This document shows, piece by piece, positions 1 to 64,000 of a stretch of DNA of 64,000 nucleotides; within the stretch, counting starts at the first letter, position 1, and every line of letters starts with the position of its first letter. This stretch comes from Natribaculum luteum. Its GTDB lineage: Archaea; Halobacteriota; Halobacteria; Halobacteriales; Natrialbaceae. The position numbers and the translations under genes were made by a program. The notes below the pieces were generated by a model. That model made no database searches, had not been told where the DNA came from, and saw only the letters and a program-made list of their open reading frames with translations. The stretch is taken from NCBI RefSeq assembly GCF_023008545.1, contig NZ_CP095397.1:2232001-2296000 (forward strand). Reading direction: 5' to 3'.

Positions 1-30
1 GGTCGTCTCCGAAAATAGCGGTCCCGATCG

Positions 31-2121
31 TTACCGTACTTTCTCGCCGAGGTCGGCGTCGCCGTGAGTCGTCAGCAGGTCGGCCTCCTCGCCCGCCGCG
101 AGGATCATACCGTTCGACTCGACGCCGAACAGTTCGGCCGGCTCCATGTTCGCCAGCAACACGACCTTCGTGCCGGGCAGTTCGTCGAGGTCGTGCAGTT
201 GCTTGATCCCGGCGACGACCTGTCTGGTCTCGAAGCCGATGTCCACCTCGAGACGCGCCAGGTCGTCTGCGCCCTCGATGCCTTCGGCGTCCTCGATCCG
301 CCCGACGCGGATGTCCAGGTCCTGGAACTCCTCGAAACTGATCCGGTCTTCGAGCAACGGCTCGAGATCGTCCGTCTCTGCCATATCTTTCTCTTCGTCC
401 GACCCCGTGTCGTCGTTTTCGGTTTCCTCCGCGCCCGCGTCCCCAGTCGCCTCCGCGATGCGCTCCTCGAGTTTCGCCTCGAGTTCCTCGACGCGCTCGT
501 CTTCGATCTTCTCGAAGAGCTCGTCGGGTTCGTCGAAAGTTCGCGGCGGGGCCTCGAGTGCGTCCTCGAGGTGGGCGTCGGCGACGTCGCCGTCCTCCCC
601 GAGCTGTTCCCACAGCGTCTGGGCCTTGCCGGGAGCGATCGGCTCGATGAGCACGCCGACGGCCTTCGCGATCTGGACGCAGTCGCGGATGACCTGTGCC
701 GCCTCGTCGGGCGAATCGTCGGTGAGCTTCCAGGGCTCGTTGCGCTGGATGTACTCGTTGCCAAACTGTGCGAGGCGGGTGGCGGCCTGGCCGACGCCGC
801 GCAGCGAGTAGTCGTTGACGGCCTCGCGGACCTCGCCGATCGCACCCTCGATGCGCTCTTCGACGTCCGCCGAGACGTCCGTCTCCGGCGTGCCCTCGTA
901 GTTTCGCTGGGCGAAAAGCAGGCTCCGGTAACAGAAGTTCCCGATCGTGCCGACGAGTTCGCCGTTTACCTTCTCCTGGAAGGCCGACCACGAGAAGTCG
1001 ACGTCCTGCTGGAGGCCGCCCGTGGTCATCAGGTAGTATCGCAGCAGGTCGGGGTGGAAGCCTTCCTCGAGGTACTCGCGGGCCCAGATCGCCCGGTTGC
1101 GGCTGGTCGAGAGCCCCTTCCCGTCGATCGTGATGAAGCCAGTCGCGGCGATCCCGCGTGGGGCGTTGTAGTCTGCCCCCTCGAGCATCGCGGGCCAGAA
1201 GATCGTGTGGTGCTGGATGATGTCCCGGCCGATGAAGTGGACGACCTCGCCGTCCTCGTGCCAGACGTCCTCCCAGTCGTACTCGTCTGTGCCGACGCGG
1301 TCGGTGTACTGTTTGGTCGAGGAGATGTACTCGATGGGCGCATCGACCCAGACGTAGAGGACGAGGTCGTCTTCGCCGTTCGGATAGTCGATTCCCCAGT
1401 CCATGTCGCGAGTGATACACCAGTCCTGGAGCCCCTCCTCGATCCACTGACGGGGCTGGTTGCGCGCGTTCGAGGTTCCCTCGAGGTCGTCTAAGAACTC
1501 GGTCAGGTAGTCGGCGAACTCGGAGACGCGGAAGAACTTGTGCGTGCGCTCACGGTACTCGGCCGGGTTACCCGTGATCGAACTCTGTGGGTTCTCGATC
1601 TCGCCGGGCTCCAGGTGTCGTTGACAGCCCTCGTCGCACTCGTCGCCGCGGGCTTTCGCGCCGCAGTACGGGCAGGTCCCGACGACGTAGCGGTCGGGGA
1701 GGTACTGGTCGGCCTCGGGGTCGTAGGCGACCTGGATCTCCTTCTCGTAGACGTACCCCTCCTCGTCTAAGGTCCGGACGATCTCCCTGGTCGTCTCGGT
1801 GTTGGTCTCGTCGTGGGTGTGCCCGTAGTTGTCGAACTCGACGGCGAACTGCGGGAACGTCTCCTCGTACTGTTCGTGCCAGCGCAGCGCGAACTCCTCG
1901 GGGTCGACGCCCTCTTTTTCGGCGTTGACCGCGACGGGTGTCCCGTGCATGTCCGACCCGCAGACGTAGGCCGACTGCTGGCCCAGCGTCTGCAGGGCGC
2001 GGTTGAACGCGTCTGCACCGATGTACCCCCGCAGGTGACCGATGTGGAGGTCGCCGTTGGCGTACGGCAACCCACAGGTCACGACTGCGGGTTCGTCAGT
2101 CGGAAAGTCGTCGTGGCTCAT
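31..2121 (-). CDS. metG: Methionyl-tRNA synthetase with C-terminal tRNA-binding domain
   Basis: This 696-residue class I synthetase charges tRNA(Met) with methionine in the cytosol. The HIGH signature is at residues 26-29 within NGDLHIGHLRG. A zinc knuckle with cysteines 150, 153, 162 and 166 sits in the connective peptide. The GKGLSTSRN segment occupies the place of the KMSKS loop, as in other haloarchaeal enzymes. A long acidic linker (about residues 560-590) leads to an EMAP II/Trbp111-type tRNA-binding domain over the last 100 residues. Length and order match full-length archaeal MetRS. It is transcribed alone, away from the symporter across a 446-bp gap. The family assignment is certain by motif. 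Confidence 0.97.
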   Translation of the reverse strand: MSHDDFPTDEPAVVTCGLPYANGDLHIGHLRGYIGADAFNRALQTLGQQSAYVCGSDMHGTPVAVNAEKEGVDPEEFALRWHEQYEETFPQFAVEFDNYGHTHDETNTETTREIVRTLDEEGYVYEKEIQVAYDPEADQYLPDRYVVGTCPYCGAKARGDECDEGCQRHLEPGEIENPQSSITGNPAEYRERTHKFFRVSEFADYLTEFLDDLEGTSNARNQPRQWIEEGLQDWCITRDMDWGIDYPNGEDDLVLYVWVDAPIEYISSTKQYTDRVGTDEYDWEDVWHEDGEVVHFIGRDIIQHHTIFWPAMLEGADYNAPRGIAATGFITIDGKGLSTSRNRAIWAREYLEEGFHPDLLRYYLMTTGGLQQDVDFSWSAFQEKVNGELVGTIGNFCYRSLLFAQRNYEGTPETDVSADVEERIEGAIGEVREAVNDYSLRGVGQAATRLAQFGNEYIQRNEPWKLTDDSPDEAAQVIRDCVQIAKAVGVLIEPIAPGKAQTLWEQLGEDGDVADAHLEDALEAPPRTFDEPDELFEKIEDERVEELEAKLEERIAEATGDAGAEETENDDTGSDEEKDMAETDDLEPLLEDRISFEEFQDLDIRVGRIEDAEGIEGADDLARLEVDIGFETRQVVAGIKQLHDLDELPGTKVVLLANMEPAELFGVESNGMILAAGEEADLLTTHGDADLGEKVR

Positions 2122-2567
2122 GTGTGTGGTGACTCGGTGGCGGGCGTAAAACCCGCCGGTTTCGTTTTTCGTCTGCTCTGTCGTTTCCGGTCGGGTTTCG
2201 ACGCCGCGCGAGAGCCGTATGACCGGCGTGAACGCGACGACTCCGCCCGGCGACGGGGCTGGCGCTACGTGCGCATAGAACGAGCGTCGGGAACGACAGC
2301 CACCGTCATCGTCTCGCTCGTCGGTACTCCCCGCCCGGTCAAAAACGTTGTTCTCTCGAGTCCGCCATCAGATCGTCACTCGTGGTCTGTGCGTTCGCGA
2401 GAGCTGTTGTGGTGCTATCATAATGATCGGAAATGAAAAATACGTAAAATTATACGTTCGGCGTGCGTATTCTGGTTTCACGACGTCGAAACAGGACGGT
2501 TCTAGACATTTCAGTCTAAAACGTGAAAAACAGAGGTTTTTACCCGCTCCGCGTCCCCGACTCGTGT
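2122..2567. other. Intergenic region between divergent metG and symporter genes
   Basis: There is no convincing gene in these 446 bp. The short open frames here lack haloarchaeal composition and overlap an AT-rich patch (about 2415-2475). The region must hold the metG promoter on one side and the symporter promoter on the other. Confidence 0.6.
2536..2541 (+). promoter_or_regulatory. TATA-like box for the NSS symporter
   Basis: TTTTTA lies about 27 nt before the ATG at 2568. This is the spacing expected of a haloarchaeal leaderless transcript and supports that start over the upstream GTG at 2523. Confidence 0.45.
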
Positions 2568-3935
2568 ATGAGTTCCGTAGACGTCCCGCGTGAAAAGTGG
2601 GCGACACGTGTCGGGTTCATCCTCGCGGCCGTCGGGAGCGCCGTCGGCCTCGGCAACATCTGGCGCTTTCCGTTCCAGGTCGGACAGGAAGGTGGTGGCG
2701 CGTTCGTGGTAATCTACCTGCTGTTCGTCCTCGGAATCGGGTTCCCGGCGATCCTCGTCGAGTTCGTCATCGGCCGGCACACCGAGCGAAACCCGGTCGG
2801 TGCGCTGAAACGACTGGGCAGCGGCGTTTGGACGTACGTCGGGTGGCTGTTCGTGTTCACCGGCTTCGTCATCCTCTCGTACTACAGCGTCGTCGGCGGC
2901 TGGACGCTCCGGTACTTCGCGCTCGGACTCCAGAACGGGTACGTCGCCGAGGTCGAGGCGGCTGGTGCACAGTTCGGCGGATTCGCGACCGGCCTCGACG
3001 CGATCCTCCTTCACGCCGTCTTCATGGGTGCCGTGATCGCCATCGTCGGGATGGGGGTCCGGCGGGGGATCGAACTCGCGGTGAAGGTGATGGTCCCTGC
3101 GATCATCGTCATCACGCTCGGCATGGCTGCCTACGCGTTCAGCCTCGAGGGGGCGAGTGAGGCGTACTCGTACTACCTCGCGCCCGACCTGAGCCTGATC
3201 GCCGCCGAGTGGACGAGCATCCTCCCCGCCGCGGCCGGGCAGGCGTTCTTTACCCTCTCGCTGGGGATGGGCGTGATGATCACCTACGCCTCGTACATCG
3301 GCGAAGACGAGAACCTCGTCCAGGACGGAGCGATCATCCTCGGGTTCGACACGCTGATCGCCTTCACCACCGGGCTGGTCGTCTTCCCGATTCTCTTTAC
3401 CGCCGGCGTCGACCCCGCCAGTCCCGGTGCCGGGGCGATCTTCGTCAGCCTCGCCGCGGCGTTCGCCGACATCCAGTTCGGCTGGCTGCTCGGGGCCGTC
3501 TTCTTCGGCACCGTCGCCATCGCCGCCCTCTCGAGTGCGATCAGCATCATGGAGGTCCTCGTCTCCTACCTGATCGACGAGAAAGGCGTCGATCGCAAGG
3601 TCGCGACGGTCGTCCTCGGCGGCGGACTGTTCCTCCTCGGCATCCCGTCCGCACTGGATCTGACGATGCTCAACCTCTTCGACCTGCTCGCCAACGGAAT
3701 CTTGCTGGTGCTCGGCTCGCTGTTGCTCGCGCTGTTCGTCGGCTGGATCGCGACCGGCTTCGCCGTCGACGAACTGCAGCGGGGAATCAGCGGTGCCGGC
3801 ACGTACGGTAACGTCTGGATCTGGCTCGTCCGGATTCCGGTCGTCGCCGTCTTGCTCGTCGTCCTCGCACTGGGAATCGTCGAATACGCGAACTTCCTGA
3901 CGGGCGACTTCACGGAGTGGCTCGCTGACCTCTGA
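2568..3935 (+). CDS. Sodium:neurotransmitter symporter (NSS/SNF) family transporter
   Basis: This 455-residue integral membrane protein is probably a Na+-coupled amino-acid importer. The first membrane segment carries the NSS hallmark GSAVGLGNIWRFPF followed by GGGAF, which builds the sodium and substrate sites in LeuT-fold proteins. About eleven or twelve hydrophobic segments follow, with TLSLGMGVMITYASY matching the TM6 region of the family. The start is placed at MSSVDVPREKW (2568), because an upstream GTG at 2523 would overlap the promoter box. The neighbours on its right face it convergently. The substrate cannot be read from sequence; tryptophan, tyrosine or branched amino acids are typical for prokaryotic members. 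Confidence 0.92.
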   Translation: MSSVDVPREKWATRVGFILAAVGSAVGLGNIWRFPFQVGQEGGGAFVVIYLLFVLGIGFPAILVEFVIGRHTERNPVGALKRLGSGVWTYVGWLFVFTGFVILSYYSVVGGWTLRYFALGLQNGYVAEVEAAGAQFGGFATGLDAILLHAVFMGAVIAIVGMGVRRGIELAVKVMVPAIIVITLGMAAYAFSLEGASEAYSYYLAPDLSLIAAEWTSILPAAAGQAFFTLSLGMGVMITYASYIGEDENLVQDGAIILGFDTLIAFTTGLVVFPILFTAGVDPASPGAGAIFVSLAAAFADIQFGWLLGAVFFGTVAIAALSSAISIMEVLVSYLIDEKGVDRKVATVVLGGGLFLLGIPSALDLTMLNLFDLLANGILLVLGSLLLALFVGWIATGFAVDELQRGISGAGTYGNVWIWLVRIPVVAVLLVVLALGIVEYANFLTGDFTEWLADL

Positions 3936-3963
3936 ACCGGTCCGCAGACGGCGAGATAGCCGC

Positions 3964-4296
3964 TCACTCTCCCGTCTCGTTTTCTGCCGTCCAGACGTCC
4001 GGGAGTAACTCGAGTCGACCGCCGAGTTGCAGCCCCAATCCGAACAGTATCGACGCGAGAAAGACGGCGAGAACGAGCGGCCGATCGGAACCGAACCCGA
4101 GCGCGACCGCGCTGGCGACCCACGCGAGCCAGCCGAGCGCCTCCCAGACGTGTCCCGCCGAGAACCGCCAGAGGGCAAGCGAGAGGACGAAACCACCGAG
4201 CAGCGCCGACAGGACGACCGCCTCGAGGTCGGCGACCGTTGCCGTCGCGACTATCGCACCGAACCCGACGACGGCGACCCAGTCGAATCGATTCAT
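3964..4296 (-). CDS. Small integral membrane protein, unknown function
   Basis: This 110-residue protein has three or four hydrophobic segments (residues about 5-20, 26-45, 52-70 and 74-92) and a short acidic tail ending ENETGE. I recognise no family signature. It lies tail-to-tail with the symporter, 28 bp from its stop codon, and is followed on the same strand by another small membrane protein's gene. Composition and codon use look native. A simple membrane-anchored accessory role is possible but nothing in the sequence shows it. Confidence 0.7.
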   Translation of the reverse strand: MNRFDWVAVVGFGAIVATATVADLEAVVLSALLGGFVLSLALWRFSAGHVWEALGWLAWVASAVALGFGSDRPLVLAVFLASILFGLGLQLGGRLELLPDVWTAENETGE

Positions 4297-4375
4297 TGCT
4301 ATGCGGACGTCCAGTTCGGACGAAAAACGTGTGTCGATTCGTCGTGTCGGTGCGGCAGAAATCGCCCGTCCAGGG

Positions 4376-4594
4376 TCAGCGCCGCCTGCAGGTATCGACG
4401 CCGACGACCTGGTAGAGCAGACACAGTCGGGTCATGCCGGTCGCGAGGAAGACGAGACCGATGACGAGTGCGACGGCCCCGACGACCGTCCCAAGCGAGA
4501 GGATGTCCGCGAGTGCGCCGACTCCGAAGACGACGAGGAGCGATCCAAGCATGAGCCGTGCTGTCCGGTCGAATCCGCCTACGTTCGCTTCCAT
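4376..4594 (-). CDS. DUF2892/YgaP-like two-helix membrane protein
   Basis: This 72-residue protein has the pattern of the DUF2892 family. The N-terminal NVGGFDRTARLMLG motif is followed by two hydrophobic helices and a C-terminal CLLYQVVGVDTC that resembles the family's typical CPLY..LG..TC ending. In some bacteria the domain is fused to rhodanese modules, which suggests a link to sulfur or thiol chemistry in the membrane, but the free-standing form has no proven role. It lies between a small membrane protein and mfnA. Confidence 0.8.
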   Translation of the reverse strand: MEANVGGFDRTARLMLGSLLVVFGVGALADILSLGTVVGAVALVIGLVFLATGMTRLCLLYQVVGVDTCRRR

Positions 4595-4654
4595 ACGAGA
4601 GACTTCGGCGCGAGTCTGATAACTAATTTGATCGAGAATCTAACAACAGACTGA

Positions 4655-5740
4655 TCAGTCGTCGCTCGAGACCGCCACTCGAGTCCGGGCGGCGAGTCGG
4701 TCGACGTCGGCGACGAACGACTCGAGCATCTCGCGAGTGACGTGGGGCATACAGACGACGCGCAACTCGCCGTCGCCGGTCCGGGAGATGCGCCATCCCT
4801 CCCCGCGGAGCGCCTCGAACAGCGGTTCGGAGATCGAGGCCGCCACGAGCGGGAGTTCGGGGTCGACGACGTCGAATCCGCGCTCTGTGAGGGCGTCTGC
4901 GAGCCACTCGGCGTTCGTCTGCGAGCGGTCGTACTGGGCGTGGTAGCCTCCAGGCCACAGTTCTTCTATCGCTGCGACGGCGCTCGCGACGCCGCCGCCC
5001 GACCGGGTGCCGGTGAGCGTCGCCTGCGAAGTCGACTCGAGGTAGGGCGTGTCGACGGCGAGTTCGTCGAACAGCGCCTCCTCGCGGGCGAGCAAGCCGC
5101 CGGCCGGGACGGCCGCCTGTCCCATCTTGTGGGGGTCGATCGTCATCGTGTCGACGGGGGCGTGCTCGAAATTCCATTCGTGGTCCGTAAACGGGAGGAC
5201 GAACCCACCCCACGCGGCATCGACGTGGAACAGGGCGTCGACCTCCTGTGCGGCCGCGGCCAGTTCAGGGATCGGGTCGACGCGGCCGTACTCGGTCGAG
5301 CCCGCGACGCCGACGACGAGTGCGGTGTCCTCGTCGACACACTGGGAGACGGCGTCGACGTCGGCCCGCAACCCCTCGTCGAGCGGAACGACTCGCAACT
5401 CGACGCCGAGGACGTTGGCCGCCTTCCGGAAGCTGAAGTGGCCCGACGCCGGCATGACGACGTTCGGGTCGTCCGTCGATGCCTGATTCCGGGCGATCCG
5501 GACCGCCTGGATGTTCGCTTCCGTGCCACCGCTCGCGACGTAGCCGGCGGGATCGGCGAGACCGACGATCTCGCCGAGGTGGGCGATCGCCTCCTCCTCG
5601 AGGGTCGCGACGGTCGGGTAGGTTCCGGGATCGCCCGGATTGGTCGCGAGAAATCGTTCGGCCGCCTCGCGCGCTGCCGGGTGCGGTCGGGTACACATCG
5701 ACGAGAGCACCCGGTCGAACGCTTGCGGCTCGGCCTGCAT
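4655..5740 (-). CDS. mfnA: PLP-dependent L-aspartate/L-tyrosine decarboxylase MfnA
   Basis: This 361-residue group II decarboxylase is of the archaeal MfnA type. The segment [10 protein letters not shown] supplies the PLP-ring aspartate, and [14 protein letters not shown] contains the Schiff-base lysine K205. The N-terminal [13 protein letters not shown] and [10 protein letters not shown] segments are typical of the fold. In methanogens MfnA makes tyramine for methanofuran. Haloarchaea lack methanofuran, so here it most likely makes beta-alanine from aspartate for coenzyme A; that is inference from family knowledge. It has its own TATA-like box about 27 nt before the ATG and is transcribed away from nothing obvious in its pathway. 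Confidence 0.92.
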
Positions 5741-5763
5741 ATCACCGAAATAGAGACTCTGCG

Positions 5764-5770
5764 ATTTATT
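5764..5770 (-). promoter_or_regulatory. TATA-like box for mfnA
   Basis: AATAAAT on the minus strand lies 24-30 nt upstream of the mfnA ATG, consistent with a leaderless transcript. Confidence 0.4.
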
Positions 5771-5842
5771 CGTTGTGTTTGCTGATGGGACGGATTTCGC
5801 GAACGCGAAGTGGCGTCGTCTGGCCTGGGACGGACGAACCGA

Positions 5843-8161
5843 TCAGCGAACGGAATCGAGCAACAGCTTCTGTTCGACGCGTTTGACCTCGTGTTGGACG
5901 TCACGCACCGCGTCGATGTTCGCCGAGATCGAACTCACGCCCTGCTTGACGAGGAACTGGGCCATCTCGGGTTTCGAGCCGGCCTGGCCACAGATGCTCG
6001 TGTCGACGCCGCGTTCGCGGCAGGTCTCGATCACGTCGCCGATGAGCCGCAAGACGGCGGGGTGGAGTTCGTCGAAGCGGCCGGCGACGTTCTCGTTGTT
6101 CCGGTCGACCGCGAGCGTGTACTGCGTGAGGTCGTTCGTCCCGAACGAGGCGAAGTCGATCCCCGCGTCGGCCATCTCCTCGACGCCGAGGGCGGCGGCG
6201 GGCGTCTCGATCATCACGCCCCAGCTGCGCTTCTTGGGGTCGATTCCCGCGTCTTCCATCAGCCGTTTCGCTCCGAGGACGTCCTCGGCGTCGTTGACCA
6301 GCGGGAACATGATCTCGACGTTGTCGTAGCCCATCTCGAACAGCCGGCGGAACGCCTCGAGTTCGTAGGCGAAGACGTCCGGCCGGTCGAGCGAGCGGCG
6401 GATGCCCCGGTAGCCGAGCATCGGGTTGTGTTCGTCGGGTTCGTCCTCGCCGCCCTCGAGCTGGCGGAACTCGTCGGTCGGCGCGTCGAGCGTGCGCACG
6501 CGGACGGGCCGCGGGTAGAACTCGTCGGCTACGTTGCGGATGCCGTCGACGAGTTCGCCGACGAACGCGTCTTCACCGTGTTCCTCGACGTACTTCGCGG
6601 GCGTCTGGTTCAGCGAGAGGATCATGTGCTCGATCCGGAGCAGTCCGACGCCGTCTGCGCCGGTCGCTGCCGCGCGCTGGGCAGCCTCCGGGATCGAGAC
6701 GTTGACCTTGACCTCGGTCGCGGTCATCGGCTTGACCGGCGACTGGGGTTTGACCTCTTCGACAGGGTCGTGTTCAGTCTCGGTCTCCTCTCGCCCCTCG
6801 GTGATCGAGCCCTTGTCGCCGTCGAGCGTGACGACCTGCCCGTCCTCGAGGATCGTCGTCGCGTTGCCCGCGCCGACGACGGCGGGGACGCCGAGTTCGC
6901 GGGAGACGATGGCGGCGTGGCTGGTCATCCCACCCTCGTCGGTGACGATCCCGGCGGCGCGTTTCATCGCCGGCACCATGTCGGGCGTCGTCATCTCGGT
7001 GACGATGATGTCGCCTTCGCCGACCTTGTCGAGTTCGTCGAGCTTGCCGATGATCCGGGCTGCACCCGTCACCGCCCCCGGACTCGAGCCGAGGCCGTCG
7101 ACGAGGACGTCGCCCGCACTGCCCGCGTCGGCGGTCGTCTCGGCCGTGACGCTACCACTGCCGTCGGTGACGCCCGGTGCGGCGTTAGCCCCCGACGAGT
7201 CGGCGGCCGTGGCTCCCTCGTCGCTGATCGTCGTGATGGGACGGGACTGCAGCATGTAGTCTTCGTCGTCGACCATCGCCCACTCGACGTCCTGTGGCGT
7301 CTCGTAGTGGTCTTCGACTTGCTCGCCGAGTTCGACCAGCCGTTCGATCTCCTCGTCCGAGAGGACGCGCTGGTCGCGTTTCTTCTCGGGGACCTCGCGT
7401 TCGACGGTCTCGCCGGTCTCCTCGTCTTTCTCGTGGAGGACCTTCTTGTCGGCGACGGTGACGTCGACCGTGCCGTCCTCGCGGGAGACGACGTAGTTGT
7501 CCGGCGAGACGGCACCGGAGACGACCGCTTCGCCGAGCCCCCAGGCCGCCTCGATGATCATCGTCGGCTCACCCGTCGAGGGGTGGCTGGTAAACATCAC
7601 GCCCGACTTCTCGGCGTCGACCATCTGCTGGACGACGACCGCGATGTTGACCGCGGAGTGATCGAAGCCCTGTTCCTGTCGGTAGTAGATCGCCCGCTGG
7701 GTAAACAGCGAGGCCCAGCACCGCCGGACGCGGTCGAGCAGGTCGTCCGCGGTGACGTTGAGGAACGTCTCCTGCTGTCCGGCGAAGGAGGCGTCGGGCA
7801 GGTCCTCGGCGGTCGCCGAGGAACGGACGGCGACGAACGCCTCGCCGTCGCCCACGTCGCGGTACGCCTCGAGGATCTCCTCGCGAAGCGTTTCGGGAAA
7901 CGGCGTCTCCGTGATCAGTTCCTGTGCGTGGTCTGCCGCCGCCGCGAGCGCACTCGAGTCGTCGACGTCGACGTCGACGGCCTCGAACAGTTCGTCGTCG
8001 ATACCAGCCTCTTCGATAAACGAGCGATAGGTCCCGGCCGTGACCACGAACCCGGGCGGAACGGGCAAGCCAGCCCCTGTAAGTTCACCCAGAGAAGCGC
8101 CTTTGCCGCCGACCTTCTCCAGGTCGTCGGCGCCGATCTCGTCCAGCCAGAGTACAGCCAT
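5843..8161 (-). CDS. ppsA: Phosphoenolpyruvate synthase
   Basis: This 772-residue enzyme makes PEP from pyruvate and ATP at the entry to gluconeogenesis. The N-terminal ATP-grasp domain begins with KGASLGEL. The central swivelling domain carries the phospho-histidine H415 in GGMTSHAAIVSRELG. The C-terminal TIM-barrel PEP/pyruvate domain includes GTNDLTQYTLAVDR and the CGQAGSKPE loop near the end, whose cysteine is the usual catalytic residue. A low-complexity Ala/Ser/Gly/Thr linker at about residues 310-350 separates the ATP-grasp and swivelling domains and looks lineage-specific. It is a monocistronic gene with its own TATA-like box. Confidence 0.97.
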   Translation of the reverse strand: MAVLWLDEIGADDLEKVGGKGASLGELTGAGLPVPPGFVVTAGTYRSFIEEAGIDDELFEAVDVDVDDSSALAAAADHAQELITETPFPETLREEILEAYRDVGDGEAFVAVRSSATAEDLPDASFAGQQETFLNVTADDLLDRVRRCWASLFTQRAIYYRQEQGFDHSAVNIAVVVQQMVDAEKSGVMFTSHPSTGEPTMIIEAAWGLGEAVVSGAVSPDNYVVSREDGTVDVTVADKKVLHEKDEETGETVEREVPEKKRDQRVLSDEEIERLVELGEQVEDHYETPQDVEWAMVDDEDYMLQSRPITTISDEGATAADSSGANAAPGVTDGSGSVTAETTADAGSAGDVLVDGLGSSPGAVTGAARIIGKLDELDKVGEGDIIVTEMTTPDMVPAMKRAAGIVTDEGGMTSHAAIVSRELGVPAVVGAGNATTILEDGQVVTLDGDKGSITEGREETETEHDPVEEVKPQSPVKPMTATEVKVNVSIPEAAQRAAATGADGVGLLRIEHMILSLNQTPAKYVEEHGEDAFVGELVDGIRNVADEFYPRPVRVRTLDAPTDEFRQLEGGEDEPDEHNPMLGYRGIRRSLDRPDVFAYELEAFRRLFEMGYDNVEIMFPLVNDAEDVLGAKRLMEDAGIDPKKRSWGVMIETPAAALGVEEMADAGIDFASFGTNDLTQYTLAVDRNNENVAGRFDELHPAVLRLIGDVIETCRERGVDTSICGQAGSKPEMAQFLVKQGVSSISANIDAVRDVQHEVKRVEQKLLLDSVR

Positions 8162-8186
8162 CTGTATATGCGTGGAAAGCGGAGCG

Positions 8187-8193
8187 AATAAAG
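8187..8193 (-). promoter_or_regulatory. TATA-like box for ppsA
   Basis: CTTTATT on the minus strand lies 26-32 nt upstream of the ppsA start, the spacing of a leaderless haloarchaeal promoter. Confidence 0.4.
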
Positions 8194-8330
8194 AACCTTG
8201 CGAAGGGGGCGGCAGATTTTTAACTCGAGATCGAATGAGTTGGTCACACTCTCGCCACTTCTCTGGAATGTGTGTGTATATTTAACAAGATCTTATACGT
8301 CGTCAGTTCCAATCTCGATCGAGGGGGAGT

Positions 8331-8480
8331 ATGATCGAAACCGTCAACCGATTCCTGTTTCGACACCACGACGCCGACGTCGTCTACGAGTGTCGAGAAT
8401 GCGGAACGAGCGTCGACTCGGTCGACGACGAGTGTCCGTCCTGTGGCCGGACCGACGTCGCCACGTTCGTAACCAAGTGA
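8331..8480 (+). CDS. 49-residue zinc-ribbon micro-protein
   Basis: A small open frame begins MIETVNRFLF and contains two knuckles, CRECG and CPSCG, spaced 13 residues apart. That is a rubredoxin-like zinc ribbon (C21, C24, C36, C39). A purine-rich GAGGGGGAG immediately before the ATG could serve as a ribosome-binding site, and TTATAC lies about 38 nt upstream. Composition is acidic and haloarchaeal. Haloarchaea encode many such 'mu-proteins' of 40-70 residues, some with roles in growth or biofilm formation, but the specific function is unknown. It sits between divergent ppsA and the convergent MTH865-like gene. Confidence 0.8.
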   Translation: MIETVNRFLFRHHDADVVYECRECGTSVDSVDDECPSCGRTDVATFVTK

Positions 8481-8574
8481 CTGGTGTACCGTCCGAGACC
8501 CCGTCCCGACGAACTGCTGGACGGGATCGAGTCGTCTCACGTGCGAGTCGTCCAGCGGCGGCGACGTCTACGAC

Positions 8575-8835
8575 CTAGATGTAGTCGTTCTCGTTTAACT
8601 CCTCGAGGACGTCGTCGACGAAGTCGTCGACGCTCTCGTAGGGGAAGTCGCCGCCGGAGAGTTTGGTATTCAGTTCCATCGCCGTCATCGAGAAGTCGCC
8701 GGATTCGAACGTCGTTCCCGGGCCGTCGGGGAGCGCGGGGACGAGGTCCATCGGACTCGAGATCGGGTAGTCTGCGCCTTCGAACGCCTCGATCATCTGC
8801 TCGCGGAGTTCGGCTTCGTCTGCCATGACGTCCAT
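8575..8835 (-). CDS. MTH865-like family protein
   Basis: This 86-residue protein resembles the MTH865-like family, a small archaeal helical fold. Recognisable segments are the N-terminal EAELREQMIEAFEGADYPI, the central SPMDLVPALPDGP turn and the acidic C-terminal helix. The function is unknown. There are two start options: 8835 (MDVMADE) and 8826 (MADE). A strong AT-rich TATA region at 8848-8862 favours 8835 as a leaderless start. It lies opposite the zinc-ribbon gene and back-to-back with the ribbon-helix-helix gene. Confidence 0.82.
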   Translation of the reverse strand: MDVMADEAELREQMIEAFEGADYPISSPMDLVPALPDGPGTTFESGDFSMTAMELNTKLSGGDFPYESVDDFVDDVLEELNENDYI

Positions 8836-8847
8836 GTGTTTCGGGGG

Positions 8848-8862
8848 ATAAATAATAAATTT
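8848..8862 (-). promoter_or_regulatory. TATA region for the MTH865-like gene
   Basis: The minus-strand run AATTTATTATTTATC is centred about 20-27 nt upstream of the ATG at 8835, in an otherwise GC-rich neighbourhood. Confidence 0.45.
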
Positions 8863-8959
8863 TCAGGTAGTTGGACAGGCGAGGCGAACGTCTCACACGT
8901 GACATTATGCGAATGGTTTCCCGCAACAATAATTACCTCTCGGAGACGTGTTCGAAGAC

Positions 8960-9361
8960 ATGGCAAAAGATACCGTCAGGTACCCTGACGACGTCGTCGA
9001 CGAAATCGACCGACTCGTCGAAGACGGTATGTTCGAGAGCAAGTCGGAGTTCTACCGGTTCTCCGCGGAGTACGTTCTGACGCTCATCGACCCCGATCAC
9101 GACGTCGAGACGTTCAACTTCGACGAGATCAAATCCGAACTGGACATCGACGAGCAGTCCCACGCCAGGGCGCTTGGCACCGACGGCGGGACCTTCTTTC
9201 TCGACGCTGTGATCACCGTCCGCAAGTACGGGCTCCGGGGCAACTACGAGGCCGCGGAGCGGTTTATCGACGACCACTACGACTCGACCGACCAGGAGTG
9301 TATCATCCTCGAGGAACTGCTCGGGACCTACCGCAACGGTACGCAAAACCGGACCGCGTGA
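8960..9361 (+). CDS. Ribbon-helix-helix (CopG-type) transcriptional regulator
   Basis: This 133-residue protein starts MAKDTVRYPDDVVDEIDRLV, a beta strand and helix typical of ribbon-helix-helix DNA-binding domains, followed by FESKSEFYRFSAEYVL as the second helix. The rest (residues about 55-133) is an acidic extension of unknown fold. A GTG at 8948 would add four residues; the ATG at 8960 matches the usual MxxxTVRYP start of this family. It resembles the longer CdrL-type regulators that control cdrS-ftsZ2 in haloarchaea, but no ftsZ gene is in this window, so that identity is a guess. cobQ converges on it 7 bp away. Confidence 0.85.
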   Translation: MAKDTVRYPDDVVDEIDRLVEDGMFESKSEFYRFSAEYVLTLIDPDHDVETFNFDEIKSELDIDEQSHARALGTDGGTFFLDAVITVRKYGLRGNYEAAERFIDDHYDSTDQECIILEELLGTYRNGTQNRTA

Positions 9362-9368
9362 CTGCCGT

Positions 9369-10895
9369 TCATATCTCGAACGGACCGCCCAGCGCCGTGA
9401 GGTCGACGTGCTCGCCGACGAGCGCCGCCGCACGGTCGTACGGCGACGCCGCGCTCGTCGACGCGCCCGGACGAGTTCGCCCGGCACGGCGATAGACGAC
9501 CTCGAGGAACGCCTCGCGGACGTTCCGGTTGTCGAACAGTCCGTGGAGGTACGTCCCCAGCACGTCGCCACGAGCCGCGCTTTCGGGTTCCAGCGGGGTG
9601 GCGACCTCGGCGAGCGCCCGCGTCCGCCCCGCGTGGATCTCGTAGCCAGACGCGGTCCCCGACGCGCCTGCGATCGGTCCCGTCCCGTCGACCGCGACCG
9701 TCGTTCGCTCGAGTCGCTTCTCGCCTTCGAAGGACGTCTCGACGGGCAACAGTCCGAGTCCCTCCACGACGTCGCGCTCGCCGGTCCCCTCGAGGGCGGC
9801 GTTCGTCACCCGTTCGCCGAGCATCTGGTAGCCGCCACAGAGCCCGACGACCGGGCCGTCGAACCCCTCGAGTGCGTCGCCGAACCCGGCCTCGCGGAGC
9901 GTGAGCAGGTCGTCGACCGTGTTCTTCGTCCCCGGCAGGACGACGGCGTCGGCGTCGGCGAGCGGATCGCGCCCGCGGGCGAGCACGTCGTCTGCGACCG
10001 GGACGTAGTCGACCCGAACGCCTGGAACCGCGGCGAGCGCCTCGAGGTCGGTCGCGTTCGAGATGCGCGGCAGACGGGGAACGGCGATCGTGACGCTTCG
10101 ATCTGCCGGGACGCCGTCGTCGGCCCCTTCACGGGCGCGCTCGTCCGTCGCCGGGAGCGCCACGCTGTCTTCTTCGGGGAGGCCGGGGTCGTCGTAGGGC
10201 ACGACGCCGAGGATCGGCACGCCCGTCCGCGACTCGATCTCGTCGATCCCCGGCTCGAGCAGCGTCGGATCGCCACGGAACTTCGTGATCACCGCGCCGA
10301 CGACCCGCTCGCGGAGGTCGTCGGGGAGTAACTCGAGGGTGCCATAGAGGCTGGCGAACGCGCCGCCGCGCTCGATGTCGACGAGGACGACCACGTCGGC
10401 GTCGGCGAAGCGAGCCGTCTCGACGTTCGCCAGGTCCCGGTCGTGGAGGTTGATCTCCGCGATACTACCTGCACCTTCGGCGATCACGACCTCGTGATCG
10501 GCCGCGAGCCGACGGTAGGACTCCTCGGCCGCCTCTCGGGCCCGTTCCCAGTGATCCTCGTAGTAGGTTCCGGCCGAGAAGTGCTCGCGGGGCTCGCCCT
10601 GGACGACGAGCTGGCTCTCGCCGTCGCCGCGCGGTTTGAGCAACACCGGGTTCAGGTCGGTCGTCGGCGTGGTGCGCGCGGCACGCGCCTGAACGAACTG
10701 GGAGACGCCGATCTCGCCCCACTCGTGACCGTCCTCATTGGGGCGGACGACGACGCGGGCGTTGTTGCTCATGTTCTGGGCCTTGTACGGCGCGACGGCG
10801 ACGCCGCGGTCGGCGAGGTGTCGACAGAGGCCGGCCGCGACCGTCGACTTGCCGACGTGACTCGCCGTGCCGGCGATCAGGATCGTCCGCGTCAT
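9369..10895 (-). CDS. cbiP: Cobyric acid synthase
   Basis: This 508-residue glutamine-dependent amidase amidates adenosyl-cobyrinic acid a,c-diamide at four side chains during cobalamin synthesis. The N-terminal dethiobiotin-synthetase-like ATPase domain begins with [15 protein letters not shown] and [10 protein letters not shown], which is diagnostic of CobQ/CbiP. The C-terminal class I glutamine amidotransferase domain has the nucleophile C353 in [12 protein letters not shown] loop near residues 255-270 is rich in acidic residues. It ends 7 bp from the convergent RHH gene and is not in a cobalamin operon here, suggesting it belongs to a dispersed pathway. Confidence 0.95.
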
Positions 10896-10964
10896 TCGAT
10901 CGATCGGAGGGTTTCGCTCGAGTGCTTTCGGCGTATCGGTTCGTCCGTCACGACCGGTACCAGA

Positions 10965-12905
10965 TCACATCTGGTACCACAGCAGGTTCCAGTAGGCGAG
11001 CACCCAGCAGAAGGCGACGCCGGCGAGGGCGACGACCGTGTAGTGAAGCCGGACGAGCGGCCCCCACTGACGCTCGTACCACGCCCACGCGGTCAGCCCG
11101 ACGGTCAGCGTGGCACCGATCGCCCCGAGCAGCGGGACAGCCAGCAGCAGGCGGAACGCGAGCGGATCGCCGAGCAAGAAGCTGGTCGGATCGCTCGCGA
11201 GGAGGGCGGCGAACGCTCCGACGAACGCGAGAAACGTCACGCTCGTCGCCCCCGCAACCCAGCGGGCGTACCGAAGCGGCGAGTTGCCGTCGACGGTGGC
11301 CGTCCCCCGGTAGCGTCGCCAGCCGGCGGCCAGCGGCCAGCCGACCGCAGCGGTGAGAAAGACCAGCGCCGAGATCCCGAGCAGTCCGAGCTGGACGAGC
11401 GGCCGTTCGCGCCTGGAGAGCCGCTCGAAGGCCGTGACCGGTGTGCTGTCGAGAAAGAGGTGCGTGATCTCGCCGTCCTCCTCGCGAAAGGCGAGTCGGT
11501 CGGGACCGTCGACTTCCTCGAACAGCAGCGGTTCGACTTCGACCCATCGCGTCGTCTCGCCGCCGAGGGGTTCGGTGACGAGTCGCCCCTCGTCGTCGAC
11601 CGAGACGGAGATCGTCGAGGGGAACCCGACGAACTTCTCGGAGGTCGTGTACGGAATCCGGTTCGAGCGGTAGGTGCCGGCGATCGCGTCGGCTCGTTCC
11701 GGCGAGCCGTCCGGCGTCGGCGTCTCCGACGCCGATTCCGGGAAGTACCGCTCGAAGAACGCGTCGACGAACGCCTCTCTCGCGTCGATCCCGCCGACGC
11801 TGTTGTAGGAGACGAACACGCCCACGTCGCGTTCGGGGAGCAAAAACAGGAGGCTGTGAAAGAGCTCCGTGTCGCCGCCGTGACCGACCACGCGGACGCC
11901 GTTTCTGCTCATCTCGTAGAAGCCAAAGGCGATCCCGTTCAGTCGCTCGTCGTGGCCGAACCGCCGGCGGTGCATCTCCGCGACCGTCTCCGCCTCGAGG
12001 ATCCGCCCACCGTCGACCGCGCCGTCTTGCAGGAACGCCCGCGCGAACGTCGCCATGTCGGTCGCCGTGGCGCTCATCGCCCCCGCAGGCGGGATGCCGA
12101 CGTACTCGAACTCGCCCTCGCTGGTGCCGTCGGCTCCGTACCCCTTCGAGAGAGATCCCGCAAGGTCGTCGGGGACCGGCTGGGCGAACGTACTTCGTTC
12201 CATCGAGAGCGGCTCGAGGATTCTCTCCTCGACGACCGCCTCGAACGACGAGCCGGCGGTCTCGGCGACCAGCTGGCCGGCGAGCGCCGAGCCGTAGTTC
12301 GAGTAGGCCGCGAACTCGCCCGGCGGCCGCACCCGGGCCGGCATCTCCGTCCGGAGCACCGCCTCGAGTGGCTCCAGGTCCACCTCGTTCTGGACGAACG
12401 TTCCCCGGAGGCGTTCCTCGAAGCCGGGCGTGTGGGTCGCGAGGTGATCCAGTCTGATCGGGTCGTCGTACGTCTCGGGGAGGTCGACCGCCTCGAGCGC
12501 CGCGTCGACGTCCTCGTCGATCGCTACGTCGCCGCGTTCGACCGCCTGCATGGCGGCGGTCCAGGTGAACAGCTTCGACACCGAGCCGATCCGAAAGAGC
12601 GTCTCCTCGGCGTCGACCGGCGTTTCGGCGTCGACGTCGGCGTAGCCGTACCCTTTCGCGAACGTCTCGTCGCCGTCGACGATGGCGACCGTCGCACCGG
12701 CGACGTCGTGGTCCTCGAGGTGCGAGTCCATCACGCCATCGAGGAACGCCTCGAGTTCCTCGCGGTCGGCGAGGGGGCCCTCCTGTGTCGCGCTGGCGTC
12801 AGTCGCTGGCTGGCTCGAATCCGCAACTGCGGGTGCAACTGCCGCTGCACTGACGGCACCGATGCCCGCGAGAACGGACCGCCGCGTCGGGCCGCGTCGG
12901 GTCAC
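10965..12905 (-). CDS. Tat-exported beta-lactamase-fold serine hydrolase with membrane tail
   Basis: The class C beta-lactamase/D-aminopeptidase-like domain has the SxxK motif SVSK in RIGSVSKLFTW, the tyrosine motif YSNYG and a late HGGDTELFHS box. The C-terminal ~180 residues contain about five hydrophobic segments, so the catalytic domain is anchored outside the membrane. I prefer the GTG at 12905, because it gives a compact Tat signal (TRRGPTRRSVLAGIG, then an Ala-rich core ending APAVA). An open frame continues to 13079 but would run into the palindromic element upstream. Such proteins act on peptides or esters rather than cell-wall peptidoglycan in archaea; the substrate is unknown. Confidence 0.88.
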   Translation of the reverse strand: MTRRGPTRRSVLAGIGAVSAAAVAPAVADSSQPATDASATQEGPLADREELEAFLDGVMDSHLEDHDVAGATVAIVDGDETFAKGYGYADVDAETPVDAEETLFRIGSVSKLFTWTAAMQAVERGDVAIDEDVDAALEAVDLPETYDDPIRLDHLATHTPGFEERLRGTFVQNEVDLEPLEAVLRTEMPARVRPPGEFAAYSNYGSALAGQLVAETAGSSFEAVVEERILEPLSMERSTFAQPVPDDLAGSLSKGYGADGTSEGEFEYVGIPPAGAMSATATDMATFARAFLQDGAVDGGRILEAETVAEMHRRRFGHDERLNGIAFGFYEMSRNGVRVVGHGGDTELFHSLLFLLPERDVGVFVSYNSVGGIDAREAFVDAFFERYFPESASETPTPDGSPERADAIAGTYRSNRIPYTTSEKFVGFPSTISVSVDDEGRLVTEPLGGETTRWVEVEPLLFEEVDGPDRLAFREEDGEITHLFLDSTPVTAFERLSRRERPLVQLGLLGISALVFLTAAVGWPLAAGWRRYRGTATVDGNSPLRYARWVAGATSVTFLAFVGAFAALLASDPTSFLLGDPLAFRLLLAVPLLGAIGATLTVGLTAWAWYERQWGPLVRLHYTVVALAGVAFCWVLAYWNLLWYQM

Positions 12906-13040
12906 CGTCCCCCGAATCCGGTCGGCGATCGATAACTCGTGCTCACGGCAAACGGTTCGTCGTCCTGGTAGAAATATCGTTTCATTGTACACGTTTCGAC
13001 CGCCGCCTGTGCCGACCGCCGACGCCGCTCGAAGACGGCT

Positions 13041-13124
13041 CATAATGATGGCTGTGACTGGTTGCCGACGCAACCGCAAACGGTTCGCGGTTGCGGCGGT
13101 AACGACTCACAGCTATCGTTATCA
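13041..13124 (-). repeat. Palindromic element A (about 84 bp), anchored at a stop codon
   Basis: The outer arms are ATGATGGCTGTGACT on the left and CGATAGCTGTGAGTCG (read on the minus strand) on the right. The inner arms CGCAACCGC and GCGGTTGCG form a second stem. On the minus strand it begins TGATAACGATAGCTG, and its TGA is the stop codon of the ABC permease gene. It shares its arm sequences with elements B (28444) and C (41257). Confidence 0.8.
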
Positions 13125-14567
13125 GGCGGACTCCGCCCGTCCGGACCGGTACCGCCGACCCCAGCGCGGTCCCGCACGACTCGAGAGCGCGAGGCCGACG
13201 CCGCCGAAGACGAGTCCCGCACAGCCGAGCGCCGCGGCGACAGGTGCCGACGGCGGAACGACCACGAACCCGACGATCAGCGTCGGCACGAGGGCAACGG
13301 CGACGCCGACGGTGAACGCGCCAAAGCGGATCGCGTCGAAGAGGAACTCGTTGGGTGAGAAGCCGGCGACGTAGACGGTCAGCCCGTAGTAGTACAGCGA
13401 GTAGCCGGCGAGCAAGAACGCGCCGACGAGCGCGTCGAGTCTCGTCGCGTCGAACGCCACGACGGCGACGAGGTACGGTACGGCCATCGTCGGCGCTCCG
13501 ACGAGGACGAACGCGGTCCGCTTGGCGTCGAAGACGGCCTCGACCGTCACCGGGTAGGCGAGATACTCCTCGACGGAGTCGAACTGGGTCAGCCAGTTGT
13601 ACGTCGTGAACGCGGTGAGTCCGAGCACGCCGCCGAAGAAGATCCCCGGCGACGGTTCGATCCCCGTGATCGAGTCGACGACGTCGACCAGGAACGCGAC
13701 CAGCGCGAGCAGGATACCCGCCGAGACGAACGGTTTGACGACGCCGCCGCTCGAGCGCGCGAGGTCGAGTAGCGTCTTCGCGATCAATCCGCCCTCGTCG
13801 GTCGGAAGCGCGTCCTCGAGTCGGGCAAAGCGGTCGCTCGCCGTCCGCGACGGTCGGCTGTAGGTCGGATCGTAGCCCGCGAGCGCGAGGCTGCCGACGG
13901 CGACGGCCGAGACCGCGAGGACGACGGTCGACCCGACCGGCCCGTCGTAGCTGACGAGTCCGTTCCACAGCACTCGGGTACCGCCAGTCGTCCAGACGGC
14001 GACGGCGACGAGGACGGCAGCAGCGACGATCGCCCAGCCCGGAACGCCTCGCGTTCTGAGGGCGATGGCCGCGACGGTGACGACCATGCCGGCGACGAAC
14101 GCGAGAAACAGCGAGAGCCACAGTTCGGCCACGACGAGCGGTGCCGTCGCCGACGCGCCGATCAGCGGGACGATCCCGACCGCCATCGGCAGGACGAACA
14201 GTCCGCCGTAGTACAGCGCGTCTTTGACGAGGAAGGTCCCGAGCAGCCGTCGTCGCGATAGCGGCAGCGTCGTCGAACTCGAGAGTAAAAGCGTCAGTCG
14301 CCCGAAGACGTTCTCGAGCATGTCAGAGCCGGCGAAACCGGCCGTCCCGCTGTAGAGACCGAAGACGAGCGCGAAGACGTGCAGTCCGGCGACGAACTCG
14401 CCCGGCGTCGTCCCGGTCGCGTTTAGCCCGACCGCAGCACTCGCCGACAGCGCGGCGAGCAAGCCCGGAAAGAGCAGGAAGCGCCGGCCCCCGAACAGTT
14501 CGGCGTGGAGTCGCCACTCCTCGCGAAACAGCACCACGAACACCGTCCAGTCGACGCGACGACTCAT
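13122..14567 (-). CDS. ABC-2 type permease
   Basis: This 481-residue membrane protein has about ten to twelve hydrophobic segments after a cytosolic N-terminus (MSRRVDWTVFVVLFREEWR). It resembles ABC-2 export permeases of haloarchaea. Its start overlaps the stop of the ATPase gene by four bases (ATGA at 14564-14567), so the two form one exporter operon. The stop codon TGA is the first base triplet of palindromic element A. The substrate is unknown. Confidence 0.88.
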   Translation of the reverse strand: MSRRVDWTVFVVLFREEWRLHAELFGGRRFLLFPGLLAALSASAAVGLNATGTTPGEFVAGLHVFALVFGLYSGTAGFAGSDMLENVFGRLTLLLSSSTTLPLSRRRLLGTFLVKDALYYGGLFVLPMAVGIVPLIGASATAPLVVAELWLSLFLAFVAGMVVTVAAIALRTRGVPGWAIVAAAVLVAVAVWTTGGTRVLWNGLVSYDGPVGSTVVLAVSAVAVGSLALAGYDPTYSRPSRTASDRFARLEDALPTDEGGLIAKTLLDLARSSGGVVKPFVSAGILLALVAFLVDVVDSITGIEPSPGIFFGGVLGLTAFTTYNWLTQFDSVEEYLAYPVTVEAVFDAKRTAFVLVGAPTMAVPYLVAVVAFDATRLDALVGAFLLAGYSLYYYGLTVYVAGFSPNEFLFDAIRFGAFTVGVAVALVPTLIVGFVVVPPSAPVAAALGCAGLVFGGVGLALSSRAGPRWGRRYRSGRAESA

Positions 14568-15322
14568 GGCTGTCCCGTCGCCTGGGCCGGCACGTCTCGC
14601 GGGTCGGCCTCGTCGACGTGCGTCAGGAACGCCTCGAGTAGCGAGTCGCCGTCCTCGGATCCGTCCGTGAGGTCGCGCTCGGCGACGAGACGTCCGTCGG
14701 CGACGATGCCGACGCGAGTACAGACGTCCGCGGCGACGTCGATGTTGTGCGTCGAGACGAAGACGGCGTTGTCGTCAGCGGCGTAGGCGACCAGGAATCG
14801 CTTGACCTGTTCCTGGACCAGCGGATCGAGGTTCGCGAGCGGCTCGTCGATGAAGACCACGTCGGGTTCGTGGAGGAACGCCTGTGTGATCATCACTTTC
14901 TGTTGTTGCCCCCGGGAGAGGTCGGTGTGGAGCGTGTCGAGTTTGCTCCGAAAGCCGAGTCGACCTGCCCACGTTTCGACCCGCGACGTCACCCGGTCGG
15001 GAGCGATGTCGCGTACCTTCCCGACGAACTCGAAGTACTCACGCGGCGTGAGGAAACTCGGCGGTGACTCCTGTTCGGGGAGGATGCCGACGCGGCGTCG
15101 CGTCTCGATCGGCTCCGCGACGGGGTCGGTCTCGAGTACCGTCGCAGTCCCGCAGTCGGGGGTGATCTGTCCCGTCAGGACGCGGATCGTCGTCGTCTTT
15201 CCAGCGCCGTTCGGACCGAGAAAGCCGAACAGTTCGCCGCGAGACACGCTGACGCTCATTCCAGACAACGCGTCGACAGAACCGTACGACTTCTCGAGTC
15301 CGTCTGCCCGTATGGCGACCAT
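14564..15322 (-). CDS. ABC transporter ATP-binding protein (exporter type)
   Basis: The 252-residue nucleotide-binding domain begins MVAIRADGLEKSYGSV; upstream in-frame codons are rejected because the family starts here. Walker A is GPNGAGKTT, the signature is LSRGQQQK, Walker B is VVFIDEPLANLDP and the switch is STHNIDVA. This CcmA/NatA-like class normally pairs with ABC-2 permeases, as it does here with the overlapping downstream gene. It drives export or membrane remodelling of an unknown substrate. The GCS2-family gene is divergent, 131 bp away. Confidence 0.92.
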   Translation of the reverse strand: MVAIRADGLEKSYGSVDALSGMSVSVSRGELFGFLGPNGAGKTTTIRVLTGQITPDCGTATVLETDPVAEPIETRRRVGILPEQESPPSFLTPREYFEFVGKVRDIAPDRVTSRVETWAGRLGFRSKLDTLHTDLSRGQQQKVMITQAFLHEPDVVFIDEPLANLDPLVQEQVKRFLVAYAADDNAVFVSTHNIDVAADVCTRVGIVADGRLVAERDLTDGSEDGDSLLEAFLTHVDEADPRDVPAQATGQP

Positions 15323-15453
15323 CGAACGCCGAGACGTTCTCGGGTGACGATAATAACTGTGCTGGCAGCGGCGGACGCGACCGCTCCGTCGGTTCGATCG
15401 ACTAGCGAGGTGAGAGACGTGCATTCAAGTTCGTCCGGGGTGCACACTCGCGC

Positions 15454-17004
15454 ATGGCTGAAGAGGAGCTGGCAGCGCGGGTCGCCGACGTCCTGTCGGT
15501 CGACGGGGACTCGTTCCAGGAACGCGTCGAGGAGGACGCCGAGGTGATCAAGTCCGATATTCGAGACGGGGCGTTCGACAACCCACAGGCGATCGTCGGC
15601 CTCGAGTACGAGTTCTACGCGACCGACGCCGACGGATGCGCGCTGCGGCGGGTCCCCCGCCGGCTGCTCGAGTTGATCGGGTTCGAGAAGGAACTCGGCC
15701 TCCACAACGCGGAGATGACGACCAGTCCACAGCCGCTGAACGCATACGGACTGGCTGCCCAGGAGTCGGAGGTGAAAGCGCGCCTCCAGACGGCGCTCGA
15801 CGTCACCGAAATCGACGGGATGCGACTCGTCAGCGACGGTCTGTGGACGCTCCCGCCGGAAGGCGAGCGCGCCTGCGACTACCTCACCGACAGCGTCGAG
15901 CGGACCGTCGGCGAGGGCGACGACGAGCGGACGATTCGCGTCGCGACGAACATGAGCAGCGCGGCGCGGTATCACGCGATGGCGAACACGACCCGCGCCG
16001 ACGCTGCGGGGATGCGTATCGAAGCCCCGAACGTCTCGGTGTCGGCCGACACGGTGATGCCCGAGAGCCTGATCACGTCGATCCAGCCCCACTATCAGGT
16101 GCCCCACGCCGCCGACCTCCCGACGTACTTCAACTACGCGCTCCGGATCGCCGGCCCGCTGCTCGCGCTCGGCGTCAACTCGCCGTTTTTCCCGGCGGAC
16201 TGTTACGACGAGGACGCCACGGCCGACGACGTCCTCGGCGACGCCTGGATGGAACACCGGATCAGCGTCTTCGAGACGGTTCTCAACGCTCCCTCGGCTG
16301 GCGCCGGGAAGGTGCGCTTCCCGCGGGACCTGGAGACCGTCGAGCAGGCCGTCGACCGGATCGTCGACGACGACACGTTCGTCCCGATGCCCGTCACGAC
16401 GGGCGATCGCTTCGACGACCGATTCGCCCACTTCCGGCGCAAACACGGCACCTACTGGCGGTGGGTCCGGCCGGTCTTCGACGGCGCGACCCGATCGGCC
16501 GCGAACGCCCGGATCGAGTTCCGGCCGATCCCCGCCCAGCCGACCGTCCGCGACTCCGTCGCGTTCCAGGCCGCGTTCGCCGGCCTCTTAGAGAGTCTGA
16601 CCAGGCTCGAGCATCCGGCGGTCGAACTCGACTGGGAACTCGCCCAGGAGAACTTCTACGCGGCGATGCGAGACGGTCTGTCGGCCGACCTCACCTGGAT
16701 CACGAACGACGGCCAGGAGACGACCGATCACGAACGCCTCTACGAGGACCTGCTCGCCCACGCCGAAGACGGCCTGATCAACCGCGGGCTGACCGACGAA
16801 CAGGCCGCGAAGTACCTCTACCCGCTCCGTCGGCGGGTGCGCCAGCGCGTGACGCCCGCCGGCTGGAAGTACCGCGAGGTCTCGAGTCGCGTCGAAGCGG
16901 GCGCGAGTCTCGCCGACGCGATTGCCGCGATGCAACGCCGGTACGTCGACCGGCAGTCGGCGACGTTACTCGAGGGGAGTTTCGCCGACTGGATCGGCGA
17001 CTGA
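15454..17004 (+). CDS. GCS2-family glutamate-cysteine ligase-like protein
   Basis: This 516-residue protein resembles the carboxylate-amine ligase/GCS2 family. The early strand GLEYEFYATDAD carries the acidic metal/ATP residues, HNAEMTTSPQPLNAYG follows, and RIEFRPIPAQPT lies in the second half. Haloarchaea use gamma-glutamylcysteine as their main thiol, made by a shorter GshA. This protein is longer, with an extra C-terminal helical part, and may be a paralogue ligating a different substrate. A hairpin 14 bp after the stop could end transcription. Function is assigned at family level only. Confidence 0.75.
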   Translation: MAEEELAARVADVLSVDGDSFQERVEEDAEVIKSDIRDGAFDNPQAIVGLEYEFYATDADGCALRRVPRRLLELIGFEKELGLHNAEMTTSPQPLNAYGLAAQESEVKARLQTALDVTEIDGMRLVSDGLWTLPPEGERACDYLTDSVERTVGEGDDERTIRVATNMSSAARYHAMANTTRADAAGMRIEAPNVSVSADTVMPESLITSIQPHYQVPHAADLPTYFNYALRIAGPLLALGVNSPFFPADCYDEDATADDVLGDAWMEHRISVFETVLNAPSAGAGKVRFPRDLETVEQAVDRIVDDDTFVPMPVTTGDRFDDRFAHFRRKHGTYWRWVRPVFDGATRSAANARIEFRPIPAQPTVRDSVAFQAAFAGLLESLTRLEHPAVELDWELAQENFYAAMRDGLSADLTWITNDGQETTDHERLYEDLLAHAEDGLINRGLTDEQAAKYLYPLRRRVRQRVTPAGWKYREVSSRVEAGASLADAIAAMQRRYVDRQSATLLEGSFADWIGD

Positions 17005-17299
17005 TCTCCGCTCGCGGCGTCTCGAGTTACTCGAGACGTCTCTCGGCGTTCGTGGCGTCTTCGCTCGCGCTCGGTCGCCATCCCTCCGTTCCCCGCAGTC
17101 GACCGAAAACGGGCGGTTACGCACCGCCTACCGACCGTTATTCTGATCATATATAGATAGGTAAACTTACTACTTCGATCGTGTCGTCCATCGGCCGGGA
17201 CGGGACGGCGGACGGCGGTTCGAGAGCGTCGGCCACAACGGTCGCAGCAGACCCGTCCGTTCGATCCCGGTTCGACAGCAGGACGTTACGAGTACATCC
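17005..17299. other. Intergenic region before the PGF-CTERM gene
   Basis: These 295 bp hold a hairpin at 17018-17038 and an AT-rich stretch ATCATATATAGATAG (about 17146-17160) that could be a promoter with a long leader for the gene at 17300. I see no coding gene. Confidence 0.5.
17018..17038 (+). terminator. Perfect 9-bp hairpin after the GCS2-family gene
   Basis: CGTCTCGAG and CTCGAGACG flank a TTA loop. The hairpin starts 14 bp after the stop codon. There is no long T-run, so a terminator role is only inferred. Confidence 0.4.
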
Positions 17300-18370
17300 A
17301 TGCCAGACCTTCGATTCACAGCTAGCGATCTCGCGACGATCGCCGTCGGGCTCCTCGTCGTGTGCAGCGGTCTCACCGCGACGATGGTCGTTGCAGGTGC
17401 CGATCTCTCGCCCGGTAGTTCGTCGACCGCCGACGTTCGGCCGGACACGACCGATCCGCGGGGCGTGTACGGCCAGAGTGCAGACGCCCGGAATCCGACG
17501 GCGCCGATAGAAGACGCTTACGAGGAACCGGTCCCCGAGGAAGGCGATCCGTACTTCGAGGCGGCTGCCAGCGACGGAAGCTGGATCAGCTACGTCAACC
17601 CGCGCGACGAGTACCGCAGTCCCTACCTCGGCGACGGCTCCGGGAAGATCTGCGTCACCCTCCTCAACGAGGACGGCGACCCGATCGTCGGCGAAACCGT
17701 CCCGGATACGAGCGTCACGATCCCGACCAGCGACTCGATCGAGTGGCACAGTTCCGCCGATCCGATGACCGTCGACTTCCCCCTGACCGACAACTACGAA
17801 CGGCCGCTCGACGCCGACCAGTTCGGGACCACCTCGGAACTGCCCCAGGGTGACGGCTACCTCGACTCCCACTGCATCGAGATACACGGCCTCCCCGAAG
17901 ACGGCGGCACCGTCGAGTACGGCCAGGCGCAGGTCGACGGCGAGTACGCCGACTGGATCGACGTGGTCGGCTACGTCCAGCAAGGTCCCGTCGGCGACGG
18001 CTGGGACTCGAGCGTCGATCCGATCGCCGACGCGGAATCCTACGAGGAAGCCGGCGGCGGCTGGACCTACCGACCCGAGACGTCACACGGACAGGTCGTC
18101 GTCGTACTCCAGCTCGACCCGCCCGCAGACGCCTACCCGGACCAGGGCGCCGACAACTCGAGCGAGAATACCGACGACGGAAACGAAAGCGACGAGAATA
18201 CCGACAACTCGAGCGGGAATACCGACGGCGGGAACGAAGGCGACGAGAATACCGACGGCGGGAACACCGACGACTCGAGCGAGAATACCGACGAGGAACT
18301 GCCCGGCTTCGGCGTTCTCGTGGCGGTGGCCGCACTCGTCGTCGCGGCCCTCGCGCGAACGCGCCGTTGA
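17300..18370 (+). CDS. PGF-CTERM-anchored secreted acidic protein
   Basis: This 356-residue surface protein has an N-terminal hydrophobic signal (about residues 11-33), a folded middle region rich in Asp, Gly and Tyr, and then a low-complexity stretch of about 50 residues built from Asn/Thr/Asp/Ser/Glu/Gly (repeats of NTD, ENTD and NSS). The C-terminus LPGFGVLVAVAALVVAALARTRR carries the PGF motif, a membrane helix and a basic tail recognised by archaeosortase A. Low-complexity Thr/Ser/Asn regions before PGF are usually glycosylated spacers. Nothing identifies a catalytic function; the middle part may be a binding domain. Confidence 0.85.
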   Translation: MPDLRFTASDLATIAVGLLVVCSGLTATMVVAGADLSPGSSSTADVRPDTTDPRGVYGQSADARNPTAPIEDAYEEPVPEEGDPYFEAAASDGSWISYVNPRDEYRSPYLGDGSGKICVTLLNEDGDPIVGETVPDTSVTIPTSDSIEWHSSADPMTVDFPLTDNYERPLDADQFGTTSELPQGDGYLDSHCIEIHGLPEDGGTVEYGQAQVDGEYADWIDVVGYVQQGPVGDGWDSSVDPIADAESYEEAGGGWTYRPETSHGQVVVVLQLDPPADAYPDQGADNSSENTDDGNESDENTDNSSGNTDGGNEGDENTDGGNTDDSSENTDEELPGFGVLVAVAALVVAALARTRR

Positions 18371-18425
18371 CGGGGCTGCTCTGCTCACCTCGAGTCGGTC
18401 GTCTCCGCTGTGAGTGTCGCCGCTC

Positions 18426-19157
18426 TCACGCCGTCCGCGAGAACACGATGAAAAGCGACAGGGCGATGCCAGCGACGAGGGCGATAGTCGAGTGTTTCTT
18501 CTCGTGTGAACTCGCTTCGGGGAGCAGGTGGGACGCGGAGACGTAGAGCAGGACGCCCGCGACGAACCCGAGCATGAGCCCCAGTTCGCTCTCCCCCAGC
18601 CTGCTCACCAGCGGGTAGGCGACGAACGCCCCGATCGGCGTCGTCAGCGCGGCGACGAAAAACGCGTATATCGCTGCCGTTCGTTCCGTCACGTCCCCTT
18701 TTAACAGGACGAGATACGTGATGGCCCCTTCGGCGAACTCGTGGACGACCAGCCCGGTCCCCGCCAGGATGCCGGTCAGGAGGGAGATGCTGAAGGTGAC
18801 CGTGTACACCACCCCGTCGACCAGCGAGTGGATGCCGATCCCTTCCGCCGCCGTCACGCCGAACGCGAGCGTCTCCTGTCTGGTTCGATACCTGATTAGC
18901 TTGTTCGAGAAGAACATGAACAGAAATCCCACCAGCGCGCTGAATCCCGCGTTCGGACTGTTCGCCAGCGCGTTCGGTAGCGCGAGCAGCAACGGCGTCG
19001 AGACGAGGACGCCGGCGGCAAAACACATGAAGTAGGTGAGGTTTCGTTCCGCCCACTCTCGGTATCGGAAGATGGCGACGATTCCCGCGCTGTTCACGAG
19101 CGCTGCGACGAGGGCGAACCCCGCTATCCAGTAGAACTCAGTCGAAAACGCTACCAT
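18426..19157 (-). CDS. ZIP-family metal transporter
   Basis: This 243-residue membrane protein has about eight hydrophobic segments. The metal-binding helices are visible as HSLVDGVVYTVTFS (TM4) and VVHEFAEGAITYLVLL (TM5), the latter matching the family's HExxE pattern. The ASHLLPEASSHEKKH segment supplies a histidine-rich loop. ZIP proteins move zinc, iron or manganese into the cytosol, and the exact metal cannot be read. It converges on the PGF-CTERM gene, 55 bp away. Confidence 0.9.
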   Translation of the reverse strand: MVAFSTEFYWIAGFALVAALVNSAGIVAIFRYREWAERNLTYFMCFAAGVLVSTPLLLALPNALANSPNAGFSALVGFLFMFFSNKLIRYRTRQETLAFGVTAAEGIGIHSLVDGVVYTVTFSISLLTGILAGTGLVVHEFAEGAITYLVLLKGDVTERTAAIYAFFVAALTTPIGAFVAYPLVSRLGESELGLMLGFVAGVLLYVSASHLLPEASSHEKKHSTIALVAGIALSLFIVFSRTA

Positions 19158-19327
19158 GGCCGATCGTCCCTACGCTGCCCGTACACTGTGGACGAATCGT
19201 ACGACGACGGGAGAACACATAGTGGTACTGGCACTCGAGCATCTTCGGTCACTGCCGACAGAACCCGTCGGTCGACGTTACCGGGAAGAAACGGGAGACC
19301 GTGCAACGGACCAGACAGCCTCGTCGA

Positions 19328-19816
19328 CTAGTCGTCGGTGAGCGCCTCCTCGAGTGTCTCGAACTCGAAGTCGTTGATCGGACGCGGTTCGTCTTTGACG
19401 GTCGTGATCACGAACTTCGAACTGGTCCGTCGAATCTCGTCGATCGCTTCGTAGTCCTCGACGAGCGATTCGACCATCTGGCGGCTGGTTACGTGAGAGA
19501 TCACGACGAAGTCCGTATCTCCCATCGTGAAGTAGACCTGGTTGACACCCTCGATGTCGGCGAGTTTCTCGCCGACGCGATCGTGGTACCCTTCCTTGAA
19601 CTCCGCCCACACCTCGGAGATCAGCGTGATCGAGAGGCCGATCTTCTCGAGGTTCATGTCCATGATGTCGTTCTCTAAGATCCCTTCCTCTCGAAGCTGG
19701 TTGAGGCGATAGTGGATCGTCGACTTCGGGATACCAGTCGCCTCCTGGAGTTTGTCGGGGCTGTTGATTCCTTCCGCTGCGATCGCCTTGAGAATACGGA
19801 TGTCCTTTTCGTCCAT
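19328..19816 (-). CDS. Lrp/AsnC-family transcriptional regulator
   Basis: This 162-residue feast/famine regulator begins MDEKDIRILKAIAAEG. The winged helix-turn-helix recognition helix is PKSTIHYRLNQLREEG. The C-terminal RAM domain (about residues 65-150) includes VNQVYFTMGDTDFVVISHV. An open frame continues 67 codons upstream but lacks family sequence, so the ATG at 19816 is chosen. It lies downstream of the class III aminotransferase on the same strand with a 288-bp gap. By analogy with the second Lrp/aminotransferase pair at 30 kb it may regulate that enzyme. Confidence 0.92.
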   Translation of the reverse strand: MDEKDIRILKAIAAEGINSPDKLQEATGIPKSTIHYRLNQLREEGILENDIMDMNLEKIGLSITLISEVWAEFKEGYHDRVGEKLADIEGVNQVYFTMGDTDFVVISHVTSRQMVESLVEDYEAIDEIRRTSSKFVITTVKDEPRPINDFEFETLEEALTDD

Positions 19817-20104
19817 GTGTTGTACCTGTAACGACCTCGTTTCGGCGGCCGTGACCGTTCGTCCCGTGTACGCGTGCCGCGTCGCGTATACTCGAGTTCC
19901 CCCTCGAGAGAGTCTCCCGACCGATTTGGTGAGCGCATGGAAGTCGTCGGACTCGAGCGCACGAGTGACGACGTCAGTACGCGACACTGGTCGAGGGACA
20001 GTCATAATTCTTTCCAAGGATTCGATTACTGTCTAGAACAACAGAGATCGGTCGGACGAATGTCGACGGACGTCACTGTGGGAGACGAATGGTCGGACGA
20101 GCGT

Positions 20105-21469
20105 CTAGACCTGTTCTCGAATCGCGTCGGTGACGATCTCCATGCCGATTTCGGCCTGTTCTTGAGTCAGGACGAGCGGCGGGATCAGCCGGAGGACGTT
20201 CCCGCGGCGGCCGGCAGACCAGACGAGCACGCCGTGTTCGTAACAGTACTGCTGGACGTCTTTGACCAGTTCCTTCCCGGTTCGGTCGTCGTCGCCGGCG
20301 AGTTCCGCGCCGGTGAACATGCCGCGACCGCGCACGTCGACGAGGAGGTCCGTCTCGTCGCCGACCGCACGCAGTTGGTCGCGCATGTACTCGCCGACGT
20401 CTCGTGCGTGAGCGAGGAGGTCGTTGTCCTGGATGTACTCGATCGCGCGGACACCGCCGATCATCGCGGGTGCGTTCCCGCGGTAGGTGCCGACGTGACC
20501 ACCCGCATCCCACGTGTCGAGGTCCTCGTGGTACATCGTCCCCGACAGCGGCAGGCCGATGCCGCCGATCGCTTTGGCCATCGGCATCACGTCCGGGGTG
20601 ACGTCGTACAGGTCGCTTGCGAACCACTGGCCAGTTCGTCCAAATCCAGTCTGGATCTCGTCGACGATGAGTGGAATTCCGTTGTCGTTGGCGATCTCTT
20701 TCAGTCCCGGGAGGAATCCCTCTGGCGGCGTCACGATCCCGCCTTCGCCCTGAATCGGCTCGACCCAGATGCCGGCCGGGTTGGCCATGCCGCTGTAGGG
20801 ATCCTCGAGCAGTTCTCGGACGTTGTTCAGTGCCATCTCACGGGCCTCGTCGGGTGACACCCCCTGCTGCTGTGGGTAGGGGTAGGGAACGTGGTGGACG
20901 TTCGACAGCAGCGGTGCGTAGTCTTCTTTGTACTTCTTGCCGGCTGTGAGACTCAGCGCGCCCGCGCTCCCGCCGTGGTACGCGCCGCGGAAGGCGATGA
21001 GACCGTCGCCGCCGGTGTTGTACTTGGCGAGTTTGATCGTCGCCTCGATGGCGTCGCTGCCGGTCGGGCCACCGAAGACGACGCGGTTGTTGTCCGGCAG
21101 TGCTCCGGGTGCGATCTCGTTTAGCTTCTCGATGAGGTCGAGTCGCGCTTCCGTCGGAAAGTCGACGGTGTGGACGACCTTCTCGGTCTGTTCCTGGACC
21201 GCCTCGAGGACGTACGGATTCGAGTGGCCAACGTTCAGGACGCCGATACCGGCGAAAAAGTCGAGAAACGTGTTCCCGTCGGCGTCGCGCAGCGTCGCTC
21301 CCTTGGCCTCTTCGATCGCGATCGGGATCGTCTTCGGGTACGCGACGGCGTTGCTGTCGATCTCTCGCTGTCGCTCGAGTAACTCCTGGGAGTTCGGTCC
21401 GGGAATTTTCGTCTCGACGCGAGGTGCGTCGTCGAAGTGGATATCGGTTATCGGTTGCTGGTCGGCCAT
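20105..21469 (-). CDS. Class III PLP-dependent aminotransferase
   Basis: This 454-residue enzyme belongs to the GABA/ornithine aminotransferase fold group, which also includes archaeal amino-acid racemases. [15 protein letters not shown] and [17 protein letters not shown] bind the cofactor phosphate, [13 protein letters not shown] carries the PLP-ring aspartate and MAKAIGG holds the Schiff-base lysine K299. It could act on GABA, ornithine or 2,4-diaminobutyrate, or racemise a neutral amino acid; sequence alone does not decide. The promoter region before 21469 is AT-rich. The IS insertion lies only about 80 bp upstream, so it may affect expression. Confidence 0.9.
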
Positions 21470-21541
21470 ACTCGAACGTAATCCCCTGTATTACAAATAT
21501 CTTGTTTATGGAGTTAAAACAGGGAAAACGCCTGAACTATA

Positions 21542-21550
21542 TCCTACTAT
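21542..21550 (+). repeat. Left copy of a 9-bp target-site duplication
   Basis: TCCTACTAT immediately precedes the left terminal inverted repeat and is repeated exactly after the right one (22499-22507). Confidence 0.85.
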
Positions 21551-22498
21551 CGCTCATCCCGATACATTGTAACATAGGAGTTTCTCGAACCAGCTATCTG
21601 GTTCATTGAGTTTCAGTTCAAGGAAATTGAGATACCGTTGGAGATGATGTTTTGAGACACCTCTGAACTTCGCCAGCCACTGGCGAAGGAAGCTGTGGCG
21701 GTTCTCACAGGTGTTCGTGTGGGCATCGCCGATGACGTAGGTGTCGGAGTGGGTGACAGCCAGATGGCCGTCCACCCCCTCCTTCTCCTCGATCTCGTCG
21801 TAGATTGTGTAATCATCGGTACAGAGATGACGCTTCCATCACCGTATTCACAGCGATGTCTTCTTCGCGGCGTCTTGGAGATCCTTGCAGACGAGAAACC
21901 GAACTCGTCCGTCATCCCGACGGACGAGTGTCAACACCGGTGGTTTGTCTGATTCGAATCGTCCTCGTCCCCTTTTTTTGAGTCCGCGCTTGCGCGGACT
22001 CTGATCCTCGTCTTCGATCCCTTTCTCACCAGCTGTTACGTAGATCTCGTCAGCTTCACAGACATCGTACAGCTCAAATTCATCGATCTCCCCGCTCACA
22101 TCCTGGACTTATGTGAACGAAGTTGAGAACAGCTTCGTAGTCTCGCCAAGGTCACGAGCGATCTGAGCGGTCGGCTCAGATCGCATCTCCTTGACGATAT
22201 AGAACATCTCTTCCAGTTCGAAGCGATGTTGGCCGAAGATCGTGTTTGTGAGGTCGTTGAAGTACGTCTCACACCCCTTGCACCAGTACTGCTGGGCGTC
22301 TTTTCCGGTTGTTCCGCGCTTGACAACGTCGTCACTCTCGCAATGGACACACGTCACCGTCTCGCCGAAGCGGGCGAGACGGAGACGTTCAAAGCACCGC
22401 TCACGTGGTGGAAGGAACACTTGCGCAGACTTCTCGTCCATCTTGGAAGACACTTGGAGAGTAAGGAAAATTGATGTTACGACTTATCGAGATGAGCG
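21551..22498 (-). mobile_element. IS1595-family insertion sequence (ISH4-like), decayed
   Basis: This 948-bp element is bounded by imperfect terminal inverted repeats. The left end CGCTCATCCCGATA.. TTGTAACAT (21551-21575) matches the reverse complement of the right end (22474-22498), with differences at about five positions in 25. A 9-bp direct duplication flanks it. The only gene is a broken transposase on the minus strand. The element is clearly AT-richer than its surroundings. The IS1595 family is inferred from the transposase's zinc ribbon and its C-terminal HTNTCENRHSFLRQWL signature. Confidence 0.88.
21554..22453 (-). pseudogene. Broken IS1595-type transposase
   Basis: Three open pieces lie in the same frame: 22109-22453 (zinc ribbon CVHCESD..CKGCETYFND and the LGETTK helix), 21848-22099 (EADEIYVTAGEKG, the first DDE-type aspartate region) and 21554-21775 (DAHTNTCENRHSFLRQWL). 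At each gap the expected sequence continues in another frame (VLNFVH near 22120; EDIAVNTVMEASSL near 21830-21860) and then returns. This implies pairs of compensating one-base indels rather than single stops. The protein is therefore inactive unless unusual recoding occurs. Confidence 0.85.
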
Positions 22499-22507
22499 TC
22501 CTACTAT
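22499..22507 (+). repeat. Right copy of the 9-bp target-site duplication
   Basis: TCCTACTAT follows the right inverted repeat and is identical to 21542-21550. Confidence 0.85.
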
Positions 22508-22842
22508 TTGGTGGTGTCTTCTACTATCGGACAATTCGTCGTTCCGTCGTCGACCGGAGCCGCGACCCGACACTCGATCAGAGCTGGATCCGAATTGCGA
22601 TCTGTCGTTCATAATCCTAATTATTTATTCGTACGTTGACTTCTGCCCTAATTCTTAATACCTCTTGAGAGTGATCTTCGGAAGATGCTCGATTACGTCG
22701 ATCTGGTGGTGTCCCTCTCGCAAGAGAACCGAGCCGTCCAGCATACTGCCCGGGAGCGTCCCGACGCCGACGAACGGACGTCCGGCGTCTCGAGGTCGCC
22801 TCCGGGTGAGAACCGTATCGCTACTCCTGCTCTCGCGTCACG
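22508..22842. other. Intergenic region between the IS and the CoA-transferase gene
   Basis: These 335 bp contain an AT-rich patch (about 22608-22675, ATAATCCTAATTATTTATTC) that may hold a promoter. A 43-codon open frame at 22685 shows no conserved feature and is not called as a gene. Confidence 0.45.
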
Positions 22843-24069
22843 ATGACGGGCGAAGCACGAACCCCCGACACGGAGACGGGACCGCTCGAGGGGGTCACGG
22901 TTCTCGACGCCTCGCGGGTGCTCGTCGGCCCGTTCTGTACGATGCAACTCGGCGATCTCGGTGCGGAGGTAATCAAGGTCGAACGACCCGACGGCGGTGA
23001 TCAGACGCGAGCGTGGCATCCTCCGACGTACGGAGACAGCGACGAGAGCGCCTACTACGTAAGCGTCAACCGGAACAAGCGGTCGATGACGCTCGATCTC
23101 TCGACCGACGAGGGGCGCGAGGTGTTCCGACAGCTCGCCGCCGAGGCGGACGTTCTCGTCGAGAACTTCCGCGTCGGGAAGATGGAAGAGTGGAGACTCG
23201 ACTTCGAGACGCTGTCGGCGGATAATCCCGGTCTCATCTACTGTTCGCTGTCGGGGTACGGCGAGTGGGGACCCCACAGCGACCGGCCGGCCTACGACAT
23301 CATCATGCAGGCCGAAGGCGGGCTAATGAGCATCACCGGCGAGGAAGACGGCCCGCCAGTCCGCGTCGGCGTCGCGATCGCCGACATCGGCGCCGGCATG
23401 TACGCCACGCAGGCGATTCTCTCGGCGCTTCTCTATCGCGAACTCGGCGACGGGACCGGACAGAAGATCGACGTCAGCCTGCTCGACGGCCAGGTCGCCT
23501 GGATGTCGTACATGGCCTCGTACTACTTCGCGACTGGCGACCCGCCGGGGCGAATGGGCAGCAAACACCCGACGATCGCCCCCTATCAGGCCGTCCCGAC
23601 CGCCGACGGCTACGTCGTCGTCGCCGTCGCCTCCGAGCACATCTGGCCGCAGTTCTGTGCCGCACTCGAGCGCGAGGACCTCGTCGACGACGACCGATTC
23701 GCCACCAACGCCGACCGCGTCGAGAACCGCGCCGAACTCGACGCAATTCTCGAGTCGGAACTGAGCGACCGGTCGACGGCCGACGTCCTCGAGCGGTTCG
23801 ACGCACACGACGTACCGGCCAGCGACGTCAAAGATATGGAAGACGTCTTCGAAAACCCGCAGGTTCGAGCACGGGGAATGCACGAGACGGTCGAACACCC
23901 GTCCGCGGGGGCGATCGAGATGGCCGGCAGCCCCATGCACTTCTCGCACACTACGACGACCGTGGACCAGCATCCACCGGAGCTCGGCGAACACACCCAC
24001 GAGATCCTCGCAGAGGTGGGATACACCGAAGCCGAGATTGGAGAACTCGAGAACGACGGCGTGATCTGA
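22843..24069 (+). CDS. Family III CoA-transferase (CaiB/BaiF type)
   Basis: This 408-residue enzyme transfers CoA between carboxylates, usually from an acyl-CoA donor to a carnitine-, oxalate-, mesaconate- or aromatic-type acceptor. GVTVLDASRVLVGPFCTMQLGDLGAEVIKVE is the family's N-terminal Rossmann part. LGRN-like VSVNRNKRSMTLDL and the catalytic aspartate region DVLVENFRVGKMEEW follow, then YDIIMQAEGGLMSITG. It is followed 178 bp later by an APC amino-acid permease on the same strand. No partner dehydrogenase is adjacent, so the substrate is open. Confidence 0.92.
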   Translation: MTGEARTPDTETGPLEGVTVLDASRVLVGPFCTMQLGDLGAEVIKVERPDGGDQTRAWHPPTYGDSDESAYYVSVNRNKRSMTLDLSTDEGREVFRQLAAEADVLVENFRVGKMEEWRLDFETLSADNPGLIYCSLSGYGEWGPHSDRPAYDIIMQAEGGLMSITGEEDGPPVRVGVAIADIGAGMYATQAILSALLYRELGDGTGQKIDVSLLDGQVAWMSYMASYYFATGDPPGRMGSKHPTIAPYQAVPTADGYVVVAVASEHIWPQFCAALEREDLVDDDRFATNADRVENRAELDAILESELSDRSTADVLERFDAHDVPASDVKDMEDVFENPQVRARGMHETVEHPSAGAIEMAGSPMHFSHTTTTVDQHPPELGEHTHEILAEVGYTEAEIGELENDGVI

Positions 24070-24217
24070 CGCTCTGGTCGAACTACTTCCATTCGAGACG
24101 GTTACGATCGCTATACGTCCAGTTCACCTGCCGTGGCTGTCGACACGCTAACGTGAAATATTGTGTGATATGTCGGACTACGTTCGAATACTTCTCTGAT
24201 TTTCGAATATAGTTAGA

Positions 24218-24223
24218 TTTATA
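24218..24223 (+). promoter_or_regulatory. TATA box for the APC permease
   Basis: TTTATA lies 25-30 nt upstream of the ATG at 24248, within an AT-rich patch, consistent with an independent leaderless transcript. Confidence 0.5.
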
Positions 24224-24247
24224 GCCCATGATAAGAACTCTCGACCC

Positions 24248-25651
24248 ATGGATCACGAGACAACGAATAGCAAGTTCGAACGTGTTCTGACGAAGCGTGA
24301 CGTCTTCGTCCTGGCGTTCGGTGCGATGATCGGATGGGGATGGATCATTCAGACAGGATACTGGGTCAACGAGGGTGGTGTCCTCGGATCGATCCTCGCG
24401 TTCGTCCTCGGTGGCGTGATGGTTTCAGTCGTCGGGCTGATTTACGGTGAACTCGCGTCGGCGATGCCGTTCGTCGGCGGCGAACACGTGTACAGCCTCC
24501 GGGCTCTTGGCCCCATCGGGTCGTTCGTGTGCACGTGGGCGCTCGTGCTCGGCTACGTCGGCGTCGTCGTCTTCGAGGTCGTCGCGTTGCCGTCGGCACT
24601 TGCGTACGTCGTCCCCGGCTTCAACGCCATCGAACTCTGGACGGTCGCCGGCCAGCCGGTCTACGCAACGTGGGTCCTCGTCGGCGCGATCGGTGCCATC
24701 GTGATGACGTTCCTCAACTACCGCGGCGTGCGGCCTGCAGCGCAGTTCCAGACGATCCTGGCGCTCGTCATTGGACTGGCGGGCGTCACGCTCGCGATCG
24801 GTGCCGTGGCGAACGGACAGTCGCCGTCGACGCCGCCGTTTGCCGGCGCCGGGATGGCGGGCGTGTTCACGGTCGCTATCATGACGCCGTTCATGTTCGT
24901 CGGCTTCGACGTCATCCCGCAGGCGGCAGGTGAAGCCGACGTCTCGCCGAAGCTCCTCGGCCTCCTCATTCCGGCGTCGGTCACGCTGGCCGCCCTCTTT
25001 TACATCGCCGTCATCTGGGCGTCCGGACAGGCGATGCCCGGTTCGGAACTCGTCGAGAGTTCGCTGCCGGCCGCGTCGGCGATGGCAGCGATCTTCGACA
25101 GCCAGACTATCGGCCGCATCATGGCGATCGCTGGCATCGCGGGCATTCTCACGAGCTGGAACTCGTTCCTGCTCGGCGCTAGCCGTGCCATCTACGCGCT
25201 CGCCGACTCCGGCATGCTCCCCGAGCAGCTGAGCACGCTCCACGCCGAGCACAACACGCCCTCGAGCGCACTGGCCCTCATCGGCGGCCTCTCGATCTTC
25301 TCGCCGCTTTTCGGCGAACAGATGCTGATCTGGATCGTCAACGCGGGCGGGTTCGGCCTCGTCGTCGCGTGGGTGCTCGTCGTCATCTCCTTCCTGGTGC
25401 TTCGCTACCGCGAACCGGAGATGGACCGACCGCTCAAACTCCCATTCGGTTACGGGTTCGGTGCCATTGCACTCGTCCTGACGACGTTCTTCGTCGGCCT
25501 CTACCTGCCGGGCGCGCCGTCGGCGCTCTCGTGGCCACACGAGTGGGGCATCATCCTCTTCTGGGTCGTCCTCGGCGTCGCGATGTACGCCATCTCCGGC
25601 TCGTCGTCGGCGTCCACGTCGCTCGAGGCGGACGCTGAGGAACTCGACTAG
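24248..25651 (+). CDS. APC-superfamily amino acid permease
   Basis: This 467-residue membrane protein has about twelve hydrophobic segments. The first has the APC glycine motif FGAMIGWGWIIQTG, and the sixth region GFDVIPQAAGE matches the substrate-coupled part of the fold. The C-terminal tail is short and acidic. It resembles amino-acid/polyamine:proton symporters. It has its own promoter and follows the CoA-transferase gene. A T-run (GCGCTTTTTCC at 25672-25682) 20-30 bp past its stop is a plausible terminator shared with the convergent BtpA gene. The substrate is unknown. Confidence 0.9.
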   Translation: MDHETTNSKFERVLTKRDVFVLAFGAMIGWGWIIQTGYWVNEGGVLGSILAFVLGGVMVSVVGLIYGELASAMPFVGGEHVYSLRALGPIGSFVCTWALVLGYVGVVVFEVVALPSALAYVVPGFNAIELWTVAGQPVYATWVLVGAIGAIVMTFLNYRGVRPAAQFQTILALVIGLAGVTLAIGAVANGQSPSTPPFAGAGMAGVFTVAIMTPFMFVGFDVIPQAAGEADVSPKLLGLLIPASVTLAALFYIAVIWASGQAMPGSELVESSLPAASAMAAIFDSQTIGRIMAIAGIAGILTSWNSFLLGASRAIYALADSGMLPEQLSTLHAEHNTPSSALALIGGLSIFSPLFGEQMLIWIVNAGGFGLVVAWVLVVISFLVLRYREPEMDRPLKLPFGYGFGAIALVLTTFFVGLYLPGAPSALSWPHEWGIILFWVVLGVAMYAISGSSSASTSLEADAEELD

Positions 25652-25671
25652 GGGCGAATCGCCGTCGAAAC

Positions 25672-25682
25672 GCGCTTTTTCC
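25672..25682 (+). terminator. T-run after the APC permease gene
   Basis: GCGCTTTTTCC lies between two convergent genes and contains five consecutive T residues, the usual archaeal intrinsic termination signal. Confidence 0.4.
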
Positions 25683-25755
25683 CTCGACTCGCGGCGTCGG
25701 TCGCCAGTCGAGGTAATTTCGAACGCGACCGGCGACGGTCGCTCGAACGACCAGC

Positions 25756-26571
25756 CTACCGTGAGCGGTCTGCCGCCGCCACGAACCGCTCGACGCGCTC
25801 TCGAGCGACTGGCGCGGTCGTCTCGCCGTCACGTTTGAGCGCAGTGCCGACGATCACGCCGTCGGCCCCGGCGTCGAACGCGTCCCCGACGGCGGACGCC
25901 GTCACGCCGCTGCCGACGAAGACGGGCGGGGAGCGCTCGAGTCCGTCGACGACGGCCGCGACGCGTTCGACGTCCACAAGCGCCGTCTGCTCGCCGGTTC
26001 CACGTCCCGAGACGATCACGCCGTCCGCACGGCCACGCTCGAGGGTCTCCCGGGTCGCCCGCTCGAGGTCGACGTCGCCCATCGGCGTCGCGTGTTTGAC
26101 GTGGACGTCGGCGAGGACGGCGACGTCGGCCTCGAGTCGGTCCCGGTGCCTGAGCGTCTCGTGGGCTCTCCCCTCGAGGACGCCCTGGTCGGTGACGGCC
26201 GCCCCGACGTGGACGTTCACGCGGACGAACGCGGCTCCTGCTGCGGCAGCGATCGACAGCGCCGCGCTCGCGTCGTTTCGCAGGACGTTGATCCCGACGG
26301 GTACGTCCACCCCGTTGGTCAGCGCGGTCGCCAGCGACGCCATCTCGGCGACGGTCGATTTCGGCACGTCGTCGGGATAGAACGGTGCGTCGCCGAAGTT
26401 CTCGAGTAACACGCCGTCGACGCCGCCGTCGGCGAGGGCGGTCGCGTCCGCGAGCATCCGTTCGCGGATCGCGTCGCGGTCGCCGTCGAATCCCGGGGAG
26501 TCGGGCAGCGGTGGCAGGTGAATCATGCCGACGACGGGTCGATCGACGTCGAACGTCTCGGAGAGAATCAT
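25756..26571 (-). CDS. BtpA/SgcQ-family TIM-barrel protein
   Basis: This 271-residue protein starts at MILSETFDVDRPVVGMIHLP. The VGMIHLPPLP and GVDGVLLENFGDAPFYP segments are hallmarks of the BtpA family. The C-terminal GADGVIVGTALKRDG is a phosphate-binding loop of TIM-barrel enzymes. In cyanobacteria BtpA stabilises photosystem I, but archaeal members are thought to act on a phosphorylated nucleoside or sugar. Upstream in-frame codons to 26949 have no family sequence and are not included. The oxidoreductase gene is divergent, 118 bp away. Confidence 0.88.
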   Translation of the reverse strand: MILSETFDVDRPVVGMIHLPPLPDSPGFDGDRDAIRERMLADATALADGGVDGVLLENFGDAPFYPDDVPKSTVAEMASLATALTNGVDVPVGINVLRNDASAALSIAAAAGAAFVRVNVHVGAAVTDQGVLEGRAHETLRHRDRLEADVAVLADVHVKHATPMGDVDLERATRETLERGRADGVIVSGRGTGEQTALVDVERVAAVVDGLERSPPVFVGSGVTASAVGDAFDAGADGVIVGTALKRDGETTAPVARERVERFVAAADRSR

Positions 26572-26689
26572 ACCCTGTGCTCGGATGCGAGCGGTGTTAA
26601 GAACGGGTGTCCGGAGCCACGCGAGCGTGGCCCCGGCAAAGCCGTCGTCATTCGGCGCGGCTTTCCCTTCCTGGCTACTAGCTGTGACG

Positions 26690-27772
26690 ATGACAGCGCT
26701 GTTTTCGACGCTCGAGTTGCGCGATCTCGTGGTACCGAATCGACTCGCGGTCTCGCCGATGTGCCAGTACTCCTGTGAACGCGACGGACTGGCGACCGAG
26801 TGGCACCGCGTCCACCTCGGCAGTCGCGCCGTCGGCGGTGCGGGGATCGTGATGACCGAGGCGACCGCCGTCGAACCGCGCGGGCGCATCTCGGCGCACG
26901 ACCTCGGAATCTGGAGCGACGAGCACGCCGAGGCGCTCGAGCCGATCACCGAGTTCGTCCGCGAGCAAGGTGGCGTCCCGGGAATCCAGCTCGCCCACGC
27001 GGGTCACAAGGCGAGCAAGAGCCGTCCGTGGGAGGGCAACGAACCGATCCAGCCCGACGACGGCGGCTGGGAGGTCCGCTCGCCGTCGCCCGACGCGTAC
27101 CCGTTCGACGGCGACCCGCCGGCAATGTGTGAGATGGGCCGCGACGACGTCGAGACGGTGATCGAGGCGTTCCGAACTGCCGCAAAGCGGTCGCTCGAGG
27201 CCGGCTTCGAGATCGCGGAGGTCCACGCTGCCCACGGCTACCTGCTCCACGAGTTCCTCTCGCCCGTCACGAACCGCCGCGAGGACGAGTACGGTGGGAG
27301 TTTCGAGAACCGAACGCGGATCGTCCGCGAGGTTACGGCGACCGTTCGCGACGTCTGGCCCGACGAGAAACCCGTCTTCGTCCGCATCTCGGGGACCGAC
27401 TGGCTCCCCGAACGGGAGTCGTGGACGCTCGAGCAGTCCGTCAGGCTCGCCCGCGACCTCGAATCGCTCGGCGCAGACCTGATCGACGTGAGTTCGGGCG
27501 GGCTCCACCCCGACCAGCAGGTTCCGGCGGGGCCGAACTACCAGGTGCCGCTGGCCGAGAAGATCCACGACGAGACCGACCTTGCGGTGGGGACCGTCGG
27601 CGGCATCACCGAACCCGAACAGGCCGACGCGCTCGTTCGCAACGACCGGGCAGACCTCGTCCTCGTCGGACGGGAGTTCCTCCGCGATCCGTACTTCGGC
27701 CTGCGCGCGGCGGACGACCTCGACGGCGACCGCGAGTGGCCGATCCAGTACCGTCGAGCGGTCCAGAAGTGA
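26690..27772 (+). CDS. NADH:flavin oxidoreductase (old yellow enzyme family)
   Basis: This 360-residue FMN-dependent TIM-barrel enzyme is of the YqjM-like class. NRLAVSPMCQYSCERDGL is the N-terminal segment with the redox-sensing cysteine, IQLAHAGHKA supplies the histidines that bind the carbonyl of the substrate, and HAAHGYLLHEFLSP and VGREFLRDPYFGLRAA close the barrel. Such enzymes reduce activated C=C bonds of enones or nitro compounds with NADPH. The ATG at 26690 gives the conserved start, while 55 upstream in-frame codons lack family sequence. Confidence 0.93.
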   Translation: MTALFSTLELRDLVVPNRLAVSPMCQYSCERDGLATEWHRVHLGSRAVGGAGIVMTEATAVEPRGRISAHDLGIWSDEHAEALEPITEFVREQGGVPGIQLAHAGHKASKSRPWEGNEPIQPDDGGWEVRSPSPDAYPFDGDPPAMCEMGRDDVETVIEAFRTAAKRSLEAGFEIAEVHAAHGYLLHEFLSPVTNRREDEYGGSFENRTRIVREVTATVRDVWPDEKPVFVRISGTDWLPERESWTLEQSVRLARDLESLGADLIDVSSGGLHPDQQVPAGPNYQVPLAEKIHDETDLAVGTVGGITEPEQADALVRNDRADLVLVGREFLRDPYFGLRAADDLDGDREWPIQYRRAVQK

Positions 27773-27894
27773 CGACCGTGGCTGGATACTTATCGTAGCC
27801 ACTGACAGTCGTTGCACGCCTGCTCGCGACTCGGCGTCAGTACTGGCCGCGCCGCTGCGAGCAGTGTGTAACTCGTTTCAGTTGTCACTATAGA

Positions 27895-28356
27895 TCAGCC
27901 GCCGGTACCCGGATCGATCGCCTGTCGACCGTTCATCTCCCGAATCTGGAACTCGAACCACTCGACGTCGGTTTCCTCGAGTGGATCGTCGAACACGTCG
28001 AAGCTGGTAACGGTCGCGTGATCGGCGAACACGGCAGCGGCCCGCTGTACCGAGGTGTTCGAGAGCGGTTCGACGTCTCCTTCGGCGACGACACTTCGCC
28101 AGTCGTCGATCGCGGGTCGTTCGTGAACGACGAGCGTCGCCGTGGCTTCGCGTTCGACGTAGGCCCGCTTCGTACTGTTCGATCCGAACACGAACTGGAA
28201 GATACACTGTCGATTGTCGGCGTCGAACCCGAACGACATCGGCGTGGCGTACCCGCCGTCTTCGTCACCGAACGCGAGGACGCCGTGGCCTCGTTCTCGG
28301 AGGAACGCTGTCATCTCGTCTTCCGACATACTCGTCCACGACCCAGTTCGATCCAT
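27895..28356 (-). CDS. Pyridoxamine 5'-phosphate oxidase-like FMN-binding protein
   Basis: This 153-residue protein has the split-barrel fold of the PNPOx-like family: GHGVLAFGDEDGGYATPMSF is the first strand pair and FQFVFGSNSTKRAYVE the second. It probably binds FMN or F420 and may reduce or sequester small molecules. The start MDRTGSW (28356) is chosen; MSEDEM at 28329 is an alternative. An open frame upstream runs through palindromic element B and is not coding. Confidence 0.85.
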   Translation of the reverse strand: MDRTGSWTSMSEDEMTAFLRERGHGVLAFGDEDGGYATPMSFGFDADNRQCIFQFVFGSNSTKRAYVEREATATLVVHERPAIDDWRSVVAEGDVEPLSNTSVQRAAAVFADHATVTSFDVFDDPLEETDVEWFEFQIREMNGRQAIDPGTGG

Positions 28357-28443
28357 ACTGGATAGTTGTAAATAACTAGTGATAAGCGTTGGTATAGTCG
28401 TCGAATAGTCTTGGAACGGGACGGCGGAACCCGGTCGGCGTCG

Positions 28444-28523
28444 GAACGATGGCTGCGACTGCGTTCCGGGAGACCGCAGGCGGGTCACGGGTGCCCCGGA
28501 ACTGACTCGCAGCTATCGGTATC
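28444..28523 (-). repeat. Palindromic element B (about 80 bp)
   Basis: The left arm CGATGGCTGCGACTG and the right arm (minus strand) CGATAGCTGCGAGTCAG enclose an inner stem TTCCGGG..CCCCGGAA. It is the same family as elements A and C. On the minus strand it starts TGATACC and overlaps the end of element B2 by the shared TATCA bases. Confidence 0.8.
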
Positions 28524-28605
28524 ATACTATCGGACGTAACTGTGTGAAGATTCTCGCCACCCCGGGACGGCGAGAATCTTTCACGACGTACGTCCGGCAG
28601 TATCA
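28522..28605 (-). repeat. Palindromic element B2 (84 bp), anchored at the redoxin stop codon
   Basis: On the minus strand it begins TGATACTGCCGGACGTA, where TGA is the redoxin stop, and ends TACGTCCGATAGTATGA. Inner arms of about 15 bp (GTGAAAGATTCTCGCC and GGCGAGAATCTTCAC) with one bulge make a strong hairpin. The arms differ from those of A, B and C, so it is a second family with the same architecture. Confidence 0.78.
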
Positions 28606-29184
28606 GTCGCCGGCGTCGTTCCACTTGATCGAACAGCCCTGCGACGGCTTCCACTCGAGGTCGACGTCGTCGCCCGCGAGCACGGCGTCGATAGCCTCCC
28701 GAATGTGGAACCGCGTCGGTTCGTCCTCGGGGTTGAGCGCGTCGTCGAGTCTGCCGTGGTAGACCAGACGGAACTCGCCGTCTTCCGACTCGTCCTCGCT
28801 GGCAAAGAGGAACGGGTCCGGCGTACAGACGGCCCCGTACTCGGCGGCGACTTCCTGGGACTCGTCACGGAGGTAAGCGTCGTAGTCGATCCGCCCGTCG
28901 TCGACGTACGCTTTCATCTTCTCGAAGGAGTCCTCAGGGTACTCGTCGGCGTCGTTGGGGTTGATACCGACCACTGCGACGTCGTCGTACTCGTCGGCCA
29001 GCTCGTTCAGCAGGTCGAACTTCGCCTTCGCGTACGGGCAGTGGTTGCACGTGAACACGACGAGCAACGCCTCGCCGTCGGCGAACGACTCGAGCGTGTA
29101 CGTCTCGCCGTCGGTTCCGGGCAGTTCGAACGCGGGTGCGGCGTCACCTTCCTGCAGTTCGGATTCGGACTCCGTCAGGACCAT
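28603..29184 (-). CDS. Thioredoxin-fold redoxin (AhpC/TSA-like)
   Basis: This 193-residue cytosolic protein starts at MVLTESESELQEGDAAPAF. The active site is FTCNHCPYAKAK, a CxxC pair (C46, C49) followed by proline, between the thioredoxin and peroxiredoxin patterns. GVNP-like GINPNDADEYPEDSF and the later CTPDPFLF match a redoxin subfamily found in many bacteria and archaea. It probably reduces peroxides or disulfides. Its stop codon is the first triplet of palindromic element B2. The divergent acidic gene at 29303 lies 118 bp away. Confidence 0.9.
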   Translation of the reverse strand: MVLTESESELQEGDAAPAFELPGTDGETYTLESFADGEALLVVFTCNHCPYAKAKFDLLNELADEYDDVAVVGINPNDADEYPEDSFEKMKAYVDDGRIDYDAYLRDESQEVAAEYGAVCTPDPFLFASEDESEDGEFRLVYHGRLDDALNPEDEPTRFHIREAIDAVLAGDDVDLEWKPSQGCSIKWNDAGD

Positions 29185-29271
29185 ATCCGGAGGTTTTCGC
29201 CGTTTGTGCTTAAACGTCCGGGCTGCGGAGGCGGCCGTACACGGTTCCGGCGTCGGGAACGTCTCTCGAAC

Positions 29272-29280
29272 TATTATGTA
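29272..29280 (+). promoter_or_regulatory. TATA-like box for the acidic protein gene
   Basis: TATTATGTA lies about 23-31 nt upstream of the ATG at 29303, the right position for a leaderless transcript. Confidence 0.45.
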
Positions 29281-29302
29281 CTCGCCGCGACATCGGGATG
29301 GT

Positions 29303-29836
29303 ATGAAGACACTCGAGGTCACAGACGAGCAGCACGCGTTCATCCAGTATCTGCGCGAGGAGATCAACGACCAGGTCGTCGGCAAGTACGGGTTCGTCCG
29401 CGAACGCGACGCGGTCCAGTTTCTGATCGACAACCTCGACGGCGACCTCGAGGTCGACGGCGAGGTCGACGCGGCCGCGGCCGTCGACGCCGCGTCCCAG
29501 TCGGGGACCGACGACGACGCGACGATCACCTACGACGAAGACGCAGATACGGATGACGTCGACGGCGACGGCGAGACAGACCTTACGGACGAGGCGAACC
29601 CGGCCGACGTCGAGACGGCAGACGACGAAGAGCCAGGCGAGACGGCGGACGACGACGGCTCTGCAAGCGACGACGACATGCTCGATCGCATGATGAACTT
29701 GCTCGAGACCCACGACGACAAGTGGGAGGAGTCGCCGTCGGCCGACTACCGCTATCGCGTCACCTTGCCCGACGGGACGACCGAGGACGTCCAGACGAAA
29801 GACGACGTCCGCGCGCTCCTGTTCCAGCACTACTGA
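29303..29836 (+). CDS. Haloarchaeal acidic protein, unknown function
   Basis: This 177-residue protein has an N-terminal domain of about 50 residues (MKTLEVTDEQHAFIQYLREE, then FVRERDAVQFLIDNL) that looks like a small helical DNA-binding or dimerisation domain. It is followed by about 60 residues of almost pure Asp/Glu/Ala/Thr, and a C-terminal domain (MMNLLETHDDKWEESP to the end VRALLFQHY). The two conserved ends joined by an acidic linker recur in haloarchaeal proteins. It precedes the Lrp/aminotransferase operon by 69 bp with its own promoter. I recognise no function. Confidence 0.75.
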   Translation: MKTLEVTDEQHAFIQYLREEINDQVVGKYGFVRERDAVQFLIDNLDGDLEVDGEVDAAAAVDAASQSGTDDDATITYDEDADTDDVDGDGETDLTDEANPADVETADDEEPGETADDDGSASDDDMLDRMMNLLETHDDKWEESPSADYRYRVTLPDGTTEDVQTKDDVRALLFQHY

Positions 29837-29876
29837 TCCTCTCGGGGGCAGGTCAGTCTTGCGCGTGAAGAAATCC

Positions 29877-29882
29877 TTTTAC
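29877..29882 (+). promoter_or_regulatory. TATA-like box for the Lrp/aminotransferase operon
   Basis: TTTTAC lies 24-29 nt before the ATG at 29906 and supports that start over the upstream codon at 29894. Confidence 0.4.
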
Positions 29883-29905
29883 CCTCGCTCGCGTTGGGAA
29901 GCGGT

Positions 29906-30391
29906 ATGAGCGAACGCGAGGTGCTCGAGTTGCTTCGTGAGAACGCGCGATACTCCACGGCGGACATCGCGCGAATGACCGATCTCGAGGAGTCCGAGGT
30001 CGAGGCGACGATCGAGGAACTCGAGGCAGCAGGCGTCCTCCGGGGGTACCAGGCGGTCGTCGACTGGGACGCACTCGAGGACGAGCGCGTCCGTGCCGAG
30101 GTCGAACTCAACGTCACGCTCGACCGTGAGACGAGCTACGGCGACATCGCAGAGCGCCTCGCACGGTTCCCCCAGGTGACCTCGCTGCGACTCGTCAGCG
30201 GGGACTACGACTTCGACATGGAAGTCGAGGGCGACTCTATCCGCGAGGTGTCGCAGTTCATAAGCGAGAAGGTCGCGCCGGTCCCCGAGATCACCCAGAC
30301 GGTCACCCACTACGTGATGACCTCCTACAAGGAAAACGGGATCGAGCTCGGCGACGGCGACGACGACGATCGGCTCTCGGTCTCGCCATGA
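29906..30391 (+). CDS. Lrp/AsnC-family regulator, co-transcribed with aminotransferase
   Basis: This 161-residue feast/famine regulator has the winged HTH at residues about 5-50 (NARYSTADIARMTDLEESEV) and the RAM ligand-binding domain after it (TSLRLVSGDYDFDMEVEG). It overlaps the next gene by four bases (ATGA at 30388-30391), so the two are translationally coupled. Its likely target is its own operon, with an amino acid as effector; this is inferred from family behaviour. Confidence 0.93.
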   Translation: MSEREVLELLRENARYSTADIARMTDLEESEVEATIEELEAAGVLRGYQAVVDWDALEDERVRAEVELNVTLDRETSYGDIAERLARFPQVTSLRLVSGDYDFDMEVEGDSIREVSQFISEKVAPVPEITQTVTHYVMTSYKENGIELGDGDDDDRLSVSP

Positions 30392-31545
30392 CGCTCGAGC
30401 CCGCACAGCGCGTGCAGGCGGTGCCACCGTCGGGTATCCGTCGGTTCTTCGAGATCGCCGAAGAGCGCGACGACGTCATCTCGCTGGGCGTCGGCGAACC
30501 CGACTTCTCGACGCCGTGGGCCGCCCGCGACGCCGCGATCCACTCCCTCGAGCAGGGCCGAACCTCCTACACGGCGAATCGCGGAATGCGGGAACTCCGG
30601 GAGGCGATCGCCGGCTACGTCGCAGATCGGTTCGACCTGGCGTACGATCCCGACGAGGAGATCATCGTGACCGCGGGCGCGAGCGAGGCAGTCGACCTCG
30701 CCTTTCGCGCGTTCGTCGACCCCGGCGACACCGTGGCGATCGCCCAGCCGTCGTACATCTCCTACGAGCCGGGCGTGATCTTCGCCGGCGGAGAACCCCT
30801 GCCGGTCCCGACCCGCGAGGCCGACGACTTCCGATTGACCGTCGAGGCACTCGAGCGGGCCGGAGCGGCCGACGCCGACGCGCTCGTGCTCTGTTACCCC
30901 AACAACCCGACGGGTGCGGTGATGCCCGCGGAAGACCTCGCGCCGATCGCCGACTTCGCCCGCGAGCACGATCTCACCGTCTTCTCGGACGAGATCTACG
31001 CCGAACTCACCTACGAGGGCGAGCACACGTCGATCGCGACGTTCGAGGGGATGCGCGAGCGGACGGTCGTCTTCAACGGCTTCTCGAAAGCCTACGCGAT
31101 GACCGGCCTCCGGCTCGGCTACGCGCTCGCGCCCGCCGACGCGATCACCGCGATGAACCGGGTCCACCAGTACGGCATGTTGAGCGCGCCGACGACCGCC
31201 CAGTACGCGGCGCTCGAGGCCCTCGACTCCTGTGACGACGACGTCGAGGAGATGGTCGGTCAGTACGACCGACGTCGGCAGTTCGTCCTCTCGCGGTTCG
31301 AGGAGATCGGCATGCCCTGTTTCGAGGCGAAAGGCGCGTTCTACGTCTTCCCCGAGGTGCCGGCGGGCTGGACTGCAGAGGAGTTCGCCGAGGAACTGCT
31401 CTACGAACAGGGCGTCGCGGTCGTCCCCGGCGACGTCTTCGGCGAGAGCGGCACCGGCCATCTCCGGGTCTCCTACGCGACCGGACTCGGGGACCTCCGC
31501 GAGGCGCTGTCGCGTATCGAGGCGTTCCTCGAGGAGCGCGTCTGA
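30388..31545 (+). CDS. Class I PLP-dependent aminotransferase (aspartate aminotransferase family)
   Basis: This 385-residue enzyme is of the archaeal AspC/aromatic aminotransferase type. SLGVGEPDFSTP is the N-terminal substrate loop, TAGASEAVDLAFRAF binds the phosphate, CYPNNPTGAV positions the PLP ring and NGFSKAYAMTGLRLGY carries the Schiff-base lysine K234. The C-terminal substrate arginine lies in GHLRVSYATGL. The coupled Lrp gene suggests control by amino-acid supply. Candidate substrates are aspartate, aromatic or branched-chain amino acids. Confidence 0.94.
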   Translation: MTLEPAQRVQAVPPSGIRRFFEIAEERDDVISLGVGEPDFSTPWAARDAAIHSLEQGRTSYTANRGMRELREAIAGYVADRFDLAYDPDEEIIVTAGASEAVDLAFRAFVDPGDTVAIAQPSYISYEPGVIFAGGEPLPVPTREADDFRLTVEALERAGAADADALVLCYPNNPTGAVMPAEDLAPIADFAREHDLTVFSDEIYAELTYEGEHTSIATFEGMRERTVVFNGFSKAYAMTGLRLGYALAPADAITAMNRVHQYGMLSAPTTAQYAALEALDSCDDDVEEMVGQYDRRRQFVLSRFEEIGMPCFEAKGAFYVFPEVPAGWTAEEFAEELLYEQGVAVVPGDVFGESGTGHLRVSYATGLGDLREALSRIEAFLEERV

Positions 31546-31585
31546 CGGGACCGCCGTCAGGCGACAGTCCGTCGTCTGCGCGCCA

Positions 31586-31628
31586 ATAGTACGATCTTCG
31601 AAGTAATTTACTACGAAATCCGTACTAT
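31586..31628. terminator. 43-bp AT-rich palindrome between convergent genes
   Basis: ATAGTACGATCTTCGAAGTAA and the reverse complement of its other half match at about 17 of 21 positions, with TTT at the centre. It sits between the aminotransferase gene and the convergent FAD oxidoreductase gene, a position that suggests bidirectional termination. Confidence 0.5.
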
Positions 31629-31632
31629 ACCC

Positions 31633-32781
31633 TCAGACGACGTTTCGTTCGTCGCGAGCGGCCTCGGTCTCGAACCGATCGCTCGAGAGCCGCGAGATAT
31701 CCACCAGCGACGCCTCGCCCTCGAGTGCGAGTTCGGTGACGAGTTTCCCCGTCGCGGGAGCGTGCTGGAAGCCGTGGCCGGAGAAGCCGGCGGCCGTGAG
31801 CAGTCCCGGCACCGTCTCCTCGACGACCGGATGGTGGTCCGGCGTCACGGCGTAGAGGCCCGCCCAGCCGCGTTTGACCCGCGATTCGGGGCCGAAGTAG
31901 GTCGTCCACTCCGCGGCGGCCTCGAGGGCGTCGGCGGCCCAGTCGAAGTCGATCGAAGTCGGGTAGCCGTCCGGATCGTGGTCCGGGTCCGGACCCGGGA
32001 AGTGGCCGCCGACGAGTGCGTCGCCCTCGCGTTCCGGGCGAAAGTACGACCCGGTGTCCAGATCGATCGTCAGCGGATCGGTCTCCGGCACCGGTTCGTC
32101 GGGATCGACGACGGCGATCTGCCGGCGTTTCGGTGCGATCGGCAGCGAACAGTCGGCCATCGCGGCGACCCGTCGCGCCCACGCCCCCGCGGCGTTGACG
32201 ACCACGTCGGCCTCGAGGTGGCCGTCGTCGGTCTCGACGCCGACGACGCGGTCTCCGTCGCGGACCAGGTCTGTCACCGGCGTCTTCGTCCGAACGTCCG
32301 CACCCGCCTCGCGCGCCGCCGTCGCGTACGCCTGTAAGGCGAGGTGCGGGTCGGCGAAGCCGTCCGTCGGCGAGTAGGTCGCGCCGACGAACTGCTCGGT
32401 CTCGAGTCCTGGACAGTGCTCGACCGCTTCGGCGGGTGAGAGAAACTCGCTTGGGACGCCCCGGTCGTTCTGCATGGCGACGTTCTCGCGGAACCACTTG
32501 GCCGTCGCCTCGTCGCGGGCGAGAAAGAGGTAGCCCGTCTGCCGGAAGCCGACGTCGGTCCCGAACGTCTCCTCGAAGGACTCCCAGACGCGCATGCTCG
32601 CCAGCGAGAGGTCGACGTTGACCGGCGTCGAGAACTGCGCGCGGATGCCGCCGACGGCCCGTTCGGTGCTCCCGCCGCCGATCGATCCCTTCTCGCAGAC
32701 GGTCACCGTCGCGCCGCGGTCGGCAAGCGAGTACGCACTCGAGAGGCCGACGATCCCGCCGCCGACGACCACCACGTGCAT
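31633..32781 (-). CDS. FAD-dependent amine/amino-acid oxidoreductase (DAO family), copy 1
   Basis: This 382-residue flavoprotein starts at MHVVVVGGGIVGLSSAY, a dinucleotide-binding Rossmann motif, with the FAD-ribose glutamate in VTVCEKG. It resembles sarcosine oxidase/glycine oxidase subunits and the haloarchaeal 'DAO' group. The late segment GFSGHGFQHAPATGKLV is the family's second FAD contact. The alternative ATG at 32808 adds nine residues before the Rossmann start and is unlikely. It is followed downstream by the convergent aminotransferase. A paralogue lies directly upstream on the same strand. Confidence 0.9.
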   Translation of the reverse strand: MHVVVVGGGIVGLSSAYSLADRGATVTVCEKGSIGGGSTERAVGGIRAQFSTPVNVDLSLASMRVWESFEETFGTDVGFRQTGYLFLARDEATAKWFRENVAMQNDRGVPSEFLSPAEAVEHCPGLETEQFVGATYSPTDGFADPHLALQAYATAAREAGADVRTKTPVTDLVRDGDRVVGVETDDGHLEADVVVNAAGAWARRVAAMADCSLPIAPKRRQIAVVDPDEPVPETDPLTIDLDTGSYFRPEREGDALVGGHFPGPDPDHDPDGYPTSIDFDWAADALEAAAEWTTYFGPESRVKRGWAGLYAVTPDHHPVVEETVPGLLTAAGFSGHGFQHAPATGKLVTELALEGEASLVDISRLSSDRFETEAARDERNVV

Positions 32782-32863
32782 GTCTACCACCACCCGATCG
32801 TTACCCATAAGCGTTCGTTGCGTTCGCAGTCACAGACGATCCACGCCGCGACCGAACCCGGCG

Positions 32864-33961
32864 CTACCCCGAGAACCGATCCGGCGACAGTCGTGACTTG
32901 ACCGTCGGCTCGACCGTCCCCTCGAGCGTCTCCGCGAGGACGTCCGCGATCGCGGGCGCGAGCGTGATCCCAAGCCCCGTCGGGCCACAGGCGGCGTAAA
33001 AGCCCGGCGTCTCCGTCTCGCCGACGATCGGGAGTCCGTCGGGCGTCACCGTCCGCAGGCCGACCCACTCGTCGACGACCGAGTGATCCACGAGCCCTGG
33101 GACGACGTCGTCGATCGAGAGCGCTGCCGCCCTGAAGTCGTCGGGAATCCGAAGTTCCGTCGGTTCGTACCGCTGGCCCTCGACGTAGTCGGTCTGGAAC
33201 TCGCCGACGTACGCCCGCGCGTCACCGACCGGCCGGACGTAGCGTCGTGACTCGAAGAGCGTAAACGGGAGGTCGGCCGTCGACTTCCCCTCGAGTGCGA
33301 GCATCGGGCCGAGCGTGTGACACAGTGGGAGCGACACGCCCGCCCACTCGTTGAGCGTCGGTGCCCACGGTCCGGCGGCGTTGACGACCACGTCTGCCTC
33401 GAGGTGGCCGTCGTCGGTCTCGACGCCCGCAACGGCTCCGTCCGCGAGCACGACGTCGGTCACTTCGGTTTCCGTTCGAACGTCCACGCCTCGGTCGCGC
33501 GCCCGGTCGGCGAAGGCGGTGACGAGTTCGGTCGGTTCGAACGCGTGGTCGGCCGTCGTCCGCAAGCCGCCGGAGAACCCGTCGGGTTCGACGCCGAAGG
33601 CGCTCAACTCGGCTGGAGAGACGAACGACGCGTCGACGCCGTACTCCTCGAGCGTTTCGGCTGCCTCCTCGAGCGTCGCGGCGAAGCCCTCGCTCTCGGC
33701 GACGTGCAAGATGCCGAGCCGGTCCGCGCTGATCGCGTCGCGCTCGAGGAGGTCGCCGTACGTCGACCAGGCGCGGTCGCGAAGCCGCTGGCCGAACCGG
33801 GCCGGCGACGGCCGCTCCCACATGAACATTCCCGCGGAGGCGGCGGTCGTTTCGTTCCCCAGACTCGAGCGTTCACACAGCGCGACCGCGTCGTCCCCTT
33901 CCCCGAGACGTGCGGCGAGTGCCGTCCCCACGATACCACCGCCGACGATGACGATGCGCAT
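32864..33961 (-). CDS. FAD-dependent amine/amino-acid oxidoreductase (DAO family), copy 2
   Basis: This 365-residue paralogue of the adjacent gene starts MRIVIVGGGIVGTALAA. It has CERSSLGNETTAASAGMF after the FAD-ribose contact and a C-terminal FYAACGPTGLGITLAP loop that binds the cofactor. In the middle it shares VETDDGHLEADVVVNAAG with copy 1, identically at protein and almost identically at DNA level, while the rest is diverged. It lies 82 bp from copy 1 on the same strand, so the two may be co-transcribed. Substrates could be N-methyl amino acids or D-amino acids. Confidence 0.9.
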   Translation of the reverse strand: MRIVIVGGGIVGTALAARLGEGDDAVALCERSSLGNETTAASAGMFMWERPSPARFGQRLRDRAWSTYGDLLERDAISADRLGILHVAESEGFAATLEEAAETLEEYGVDASFVSPAELSAFGVEPDGFSGGLRTTADHAFEPTELVTAFADRARDRGVDVRTETEVTDVVLADGAVAGVETDDGHLEADVVVNAAGPWAPTLNEWAGVSLPLCHTLGPMLALEGKSTADLPFTLFESRRYVRPVGDARAYVGEFQTDYVEGQRYEPTELRIPDDFRAAALSIDDVVPGLVDHSVVDEWVGLRTVTPDGLPIVGETETPGFYAACGPTGLGITLAPAIADVLAETLEGTVEPTVKSRLSPDRFSG

Positions 33962-34234
33962 GGGTTCCGGTGACACGCAACGATAATAAACCGTTTTGGC
34001 CCGTCTCGTGACTGTTCAGCGCCGAATACTGCCATCGATAGGTAGACGTCCAATTGGCGATCGAATCGATTCGTCCGGACTCGACCAATAAATTTATCGG
34101 CCGCGGCGACCACGAAACGATACTCAAATACTCGATTGGGTACCTATGGTCGGGCTGTCAGCATCGATGAGTGAGACGGAGGGGCGGCGACGACCGCCGA
34201 GTCACCGACGGGGAGCGGCGACGCCGGAGGGAAG

Positions 34235-36097
34235 ATGGGCGTGACGCCACGAGCGACGGCGATGGTCGACCGCATCACGGACCCCTTCTTCGCGCTCGAC
34301 ACCGACTGGCGGTTCACCTACCTCAACGACTGCGCGGAGGCCCTCCTCGAGCGCTCGCGCGAACAGTTGCTCGGTCGCGTGATGTGGGACGAGTTCCCCG
34401 AGACCGTCGAGACTCAGTTTCCCGACGGCTTCTACCACGCGATGGACGAGCAGGTCCCCGTCTCGTTCGAGGTCTACCACACGCCCCTCGAGACGTGGTT
34501 CGAAGCGCGTGCGTACCCCTCCGAGAGCGGACTGTCGGTGTACATGCGCGACGTCACCGACCGGAAAGAACGCGTGACGAAACTCGCCCAGCGCGACGCC
34601 GTCGTCGAAGCCCTCCAGGACGGTGTCGTCACGCTCGACAGCGACAACCGTATCGCGTCGATCAACGACACCGTCGAGGACGTCCTCGAGATCGATCGCG
34701 AGGACGTGATCGACACGCACGTCGAAACACTCCTCGAGCAGGCGTCGGTCGCACCCTCCGACGCGGTCGCGATCGGCCAGGCCATCAGCGAAGTCGGCAT
34801 GGGCAACGCCGCCTACCGGCAACTCGAAGTCGACTTCGCCGACGCGGCGGGCACCGAACGGGTCGGCGAGATCAGGATGGCCCCGATCGACCACGGGAGA
34901 GCGAGTATCGCGGGTATCGTCCGCGACGTCACCGAGCAACACGAGTACGAACGCGTCGTCACTTCGCTCCACGAGATCACGCGGTGGCTGCTGCGCTCCG
35001 ACGACCCCGAGGAGATCTGTGCGATCGCCGTTCACGCCGGGAGCGACCTCCTCTCGTTGCCGATCAGCGGGATCTGGCTGCTCGACGACGAGCACGGCTA
35101 CCTCGATCCCGTCGCCGGCACTGCAGGTGCACACGAAGAGTTCGGCGGCCTCCCGCGATTTCACCAGGGCGAGGGCCTCGTCTGGGACGTCTTCGAGGAC
35201 GGTTCGACCAGGCGGTTCGACGATCTCTCCGACGTCGAGGGGACCTACAATCCCGACACGAGGCTTCGGTCCGAGATCGTCGCCCCGATCGGTACCCACG
35301 GCATCCTCGTGACTGCCTCGCTCGAGCCGGACGCGTTCGACGAGACCGACACGGACCTCCTCTCGACGCTGGTCGAAAACACCCGTGCAGCGCTCGACCG
35401 CGCCGACCGCGAGCGCGTGCTCCGCGAACGGACCGAGCAACTCGAGCGCCAGACCGAGCGCCTCGAGGCGATCGCGGAAGTGCTCTCGGACGACCTGAAA
35501 CGACAGCTCGAGGCCGTCGACGAGGCACTCGAAGACGACGCCGACGAGTGGGAGTTCCCCCTCGCGGAAGATACGGTTACGACGACCCTCGATAGAACCG
35601 AACGACTCGTCGACGACGTCCGCGAGTTCGCCCGGAACGCGATCACTGTCGGTCCTCGTGTGCGAATCGACCTCGAGACGGCAATCGACGCCGCCATCGA
35701 AGCCTCGCGACTGGAGAGCGCCGCCGTCGTCGTCGAAGAGAGCGCGACGCTCCGGGCCGACCCCGACCGGTTCGCACACCTCCTCGAGACGGTCTTCGAC
35801 GACGCCGCGGCACGGTCGGACGGCGACCTCACCGTCCAGGTTGGACTCGTCGGCCTCGAGGAACCCGTCGACGGTCCGCGCGGGTTCTTCCTGCTCGACG
35901 ACGCCGCGGAGATCCCACCGACGGCCCACGAAGAGGTTCTCGAACCGGCTGCAGCAGACGCCGATAGCGACGGACTCGGACTTGCCGTCGCCAGGGCGAT
36001 CGCACAGGCACACGACTGGTCGGTCTCGATCTCGATCGGCGACAACGGCGGAACGCGATTCGAAGTGCGGGACGTGACCACCCTCGAGCGCCCCTAG
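34235..36097 (+). CDS. PAS-PAS-GAF sensor protein with degenerate histidine-kinase core
   Basis: This 620-residue cytosolic protein has a PAS domain (residues about 8-110, ITDPFFALDTDWRFTYLN), a second PAS (about 118-240, ALQDGVVTLDSDNRIASIN), a GAF domain (about 247-390) and a kinase-like C-terminus. The DHp helix reads LEAIAEVLSDDLKRQL where haloarchaeal kinases have a SHDLRNPL-type motif, so aspartate D419 replaces the phospho-histidine. The N-box is FDDAAARS instead of F.NA, and the G1 box is DDAAEIP instead of DDGPGIP. GLGLAVARAIAQAHDW remains. It is therefore probably a pseudokinase. GGAGG precedes the ATG by about eight bases. Confidence 0.9.
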   Translation: MGVTPRATAMVDRITDPFFALDTDWRFTYLNDCAEALLERSREQLLGRVMWDEFPETVETQFPDGFYHAMDEQVPVSFEVYHTPLETWFEARAYPSESGLSVYMRDVTDRKERVTKLAQRDAVVEALQDGVVTLDSDNRIASINDTVEDVLEIDREDVIDTHVETLLEQASVAPSDAVAIGQAISEVGMGNAAYRQLEVDFADAAGTERVGEIRMAPIDHGRASIAGIVRDVTEQHEYERVVTSLHEITRWLLRSDDPEEICAIAVHAGSDLLSLPISGIWLLDDEHGYLDPVAGTAGAHEEFGGLPRFHQGEGLVWDVFEDGSTRRFDDLSDVEGTYNPDTRLRSEIVAPIGTHGILVTASLEPDAFDETDTDLLSTLVENTRAALDRADRERVLRERTEQLERQTERLEAIAEVLSDDLKRQLEAVDEALEDDADEWEFPLAEDTVTTTLDRTERLVDDVREFARNAITVGPRVRIDLETAIDAAIEASRLESAAVVVEESATLRADPDRFAHLLETVFDDAAARSDGDLTVQVGLVGLEEPVDGPRGFFLLDDAAEIPPTAHEEVLEPAAADADSDGLGLAVARAIAQAHDWSVSISIGDNGGTRFEVRDVTTLERP

Positions 36098-36120
36098 CCG
36101 GAAAATCGTCGGTTACCCGA

Positions 36121-38322
36121 TCACTCGAGTTCGTCCTCGATCACCGACCGGTTCTCGCGAATCGCGGCGGCGTCGTACTCGAGGACGTCGTCGCCGGCGT
36201 CGATCGTGAGACGGCCGTCGTCGGTCCCTTCGCCCAGTTCGACGACCGGAGCGACGCCGTCGAACGCCTCGCGAACGGCGTCGGGGTCGGCCGTCTGCAC
36301 GAGCGCTCGAGCGGGCTGTTCGTGAAACAGCGCACCCTCGACGTCGACGTCGCCGGGCAGCGAGACCGCGAGGCCGGCGTCCTCGTCGACCATCTCTGCC
36401 AGGGAAACTGCCAGCCCGCCGTGGCTCACGTCGTGGACCGCGAGCGTCTCGTCGGCGTCGGCGACGTCGGCCAGCGTCTCGACGAACGCCGCCGGCTCGC
36501 CGGGGAGCACCGGGAACCGATCGTCGCCGTCGAACTGCGCGAGGTACTCCGAGCCACCCAGCCGGAACTCCCCATTCTCGAGTGCGAGGTCGCCGACGAG
36601 TACCAGCTTGCCCTCCGGCTTCGATTCGAGCGGCGGGGCGTCGTAGCCCGACTTCGTGCCGACCATCGCGAGCGTCGGGGTCGGCGGGATCGGACCCGCA
36701 ACCGAGTCGTTGTACAGTGAGACGTTGCCGCCGACGACGGGCACCGAGAGGTTGGCACACGTCTCCGCGAGCCCGTCGACGATCGCCGTAAATCCACCGT
36801 AGACATCCGGTTTCTCGGGGTTGCCGCCGTTCAGACAGTCGACCGCCGCGAGGGGAGTCGCCCCCTTCGCCGCGAGGTTCGTCGCGTTCTCGAGGGTGAC
36901 CGCCTTCGCTCCCTCGAAGGGTGCCGCGCTCGTCCAGTTCGGCGCAGCGCCGGAGGAGATCGCGAGACCCTGCTCTGTCTCTCGGATCGCCATCACCGCT
37001 GCGTCGTCGCCCGGCGGGACGCTCGTGCGGACGCCGACCTCGTGGTCGTACTGGCGGTAGACCCACCGCTTCGACGCGGTGTTCGGACTCGAGACGACCG
37101 CCTCGAAGGCCTCCTCGAGGTCCGTCTCGGGGAGGTCGGTCTCCGGCACTTCGGGTTCTTCGGTCGGAAGGTCGTTCATCGGCGCGCCCTCGCCGAGGAA
37201 GTGGGCGTCGACGTCGACGACCGTCTCGCCCTCGAAGGTACAGACGTAGTTGTCCGCCGTAACCTCGCCGATGACCGAACAGCCCAGGTCGAACTTCTCC
37301 GCGATCTCGCGAACCCGCTCGACGTTCTCTGACTCGACCTCGTAGCACATCCGTTCCTGGGACTCGGCCAGCAGGATCTCGAGCGCCGACATGTTCGGCT
37401 CGCGCTGGTGGACTCGCTCGAGTTCGATGTGTGCACCGAGGCCGCCTTTTGCGACCATCTCGCTCGAGGCACCGCCGAGGCCGGCCGCGCCGAGGTCGCG
37501 GGCCGACTCGACGATGTCCTCGTCGATCAGCGCCTCGTTGGCCTCGATGAGCAGCTTCTCGGCATAGGGGTCGCCGACCTGCACCGCCGGTCGGTCTTCC
37601 GTCTCGGCGTCCTCCGCCAGGTCCTCGCTCGCGAAGCTCGCGCCGCCGAGGCCGTCGCGTCCCGTCGCGTTCCCCACGAGGACGAGTTTGTTCCCCGGCT
37701 CCTGTGCTTCGGCCGTGACGAGTCGATCCTCGGTGAGCAGTCCGACGCAGGCGACGTTCACCAGCGGATTCCCCTCGTAGTCGGGGTGGCAGTCGACGCT
37801 TCCCGCCACGGTGGGCACGCCGATGCAGTTGCCGTAGTGGCTGATCCCCTCGACGACCCCCTCGAGGAGGTACTTCGAGTGCTCGCGGTCGAACGCGCCG
37901 AAGTAAAGCGAGTCCGCGAGCGCGATGGGGTAGGCCCCCATCGACAGCGTGTCCCTGACGATACCGCCGACGCCCGTCGCCGCGCCGTCGAACGGATCGA
38001 CGTAAGAGGGGTGGTTGTGGCTCTCGATCCCCATCGTGATGTAGACGTCTTCCTCTTTCTCGTCTGCGCGCCCGCTGGCGCGATCGGCGTCGGCGTCAGC
38101 CGACGACGTGTCGTCCGTCGGCAGTGCGACGACCGCCGCGTCGTCGCCCGGCCCGACGACGACCTGCTCGCCCTCGCTCTCGAACGCAGACAGCAGCGGT
38201 CTCGAGGAGCGGTACGCGCAGTGTTCGCTCCAGAGGTTCTCGAACAGCGCCGCCTCGGCCGGAGTGGGCTCTCGTCCCAGCTCTTCGACGACGAGTTCGC
38301 GGTCCGAATCGGCAAGACTCAT
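36121..38322 (-). CDS. purL: Phosphoribosylformylglycinamidine synthase II (PurL)
   Basis: This 733-residue small-type PurL converts FGAR to FGAM in purine synthesis together with PurQ and Pur[18 protein letters not shown] is the N-terminal signature, [20 protein letters not shown] carries the catalytic histidine, and two AIRS-fold halves follow. An acidic insert of about 15 residues ([20 protein letters not shown]) lies just before the catalytic strand. Length matches archaeal and Gram-positive PurL. PurQ and PurS are not in the window. The sensor gene converges on it from the left, 23 bp away. Confidence 0.96.
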
Positions 38323-38588
38323 TCATCTAGGTGGTGAAAGTCGGTCGGTAAAGGGGTTTCTATGTGCACGTTCGTGTAATGGACGATGGGGCGTGTTCTG
38401 GATAGCCGCTCTGGGAAGTCGGTGGCTGCTGGGGCCTGGTGAAGGGGTGGGTGCTCGAGTGACCTCAAAGCTATGCTCAGACGAGCGGTTTCCGTCGATC
38501 TCCGGGGGAGAGTTGGCTACTGGAGGTCGACGGAAGTGCTATGTGCTCTCCGTCCGACGTCGGGTCTGTCGCCCCGATATTGGGCATG
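38323..38588 (+). other. Non-coding region before the mini-CRISPR (possible leader remnant)
   Basis: There is no gene in these 266 bp. If the array is read in the usual haloarchaeal repeat orientation, the leader would be here, but the segment is not clearly AT-rich and I see no obvious leader motif. Confidence 0.35.
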
Positions 38589-38751
38589 GTTTCAGACGAA
38601 CGCTCGTGGGGTTGCAGCCACGGGCGATTACGACGAGCAGAACGAGTACGCGCAGTTTCAGACGAACGCTCGTGGGGTTGCAGCCACGGTGCAGCAGGTG
38701 ATCGCATCACGGAGTCGGGTTGTTTCAGACGACCTCTCGGGAGATCGAAAA
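38589..38751 (+). CRISPR. Orphan mini-CRISPR: two repeats plus a degenerate third
   Basis: A 30-nt repeat starting GTTTCAGACGAACGCTCGTG and ending GGGTTGCAGC occurs exactly at 38589-38618 and 38655-38684, separated by a 36-nt spacer. A third copy at 38722 keeps only the first 11 bases intact, after a 37-nt spacer. The repeat closely follows the haloarchaeal type I-B consensus (GTTTCAGACGAAC...TGTGGG.TTGAAGC). Both spacers begin CACGG, so the true identity is 35 nt. The would-be 5' handle is GTTGCAGC. No cas gene is in the window. Confidence 0.8.
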
Positions 38752-38892
38752 CCGGTAGCGATCCAACGTACTCAGTACGCCACGTCTACTCGTCGGCATC
38801 ATCACGGCGTTCTCGAGCGTCCTGTCGGTTAGAATTAACTGCCTGCTGATACTGCCACCTCATTTTTCCCTGTAGTTGCCGTGGAGTGGGTG

Positions 38893-40593
38893 ATGGCCGA
38901 CAACGAACGGAACATCACACGACGGCGAGTGTTACGTCTCGGTGGGAGCGCAGCACTGTTAGGACTCGCAGGGAGTCAGCGAGTGAGGGGACTCGAGTCG
39001 GTCCCTCTCCAGCAGACGTCCCAGGGGGACAGATCGAACCAGGAGGTGACGATCGTCGCCTCGGAAGGGCAAGTAGAGGCTGGACCGGACGAGAGCAGCG
39101 ACACCTGGCTGTACGACGATCAGTTTCCTGGCCCTGAACTCCGAGTGAGCGAGGGGGAGACGCTGCGCGTTTCACTCGAGAACCAGCTCCCCGAGGAGAC
39201 GACGATTCACTGGCACGGCGTTCCGGTCCCGAACCCGATGGACGGCGTTCCGAACGTCACGCAGGATCCCGTTTCGTCGGGCGAGACGTTCACCTACGAG
39301 TACGACGCGTCGCCGCCGGGCACGTACGTCTATCACAGCCACGTCGGGTTGCAACTCGACAGGGCGCTCAGTGGGCCGCTGATCGTCGAAGAGGAGTCGC
39401 CCCACGTCGAGTACGACCGGGAGTACACGCTGCTGATCGACGACTACCTCTCGGAGAGTCCGACGCTCGATTCGATCGAAGCGCCGCCTGGCGGCGGTCC
39501 CGGCGGTGGTGGCGGGCCTGGCGGAGGGCCCGGTGGTGGTGGCGGGCCTGGCGGCGGTGGTGGACCCGGCGGAGGCGGCGATGGCGGGCCTGGTGGCGGC
39601 GGTGGTCCAGGCGGTGGCCCTGGCCCCGGCGGAGGCGGCCCTGGTGGGGGTGGCGGTCCCGGTGGTGGCGGACCGGGTGGGTCTGGCGGTGGGCCCGGTG
39701 GAGGCGGTGAAGGGCCTGGTCCTGGCAACGGTCCTGGTCCTGGTGGCGGGCCCGGCGGTGGTCCTGGCGGCCCTGGCGACGTTGGCAGGCTGGGCGGTCG
39801 CGGTCCGATGCAGGTACAGCGACCCCCGTACGAGGGATTGACCGTCAACGGACGCCTCCCCTCCGATCCGCCCGTGTTCGACGTCGAAGAAGGGGAGCGG
39901 GTCCGACTACGGCTCATCAACCCCAGCGGGGCCACGACGTACCGCGTCGGCGTCGGCGGGCACTCGCTGATCGTCACGCACACCGACGGACGCCCGGTCG
40001 AACCGGTCGAGGTCGATTCCCTCGACATCAGTATGGGCGAACGCTACGACGTGATCCTCGAGGCCGATTCTCCCGGCGAGTGGGCCATCGTCGCGGCTCC
40101 CGTCGTCGGCGACGAACAGCCGGCAGAAGCCAGACTGCGGTACGATGGCGCGAGCGAAGACGGCTCCGCCGACCGACCGCAGTTCGACGGCCAGCGGTTG
40201 CAGTACGGCGACCTCGAGGCACTCGAGCCGCTCGATCTCGACGGGTCTCCGGACCGGACGTTCGACGTCACGCTCGCGGGCGGGATGATGCAAGAGCCCG
40301 GCGCGTGGACCATCGACGGGCAGGCGTACCCGGACGCCGATCCGCTGGCGATCGGCGAGGGCGAGCACGTCCGGGTGCAGATGGTAAATCGCAGTCCGGC
40401 GATCCACCCGATGCACCTCCACGGCCACTTCTTCCAGGTCGGCGACGCGGTCAAGGATACGGTCCTCGTTCCGCCCCACGGCGGACAGATCACGTTCGAC
40501 TTCCTGGCGGACAATCCCGGCGACTGGCTGTTCCACTGTCACAACGTCTATCACCTGGAACGGGGGATGGCTCGCGTCTTCGAGTACGTCTAG
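38893..40593 (+). CDS. Tat-exported multicopper oxidase with Gly/Pro-rich linker
   Basis: This 566-residue laccase-type enzyme oxidises phenols or metal ions outside the cell and reduces oxygen to water. The Tat signal is TRRRVLRLGGSAALLGLAG. Copper ligands are H106/H108 (HWHG), H148/H150 (HSH), H505/H508/H510 (HPMHLHG) and the HCHNVYHLERGM block with C549, H554 and M559 for type 1 copper. About residues 198-299 are an almost pure Gly/Pro block between cupredoxin domains 1 and 2. GTG at 38881 is an alternative start, but the ATG at 38893 gives a cleaner signal peptide. Confidence 0.93.
   Translation: MADNERNITRRRVLRLGGSAALLGLAGSQRVRGLESVPLQQTSQGDRSNQEVTIVASEGQVEAGPDESSDTWLYDDQFPGPELRVSEGETLRVSLENQLPEETTIHWHGVPVPNPMDGVPNVTQDPVSSGETFTYEYDASPPGTYVYHSHVGLQLDRALSGPLIVEEESPHVEYDREYTLLIDDYLSESPTLDSIEAPPGGGPGGGGGPGGGPGGGGGPGGGGGPGGGGDGGPGGGGGPGGGPGPGGGGPGGGGGPGGGGPGGSGGGPGGGGEGPGPGNGPGPGGGPGGGPGGPGDVGRLGGRGPMQVQRPPYEGLTVNGRLPSDPPVFDVEEGERVRLRLINPSGATTYRVGVGGHSLIVTHTDGRPVEPVEVDSLDISMGERYDVILEADSPGEWAIVAAPVVGDEQPAEARLRYDGASEDGSADRPQFDGQRLQYGDLEALEPLDLDGSPDRTFDVTLAGGMMQEPGAWTIDGQAYPDADPLAIGEGEHVRVQMVNRSPAIHPMHLHGHFFQVGDAVKDTVLVPPHGGQITFDFLADNPGDWLFHCHNVYHLERGMARVFEYV
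39485..39790 (+). repeat. Gly/Pro-coding low-complexity tract inside the multicopper oxidase
   Basis: This region is built from GGCGGN and CCNGGN codon runs that encode GGGPGG-like repeats for about 100 residues, with only a few Asp, Ser, Glu and Asn residues. Confidence 0.85.
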
Positions 40594-40708
40594 GTACGTG
40601 TCGCCCGGACGGCTTTGGACTGGCGCTCGGTCGCCGATACGGGAAAACGAGCGACGACGCGGTAGTCCGGCCACAGAACCTATACGATTTCGAAGACAGT
40701 CACTGTAT

Positions 40709-41248
40709 ATGAACGGTCGAGATGCGTTCAGGTGGACGATGCTGTACAGGGGGGTTTCGGCGGTCGCGTTCCTGCTCGGGACCGGGCTTGCGATCGCTGG
40801 ATTCGTCGTCGGCTTCGGGGGGTCGCTGTCAGCGCTGTTCGCCGACCCGTTGAATCCCGGTAGCGCGCTCGAGGCGGCAGATCCCGTGCTCACGCTCGCG
40901 TTCGTCGCTCTCGGTGTCCTCGTCTGGCAGGTCGGCAAGAGTTACGCGCTGTTTCTGACGGTGCCGCGTGCGGCCGGTCGAGCGGCAGCCGAGGAGGTCG
41001 ACACACAGCGGATGCGAAGCGAACTCCTCGAGGTACTCGACGACCGGCTGGCGGAGCTCGAGTCTGACGTCGAGCAGACTCGCCGCAGTGTCGAGGAACT
41101 CAAGCGATCGGACCACGCAGCCGCGTTCGACGAGCGCGACCACCTCGAGTCGTCGACTGCGGCAGCGTCGACGGCTGGCGGTGAAGGTCGGGGGCCGGGC
41201 GACGGCTCCGACGCTCCGGAGTCGAACTCGAACGACCCGCTTTCCTGA
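40709..41248 (+). CDS. Two-helix membrane protein with coiled-coil tail, unknown function
   Basis: This 179-residue protein has two hydrophobic segments (about residues 17-38 and 57-85), then a helical region (AEEVDTQRMRSELLEVLDDR) likely to form a coiled coil, and an acidic Ser/Gly-rich tail. A TATA-like TATACGATTT lies about 30 nt before the ATG. It follows the multicopper oxidase by 115 bp and converges on the PhzF gene, with palindromic element C between. I recognise no family. Confidence 0.75.
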   Translation: MNGRDAFRWTMLYRGVSAVAFLLGTGLAIAGFVVGFGGSLSALFADPLNPGSALEAADPVLTLAFVALGVLVWQVGKSYALFLTVPRAAGRAAAEEVDTQRMRSELLEVLDDRLAELESDVEQTRRSVEELKRSDHAAAFDERDHLESSTAAASTAGGEGRGPGDGSDAPESNSNDPLS

Positions 41249-41256
41249 GCGGCTCA

Positions 41257-41340
41257 CAACGATAGCTGCGAGTCAGCTCCGGGACAACCGTGTACCGTCT
41301 TGCCGTCGTCCCCGGGAGACCGTCGCAGCCATCGGTATCA
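41257..41340 (-). repeat. Palindromic element C (84 bp), anchored at the phzF-like stop codon
   Basis: The left arm CGATAGCTGCGAGTCAG and the right arm (minus strand) CGATGGCTGCGACGG enclose CTCCGGG..CCCGGGAG. On the minus strand it begins TGATACCGATGGCTG, where TGA is the stop of the PhzF-family gene. It is the same family as elements A and B, in opposite arm order. Confidence 0.82.
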
Positions 41341-42294
41341 GGCCTCGAGAATGTCGTCCTCGTCGTCGGCCGGGACGACGAGCGTGCCGTCGAGTGCGGT
41401 GACGCCGTGGCCGCCGACGCGGACGTCGTCGCCGACGCGGACGAACACGGTACCTGGGCGGTCGACGTAGTGGCCCTGCTCGAGTCGCAACTCGTCAGGG
41501 AACGATCCGTCGCCTCCCGCCCCAATCTGGGCGGAGTCGCCCTGGTGGGCCGCCCCGGACTCCGCGAACGCCCCGAATCGGTCGAGGTACGCGCCAACCG
41601 CGCCGCTGGCAGTTCCCGTGACGGGATCTTCCGGGACGCCCGCTGCGGGAACGAACGCCCGCCCGTGCAGGGTCGAATCGGCCTCGAGTGCGTCGAACGT
41701 GAACAGGTAGACGCCGACCGCGTCCACCGATTCGGACAGCGCCTCGACGGCGGCCATATCGGGCGTCGCGTTCCCGACGTCCGACAGGTACGTGATCGGC
41801 ACCATCAGAAACGGCAGGCCGGTCGAGGAGACTGCAAGCGGGAGGTCGATGCCGACGCCCTCGAGCGCCGCCTGCTCGACGCCGAGTGCGTCGGCAACCC
41901 GGTCGTACGCGAGGTCGACCTCGCGGATCGTCGGCCGATCCTGTGTCATCCAGACCGTCCCGTCGTCCTCGAGTTCGATCTCCAGGACGCCGACGTTCGT
42001 CTCGAGCGTCGAGTTGCCGGCCGCGACGACGCCGTCGTCGTAGAGGTGGGCGAACGAGCCGATCGTCGCGTGGCCACAGAGGTCGACCTCCTGGGTGGGC
42101 GTGAAATACCGAATTCGACGGTCTGCCGCCTCACTCGAGCGGATGAACGCGGTCTCGCTCAGGGCCAGTTCGCGGGCGATCGCCTGCATCTGGTCGTCGG
42201 AGAGGCCGTCGGCGTCGGGGACGACCCCGGCAGGGTTCCCCGAGAGCGGTTCGTCCGTGAACGCGTCGACCTGCAACACACGTCTGGTTTCCAT
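41338..42294 (-). CDS. PhzF-family isomerase-like protein
   Basis: This 318-residue protein belongs to the PhzF/diaminopimelate-epimerase-fold family. The start METRRVLQVDAFTDEPLSGNPAGVV is typical, with the catalytic glutamate in ALSETAFI and CGHATIGSFAHL as the second-half signature. PhzF itself isomerises a phenazine precursor. No phenazine genes are here, so a related isomerase or epimerase role on an unknown metabolite is likely. The ATG at 42294 is preferred to the one ten codons upstream. thiC follows upstream on the same strand, 66 bp away. Confidence 0.9.
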   Translation of the reverse strand: METRRVLQVDAFTDEPLSGNPAGVVPDADGLSDDQMQAIARELALSETAFIRSSEAADRRIRYFTPTQEVDLCGHATIGSFAHLYDDGVVAAGNSTLETNVGVLEIELEDDGTVWMTQDRPTIREVDLAYDRVADALGVEQAALEGVGIDLPLAVSSTGLPFLMVPITYLSDVGNATPDMAAVEALSESVDAVGVYLFTFDALEADSTLHGRAFVPAAGVPEDPVTGTASGAVGAYLDRFGAFAESGAAHQGDSAQIGAGGDGSFPDELRLEQGHYVDRPGTVFVRVGDDVRVGGHGVTALDGTLVVPADDEDDILEA

Positions 42295-42360
42295 ACCGTC
42301 GCCGTCGTCCGGATGTGGTATCAATCCACCGCCAGCGCGCAGTCGACCGCACCAGTCCGG

Positions 42361-43788
42361 TCAGTCGTCGCCGACGAGTTCGCTCGAGTCGTCGACGTCG
42401 TGGGAGACCCGGTCGGGATCGTGTGTCCCGACGGGCGGCCGGTTGACCTCGGCGGCGGGGGAGTTCTCGAGGTCGGTCTCAGCCTCGAGTTCGCGCAGGT
42501 CGCCCTCGTCTCGCGCGTCCTGGTCGATCCGCATCGAGCAGAAGTCGACGCCGCACATCGAGCAAAAGCGGGCGTCTTTGTAGTTGTCGCCGGGGAGCGT
42601 CTGGTCGTGGTACCCCCGGGCGCGCTCGGGGTCGAGCGCGAGGCTGAACTGCTCGGTCCAGTCGAAGGCGTAGCGCGCCTCCGAGAGAGCGTCGTCCCAG
42701 TCGCGTGCGCCCGGCAGGCCATTCGCCACGTCGCCGGCGTGGGCAGCGATCCGGTAGGCCGCGAGGCCGTCGCGGACGTCTTCTTTCTCGGGGAGACCGA
42801 GGTGTTCTTTCGGCGTGACATAACAGAGCATCGCTGCACCCTCCCGGGCTGCGATGGCCGCGCCGATCGCGCTCGTGACGTGGTCGTAGCCCGGTGCGAC
42901 GTCGGTCACGAGCGGGCCGAGCACGTAGAACGGCGCGCCGTCACAGACTTCCTGCTGGCGTTCGACGTTCTCCGCGATGCGATCCATCGGGACGTGACCC
43001 GGTCCCTCGACCATGACCTGGACGCCGTAGTCCCGGGCGACTCGCGTGAGTTCGCCCAGCGCGTCCAGTTCCGCGTACTGGGCCTCGTCGCAGGCGTCGG
43101 CGAGACAGCCGGGACGGAGGCTGTCCCCGAGACTGAACGTGACGTCGTGCTCGGCGAATATCTCGCAGATATCCTCGAAGATCTGGAACAGCGGGTTCTG
43201 CTCACCGTGGGCTTCCATCCACTTCGCCATCATCGACCCGCCGCGGGAGACGATCCCCGTCTTTCGCCCCTCGGTTAGCGGCAGGTGCTCGAGCAGGATG
43301 CCAGCGTGGATCGTCATGTAGTCGACGCCCTGTTCGGCCTGCTTCTCGATGACCTCGAGCAACAGTTCCGGCGTGAGGTCTTCGGGGCTCCCCGCCCGCT
43401 TGACCGCCTCGTACAGCGGTACCGTCCCGATCGGAACTGGCGAGTGCTCGAGGTGGGTCTCGCGGATGCGATCCAGGTCACTGCCGGTGCCGAGATCCAT
43501 CACCGTGTCCGCGCCGTAGTGGACGGCGGTGTGGAGCTTTTCGAGTTCCGTCTCGAGGTCGCTCGTCGTCTCGCTGTTGCCGATGTTGGCGTTGACTTTC
43601 GTCGCGAACTCGCGGCCGATGATCATCGGATCGAGCGTCTCGTGGGCGTGATTCGCCGGGATCACCGCCTGTCCGTCTGCGACTTGCTTGCGGACGAACG
43701 CCGGATCGCGGTTCTCTCGTTCGGCGACACGCTCCATCTCGGCCGTGGTCGTCCCCTCGCGGGCGGCCTGTAGCTGAGTTTTCGCCAT
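42361..43788 (-). CDS. thiC: Phosphomethylpyrimidine synthase (ThiC)
   Basis: This 475-residue radical-SAM-like enzyme turns aminoimidazole ribotide into hydroxymethylpyrimidine phosphate for thiamine. The C-terminal [13 protein letters not shown] holds the [4Fe-4S] cysteines in the ThiC-specific CX2CX4C pattern. [18 protein letters not shown] and the [16 protein letters not shown] region form the barrel active site. The C-terminus has an acidic extension of about 45 residues. No TPP riboswitch is visible in the short upstream region. Confidence 0.95.
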
Positions 43789-43878
43789 CGATCATTCAGT
43801 CATACCACTGGATAATAAATGCGCGTGATGCGACGCGGAGACGGCAACCGATTTATCCACCCGGTCCAACGTCGAACT

Positions 43879-44118
43879 GTGTCTCCTGTGAGCGACCTCT
43901 CGAGCGACGAAATCGAACGCACGGCCGGCAGGACGTGGTTCGTCGGGGGCATCTTCGTCGGATTCGGCGCGTCACCGGTGATCGCCGTGGCGATCTTCGC
44001 GATCGCGCGGCTGTTCTTCGGGTCGGGAATCGCCGCCCTCATCGTCGTCATGGCCGCCGTCTTGAGTTTCGCGGTCGGGCTGGCGTACGTCGCACTCGCG
44101 CGGGTGCTCGAGGAGTGA
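43879..44118 (+). CDS. Small two-helix membrane protein
   Basis: This protein of about 79 residues starts with GTG at 43879 or 43888 (SPVSDLSSDEIERTAGRTW). Two hydrophobic helices (about residues 21-43 and 47-72) follow. An ATG at 43819 would add a basic segment unlike haloarchaeal N-termini. The family is unknown. Its stop codon is the start of palindromic element D. Confidence 0.65.
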   Translation: MSPVSDLSSDEIERTAGRTWFVGGIFVGFGASPVIAVAIFAIARLFFGSGIAALIVVMAAVLSFAVGLAYVALARVLEE

Positions 44119-44200
44119 TACGGTCTGCTGGACCGATGTACCGATTGCAACCACAGGGCGGTCGCGGTTGCACTGGAACTAACGGACAGTAGTCCGTGTG
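44116..44200 (+). repeat. Palindromic element D (about 85 bp), anchored at a stop codon
   Basis: It begins TGATACGGTCTGCTGGACCG, where TGA is the stop of the small membrane protein gene. The far arm, read in reverse complement, is CACGGACTACTGTCCG, matching imperfectly. The inner hairpin arms are TGCAACC and GGTTGCA. It differs in sequence from A-C but shares size, position and the leading TGATAC. Confidence 0.65.
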
Positions 44201-44292
44201 ACGGCGATTCTGGACGGCGTCGCACGCTCGAGAGCGCTTTCATCCCACTTAAGGGGACCGCACCCCTCGCACTCGAATGGTGGACACCAGCA

Positions 44293-44988
44293 ATGTCCGA
44301 ACTACCGGACGACTTCAACTGTACGATCACTAACTGGGAGTACATCTACAGTCTCTGTCGGGACGTTAGCGACGACGTTCGTCGCGACGAGTTCGAACCC
44401 GACGTCATCGTCGCACTCGCACGCGGTGGGTGGTTCGCGGGTCGGTGTCTCTGTGACTTCCTCGGACTGGACGACCTGACGAGCCTGAAGATGGAACACT
44501 ACGTCGGCACCGCCCAGAAGAGCGGCGAGCCGTCGGTTCGCTATCCGATGCCTGAGGGAAGCGTCGCGGGCAAAGACGTGCTGATCGTCGACGACATCGC
44601 CGACACCGGCGGTTCGATCGAGCGCGCCTACGAGTACGTCACCGACCGCGACGCGGGCGAAGTCCGCACCGCGACCCTCCAGTTGCTCCAGACCAGCGGG
44701 TTCGATCCCGACTACGTCGGCGAACGACTCGAGGAGTGGGCCTGGATCGTCTATCCGTGGAACTTCATCGAGGACATGATCGACCTCATCTCGGGGGTCA
44801 TGGAGCGAGCGGACCAGGAGACGTTCACGGAAGACGACGTGCGCCACTACCTGAACGAGTACCACGACGTAAAGCGTATCGAGATGGAGATCGCCCAGCC
44901 CAACCGGTTGCCGGAGGTGCTAACCGAGATGGAACGACGCGGGGTCGTCGCACAGCCCAGACCCGGCACGTGGACGCTGGTGGAGTAA
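44293..44988 (+). CDS. Purine-type phosphoribosyltransferase
   Basis: This 231-residue type I PRTase has the PRPP loop VLIVDDIADTGGS (residues 96-108) and an N-terminal ALARGGWFAGR phosphate loop. The C-terminal third (after residue about 170) is a helical extension with a winged-helix look (LPEVLTEMERRGVVAQPRPG). It resembles archaeal xanthine/hypoxanthine PRTases annotated for purine salvage. The HD-domain gene starts 8 bp later, suggesting an operon in nucleotide recycling. Confidence 0.88.
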   Translation: MSELPDDFNCTITNWEYIYSLCRDVSDDVRRDEFEPDVIVALARGGWFAGRCLCDFLGLDDLTSLKMEHYVGTAQKSGEPSVRYPMPEGSVAGKDVLIVDDIADTGGSIERAYEYVTDRDAGEVRTATLQLLQTSGFDPDYVGERLEEWAWIVYPWNFIEDMIDLISGVMERADQETFTEDDVRHYLNEYHDVKRIEMEIAQPNRLPEVLTEMERRGVVAQPRPGTWTLVE

Positions 44989-44995
44989 CAGGACC

Positions 44996-45604
44996 GTGGA
45001 CGACCTCGAGACGCTGCGTCGCTGTCTCGCGCTCAAAGACGAGACGCGGACGGGCTGGCAACTCCGCGGGATCGAGGACCCCGAGTCGGTCGCAGACCAC
45101 TCCTGGGGCGTGAGTCTACTCTGTCTGTTCTACGCCGACCGCGCCGGCGTCGACGCGGATCGCGCGCTCCGCATGGCCGTCCTCCACGACCTCGCGGAGG
45201 CCGAGACCGGCGACTACGCGACGCGAGCCGATCCGAACGCCGACACGATCGACCCCGACGAGAAGGAGCGAGCGGAGCGTGCGGCGATCGCGACGCTGCT
45301 CGAACCGTTCGACGACGGCGAACTCCGGGCCCTCTGGGAGGAGTACGAGGCCCGGGAGACGCCGGAGGCGCAGTTCGTCAAGGACGCAGACCTCGTCGAC
45401 ATGTGTCTGCAGGCGCTCGAGTACGAACGCCAGCGACGGTACGACCCGGACGCCGACGACCACTTCGAGGCGTACGACGACCTCGACGAGTTCTTCGCGA
45501 CGGCCGAACCCCGGATCCGGACCGACGTCGGCCGAGAACTGTTCGAACGCACGCGAGAACGATACGAGGAAGCCAAACGCGACCGCGAGCGAGCAGAGGA
45601 GTGA
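44996..45604 (+). CDS. HD-domain phosphohydrolase (YfbR/HDDC2-like)
   Basis: This 202-residue metal-dependent enzyme begins with a GTG codon. The HD residues are visible as H35 (VADHSWG), H64/D65 (VLHDLAEAETGD) and D130 (FVKDADLVD), which matches the 5'-deoxynucleotidase subgroup. It probably removes phosphate from dNMPs, fitting the neighbouring purine phosphoribosyltransferase gene 8 bp upstream. The MATE gene converges 7 bp after its stop. Confidence 0.9.
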   Translation: MDDLETLRRCLALKDETRTGWQLRGIEDPESVADHSWGVSLLCLFYADRAGVDADRALRMAVLHDLAEAETGDYATRADPNADTIDPDEKERAERAAIATLLEPFDDGELRALWEEYEARETPEAQFVKDADLVDMCLQALEYERQRRYDPDADDHFEAYDDLDEFFATAEPRIRTDVGRELFERTRERYEEAKRDRERAEE

Positions 45605-45610
45605 CGCCGA

Positions 45611-47050
45611 TCAGCTGTCGGTCGTCGTGACCGTCGACTCGACCTCGTCAGCGTCGACCTCGTCGACGATCGCACGCTTCCACGTACCGCGGGTGAACCA
45701 CGCGATCGCAGCGAGCGCTCCCACGACGTCGCCGACGACCATTCCGATCCAGATGCCGGTCGTCCCCCACCCGGCAGTGAAGACGAGGTAGTAGGTTGCG
45801 GGGACGCGGGCGACCCAGAGCGTGACGACCGAAAACAAAAGCGCCGTCTTCGTGTTTCCGGCACCGCGGAACGCACCGAGGATTACCTGCAGGACGCCCA
45901 TGAACACGAACATCGTGGCGACGACCTGCAGGTACGTGCTCCCGTAGGCGATGGTCTCCGCGACGCCGTCTGCGTCGGCGGTCACGAAGACGCCGACGAT
46001 CGGTTCCGGGAAGAGAAAGGCGATCGTCCCCGCCACGAGCATGATCGCCGCGATGGTGCCCGCGGCGAGCCACGCCGCTCGCTCCGCGCGCTCGGGTTTT
46101 CCCGCGCCGAGGTTCTGCCCGACGACCGTATCCGTCGCCTGTCCCATCCCCATCGCCGGGAGGAACGCAAGCGAGATGAGCCGGTTGCCCAGGCCGTAGG
46201 CCGCCACGACCGTCGGCGGGAACGTCGAGACCATCGCCGTCATCGTGATCATCGCCAGCGAACTCATCGACTGCTCGAGCGCGGTCGGCACGCCCAGTCG
46301 CGTGATCTCGCTGACGTACTCGAGTCGCGGCACGAGCGCGCTTCGGTCGACGGCGGGGCCGGCGTCCGTGTAGAACAACACGTAGAAGCCGATGGCCGTC
46401 GCGACCAGCCTCGAGAAGACGGTCGCGACGGCGGCACCCTGGATCTCGAGGCGGGGGAACGGGCCGACGCCGAAGATCAGCAATGGGTCGAGCGCGAGGT
46501 TGAGGAAGACGCTGATGGCCATCACGCGCATCGGCGCGCGAGTGCTCCCGTAGCCCCGCATGAGCGAGACGAAGACGAAGAAGCCAAACAGCGCGGGCAT
46601 GCCGAGGAAGAACACGCGCATGTAGTCGGCGGCGAGCGGCACGACCACGGCCTGCGTCTCGGGATCGGCGGGCAAGAGATCGAGCATTCGATCGGTCACG
46701 ACGTAACCGAGCACGCCGAGAGCCGTCGCGACGAGCGTGATGAACGAGAGCGTCTGGCCGGCGATCACCCCGCTTTCGTCGCTGTCCGCGCCGGTGTGCT
46801 GGGCGATCAGGATCGCCCCCGCCGCAGTGAAACCGCCACCGACCGAGATCAACAGGAAGATGAGCGGAAACGCGAGGCTCAACGCGCCGACGGCGTCGGG
46901 CGAGAGCGCACCGAGCCAGAACGTGTCGCCGACGTTGTAGGCGACCTGCAACAGCTGGATCACGACGAGCGGCCACGCCAGCCGAAACATCGGCCGGACG
47001 AGTTCCCCGTCCGTGAGGTCGCTGCCGCTCGCTTCTGGCTCGGCGTCCAT
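45611..47050 (-). CDS. MATE-family multidrug/cation exporter
   Basis: This 479-residue membrane protein has twelve hydrophobic segments and starts at MDAEPEASGSDLTDGELVRP. An N-lobe begins with MFRLAWPLVVIQLLQVAYN and DTFWLGALSPDAVGA, and a C-lobe repeat starts around GVPTALEQSMSSLAMI; this two-fold repeat is the MATE architecture. It exports cationic drugs or metabolites in exchange for Na+ or H+. An open frame continues 82 codons upstream but is not haloarchaeal MATE sequence. Confidence 0.93.
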   Translation of the reverse strand: MDAEPEASGSDLTDGELVRPMFRLAWPLVVIQLLQVAYNVGDTFWLGALSPDAVGALSLAFPLIFLLISVGGGFTAAGAILIAQHTGADSDESGVIAGQTLSFITLVATALGVLGYVVTDRMLDLLPADPETQAVVVPLAADYMRVFFLGMPALFGFFVFVSLMRGYGSTRAPMRVMAISVFLNLALDPLLIFGVGPFPRLEIQGAAVATVFSRLVATAIGFYVLFYTDAGPAVDRSALVPRLEYVSEITRLGVPTALEQSMSSLAMITMTAMVSTFPPTVVAAYGLGNRLISLAFLPAMGMGQATDTVVGQNLGAGKPERAERAAWLAAGTIAAIMLVAGTIAFLFPEPIVGVFVTADADGVAETIAYGSTYLQVVATMFVFMGVLQVILGAFRGAGNTKTALLFSVVTLWVARVPATYYLVFTAGWGTTGIWIGMVVGDVVGALAAIAWFTRGTWKRAIVDEVDADEVESTVTTTDS

Positions 47051-47348
47051 TACGAATCGAAATAGCGCTCCGGATATTTGAACTCTCGTAGCCCTTGATA
47101 CCATGTGACACAGAGGTTCGACTCGAGTGACGACCTCGCCCGGAACGTCTCGTGTTCTGACGTGTTCGAGGATCGGTACGTCGACGGCAGCCTCGATCCA
47201 CGCGATACGCGTCCACCGTGCTCCGATTTCGGCCGATCGACGAACCGGCCGACCGAGTCGAACCCGCGTCGCGCTGACAGTCACTCGCTCCAGCATACCT
47301 ACTAGCTTTGGCGTGAAGATTGTATTCGGCCTCGAGTAAGTACTGTCT
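47051..47348. other. Divergent intergenic region, MATE and wHTH genes
   Basis: These 298 bp hold both promoters; an AT-rich patch lies at about 47312-47330 (AGATTGTATTCGG). I see no credible gene. Confidence 0.4.
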
Positions 47349-47756
47349 ATGATGAGGCCAGACCTGGACGCCGTGTTTACGCTCCTGGCGAACCCGCGTC
47401 GTCGGTTACTCCTCTCGCACTTTCTCGAGAGCGACTACGGGAACGTCGAGACGCTGTCCCGCCACATCGCTGCCAGAGAGCAAGACGCCCACCCGAGAGC
47501 GGTGAGCGAAGACGACCGCACGGAGGTCGCCGTCTCGCTGGTTCACGACCACCTGCCCCGCCTCGCCGACCACGGTGTCGTCGACTACGACGCCCGGAGC
47601 GGCGACGTCGTGACGGCAGCGGGGTTCGACGAGGTGCAACCGTTCGTCGAGCAGGCGTATGCGGCCACGCACACGAGGACGACACCGGAGCAATCGCTCC
47701 TGTCGTTTCTCTACAGCAAGCCGCCCGAAGAGCCGTACCTCCTCGAGGACGGGTGA
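47349..47756 (+). CDS. Winged-helix protein (DUF7344-like)
   Basis: This 135-residue protein begins MMRPDLDAVFTLLANPRRRLLLSHFLES, the pattern of haloarchaeal winged-helix proteins often found beside transporters and surface proteins. The second helix-turn-helix and wing are EVAVSLVHDHLPRLADHGVVDYD. A regulatory role is likely; it is divergent from the MATE exporter and could control it. The stop codon lies in a 17-bp tandem repeat. Confidence 0.82.
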   Translation: MMRPDLDAVFTLLANPRRRLLLSHFLESDYGNVETLSRHIAAREQDAHPRAVSEDDRTEVAVSLVHDHLPRLADHGVVDYDARSGDVVTAAGFDEVQPFVEQAYAATHTRTTPEQSLLSFLYSKPPEEPYLLEDG

Positions 47757-47796
47757 AACGCCAGGACGGGTGAAACGCCAGGACGATCGAAACGCC
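47747..47796 (+). repeat. 17-bp tandem repeat across a stop codon
   Basis: GGACGGGTGAAACGCCA occurs twice exactly (47747-47763, 47764-47780), then once with changes (47781-47796). The first copy contains the stop TGA of the winged-helix gene. Confidence 0.8.
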
Positions 47797-47803
47797 GTCC
47801 GAA

Positions 47804-48733
47804 CTAGTCGGCGATCGCCTCGCTGGGCTCTGCGTCCACCGTCACTTCCTGAACCCAGAGGTCGCCGAACAGGTCGTCCTGCTCGAGGCGGACCCGGCCC
47901 CGGTGGGCGAGAAAGAGCAACGCGAGATACGTCATCACGCGCGAGCCGCCGACCTGGTCGATCTCGGCGTACAGCACCTCGTCACGTCCCTCCTCGTAGT
48001 GAGCCTCGAGTTCCGCCTCGACGTCGTCGATGATGGCCTCGATGTCCTCCTCGTGGGCCGTGTGGGTGACGTCGTCGGCGGTCGGCTCGTCGTCGACGCG
48101 GAAGTCGTCGCCGGAGTGGTAACTCAGCTCCTGGACGCCCCGGTCGAATCCGCTCGGTGAGTCGCTCGTGTCGTAGCTGCGCGACTCCTTCCACCACGTT
48201 CCACGCTCCGCGTCGCGAAGCTCTCTCACCAGTTCGTCGAGCGTCTCTGGCTTCCCGCGGGCGTGTTTGCGCTCGAGGCGGCGTTCCATCTCGGCCTCGA
48301 GGTTCTCGACGGGATCGAAGCCGGGATCGAAGTCGCTCTCGTCCGCGTCGTCGGCAAAGGGCGCTTCCCACGGCGGTAGCTCCTCCTCGTCGGGCTCGTC
48401 GGCGGCGAACAGCTCGTCGCTTTTCATCCGCAGGAGGACGCTCGCGTAGAACAGCGCCCGCCCCGAGGTGCGCAGGTCGGCCTCGTCCAACGCCTCGAGG
48501 AACTTGTCCGTGACCCGGACGACGTCGATGTCCCAGGGGTCGATCTCGCCGTCTTTCGCGAGCTGGACGAGGAGTTCGACGGGTTCGACCTCGTCGTCCT
48601 CGTCGTCCTCGTCGTCCGACTCGTCTGCTCGCTCGTCGTCGACGAACTCGAGCGTCGTCCCGTCCTCGCCCGGCGGCTCCCTGTCCTCGTGGCCGACGAT
48701 GTTCAGGGGGACGTCGTCGCCACCGTCAGTCAT
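47804..48733 (-). CDS. scpA: Segregation and condensation protein ScpA
   Basis: This 309-residue kleisin subunit bridges SMC heads. The EPVELLVQLAKDGEIDPWDIDVVRVTDKF segment is the ScpA N-terminal SMC-binding motif. SGRALFYASVLLRMKSDELF follows, and the C-terminal winged helix is GSRVMTYLALLFLAHRGRVRLEQ. Long acidic linkers and an acidic N-terminus are haloarchaeal features. It overlaps the smc stop region by 8 bp (48726-48733), so the two are coupled. Confidence 0.93.
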   Translation of the reverse strand: MTDGGDDVPLNIVGHEDREPPGEDGTTLEFVDDERADESDDEDDEDDEVEPVELLVQLAKDGEIDPWDIDVVRVTDKFLEALDEADLRTSGRALFYASVLLRMKSDELFAADEPDEEELPPWEAPFADDADESDFDPGFDPVENLEAEMERRLERKHARGKPETLDELVRELRDAERGTWWKESRSYDTSDSPSGFDRGVQELSYHSGDDFRVDDEPTADDVTHTAHEEDIEAIIDDVEAELEAHYEEGRDEVLYAEIDQVGGSRVMTYLALLFLAHRGRVRLEQDDLFGDLWVQEVTVDAEPSEAIAD

Positions 48734-51700
48734 CCGCCGGCACCCCCTCGCTGCTCAGGTCGATTCCCGTCACGGCAGAGACGTTGTCCTGTTGCATCGT
48801 CACGCCGATCGCCCGCTCCGAGCGATCGAGCATCGCAGAGCGGTGTGAGACGACGACGAACTGGGCGTCGCCCGCCAGTTCGTCGACCATCTTGCCGACG
48901 CGCTCGGCGTTGACCGCGTCGAGGAAGGCGTCGACCTCGTCTAGCGCGTAGAACGGTGCCGGGTTGTGACGCTGGATGGCGAAGATGAAGGCCAGCGCGG
49001 TCAGGGACTTCTCGCCGCCCGACATCGCGTCGAGTCGCTGGATCGGTTTGTCACCCGGCTGGGCTTTCATCGTCAGCCCGCCGTCGAACGGATCGTCCTC
49101 GTTCTCGAGGTGCAACGTCCCCGTCCCCTCCGAGAGCTTCTCGAAGATCTCCTGGAAGTGGGCGTTGATCGCCTCGTAGGCGTCCATGAACGTCTGTTTT
49201 TTCTGGGCCTCGTACTGCTCGATGCGCTCACGAATCCCCTCCGCTTCCTCGACTAACGTCTCTTTCCCGTCCTCGAGTTCCTCGAGGTCGGCGCGGACGT
49301 CGTCGTACTCGTCGATCGCGAGCATGTTCACCGGCTCCAGCGCCTCCATGTCCGCCTCGAGCAACTCGACCATCTCGACGACCGTGTCGTGGTCGGGGAC
49401 TTCCTCGGGATCGTACTCGCCGACCTCGTCCTCGAGCGCGTCGATCTCCCACTCGAGGTTCTCGGCGCGCTCGCGTGCGGACTCGAGTTTGCTCTCCGTG
49501 GCGTTGACGCGATCCTGTTGCTGGTCGCGGTCGGTTCTCGCCGTCGAGAGCTCCTCTTTGAGCTCCGTCCGCTCGGCTTTCAGCTCCGTCAACTCCTCCT
49601 CGAGGTCTTCGACGGCCGCGCGTTTCTCTTCCAGGACCTCGCGTTTCGCCGCGATCGACTCCTCGCAGTCGTCGATCCGTTCTTCGTACTCGGCCTTGCG
49701 ATTCTGGGCCGTCTCGATCTCCTCGTGGAGGTCCTCGATGGCGTCTTCGGCGTACTGCTTCTCGAGTTCGAGTTCGTTGAGCCGGCCGTCGAGGTCGTCG
49801 ATCTTCTCCTCGCGTTCGTCGATTTCCGCTTCGATCTCCTCGATCTCGGCTGTGAGTTCGGGAATCTTCGAGTCCGCGAGTTCGCGCTCCAGGTCGTCGA
49901 TCGCGGCCTCGATCTCCTCGATCTCGTCCCCTTTCGCCTCGATCTTCGTCGAGATCTCCGTCATCCGCTCGTCGACCGACTCGCGCTCTTCCTGGAGTTC
50001 CTCGAGGTCGTCCTCGAGCGATTCGATCTCCGCCTCGATCTGCTCGCGTTTCTCCTCGAGTTTCTCGATCTCGGCTTCGATCGACCGCACCTCGTCGGCG
50101 GCGGCCGTCTTGCGGTCTCTGGCGTCGTCCAGCCGCGTCTCGACGTCTCGAATGTCGCTTTTTAGCGAGTCACGCTGATCTTGCAGGCCGGTGATCTGCT
50201 CGGCGACCCGCTCGAGTTGGCCTTTCCCGCTCTGGGTAAAGGAGTAGCGCGACCCCTTCCGCGAGCCGCCGGTCATCGCGCCGCTTTTCTCGACGAGGTC
50301 GCCGTCGAGGGTGACCATGCGGTAGTCGCCCATGTACGCCCGGGCGGTCTCGATGTCCTCGACGACGAGGGTGTCCCCGAGGACGTACGAGAAGACGCCC
50401 GCGTACTGGGGGTCGAACTCGACGAGGTCGTACGCGAAGCCGACGACGCCGGGGTCCGACGGCGCCGACGGCAGCCGTCGCTCGCTCATCTTCGTGATCG
50501 GGAGAAAGGTCGCTCGACCCGCGTTGCGCGACTTGAGGTACTCGATACACTGCTGGCCGATCACGTCGTCGTCGACGACGACGTTCGCCAGCCGTCCGCC
50601 CGCCGCGGTCTCGCAGGCGACGGCGTACTCCCCGGAGACGCTGCCCAGCTGGGCGACCGCACCGTGGACGCCGTCGATCCCCGAGTTGAGGATCGTCGTC
50701 ACCGCCCGACCGAACGAGGAGTCGCCGCTCTCGCCCGCGTTCGCCTCGAGTTCGGCGTACTCGGCCTGCTTCGCCTGCAACTCGTCGTCGACGTCGTCGA
50801 GGTCGTCTTGCAGGCGACGTTTCTCGCGTTTGAGGTCCTCGACGACTTCGGCGATGTTCTCCCGGTTCGCCTCGGCCTTCTGTCGTTCGCGTTCCAGGTC
50901 GGCGCGTTCGTCCTCGAGTTCCGGTACCTGTGTGCGTTTCTCCTCGATCGTCGCCTCCGTCTCGTCGATCGCGTTCGACCGTCGTCGAGCCTCGTCGAGC
51001 AGGCGGTCCTGTTCGCGCTGGAGATCGTTTTTCGCCGTCTTCGCCTCCTCGAGTTCCTCCTTGCGCGCTGCGAGGTCGGCTTTCACCTCGTCGTACTCGG
51101 TGTCGACCGCGTCGATCTCCTCGTGGAGCTCCTCGAGTGTGCCCTCCCGCTGCTGAATCTCCGCTTTGACAGAGGCCTTCTCGAGTTTGATCTCGCGCAT
51201 CTCACCTTCGAGATCGTCGACCTGCTCCTGTTTGCGGTCGATCTGGACGAACGCCTCCCGGCGGTTCGATTCGGCCTCCTCGATCTGAGCTTCGGCCGTC
51301 TCGATGCGATCCTCGAGTCTGGAGATGTCGCCTTTGACCTCCTCGATCTCGCTTTTGATCCGGAGCTGTTCGTCCTCGCCTTTGCGCTCGATCTCGGCGT
51401 TTAAATCCTCGAGGTCTTCCTGCAGGCGGACGACTTTCCCCTGCCGTTCGTCGAGGACGCGCTGGAGGTCCGCGAGTTCGTCCTCGAGTCGGTCGATCCG
51501 TCCGTCGACCCGCTCCAGTTCGTCGCGTTTCTCCTCGAGTTCGCTCGCTTTCAGGTAGCCCTCGTACTCCTCTTTCTCGCGGCGCAGTCGCCGGTACCGC
51601 ATCGCCGTCCGGCGTTCGTCCTCGAGTTGGGCCAGCCGCTCGCGTTTCTCCTCGATGCGCAGGGTCGCCTCCTCGATCCGGTCTTCGACGACCTCGAGTT

Positions 51701-52298
51701 CCTCGAAGGCGTCTTCCTTTTTCGCGTCGAACTCCGCCACGCCGGCGATCTCGTCGATGATCCCCCGGCGGGCGTGGGGCGTCATGTTGATGATCTCGGT
51801 GACGTCGCCCTGCATGACGACGTTGTACCCCTCGGGCGTGACGCCGGCCTGGGCGAGCAGGTCCTGGATGTCAGAGAGATTGACCGAGCGATCGTTGAGG
51901 TAGTAGTAGGAGTAGTAGTTGTCCTCGGTCTCTTTGACCCGCCGGCGGATCCTGATCTCGTCGACGTCGCCGACGTCGTCGCTGCCGGCGGCGTTGACGA
52001 CCTGCGAGCGCTCGAGCGTGCGATCCGCGTTGTCGAGAACGACCTCGACGACGGCCTCGTTCGGCCCGCTCGTCTCCGCGCCGTCCTCGTGACCGGGGTT
52101 GTAGATGAGGTCCGTCAGCTTCTCCGCGCGGATGCCACGAGTCCGGGCGAGTCCGAGCGCGAAGAGGACGGCGTCGATGATGTTCGACTTTCCGGAGCCG
52201 TTCGGTCCGGTGACGACGGTGAAGTCCTCGTAAAACGGGATCCGCGTCTTCCGGCCGAAGCTCTTGAAGTCGTCTAAGACGAGTGCCTTGATGTGCAT
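48726..52298 (-). CDS. smc: Chromosome segregation ATPase SMC
   Basis: This 1190-residue condensin ATPase starts at MHIKALVLDDFKSFG. Walker A is GPNGSGKSN, the hinge domain lies at about residues 520-650 (GEYAVACETAAGGRLANVV), and two coiled-coil arms rich in EEIEEIE-type heptads flank it. The signature is MSGGEKSLTALAFIFAIQ and Walker B is FYALDEVDAFLDAVN. It compacts and separates chromosomes with ScpA, encoded next in the operon. The ATG at 52331 adds only 11 residues of non-family sequence and is not used. Confidence 0.97.
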   Translation of the reverse strand: MHIKALVLDDFKSFGRKTRIPFYEDFTVVTGPNGSGKSNIIDAVLFALGLARTRGIRAEKLTDLIYNPGHEDGAETSGPNEAVVEVVLDNADRTLERSQVVNAAGSDDVGDVDEIRIRRRVKETEDNYYSYYYLNDRSVNLSDIQDLLAQAGVTPEGYNVVMQGDVTEIINMTPHARRGIIDEIAGVAEFDAKKEDAFEELEVVEDRIEEATLRIEEKRERLAQLEDERRTAMRYRRLRREKEEYEGYLKASELEEKRDELERVDGRIDRLEDELADLQRVLDERQGKVVRLQEDLEDLNAEIERKGEDEQLRIKSEIEEVKGDISRLEDRIETAEAQIEEAESNRREAFVQIDRKQEQVDDLEGEMREIKLEKASVKAEIQQREGTLEELHEEIDAVDTEYDEVKADLAARKEELEEAKTAKNDLQREQDRLLDEARRRSNAIDETEATIEEKRTQVPELEDERADLERERQKAEANRENIAEVVEDLKREKRRLQDDLDDVDDELQAKQAEYAELEANAGESGDSSFGRAVTTILNSGIDGVHGAVAQLGSVSGEYAVACETAAGGRLANVVVDDDVIGQQCIEYLKSRNAGRATFLPITKMSERRLPSAPSDPGVVGFAYDLVEFDPQYAGVFSYVLGDTLVVEDIETARAYMGDYRMVTLDGDLVEKSGAMTGGSRKGSRYSFTQSGKGQLERVAEQITGLQDQRDSLKSDIRDVETRLDDARDRKTAAADEVRSIEAEIEKLEEKREQIEAEIESLEDDLEELQEERESVDERMTEISTKIEAKGDEIEEIEAAIDDLERELADSKIPELTAEIEEIEAEIDEREEKIDDLDGRLNELELEKQYAEDAIEDLHEEIETAQNRKAEYEERIDDCEESIAAKREVLEEKRAAVEDLEEELTELKAERTELKEELSTARTDRDQQQDRVNATESKLESARERAENLEWEIDALEDEVGEYDPEEVPDHDTVVEMVELLEADMEALEPVNMLAIDEYDDVRADLEELEDGKETLVEEAEGIRERIEQYEAQKKQTFMDAYEAINAHFQEIFEKLSEGTGTLHLENEDDPFDGGLTMKAQPGDKPIQRLDAMSGGEKSLTALAFIFAIQRHNPAPFYALDEVDAFLDAVNAERVGKMVDELAGDAQFVVVSHRSAMLDRSERAIGVTMQQDNVSAVTGIDLSSEGVPADD

Positions 52299-52349
52299 CT
52301 TCTCCTCCAGATCCGTCGGCCGACGGCGCACCGTCGGAAACGCCGCGTC

Positions 52350-52637
52350 TTATGCGACGATGATGTCGTCGGTACCTGAGTCTTCCGCTTCGTCGTCGGA
52401 TTCCTCGGTCGCTTCGGCTGCCGCTTCCTCGATCTCGTCGGGTTGTGCCTCGGGCGTCTCCTCGCTGTCCTCGTCGGTCCGTCGGTTGGGGACACGCGTG
52501 GGGGTCTCGGTGTCGAGCTCGGCTTCGAGGACGCGAATTCGTTCCTTTGCCTCGACGAGCTCTTCGGTCAGCCCCTCGACCGTCGACTCGAGTTCCGCCA
52601 CGGCCGTCTCGAGCTTCTCGACGCGATTTTTCGACAT
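52350..52637 (-). CDS. Short coiled-coil acidic protein upstream of smc
   Basis: This 95-residue protein has an N-terminal coiled coil of about 45 residues with heptads (VEKLETAVAELESTVEGLTEEL) and a disordered acidic tail ending DIIVA. It resembles a small haloarchaeal family conserved next to smc. It is the first gene in the smc/scpA operon, with 51 bp between. A role as an SMC-associated factor is inferred only from position. Confidence 0.85.
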   Translation of the reverse strand: MSKNRVEKLETAVAELESTVEGLTEELVEAKERIRVLEAELDTETPTRVPNRRTDEDSEETPEAQPDEIEEAAAEATEESDDEAEDSGTDDIIVA

Positions 52638-52872
52638 ACCTACTAGGGTCCCGTCGCGACACTTAAACGTACGTCAGACAAAGATATTCGTTCTGGTAGA
52701 TCCGTTCGGCGTCTCGAGTGTCGCAGGTCGGCGGTCTCAGTCGTTGGACGAGGCGTCCGTCGCCGTGTGAACGAGTTAATACGCCCGTCAGCGTACCCTC
52801 GAGGGGGCGAGTACACAGCGCGCCAGTATTTTCGCACGTGTAGCCGCTCCAGAGCGACGAGGGTGAAACATC

Positions 52873-53349
52873 GTGACTCCGAAGACACAGACAAAACCGC
52901 TGGCCGTCGACGTTCACCGGTTCGATGGGGTCGACGTCTGGCAGGACGGTGACGAGCGCGCGCGGATCCGCGGCTACTTCCCGCTCTCGCCAGGGACGCC
53001 CAACGCAGGCGACGTCTCGGGCGAGGACCTGATGATCGTCAGCATAGAGATCGAATCCGGCAACTACCTTCCGACTCACCGGGACAGCAACGAAGAACTG
53101 CTGCTCGTGACCGAGGGGGCCGTCGAGGCGACCGTCGGCGACGAGACGGTCGGGCTCTCGAGTGGCGAGTGTACGATCGTCCCGAAAATGGAACCACACG
53201 GTCTCCGAAACGTCGGCGACGACACCGCTCGAGTCGTCGGGTTCTTCCCGAACGACGAACTGACCGCGACGTTCGACGCGCCGCTGTTTCCGTTCGAATC
53301 GAGCGTGGTGACCATCGGCGGCGAGACGGACGACCCCGAAACCGAGTGA
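52873..53349 (+). CDS. Cupin-domain protein
   Basis: This 158-residue beta-barrel protein has cupin motif 1 in YLPTHRDSNEELLLVTEG and motif 2 in GECTIVPKMEPHGLRN, which supply metal-binding histidines and glutamate. It starts with GTG. Such proteins act as isomerases, dioxygenases or sensors. No neighbour reveals a pathway. Gene placement is divergent from the smc operon. Confidence 0.88.
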   Translation: MTPKTQTKPLAVDVHRFDGVDVWQDGDERARIRGYFPLSPGTPNAGDVSGEDLMIVSIEIESGNYLPTHRDSNEELLLVTEGAVEATVGDETVGLSSGECTIVPKMEPHGLRNVGDDTARVVGFFPNDELTATFDAPLFPFESSVVTIGGETDDPETE

Positions 53350-53488
53350 CTGCGTCGGGCCGAACGGCTTGCACATCGCGCTTCGAGCGATCCGTTTCGT
53401 CTCCCGTCCACGAACCGCCTCGAATTTTTCGTCCCGCTGTTAACATGTTCACGCCCACTTACTTGTCGTGATAGTCTCTCTCAAACGT

Positions 53489-53527
53489 ATGGGCAGCAAG
53501 CCACAAGACGGTGTTTCTGACAGATGA
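53489..53527 (+). other. 12-codon upstream open frame coupled to livJ-like gene
   Basis: ATG GGC AGC AAG .. AGA TGA encodes MGSKPQDGVSDR and its TGA overlaps the ATG of the substrate-binding protein gene (ATGA at 53524). This could couple translation or be chance. Confidence 0.35.
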
Positions 53528-54858
53528 CAGAACGAACACCATCGAGTTCGAACGATACGGGAGGAATCGACAGACGAGACGCGCTGAAACTGGTTGGCGG
53601 TTCGACGCTCGCCGTCGCACTCGCGGGGTGTACCGCGCTCATCGGTGACGAGTCGGACGACTCCACCGAGGACGCCGACGTCCCGGACGAACCGATCGAG
53701 GCGGGACTCCAGACGTTCACCGAGGGTGCACCGGCGGTTCTCGGTCTCCAGGCACAGTACGGTGCGGAGACGGCGGTCCGTCGCATCAACGACGACGGCG
53801 GCGTCGCCGGCCGAGAGATCGACCTCGACGTCGTCAACGAGGGGGACGAGCACATCCAGAACTACCGGCGGTTCGTCGACGAGGGAAAGGACGTCACCTT
53901 CGGTCCGATCTCGAGCGGCGGTCACGAGGCGATGGTGCCCGAGATCGAGGATCGAGGCGTCGTCAACGTCGCGACCGACGGCACCGTGACGACGCTGTAC
54001 GAGGAGAGTTTCCCGGACGCCACCTACTCGTTCCGGTTCCAGAACCACGACGTGATGGAGGCGCTGGCCGCCGTCAACCAGGCCGTCGAGGTCCTCGGTG
54101 CCGACTCCATCGACACGTACGCCGGGATCAACCCGAACTACGCGTTCGGCCAGGACGAGATGGCCCTCTTCTCGAGCGGGATCGAGAAACTCACCGGCGC
54201 AGAAGAGGTCTACAGCGGCTTCCCGGAGCTGGGAGCCGACGACATGTCGGCACACGTCACCGAGGTCAACGGCACGGAACCGGACGTGGTCTTCTCGAGT
54301 TGCTGGGGTGGCGACGCGACGCTGTTGCTCGAGCAGGCGCACGCAAACGGCATGTTCGACAGCACGGACCTGCTCGTCGGACCCGTCCTGTACGGCTCCG
54401 CGAACGACCTGAGCGCGGACCTCGTCGACGGACCGATCTACTCGGGGTCGCGCAACTTCTACTGGGACGAACCGGGTACCGATCGGTGGACTCCCGCTGC
54501 GGACCTGGTGTCGGAGGTCCAGTCGGAGTACGACGTCGTCCCGACCGCCCACTTCATGAGCGGCTACGGTGCGGTGACCGCGTGGGCGACGGCCGCCGAG
54601 AAGGCGGTCGACATCTTGGGTCGGTGGCCCGAGCAGGACGAAATCGCGGCCATCCTCGAGGGACACGGTTTCTTCACGCCGGCCGGCTACCACACCATCG
54701 GGGCGGACCACCAGGGATACTCGAACGCCCACTTCGGCGAACTGGGCTGGTCGGACGAGTACGATGCGGCGATCCTCGAGAACGTCAACGTCTTCGCGCC
54801 CGAAGACGTGTCGCCGCCGCCGGGAACGGTCTCCGGCGACTGGATCGACACGTGGTGA
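53524..54858 (+). CDS. Branched-chain amino-acid-type ABC transporter substrate-binding lipoprotein
   Basis: This 444-residue extracellular binding protein of the LivJ type begins with a Tat lipoprotein signal: DRRDALKLVGGSTLAVALAGC, where the last cysteine is the lipid anchor. GLQTFTEGAPAVLG and the GPISSGGHEAMVPEIE loop match the family's periplasmic-binding fold I. It captures branched or aromatic amino acids, amides, urea or related acids. It is the first gene of a five-gene importer operon. Confidence 0.93.
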   Translation: MTERTPSSSNDTGGIDRRDALKLVGGSTLAVALAGCTALIGDESDDSTEDADVPDEPIEAGLQTFTEGAPAVLGLQAQYGAETAVRRINDDGGVAGREIDLDVVNEGDEHIQNYRRFVDEGKDVTFGPISSGGHEAMVPEIEDRGVVNVATDGTVTTLYEESFPDATYSFRFQNHDVMEALAAVNQAVEVLGADSIDTYAGINPNYAFGQDEMALFSSGIEKLTGAEEVYSGFPELGADDMSAHVTEVNGTEPDVVFSSCWGGDATLLLEQAHANGMFDSTDLLVGPVLYGSANDLSADLVDGPIYSGSRNFYWDEPGTDRWTPAADLVSEVQSEYDVVPTAHFMSGYGAVTAWATAAEKAVDILGRWPEQDEIAAILEGHGFFTPAGYHTIGADHQGYSNAHFGELGWSDEYDAAILENVNVFAPEDVSPPPGTVSGDWIDTW

Positions 54859-54940
54859 GTCGAGACGCCGTCGCCGCACAAATGACAACGAAACTTCAAT
54901 ATGTGGCTCGAGACAGCCCCGCTGATGGGACCTGACATCC

Positions 54941-55873
54941 ATGTTCGAATCGCTTCCCTACCACGCACTCAACGGCCTCTACTACGGGTTTATCCTGTTT
55001 ATGATCGCCGCCGGACTGACGATCGTCTTCGGCGTCCTGGGCGTGCTCAACCTCGCACACGGCGAACTGTACGCGCTCGGGTCGTTCGTCGCGTTTTCGA
55101 TCGTCGGCTACCTGACCGGCCTGATGGCCGAACCGACCGGTCCGGTCACGGCACTGATCTTCGGTGCCGTCGTACTCGCCGGTTCGCTCGCAGCGGCCGC
55201 CGTCCTCCTGCCGGTCGGGGCCACCCTCGAGGCGGCCTTCGTCAGACCGATCTACGACCGCGACGACGTCTACCAGCTGCTGTTGACGTACGCGCTCCTG
55301 TTGATCCTCACGGACGTGATGAAATTCGTCTGGGGGGCGAAGCCGCTCGACGTCGGCGTCTACGGCGAACTCAACGCCATTCCGACCACGGAACTGTTCG
55401 GGATCAGCTACCCCACCTACAACGTCGTCGTCGTCGCCGTCGGACTGGTGGTGTTCGGCTGGCTCGTCTGGTTTTTCGACCGGACGAAGACCGGCCGGAT
55501 CGTGCGTGCGACCGCCATCGACCGGGAGATGGCCACCGCGATCGGCGTCAGCACCGACCGGATCTTCACCCTCGTGTTCGCGATGGGCGCCTTTTTCGCC
55601 GGTTTCGGCGGCGCGATGGTCAGTATCGGCCCGGGTTCCGCCTACCTCGAGATGGGGCTCTCGCCGCTCGTACTCTCGTTCGTCGTCATCGTCATCGGTG
55701 GCCTCGGGAGCCTGCGAGGTGCGCTCGTCGGCGCGTTGCTGGTCGGTGTCTCCACTCGAGTGGTCACGCCGTACTACCCCGAACTCGAGCTGGCAGCACC
55801 GTTCGTCCTGATGGTGCTCGTGTTGCTCGTCAGACCGGAAGGGCTGTACGGAACGTGGGGTGAGATCGAGTGA
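54941..55873 (+). CDS. LivH-type ABC importer permease
   Basis: This 310-residue membrane protein has about eight hydrophobic segments and the family signature GLTIVFGVLGVLNLAHGELYALG at its start, with the IGVSTDRIFTLVFAMGAFFAGFGGA coupling region. It overlaps the next permease gene by four bases (GTGA at 55870-55873). A 17-codon open frame ends 5 bp before the start, which may couple translation with the upstream gene. Confidence 0.94.
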   Translation: MFESLPYHALNGLYYGFILFMIAAGLTIVFGVLGVLNLAHGELYALGSFVAFSIVGYLTGLMAEPTGPVTALIFGAVVLAGSLAAAAVLLPVGATLEAAFVRPIYDRDDVYQLLLTYALLLILTDVMKFVWGAKPLDVGVYGELNAIPTTELFGISYPTYNVVVVAVGLVVFGWLVWFFDRTKTGRIVRATAIDREMATAIGVSTDRIFTLVFAMGAFFAGFGGAMVSIGPGSAYLEMGLSPLVLSFVVIVIGGLGSLRGALVGALLVGVSTRVVTPYYPELELAAPFVLMVLVLLVRPEGLYGTWGEIE

Positions 55874-57006
55874 GTCGCGCTCGCCTCTCGACAGGGAACC
55901 TGCCGACGGTGGTTCGGGTGGTACTCGTCGTCCTCGGCCTCGGCGTTCTCCTCGCCGTCCCCGACCTCGCGCGGGTGACGCCGCTGTCGTTCGCGACGAT
56001 CCACAAGGGCCTCCTGTTCGGCCTCGCTGCGGTCGGGCTGAACCTGCTGTTGCGCCACACCGAACTGGTCTCGTTTGGCCACGTCGCGTTCTTCGGAACC
56101 GGCGCTTACGGGGCGGCGGTGCTCGCCACCTATTACGAGGTCTCGAGCGGACTCGTTCTGCTCGCCGGAGCCGTCCTCGCCGCGACGGCGGTCGCCCTCG
56201 TCGTCGGCTACCTCGTGGCCGGCCACCTCGACATCTACTTCGCGCTGTTGACGCTCGCGTTCAACCAGGTGCTGTTCGCGTTCGTCGTCCAGAGTAGCTT
56301 CTTCAACTCGACCGACGGCCTCTCGGTCCGCGCCGGCGGCGTCGACCGGCCGTCGTTGCTCGGTCTCGATCAACTGCTGGTGTCTGCCGGCCTCGATCCC
56401 GTCCAGGCGTACAACTACGTGCTGTACTATCTCACGGTCGCGATTCTCGTCGTCATGGTGCTCGTCACCTGGAAGCTCGTCAACTCCCCGTTCGGACGGG
56501 CGCTCGACGCCATCGGACAGGACCGCACTCGAGCACGGTTCATCGGGATTCCGGTCGAACGCTACGTCTGGATCGCGTTCACGATCTCCGGCATCTACGG
56601 TGGGATCGCCGGCGGTCTGTTCGCGTTACTCCAGTTGCACGTTCGCCCGGAACCCGTCCTGTTCGCGTTCGTCTCGGGCGAGATCCTGTTCATGGCGATT
56701 CTCGGCGGGGTCGGCACGCTCGTCGGACCGGTCGTCGGCGGCGTGATCCTCGTCTACCTGCTCGACCTGGCGCGATTCTACGTCACGTACTATCACGCGC
56801 TCACCGGGATCGTGTTGCTCGCCGTCGTCTACTTCCTGCCCGAGGGCGTCCTCGGGTCGCTCCCGGCGCTCGGCGCGGCAATCGATCGCCGTCGCCGTGA
56901 TCCCGGTCTCGTCCGGAACGACGTCGAGGCGGTCGTCTCGTCCGTTCGTCGGGGCGTCCATCGTGCCGTGACCACTGTTCGAATTCTCGTGTTCGGGGTG
57001 AACTGA
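55870..57006 (+). CDS. LivM-type ABC importer permease
   Basis: This 378-residue membrane protein starts with GTG. It has about nine or ten hydrophobic segments, the family motif RHTELVSFGHVAFFGTGAYG, the coupling-loop equivalent GIPVERYVWIAFTISGIYGG and a basic C-terminal tail of about 45 residues. It pairs with the LivH-like permease. The ATPase gene begins one base after its stop. Confidence 0.94.
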   Translation: MSRARLSTGNLPTVVRVVLVVLGLGVLLAVPDLARVTPLSFATIHKGLLFGLAAVGLNLLLRHTELVSFGHVAFFGTGAYGAAVLATYYEVSSGLVLLAGAVLAATAVALVVGYLVAGHLDIYFALLTLAFNQVLFAFVVQSSFFNSTDGLSVRAGGVDRPSLLGLDQLLVSAGLDPVQAYNYVLYYLTVAILVVMVLVTWKLVNSPFGRALDAIGQDRTRARFIGIPVERYVWIAFTISGIYGGIAGGLFALLQLHVRPEPVLFAFVSGEILFMAILGGVGTLVGPVVGGVILVYLLDLARFYVTYYHALTGIVLLAVVYFLPEGVLGSLPALGAAIDRRRRDPGLVRNDVEAVVSSVRRGVHRAVTTVRILVFGVN

Positions 57007-57007
57007 C

Positions 57008-57784
57008 ATGCTCGAAGCACGCAACCTTCGCAAGACGTTCGGAGAACTGCGCGCCACCGACGACGTCTCGCTCCAGTTCGGGACGACCGACGGCGAGATG
57101 GTGTTCATCGTCGGGCCGAACGGAGCCGGCAAGACGACGCTCGTCAACCTCCTCACGGGGTTGTTGACGCCCGACCAGGGATCGGTCGTGGTCCACGAAG
57201 ACGACGGCGACGGCACCACCGTCGAACGAGAGATTACCGGTATGGCCCCGGAGAACCGGGTCGACGCCGGCCTCGTCAGGAGCTTCCAGATCGTCCACGT
57301 CTTCGAGGAGATGACCGTCCGCGAGAACCTCCGCGTCGCCGTCCTCTCCGAGCAAGGCGAGACGCTGAACGTCCTCTCGCTCGACGACGGACACGACGAC
57401 GTCGAACGAACCGTCGACGACCTCCTGGCGCAGTTTCGACTCGAGGACGTCGCCGACGAGGTCGCCGACACCCTCCCCCACGGCGACCGGAAACTGCTGG
57501 ACGTGGCGATGTCGTTCGGACTCGAGCCGACGTACCTGCTGCTCGACGAGCCCACCGCGGGCGTCGCGACCCGCGAGAAAGAGTACGTCATCGAGACGAT
57601 CGCCGAGGCCAGCGAGGCCGACGACGTCACGACCGTGACGATCGAACACGACATGGACATCGTCAAATCCTACGCCGACCGGCTGGTCGTCCTCCACGAG
57701 GGGCGCGTCTTCCGCGAGGGCGACCCCTCGCTGCTCGAGACCGACAGCGAACTCCGGCGCGTCCTGCTGGGGGTGGACGAATGA
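57008..57784 (+). CDS. LivG-type ABC importer ATPase
   Basis: In this 258-residue ATPase Walker A is VGPNGAGKTTLVNLLTG, the Q-loop is GLVRSFQIVHVF, Walker B is YLLLDEPTAGV and the switch is TIEHDMDIVKSYADR. The signature reads LPHGDRKLLDVAMS rather than the usual LSxGxxR, a noticeable change. It overlaps livF by four bases. An acidic insert (EDDGDGTTVEREITG) follows the phosphate loop. Confidence 0.94.
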   Translation: MLEARNLRKTFGELRATDDVSLQFGTTDGEMVFIVGPNGAGKTTLVNLLTGLLTPDQGSVVVHEDDGDGTTVEREITGMAPENRVDAGLVRSFQIVHVFEEMTVRENLRVAVLSEQGETLNVLSLDDGHDDVERTVDDLLAQFRLEDVADEVADTLPHGDRKLLDVAMSFGLEPTYLLLDEPTAGVATREKEYVIETIAEASEADDVTTVTIEHDMDIVKSYADRLVVLHEGRVFREGDPSLLETDSELRRVLLGVDE

Positions 57785-58512
57785 GCGACCCACTGCTCGA
57801 GGTGTCGAACCTCACCGCCACGGTCGCGGGGTTCGAGGTCACCCACGGCATCGACCTCGAGGTCGGCGAGGGCGAGGCGGTCGCCCTCGTCGGACGCAAC
57901 GGCGCGGGAAAGACGTCGACGTTCCGATCGATCATGGGACTGACGCCGATCGCCAGCGGTTCGATCCGGTTCGACGGCGAGGAGTTGACCGACCTGCGTT
58001 CTGAACTGATCCCCAAGCGGGGGATCGGCTACCAGCCCGAAGGTCGGGACCTGTTCACCGGGATGACCGTCGAGGAGAACTTCCGGCTGCCCATCTGGAC
58101 CGCCGGCGACGCCCGCAGCATCGACGACGAGGACGCCGTCGTCGAGGACGTCTTCGATCTCTTCACCGAACTCGAAAATCGCCGGGACGCCGAGGTCCAG
58201 AACTTGAGCGGCGGCCAGGGAAAGATGACGGCCATCGGCCGGGCGCTCGCGCTCCAGCCCGACCTGCTGATCCTCGACGAACCGCTCGAGGGTCTCGCAC
58301 CGGTCGTCGTCGAGAACCTCAAGTCCTACATCCGCGAGATCATCGACCGCGACATCTCGGTGCTGGTCGCCGAGTCGAACGCCAGCCACGTCCCCGAGAT
58401 CGTCGACCGGATGTACGTCATCGAACGCGGCGACATCGTCGACAGCGGCGACCCCGACGACCTCGTGCAGGACGAAGAGATACAGCTGCTCATGCAAGGC
58501 GGCGGCACCTGA
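57781..58512 (+). CDS. LivF-type ABC importer ATPase
   Basis: In this 243-residue ATPase Walker A is VGRNGAGKTSTFRSIMG, the signature is LSGGQGKMTAIGRALAL and Walker B is LLILDEPLEGLAP. GYQPEGRDLFTGMTVEENF is typical of LivF. It closes the importer operon. Its stop codon begins a short TGATACCGTCGGCTG motif like the palindromic elements, but with only one arm recognisable. Confidence 0.94.
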   Translation: MSDPLLEVSNLTATVAGFEVTHGIDLEVGEGEAVALVGRNGAGKTSTFRSIMGLTPIASGSIRFDGEELTDLRSELIPKRGIGYQPEGRDLFTGMTVEENFRLPIWTAGDARSIDDEDAVVEDVFDLFTELENRRDAEVQNLSGGQGKMTAIGRALALQPDLLILDEPLEGLAPVVVENLKSYIREIIDRDISVLVAESNASHVPEIVDRMYVIERGDIVDSGDPDDLVQDEEIQLLMQGGGT

Positions 58513-58534
58513 TACCGTCGGCTGTCCGTCGTTT
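58510..58534 (+). repeat. One-armed relic of a stop-anchored palindromic element
   Basis: TGATACCGTCGGCTGTCCGTCG begins at the livF-like stop codon TGA. It resembles the first arm of element C, but the matching far arm is not clear in the 84-bp gap before the HTH-10 gene. Confidence 0.4.
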
Positions 58535-58596
58535 TCGATACCACTGGAACTGCCCGTCGGTTGCTCCGGTACGCAGTCACGACCGTCGTCGTAAAC

Positions 58597-59322
58597 TCAC
58601 GGCTCCGATCCGATCGACTCCCCGTCCAGACTCGACAGGGCGGACATCGCCGCGTCGAGTATCTTCCGTTCACTCCGTCTGAGGTTCATCGAGACGCCCG
58701 TCTTCGAGATGTCGAAGTGGTCCGCGAGCTCCTCGAGCGTGACCTCGCGTGGTGTCTCGTAGTAACCGAACTGCGAGGCCGCCTCGAACGTCTTTCGCTC
58801 GGTTTCGGTAAGCGACCGACAGCCCTCGAGCAGGTGCATTGCGCTGTTCGAGTTCTCGAGGAGGTCGAACAGCGTCGTCGCCCCGAACTGGTCGCGATTC
58901 TCGACGTCGAAGTCGTTGTGTCGCTCGAGTTCCGCCAGCGTCTCGTCTTCGTCCTCGTCGTCGTCGAAGCCGATGTGCCAGTGTTCGCGGCCGTTCTCGA
59001 TCTGGAACGGGCCGGTGATGTAGCCACCGTTTCGCTGGATCGTCCGCATCGCGTTCGTCTCGTCGATGACCGTCCCGATCTGGGCGACGTTGTCCTGTTT
59101 CGAGAGGACGTAGCAGTCGTTCATGTTGTCGTGGGCCCGGAGTCGCCGCAGGCCGTCCTCGAGTTCACCCCTCGACTCCCCTTTCGCGATCAGCCGCGTC
59201 TCGAGTTTCTTCGCGTCAGTGTCCAGTTGCCACTGGACGGCAGAGAAGGCGACGTCGGCGTCGTCAGTCGTGTCGATGAACGGACAGTCGTACTGACGCA
59301 TGTCTATGTTGAGGTCGATCAT
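58597..59322 (-). CDS. HTH-10 (bacterio-opsin-activator type) transcriptional regulator
   Basis: This 241-residue protein has the haloarchaeal HTH-10 domain at its C-terminus (TLEELADHFDISKTGVSMNL, then RRSERKILDAAMSAL). The N-terminal 150 residues are a variable sensor part without a PAS or GAF pattern. It converges on the Liv-type importer operon, 84 bp away, and is the obvious candidate to regulate it. The start lies about 24-34 nt past a strong TATA region, supporting a leaderless transcript. Confidence 0.9.
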   Translation of the reverse strand: MIDLNIDMRQYDCPFIDTTDDADVAFSAVQWQLDTDAKKLETRLIAKGESRGELEDGLRRLRAHDNMNDCYVLSKQDNVAQIGTVIDETNAMRTIQRNGGYITGPFQIENGREHWHIGFDDDEDEDETLAELERHNDFDVENRDQFGATTLFDLLENSNSAMHLLEGCRSLTETERKTFEAASQFGYYETPREVTLEELADHFDISKTGVSMNLRRSERKILDAAMSALSSLDGESIGSEP

Positions 59323-59345
59323 CGGTACCAGACATCATCTCTCAC

Positions 59346-59356
59346 GATATATATTA
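59346..59356 (-). promoter_or_regulatory. TATA region for the HTH-10 gene
   Basis: TAATATATATC on the minus strand lies 24-34 nt upstream of the ATG at 59322. Confidence 0.5.
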
Positions 59357-59525
59357 ACAGTTACCACTAACTTCGTGTCGTCGTCGAGCCGGCGGCCCAC
59401 TCGAGTGTGGACCGGCCGAGCGTCGATTCGGTTTCGAGCGGCCGAGGACCGCATTTCTCGCCGCTCCACGGCGGTTGATATGTTAACGTGTGTCCTTTTG
59501 GACGTCTCGAGACAACGTTTTCCCG

Positions 59526-60389
59526 ATGGATTCCTCTCGAGAACAGGTCGCAGTCCCCGAGATCACGCGGGATCGCATCCACACGGTCGACGACGACTCG
59601 TTCACCGCCGACAACTGCTGTATCGTCACGGGCGGTGGCTCTGGAATCGGACGGGCGCTTTCGCTCGCGGCAGCCGAAAACGGGCTCACCGTCGTCGCGA
59701 CGGATATCGACGACGACGGCCTCGCGGAGACGGTCGCTCACGGCGAGGAACTCGGCATCGAGGCACCGATCGAGACGGTGACGGCCGACCTCACCGTCGA
59801 CGACGACGTAGAGCGGATCGTCGACGAGGCTGCGAGCTACGGCGACGTCAAGTACCTCGCGAACGTCGCGGGGATGCAACACATCGACGCGATCGAGGAC
59901 TTTCCGATGGGGGCCTACGACCGGATGCACCGGGTGATGCTCAGAGCGCCGCTGTATCTCACGAAGCTGTGTCTGCCCCACTTCCGCGAGACCGACGACG
60001 GGCGGGGCTGCGTCGGGAACATGGCCTCGGTCCACGGCCACTACGTCACGGCCGAGAAGGTCGCCTACAACGTCTCGAAGTTCGGTCTCCGCGGACTCAC
60101 CCAGTCGATCGCGGCCGAAGGCGACGGCGACGTCCGGTCGTTCTCGGTGAGCACCGGCTACGTCAAGACGCCGCTCGTGGCGAACCAGATCCCTGACACC
60201 GCCGAGAGCCGCGGCATCAGCGTCGACGAGGTGATCAGCGACGTGATGCTCGGCCAGGCCAGAAACGACGAGATGATGGAACCCGTCGACGTCGCGAACC
60301 TCTTCGTGCTCGGATTCTCGAAACTCGCTCGTCACCTCAACGGCGGCGATCTGCTGTTCGACGGTGGGATGACGTTGACCTACGAGTGA
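59526..60389 (+). CDS. Short-chain dehydrogenase/reductase (3-hydroxybutyrate dehydrogenase-like)
   Basis: This 287-residue Rossmann-fold enzyme has the cofactor motif VTGGGSGIGRALSLAA, the NAG-like NVAGMQH, the catalytic serine in MASVHGHYV and the YxxxK pair in VAYNVSKFGLRGLTQ. TDIDDDGL after the second strand suggests NAD preference (aspartate at its end). It resembles 3-hydroxybutyrate dehydrogenases. Divergent from the HTH-10 gene. The ATG at 59526 follows the alternative start at 59490, which adds a non-family segment. Confidence 0.9.
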   Translation: MDSSREQVAVPEITRDRIHTVDDDSFTADNCCIVTGGGSGIGRALSLAAAENGLTVVATDIDDDGLAETVAHGEELGIEAPIETVTADLTVDDDVERIVDEAASYGDVKYLANVAGMQHIDAIEDFPMGAYDRMHRVMLRAPLYLTKLCLPHFRETDDGRGCVGNMASVHGHYVTAEKVAYNVSKFGLRGLTQSIAAEGDGDVRSFSVSTGYVKTPLVANQIPDTAESRGISVDEVISDVMLGQARNDEMMEPVDVANLFVLGFSKLARHLNGGDLLFDGGMTLTYE

Positions 60390-60454
60390 GAACGGGTTCG
60401 GCCGAGAGAGTGCACGGACGAAAGGAGGCCGACCCGTCCCCCAACCGCCGCCGA

Positions 60455-61213
60455 TCAGCGCCGCCGTCGAACGAGCGCCATCCCGACGATCGCGGTGATC
60501 GCCACCGCGACCCCGAAACCGGGCTGAGAGTCCCCGTCGCTCGCCTCCGCGGGCGTGACGACGGCTTCGTACCCCTCGAGTGAGGTGCTCGCGTTCCAGA
60601 CGAGCCGCCGATCGTCACGGTCGGTCGGCACCGGTGTCACGTTCTCGAGTGTGTACCCCTCCGGGAGGCGGACGACGACGGTTCGATCGGGGGCAAACCC
60701 GCTGGCGAACGGCTCGCCGAGGATCAACCGATCGCCGTCGACCGCCGCGAGGGAACGCCAGGTCGCCGAGACGGTGACGACGCCACGATCGTCCGCATCG
60801 TCGACCTCGAACGAGACGTCGGTGGCTTCGATCGCCATCTCGCGGCCTGTCTCCTCGGCGGTCGCCGTCACGACGGTCTGCAACCGGCTCTCGGTGCGGT
60901 TTTCGAGTCGATCCCGCTTCGTCTCGTTCTGCCGGAGCGACTCGAAGGCGGTCCGGTCGCTCTCGGATTCGAGGTCGAAGACGACGGTGACGGCCGTCGT
61001 CGCGTCGCCGTCGCCCTCGAGGTCGACCACGAACGCGGAGTCTGATTGCTGTGGCGGACGCTCTGTCTCCGCTGCGCGAGCGCCGCCAACGCCTCCGACT
61101 GCACTCCCGAGCAAGGCGAGCGTGACGAGTGCAGCGGCCAGCACGGCCGGCACTCGGGAACCGAGTGACTGCGACGAATCGGTCTGCCGAGTCTGATCAG
61201 ACCGTCGATTCAT
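60455..61213 (-). CDS. PGF-CTERM-anchored protein with DUF7345-like ectodomain
   Basis: This 252-residue surface protein has a signal peptide (about residues 22-46, AALVTLALLGSAVGG), an ectodomain with LEVDLEG-like strands and the segment ATWRSLAAVDGDRLILGEPF, and a C-terminal QPGFGVAVAITAIVGMALVRRRR, the PGF-CTERM sorting signal. The ectodomain resembles that of the partial protein at 63085. The start is at 61213, or 61231 as an alternative. Either ATG overlaps the end of the upstream gene, so the two are coupled. Confidence 0.85.
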   Translation of the reverse strand: MNRRSDQTRQTDSSQSLGSRVPAVLAAALVTLALLGSAVGGVGGARAAETERPPQQSDSAFVVDLEGDGDATTAVTVVFDLESESDRTAFESLRQNETKRDRLENRTESRLQTVVTATAEETGREMAIEATDVSFEVDDADDRGVVTVSATWRSLAAVDGDRLILGEPFASGFAPDRTVVVRLPEGYTLENVTPVPTDRDDRRLVWNASTSLEGYEAVVTPAEASDGDSQPGFGVAVAITAIVGMALVRRRR

Positions 61214-62918
61214 CGTCGTCTTCGCTGTCATCGTCTGTATCGTCTACGTCGTCTTCTTCGTCGCCTTCGCTGTCGTCGTCTGTATCGTCTACGTCGTCTT
61301 CTTCGTCGCCTTCGCTGTCGTCGTCTGTATCGTCTACGTCGTCTTCTTCGTCGCCTTCGCTGTCGTCGTCTGTATCGTCTACGTCGTCTTCTTCGTCGCC
61401 CTCGCTGTCATCGTCTTCTTCGTCGCCTTCGCTGTCCTCTTCACCGTCTTCATCTTCTGCATCGTCTTCATCCCCGTCTTCGACTACGTCTCCGTCGGAT
61501 TCCAGTTCGAGTTCGGTCTCGAGTTCGCCGCTGACGACGTCGACCTCGAGTTCGTCTTCATCGTCGGACAGTTCGAACGGGAACGACACCACACCGTCAT
61601 CGTCGGTGGTTCCGCTCCAGTCGTCAGTGGCTACCGTGGCACCCGAAACGGGCTCGCCGTCGAACGTTACGGAGACGGTCGCCGTTCCGTTCTCGACTGT
61701 CGCATCCGCCTGGAACCGCGAGTCGTCCTCGCGTTCGTCGTCGAACTCGAACTCGAGTTCGGCGTCGGCGTCGGCGTACTCGGCTTCGATGTCGGCCTCT
61801 TCACTGGGCAGGGTGACGGTGATCGTTCCGTCGTCGTTCGTTTCGCCGACCGACTGGCCGTTGACCGCGACGGTCGCGCCGGCCGCCGGCTGGCCGTCGG
61901 CGAGCACGACGAGCGTCACCTGTTCGCCTGGATTTGGCGTCCCCTCGTCGACGAGGATGGCCAGCCGTTTGTCATCGTCGTCTTCGTCGATTTCGTCGTC
62001 TTCGTTATCTTCTTCGCCGTCTTCGTCGTCTTCGTCCTCGTCGCGTGCGGCGATTTCTTCCTCGAGGGCAACGACAGTGCCCGTCTCGCCGTCGACGCTA
62101 ACCTCGGCGTCGCCGACCTCGGAGCCCGTGAGGACGAACTCGAACTCGTAGAGGCCGTCGTCGGTCTCGCTTTCGTCGAGGATCCAGGTTCCGTTCGCCG
62201 CGGAGAGGGTATCTTCGGCGATGGCGAGCGCGTCCGACTGGCTGATCACCAGCGTCCCGTTGCCATCACGCGGGCGCTCGAATTCGCGGCTTCGCTCGCC
62301 GTCTTCGCTTTCGACCTCGATCGACACGCCGTCGTCGAACTCGAGTTCGACCTCACCGCGTTCCTCGCCAGTGAAATGCCGGAGAAGTGCCTCGGAACCA
62401 GCGCCTGTCAGTCGAGTCACCGACGCTTTGCCGTCGGCCAGCGCCGTCTCGTTCACGCCGGCCGCGGCGAGTTCGAAGTCGTCGACCTCGGCGGCGCGTT
62501 CCTCGAGGCGGTCGTAACTCTCTACGACGCCCTGTGCACGGGCACTCAGCGACGCGAGTCGCTGGGCGTACGCCGACCTGTCGAGTTCGCCGTTCCGGTA
62601 TGCCTCCGTGGCGGCTTCGTACTCCGCCCGCAGCGTCGCCGAACGGTTCTCGAGAACCGCCGCGCGGTCTGCGATCGCCGCCGCGCGGTCGCTCTCGTTG
62701 CCACGTTCTATCCGTTCGTCGAACGCGGTATTCTCGAATTCGGTACGTACTTCGTCGCTCGTGGCGGTGACGACCGTCGACAGCTGTGCGCCAGCGGTGA
62801 CGTCGACGCCACCGTTGGTCTGTCGATCGGCAGTCGACACTCCAGCGACGACCGCCGGGCCGATCGCGCCCGTACAGAGCAACACGGCCATCGCGACGAG
62901 CAGGAGTTGTCGTTTCAT
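61197..62918 (-). CDS. Secreted acidic protein with PepSY-like and repeat domains
   Basis: This 573-residue protein has a signal peptide (MKRQLLLVAMAVLLCTGAIG), an N-terminal helical region, a PepSY-like segment (SQSDALAIAEDTL.. VSVDGETGTVVALEEE), two beta-domains resembling carboxypeptidase-regulatory or Big-like folds (NPGEQVTLVVLADGQPAAGA; GTATVSVTFDGEPVSG) and a C-terminal acidic repeat tail of about 80 residues (DSEGDEEDDVDDTDD repeated four times). No membrane anchor is visible at the C-terminus. It overlaps the next gene's start. Confidence 0.82.
   Translation of the reverse strand: MKRQLLLVAMAVLLCTGAIGPAVVAGVSTADRQTNGGVDVTAGAQLSTVVTATSDEVRTEFENTAFDERIERGNESDRAAAIADRAAVLENRSATLRAEYEAATEAYRNGELDRSAYAQRLASLSARAQGVVESYDRLEERAAEVDDFELAAAGVNETALADGKASVTRLTGAGSEALLRHFTGEERGEVELEFDDGVSIEVESEDGERSREFERPRDGNGTLVISQSDALAIAEDTLSAANGTWILDESETDDGLYEFEFVLTGSEVGDAEVSVDGETGTVVALEEEIAARDEDEDDEDGEEDNEDDEIDEDDDDKRLAILVDEGTPNPGEQVTLVVLADGQPAAGATVAVNGQSVGETNDDGTITVTLPSEEADIEAEYADADAELEFEFDDEREDDSRFQADATVENGTATVSVTFDGEPVSGATVATDDWSGTTDDDGVVSFPFELSDDEDELEVDVVSGELETELELESDGDVVEDGDEDDAEDEDGEEDSEGDEEDDDSEGDEEDDVDDTDDDSEGDEEDDVDDTDDDSEGDEEDDVDDTDDDSEGDEEDDVDDTDDDSEDDDESTV
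61221..61427 (-). repeat. 45-bp tandem repeat coding DSEGDEEDDVDDTDD
   Basis: Four near-identical 45-bp units (61221-61265, 61266-61310, 61311-61355, 61356-61400) plus a 27-bp partial unit encode the 15-residue acidic repeat. Confidence 0.9.
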
Positions 62919-63056
62919 CGTCGATCCGGTCTCTCTTCGGGACCGACATAAACCGTCGTCACCGTTGTCGTGATTTCCCTCGAGTTGCACGGCAGCCCCG
63001 CCGCTGTCGGACGTTTGCACCGAATTGCAGCGATTTGCAGACGATCGGTCAGCACG

Positions 63057-63064
63057 CTTATACC
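63057..63064 (+). promoter_or_regulatory. TATA-like box for the last gene
   Basis: CTTATACC lies 21-28 nt before the GTG at 63085, favouring that codon as a leaderless start. Confidence 0.45.
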
Positions 63065-63084
63065 GTCGCTCTCAAAACCATCAC

Positions 63085-64000
63085 GTGACTGTGAGAGTCA
63101 CAACTGAGCGAGTCGTTGCTGTTCTCGTCGTGGCGTCTATCTTCTCTTCCGTTCCCATCGAGACCTCGGCCGCTTCCGTTCCGGATGGGGCCGCCCAGAC
63201 TGCAGTTCAGGACGTACCCACGGCTGACACGACCGTCACGCGAATCGAGGTCGCAGACGACGGGTCTGCCCGCTGGTCGGTGACGGTCCGAACGCGACTC
63301 GAGAACGACACCGACGTCGCCGACTACGAGGCCTTCCAGGACCGGTTCCGCGCCGACCGAGAGGCGTACGCCGATCGGTTCGAACGGCGCATGACTGGCG
63401 TCGTCTCGAGTGCGTCGGACGCGACCAGTCGGAACATGACCGCGACGGAGTTTCGCGTGCGGACGTCGATTCAGGAACTTCCGAGACGGTGGGGCGTCGT
63501 CACCTACTCGTTCACCTGGACGAACTTCGCCGCTGTTGACGGGGAGACCGTCGTCGTCGGCGACGTGTTCGAGGGCGGGTTCTATCTCGACGACGGCGAC
63601 CGTCTCCAGCTCGTTCCACCCGCGGAATACGTGGCAACGTCGACGTCACCACCGTCGGACGAGGTCGACGACACGACGGTTATCTGGATCGGCCCGGACA
63701 ACTTCGCCACCCAGCAACCGGCCGCCCGCTTCGAACCCGCAGAAGCGAACGACGGTTCGGACCGTTCCCGTCTCGATTCGGTCGGCTCCGTGATCGTCGA
63801 CGACGGACTCGCCACCGTCATCGTCGTCGCGGCCGTCGTGCTCGTGGCTGGCGGCGTCTCCCTCGCCCGGCGACGTGACGACATCGACCTGATCCCGTCG
63901 CGACGCTCGTCGGCTGCGGCCGCAGTCGAGTCCGCCGATCGGCCAACCGACACCGACGGCGAGACGGCGGACGATGCCGATGCCGAACAGTCGAGCGAGT
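63085..64000 (+). CDS. Membrane-anchored protein with DUF7345-like ectodomain (partial, runs off the window)
   Basis: This open frame of at least 305 residues starts with GTG (63085 or 63091), has a signal sequence (VVAVLVVASIFSS), an ectodomain with TWTNFAAVDGETVVVGDVF, a hydrophobic helix (about residues 250-265, TVIVVAAVVLVAGG), then a basic RRR motif and an acidic cytosolic region. The ectodomain segment matches ATWRSLAAVDGDRLILGEPF of the gene at 60455. Haloarchaeal proteins of this shape often end in a cytosolic winged-helix domain, so this may be a membrane-bound regulator, but the C-terminus is outside the window. Confidence 0.75.
   Translation, partial: MTVRVTTERVVAVLVVASIFSSVPIETSAASVPDGAAQTAVQDVPTADTTVTRIEVADDGSARWSVTVRTRLENDTDVADYEAFQDRFRADREAYADRFERRMTGVVSSASDATSRNMTATEFRVRTSIQELPRRWGVVTYSFTWTNFAAVDGETVVVGDVFEGGFYLDDGDRLQLVPPAEYVATSTSPPSDEVDDTTVIWIGPDNFATQQPAARFEPAEANDGSDRSRLDSVGSVIVDDGLATVIVVAAVVLVAGGVSLARRRDDIDLIPSRRSSAAAAVESADRPTDTDGETADDADAEQSSE

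Follow-up and report, generated by a model that had tools for sequence, protein, structure and literature searches.

A family of haloarchaeal PAS-PAS-GAF proteins whose histidine-kinase-like core has lost its catalytic residues and may serve as a binding module

Pseudo-histidine kinases are known in bacteria, and passages of the open-access literature describe proteins against which a haloarchaeal example may be set. DivL, described as devoid of both kinase and phosphatase activity, is reported to bind DivK~P and, weakly, TNP-ATP (PMC4211667), and NifL, a PAS-PAS kinase-like protein, is reported to trap NifA through protein contact (PMC12540587). Among the archaea, RdmS is described as binding and hydrolysing ATP despite a missing H-box (PMC11784639), and the archaeal histidine-kinase-like proteins classed as “HisKA, no HATPase” are reported to keep the histidine and to be missing the ATPase domain (Galperin et al., 2018; PMC5847659). 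Archaeal two-component signalling is largely unexplored, and the family described below, in which the H, N and G1 boxes are lost family-wide in archaea with the fold kept, appears to be new, as open-access literature at the level of passages yielded no recognised description of this haloarchaeal, or an archaeal, histidine pseudokinase family, a weak negative. Because censuses rely on HisKA and HATPase_c, such a family can readily be catalogued either as a simple PAS/GAF protein or as a conventional kinase.

The locus lies in a 64,000-nucleotide stretch of the Natribaculum luteum genome (contig NZ_CP095397.1, positions 2,232,001 to 2,296,000), the whole of which is called the window here, and its features are collected in Table 1. 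The initial annotation had read it as a full-length open frame with a ribosome site, encoding sensors in the order PAS-PAS-GAF ahead of a histidine-kinase-shaped core, and these points hold: the plus-strand frame 34235-36097 comprises 620 codons with no internal stop, the domain order is borne out by Pfam and by alignment, and the GGAGGG motif is present. The true start, however, is more likely to be the GTG at 34241 than the ATG at 34235, judging from aligned orthologues, since the codon of Natribaculum breve aligned to the window's ATG is ATC and the codon at the position of the GTG is GTG in 23 of 39 orthologues (ATG in 3 others); in 15 of the 39, GTG or ATG stands at this position without any in-frame ATG, GTG or TTG upstream. 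GGAGGG precedes the GTG by 9 nt and the ATG by 3 nt. Residue numbering starts at the ATG throughout. A short out-of-frame ORF with an ATG start (34167-34244, plus strand) has a TGA stop that shares bases with the likely GTG start (GTGA), and a comparable short ORF is present in N. breve; the overlap could have arisen by chance, since any GTG with a Thr codon after it yields TGA. A scan of the region with a promoter and terminator consensus that does not cover archaeal promoters gave no match.

Table 1. Features of the pseudo-histidine-kinase locus, in window coordinates.
Feature	Residues	Position	Strand	Basis or remark
GGAGGG		34226..34231	+	Likely ribosome-binding site; read from sequence
Pseudo-histidine-kinase gene		34241..36097	+	GTG start, 618 aa; likely true coding region
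PAS_4, first PAS domain	12-112	34268..34570	+	Pfam
Second PAS domain	119-232	34589..34930	+	Pfam
GAF_2 domain	256-388	35000..35398	+	Pfam
Signalling helix and DHp-like helical hairpin	370-468	35342..35638	+	AlphaFold2 model; profile match to solved kinases
D419, phospho-histidine position	419	35489..35491	+	Alignment; His never seen in family rows examined
Catalytic/ATP-binding-like (CA-like) domain	476-612	35660..36070	+	Pfam, AlphaFold2, structure comparison
Degenerate N-box LLETVFDDAAAR	516-527	35780..35815	+	Alignment
Degenerate G1 box DDAAEIP	555-561	35897..35917	+	Asp retained, glycines gone
G2 motif GLGL, retained	580-583	35972..35983	+	Alignment
purL, convergent neighbour		36121..38322	-	23 bases separate it from the pseudokinase gene

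The catalytic boxes were compared in an alignment of 104 family rows, 87 of them distinct over the last 230 residues, with 28 other rows; three of the latter (L216, L218 and L220) were excluded, since no kinase core is seen in their frames and only GAF matches, leaving 25 intact kinases. This alignment agrees with the assignment of the window's phospho-histidine position, N-box (FDDAAARS), G1 box and G2 motif in the initial annotation, with T519 and D523 at the two N-box asparagine positions. The further statement that all key residues had been lost is slightly overstated but largely stands: the phospho-acceptor histidine (0/87 family members versus 25/25 intact relatives), the first N-box asparagine (0/87 versus 24/25), the second (4/87 versus 25/25) and the first G1 glycine (7/87 versus 25/25, both G1 glycines being present in all 25 intact kinases) are gone, and 78 of the 87 distinct members lack the histidine, both asparagines and the first G1 glycine all at once. 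However, the G1 aspartate (76/87 versus 25/25) and the two G2 glycines (81/87 and 78/87, each versus 25/25) are kept, and since these persist, some weak nucleotide binding may persist as well. What is conserved at position 419 is the loss of histidine rather than the aspartate that the initial annotation had singled out for comparison. Asparagine, threonine, serine, glycine, glutamate, arginine, aspartate, lysine or alanine may occupy the site, aspartate is rare (3/87), no tyrosine occurs in the 104 family rows, and conservation of the aspartate itself was therefore rejected on this variability. Four residues beyond the histidine position, an asparagine or threonine belongs to the phosphatase motif; asparagine stands there in 23 of the 25 intact kinases, whereas the eight residues commonest in the family (83/87) exclude asparagine, and threonine occurs in 3/87. 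A phosphatase-only function through the usual motif is thus unlikely.

The fold of this core is nevertheless predicted to be retained. An AlphaFold2 model of the full protein (36 sequences; mean pLDDT 79, pTM 0.49) gives alpha/beta PAS- and GAF-like domains, predicted helices at 370-433 and 445-468, and a CA-like alpha/beta domain whose lid (561-579) is uncertain (pLDDT about 40); the core modelled alone (47 sequences) reached a pLDDT of 76 and a pTM of 0.69. A profile of the core matches the solved kinase cores 8f71 (E 1e-10), HK853 (E 7e-7) and DivL (E 4e-4), and VIA-align placed DivL (4q20_A) on its top row with Z 15.2 over 213 residues at an rmsd of 8.1, followed by 4kp4_B (Z 14.2), with kinase cores almost throughout the listing. 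In the whole-model fold search the rows were multi-domain, mostly with rmsd above 20, and were used for domain order alone; a Foldseek match of the full model to NifL-NifA, among the top rows at E 4e-15, reflects domain order more than superposition, because its rmsd is 24. At the level of Pfam, the HATPase_c match of the window protein (residues 509-611) falls just below the cut-off (24.9 versus 26.4 bits) and HisKA gives no match; across 36 family members scanned, HATPase_c matched in 30, and HisKA was absent from the 13 Pfam families matched.

The family occurs in Natrialbaceae and neighbouring haloarchaeal families. Its nearest named relative, in N. breve, is 96% identical; 59 of 61 related genomes searched gave some match, and almost every genome of the window's taxonomic family has an orthologue of 51-100% identity, one genome (G008) being an exception. 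At E <= 1e-70, matches occurred in 99 of 341 sampled genomes of the class, or in 95 after removal of four (G094, G146, G198 and G233) in which the matches are intact kinases of another family. GTDB contigs supplied 77 named loci; 58 of them (L144-L201) belong to the family, and the taxonomy labels of the tree rows place members in Natrialbaceae, Halorubellaceae and Natronoarchaeaceae. In a tree of the GAF domain, which omits the degenerate columns of the kinase core, the family is set apart by a single branch (29 rows versus 31 others, support 100/99; four long-branched rows dropped and named family rows thinned), as it does in a fuller GAF tree of 96 rows (71 family rows versus 25, SH-aLRT 98; a further row was without a GAF match). 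In the first of these trees, intact paralogues from the same taxonomic families, the window's own included, lie outside the pseudokinase clade. On these trees the pseudokinase family is monophyletic and has a single origin. Viral relatives were looked for and none was confirmed.

The family's rates of change bear on whether the disabled core is maintained. From an alignment of 26 loci and the window, dN/dS (Nei-Gojobori) was calculated for 23 sequences belonging to five genera (one Natrinema row is filed as Haloterrigena and one Natronococcus row as a Natrialbaceae MAG). The whole-gene values were, for Natribaculum, 0.184 (1 pair); Natrinema, 0.136 (78 pairs); Natronococcus, 0.170 (6 pairs); Haloarchaeobius, 0.066 (1 pair); and Halostagnicola, 0.165 (1 pair). 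The corresponding values for the CA-like part were 0.147, 0.205, 0.275, 0.054 and 0.358, and the highest value for any domain was 0.51, in the second PAS domain of the Natribaculum pair. By this measure the kinase-like core is under purifying selection. Residues largely foreign to intact kinases have also become fixed, or nearly so: R475 and R507 occur in 87/87 family members (20% and 12% of intact kinases), E464 in 95% (0%) and R527 in 92% (0%), the last replacing a histidine found in 25/25 intact relatives. The initial annotation had named orthologues with normal boxes and a gene broken in one strain as the pattern expected of recent decay; the orthologues instead give 0/87 with the histidine, one clade and dN/dS below 1. 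Because the histidine is lost family-wide, the family is a single clade and dN/dS lies well below 1, its suggestion that the gene is maintained for a non-catalytic job is well supported.

The neighbourhood offers a candidate partner. In most loci read, the pseudokinase gene faces purL, and in 47 of the 58 named loci a gene for a REC-HalX response regulator lies between the two, adjacent to and convergent with the pseudokinase gene. In the other loci it lies 2.3 kb further off (1), is absent with purL close by (6), has no match despite room for it (1), or is missing along with purL (2), and one locus meets a contig edge. The regulator carries Response_reg and HalX domains (Pfam, one copy scanned), and its phospho-Asp is present in 47/47 rows that cover the site, the one other of the 48 loci with a match stopping short of it. 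The pair is also found in distant members (37-47% identical by tblastn). However, the window's genus and several other lineages keep the pseudokinase with the regulator missing at the locus. One HalX regulator is encoded elsewhere in the window's genome, and one single-contig genome (G011) keeps the pseudokinase at 73% identity with zero HalX domain matches. Conversely, the genus to which G006 belongs has the pseudokinase gene at another place and the regulator still with purL, and REC-HalX stands beside purL in G058, G166 and G008 (L128, L129 and L130), where the pseudokinase gene is absent; in these three loci the regulator is an orphan, no intact kinase gene being recognisable in the vicinity. 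Nine loci lacking the pseudokinase gene were searched for an intact ancestral kinase next to the regulator, and none was found. Constraint on the core was not relaxed without the regulator (47 rows with it versus 13 without, p 0.73; six loci of unclear regulator status, owing to a contig end, no purL near, a moved gene or a truncated regulator, and one further row were omitted). There is thus no sign of co-loss, as the core is unrelaxed without the regulator and the regulator stays with purL without the pseudokinase; strict dependence on the HalX regulator is not supported, and the conserved neighbourhood could be plain synteny. A codirectional gene of the ornithine-cyclodeaminase family lies upstream in 33 of the 58 named loci and also accompanies copies away from purL in G006 and G033, which is a possible hint of amino-acid metabolism; in G013 (L052), a gene of the ornithine cyclodeaminase/mu-crystallin family lies at about -1335 to -319 from the pseudokinase gene. 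No match to this gene family was found upstream of the window's pseudokinase gene. Two adjacent FAD-dependent oxidoreductase (DAO) genes occupy 31636-33976 of the window on the minus strand, divergent from the pseudokinase gene, and one of them is nearest to the glycine oxidase ThiO, below its cut-off.

Across a monophyletic family, then, the aligned kinase core has lost its catalytic residues and its fold is predicted to be kept. Since many related species keep the disabled form, the protein probably works by binding a partner, and on balance we favour a model in which it is a pseudo-histidine kinase whose core has turned into a binding module that signals by protein contact, with a receiver domain as the likeliest class of partner. 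This model proposes a presumably cytoplasmic sensor, dimeric through the DHp hairpin, in which a signal sensed by PAS or GAF would change the helical hairpin, upon which the core would bind or release its partner stoichiometrically and without phosphotransfer, as in the DivL and NifL models. The neighbourhood points weakly to a response regulator rather than to another kinase, and the head-on REC-HalX regulator of most relatives is the leading candidate for the ancestral partner; it cannot be the sole partner, because lineages without it keep the pseudokinase. On the input side, Cys262 (35018-35020) in the GAF domain is found in 71/71 family rows versus 6/32 relatives outside the family, and His267 (35033-35035) in 65/71 versus 0/31 others listed; lying five residues apart, the two are a possible candidate for a thiol, metal or cofactor site. 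A bolder version, tentative and rather doubtful, would have an ancient archaeal pseudo-histidine kinase read the phosphorylation of the orphan REC-HalX regulator, in a DivL-like reversal of the usual flow, with redox or metabolite input through GAF and Cys262 and with later re-partnering in the lineages that lost the regulator.

Of the other mechanisms, the one that fares best follows the initial annotation's suggestion of a scaffold, decoy or allosteric partner of another kinase: the DHp-like hairpin would let the protein form a heterodimer with an orphan histidine kinase that is intact, and so tune it. The window's genome encodes CheA and five sensor kinases whose boxes are complete, several hydrophobic and acidic DHp positions (D420, L425, L458 and D461) are common to the family and intact kinases, and precedents are described in RetS, which forms a heterodimer with GacS (PMC6944256), and in mutated ChrS, which acts on HrrS (PMC9491836). 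However, the nine loci without the pseudokinase gene hold no intact kinase near the regulator gene, and this arrangement seems unlikely. Less likely still is a nucleotide-gated anti-activator resembling NifL, in which the CA-like pocket would bind ADP or ATP and the protein would trap a transcription factor and not a receiver domain: the retained G1 aspartate and G2 glycines and the NifL-NifA row of the Foldseek search are in its favour, but both N-box asparagines are lost, the model is at its least certain in the ATP-lid, and the HalX regulator is the sole transcription factor recognised among the conserved neighbours annotated, a non-exhaustive set. An ATPase or kinase with another acceptor, similar to the H-box-less RdmS and MsmS of Methanosarcina, would have precedent in the ability of such archaeal proteins to bind and hydrolyse ATP (PMC11784639), but it is improbable, as the N and G1 boxes are degenerate in this family as well. 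That a decaying kinase gene is heading to a pseudogene is scarcely credible and recent decay was rejected, for, although the CA-like part evolves faster in some lineages (most visibly Halostagnicola) and one member, from Saliphagus infecundisoli, is missing the first PAS domain, the orthologue comparison already contradicts it, with no internal stops in the orthologous frames listed, dN/dS well below 1, new residues fixed family-wide, a single clade, and retention of the gene in families where orthologue identity is down to 37-51%.

The binding-module model makes the family of interest beyond this locus. A dead core kept through Natrialbaceae and neighbouring families would give the archaea a clear natural example of a catalytic module that has become a binding one. 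The adjacent regulator, whose phospho-Asp is intact, forms a concrete candidate pair with it, and the lineages that lack the regulator serve as natural controls. Among known systems, DivL is the closest working model, with no claim of orthology: it is a PAS-containing protein that has lost the histidine and kept the DHp-CA fold, and the haloarchaeal family is alike by sequence and model. However, DivL has tyrosine where the family has asparagine, threonine, serine, glycine, aspartate and others, and it differs in its sensory layout and in serving the DivK-CckA pathway. NifL, likewise a PAS-PAS sensor with a kinase-like core, provides a second working model, although it uses FAD and has NifA as its partner, whereas the haloarchaeal family has a GAF domain. 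RdmS and MsmS, the MA_type 2 kinases of Methanosarcina acetivorans, are similarly archaeal, rich in PAS and GAF domains and devoid of an H-box, but the haloarchaeal family has lost the N and G1 boxes too. The “HisKA, no HATPase” proteins resemble it as non-enzymatic archaeal histidine-kinase-like proteins with PAS/GAF sensors, and yet they carry the opposite defect, since in the haloarchaeal family it is the histidine that is lost and a degenerate ATPase domain that is kept. The nearest intact relatives found, the haloarchaeal PAS/GAF sensor kinases of the HDLRNPL type (about 27-37% identical), share the same kinds of domain and the same fold, but their catalytic boxes are intact.

Follow-up and report, generated by a model that had tools for sequence, protein, structure and literature searches.

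A structure at positions 38589–38751 of the window (the whole 64,000-nt stretch of Natribaculum luteum DNA analysed here) consists of two CRISPR-like repeats and a decayed third copy, and raises the question of what so small an array represents in a genome that encodes no effector proteins of the matching type. The locus is real but ordinary, an orphan remnant of a type I-B array that has kept its leader. It is very probably what is left of a lost I-B system, a short and probably inactive remnant that is structurally well preserved but would not be processed in this organism. There is ample precedent for orphan arrays and array remnants (PMC5294841, for example), and this locus illustrates cleanly how an array can outlive its cas genes: its leader and repeats have kept their order, while the genome's present system is of type I-D.

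Structure of the array and its leader

The array is built from a 30-nt repeat, GTTTCAGACGAACGCTCGTGGGGTTGCAGC, present on the forward strand in two identical copies (38589–38618 and 38655–38684). Repeat 1 is followed by a spacer of 36 nt (spacer 1, 38619–38654) and repeat 2 by a spacer of 37 nt (spacer 2, 38685–38721), after which the array closes with a degenerate leader-distal repeat (38722–38751) that is exact over its first 11 nt, matches at 21 of 30 positions overall and carries A at position 27, as is usual, where repeats 1 and 2 carry C. Both spacers open with CACGG, which extends the identity between the two units from 30 to 35 nt (38589–38623 = 38655–38689). This arrangement had been described in the initial annotation, and its two exact repeats, its spacer lengths, the third copy intact only in the first 11 nt and the 35-nt identity are all borne out by these coordinates. 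Setting the decayed third copy aside, nothing else in the window resembles the repeat with fewer than 11 mismatches, and a search of the whole genome (4.6 Mb) allowing up to three mismatches, of the kind the initial annotation had proposed, returned these two copies alone. The possibility it had raised that the 35-nt unit also occurs in non-CRISPR contexts is answered by the same result, as the repeat has no other genomic copies.

The repeats belong to the haloarchaeal type I-B family (GTTNCAGACGNAC...GAAGC), and both complete copies gave a full-length match to the Rfam model CRISPR-DR24 (RF01337) with 33.9 bits (E 2e-4), 1.1 bits below the gathering score of 35 bits for that model. Spacer lengths of 36 and 37 nt rank with the most frequent in a set of 420 spacers from related arrays, 418 of which are 32–39 nt long, with none shorter than 32 nt.

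Judged by homology, the ~107 nt upstream of the first repeat (38482–38588, forward strand) are a conserved CRISPR leader, a feature absent from the initial annotation. When 40 relatives were searched with window positions 38300–38900, leader matches were found in five genomes, starting ~97–107 nt upstream of the first repeat in G014, G015, G016 and G021 and ~63 nt upstream in G013. Scores for local alignment of the leader alone (32–67) were higher than those of all 500 shuffles in each of the five pairs, and global identity to the five relatives was about 61–70%. Conserved blocks include TTCCGTCGATCTCC (38490–38503) and TACTGGAGGTCGACGGAA (about 38518–38535), which hold inverted copies of one another, and the leader meets the first repeat at TTGGGCATG (38580–38588). 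In the alignment anchored at this junction, the common blocks lie around TCGAYCYC and TAYTGRMGGTCGACGGAA, with GGCAYG immediately 5' of GTTTCAG. I-B Cas7 is encoded in all five leader-matching genomes, ~3–10 kb from the matched array in G013, G014, G015 and G021. The haloarchaeal type I-B pattern recognised earlier is backed by leader homology, repeat family and the CRISPR-DR24 match, and a chance occurrence of the array structure is excluded.

Spacers of a haloarchaeal type I-B array would be expected to match mobile elements beside a TTC-type PAM; here their origin is less evident. Haloarchaeal spacers commonly have no known protospacer, and the comparison with virus and plasmid sequences suggested in the initial annotation was carried out without yielding a convincing protospacer for either spacer in phages, plasmids or viral contigs. 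A match of spacer 1 to the capsid gene of Halorubrum tailed virus 28 (E 9) extends into the repeat and fails a full-length comparison; other phage and plasmid matches of spacers 1 and 2 had E values of 0.4 or worse and were mostly in or from bacteria, while seed matches of spacer 2 in viral contigs agreed at no more than 28 of its 37 nt and stopped shortly past the seed. Spacer 1 reads as an acidic, GC3-rich coding sequence (TGDYDEQNEYA), a character that would fit derivation from a haloarchaeal mobile element, and this translation, searched across 392 genomes of the order, matched the array itself only.

Repeat substitutions and the shared 35-nt unit

The nearest known repeat is GTTTCAGACGAACCCTCGTGGGGTTGAAGC, with which the array repeat is identical at 28 of 30 positions and which occurs in 123 exact copies in G014 and 82 in G021. 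In G014, the array is directly followed by cas6-cas8b-cas7-cas5-cas3-cas4-cas1b and also closes with a decayed repeat (GTTTCAGACGAACCCTTGGGGGTATATCTT) comparable to that at 38722–38751. These I-B arrays, likewise of the CRISPR-DR24 type, share with the present locus the length of the repeat, spacers of 32–39 nt, a homologous leader and, in the case of G014, the decayed terminal repeat. However, they contain about 80–120 repeats rather than two and a degenerate one, they lack the substitutions C14G and A27C that distinguish the repeats described here, and I-B cas genes are absent from the present genome.

Both substitutions fall at positions with described roles. In the account of Haloarcula hispanica given in PMC9458426, nucleotides 11–15 (AACCC) and 18–22 (GTGGG) of the repeat act as anchors that fix the integration sites, and the last 8 nt form the 5' handle, which is bound by Cas5 (PMC9458426); in Haloferax volcanii, interference depends critically on this handle (PMC4390866). 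C14G turns anchor 1 from AACCC into AACGC and A27C sits in the 5' handle, so that the array offers a small natural test piece for the repeat positions involved in adaptation and Cas5 binding. The handle had already been flagged as unusual, and it is indeed so: a pattern search of about 85,000 species genomes, a collection to which N. luteum itself possibly does not belong, found no array with the handle CAGACGNACNCTNGTNGGNTTGCAGC (GCAGC). In Haloparvum sedimenti and in a Halobacteriales MAG, the AACGC anchor is found in one variant repeat of an array that is normal in other respects, and the spacers that follow these repeats have ordinary lengths of 33 and 36 nt. Because it is improbable that an identical double change arose twice independently, the simplest inference is that C14G and A27C either arose in the leader-proximal repeat or were typical of the system since lost, and that a subsequent spacer insertion duplicated them.

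The shared CACGG is rare. Related arrays yielded 411 pairs of adjacent spacers, and except for two duplicated spacers no pair has five or more leading nucleotides in common; the rate for random pairs is 0.2%, and no spacer in the related-array set starts with CACGG. An explanation that is compatible with the array being a remnant, though itself rather unlikely, is that the motif is the trace of an imprecise insertion, in which C14G in anchor 1 caused the adaptation complex to place its second cut 5 nt inside the old spacer, and a 35-nt unit (the repeat plus 5 nt of old spacer) was duplicated in place of the 30-nt repeat. The altered anchor is consistent with this, given that AACCC is described as setting integration in H. 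hispanica (PMC9458426), as is the scarcity of such sharing in related arrays. However, the insert would then be 31 nt, under the minimum of the 420 related spacers, the AACGC repeats of the two other genomes precede spacers of ordinary length, and a 5-nt coincidence occurring at 0.2% is too frequent for chance to be dismissed. If true, the mis-measured 35-nt copy would be a natural counterpart of the role demonstrated for the anchor motif in the laboratory in H. hispanica; as it stands, the common CACGG is left as chance or unexplained.

Orphan status and possible present use

Searches of the whole genome found no I-B Cas7 (PF05107), Cas8b/Csh1 (TIGR02591) or Cas5 (PF09704), for each of which Haloferax volcanii served as a control and was positive. 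The assembly comprises three contigs and is rated 99.99% complete, making a missing I-B locus unlikely but possible. The single Cas1 of the genome, Cas1d, is encoded on contig 2 in a type I-D operon, together with a Cas6-like protein, Cas10d/Csc3, Csc2, Csc1, Cas3' and Cas4. This locus (G000:C2:750–765 kb) also contains a Csa3-like regulator and two arrays, whose ~37-nt repeats, GTCGCAGTGGACAGAAAACCCAGCACGGGATTGAAAC and GTCACAGGACACCGAAAACCCAGAACGGGATTGAAAC, are different but related to one another and unrelated to that of the I-B array. The match of the Cas6-like protein is weak, below the threshold of the genome search, and no other Cas6 was seen in the genome; nor does the genome hold another array of the I-B repeat family. 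The orphan status proposed in the initial annotation thus holds, and with neither a matching array nor a matching Cas system in the genome, the locus would count as a relic in the sense used there.

The reading of the array as a remnant of an I-B system is supported by its leader, two complete repeats, two normal-length spacers and decayed terminal repeat, which stand in their usual order, and by the absence of I-B effector subunits from the genome. The leader may still drive transcription of the forward strand, but a transcript, if made, would find no cognate Cas6b to cut it and no I-B Cascade to take it up, and for that reason the array would be expected to give no immunity and gain no spacers in this strain. 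Most likely it has no present function, although its identical repeats and conserved leader, as features of the sequence, leave room for continued use. In H. hispanica, mini-CRISPRs with repeats from several haloarchaea yielded crRNAs and immunity (PMC9458426). Since the I-B repeats of one haloarchaeal species can in part substitute for those of another, the arrival of an I-B system in the cell could, in principle, conceivably make the array readable once more.

The resident type I-D system is very unlikely to use the array in trans, with its Cas6 processing the transcript and its Cascade loading the product. The complete-looking operon with its two arrays speaks for such use, and H. volcanii is known to have chromosomal arrays that lie away from its cas cluster (PMC7521656), but the type I-D repeats bear little resemblance to the array repeat, including in the 8-nt handle (ATTGAAAC versus GTTGCAGC). 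Locus C of H. volcanii is similarly an I-B array on the main chromosome that lies apart from the cas genes (PMC7521656); however, H. volcanii has I-B cas genes elsewhere in its genome, whereas the present genome has none.

It is highly improbable that the array provides a CreA-like regulatory or antitoxin guide, as in CreTA, or is another dedicated regulatory mini-CRISPR. Its isolated position and its two repeats around a guide resemble the minimal arrays presumed to be ancestral to creA (PMC8501985), and the creA of haloarchaeal CreTA modules has the same minimal two-repeat form. However, two-repeat creA is leaderless, its repeats have diverged strongly from one another, and the examples studied so far are part of I-B cas loci, with an I-B Cascade present (PMC8501985, PMC9458426), whereas here a leader is present, the two repeats are identical and the genome encodes no I-B Cascade. 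In addition, no site in the window outside the array matches beyond the first 8 nt of either spacer. A reading of the locus as an ordinary DNA repeat, dispersed or tandem, that happens to resemble CRISPR, which the presence of just two intact copies and the failure to find protospacers might suggest, is a negligible prospect against the leader homology, the Rfam match, the fitting repeat family and spacer lengths, and the restriction of the repeat to this site in the genome.

A solitary I-B-type repeat, GTTTCAGACGAACCCTTGTGAGGTTGAAGC, lies elsewhere in the genome on the minus strand (G000:C2:606230–606259), where it overlaps the end of an ORF. The sister species (G001) carries the same repeat (G001:C2:457839–457868; 30/30 identical) within flanks that are ~93% identical, and the element may represent either a remnant or an ectopic repeat, whether CreA-like or of another kind.

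Flanking genes and history of the locus

The array lies between two putative genes named by recognition, a phosphoribosylformylglycinamidine synthase (PurL)-like gene on the left (36121–38322, minus strand) and a multicopper-oxidase-like gene on the right (38893–40593, plus strand). The sister species lacks the stretch corresponding to window positions 38460–40216 (~1.76 kb), and with it both the array and most of the oxidase gene, including its front. Homology stops on the left at 38459 and restarts on the right at 40217, with an overlap of 11 nt in G001 and a CTCGAG microhomology (short CTCGAG-containing repeats) at the ends of the gap, and G001 (C1:1408–1409 kb) keeps only the 3' part of the truncated oxidase-like gene. 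Because the front of this gene is missing together with the array, the gap would represent a deletion in G001 rather than an insertion here, and the sister species therefore cannot date the array. G001 has an I-B system of its own, which is not a likely source of the array, as its repeat (GTTTCAGCAGGACCCTTGTTGGGTTGAAGC) differs and its leader is weakly similar. Since repeats 1 and 2 have not diverged and the conserved blocks of the leader are undamaged, the loss of the cas genes, or a transfer of the array, was probably not ancient.

Other repetitive features were observed in the window. The multicopper-oxidase-like protein contains a long Gly/Pro-rich insert of low complexity with GGGGPGG repeats (39480–39800), a 45-nt unit is repeated in tandem in at least four copies at 61231–61430, and an imperfect direct duplication of ~50 nt, with an exact stretch of ~32 nt, occurs at 32189–32241 and 33375–33427, 1186 nt apart.
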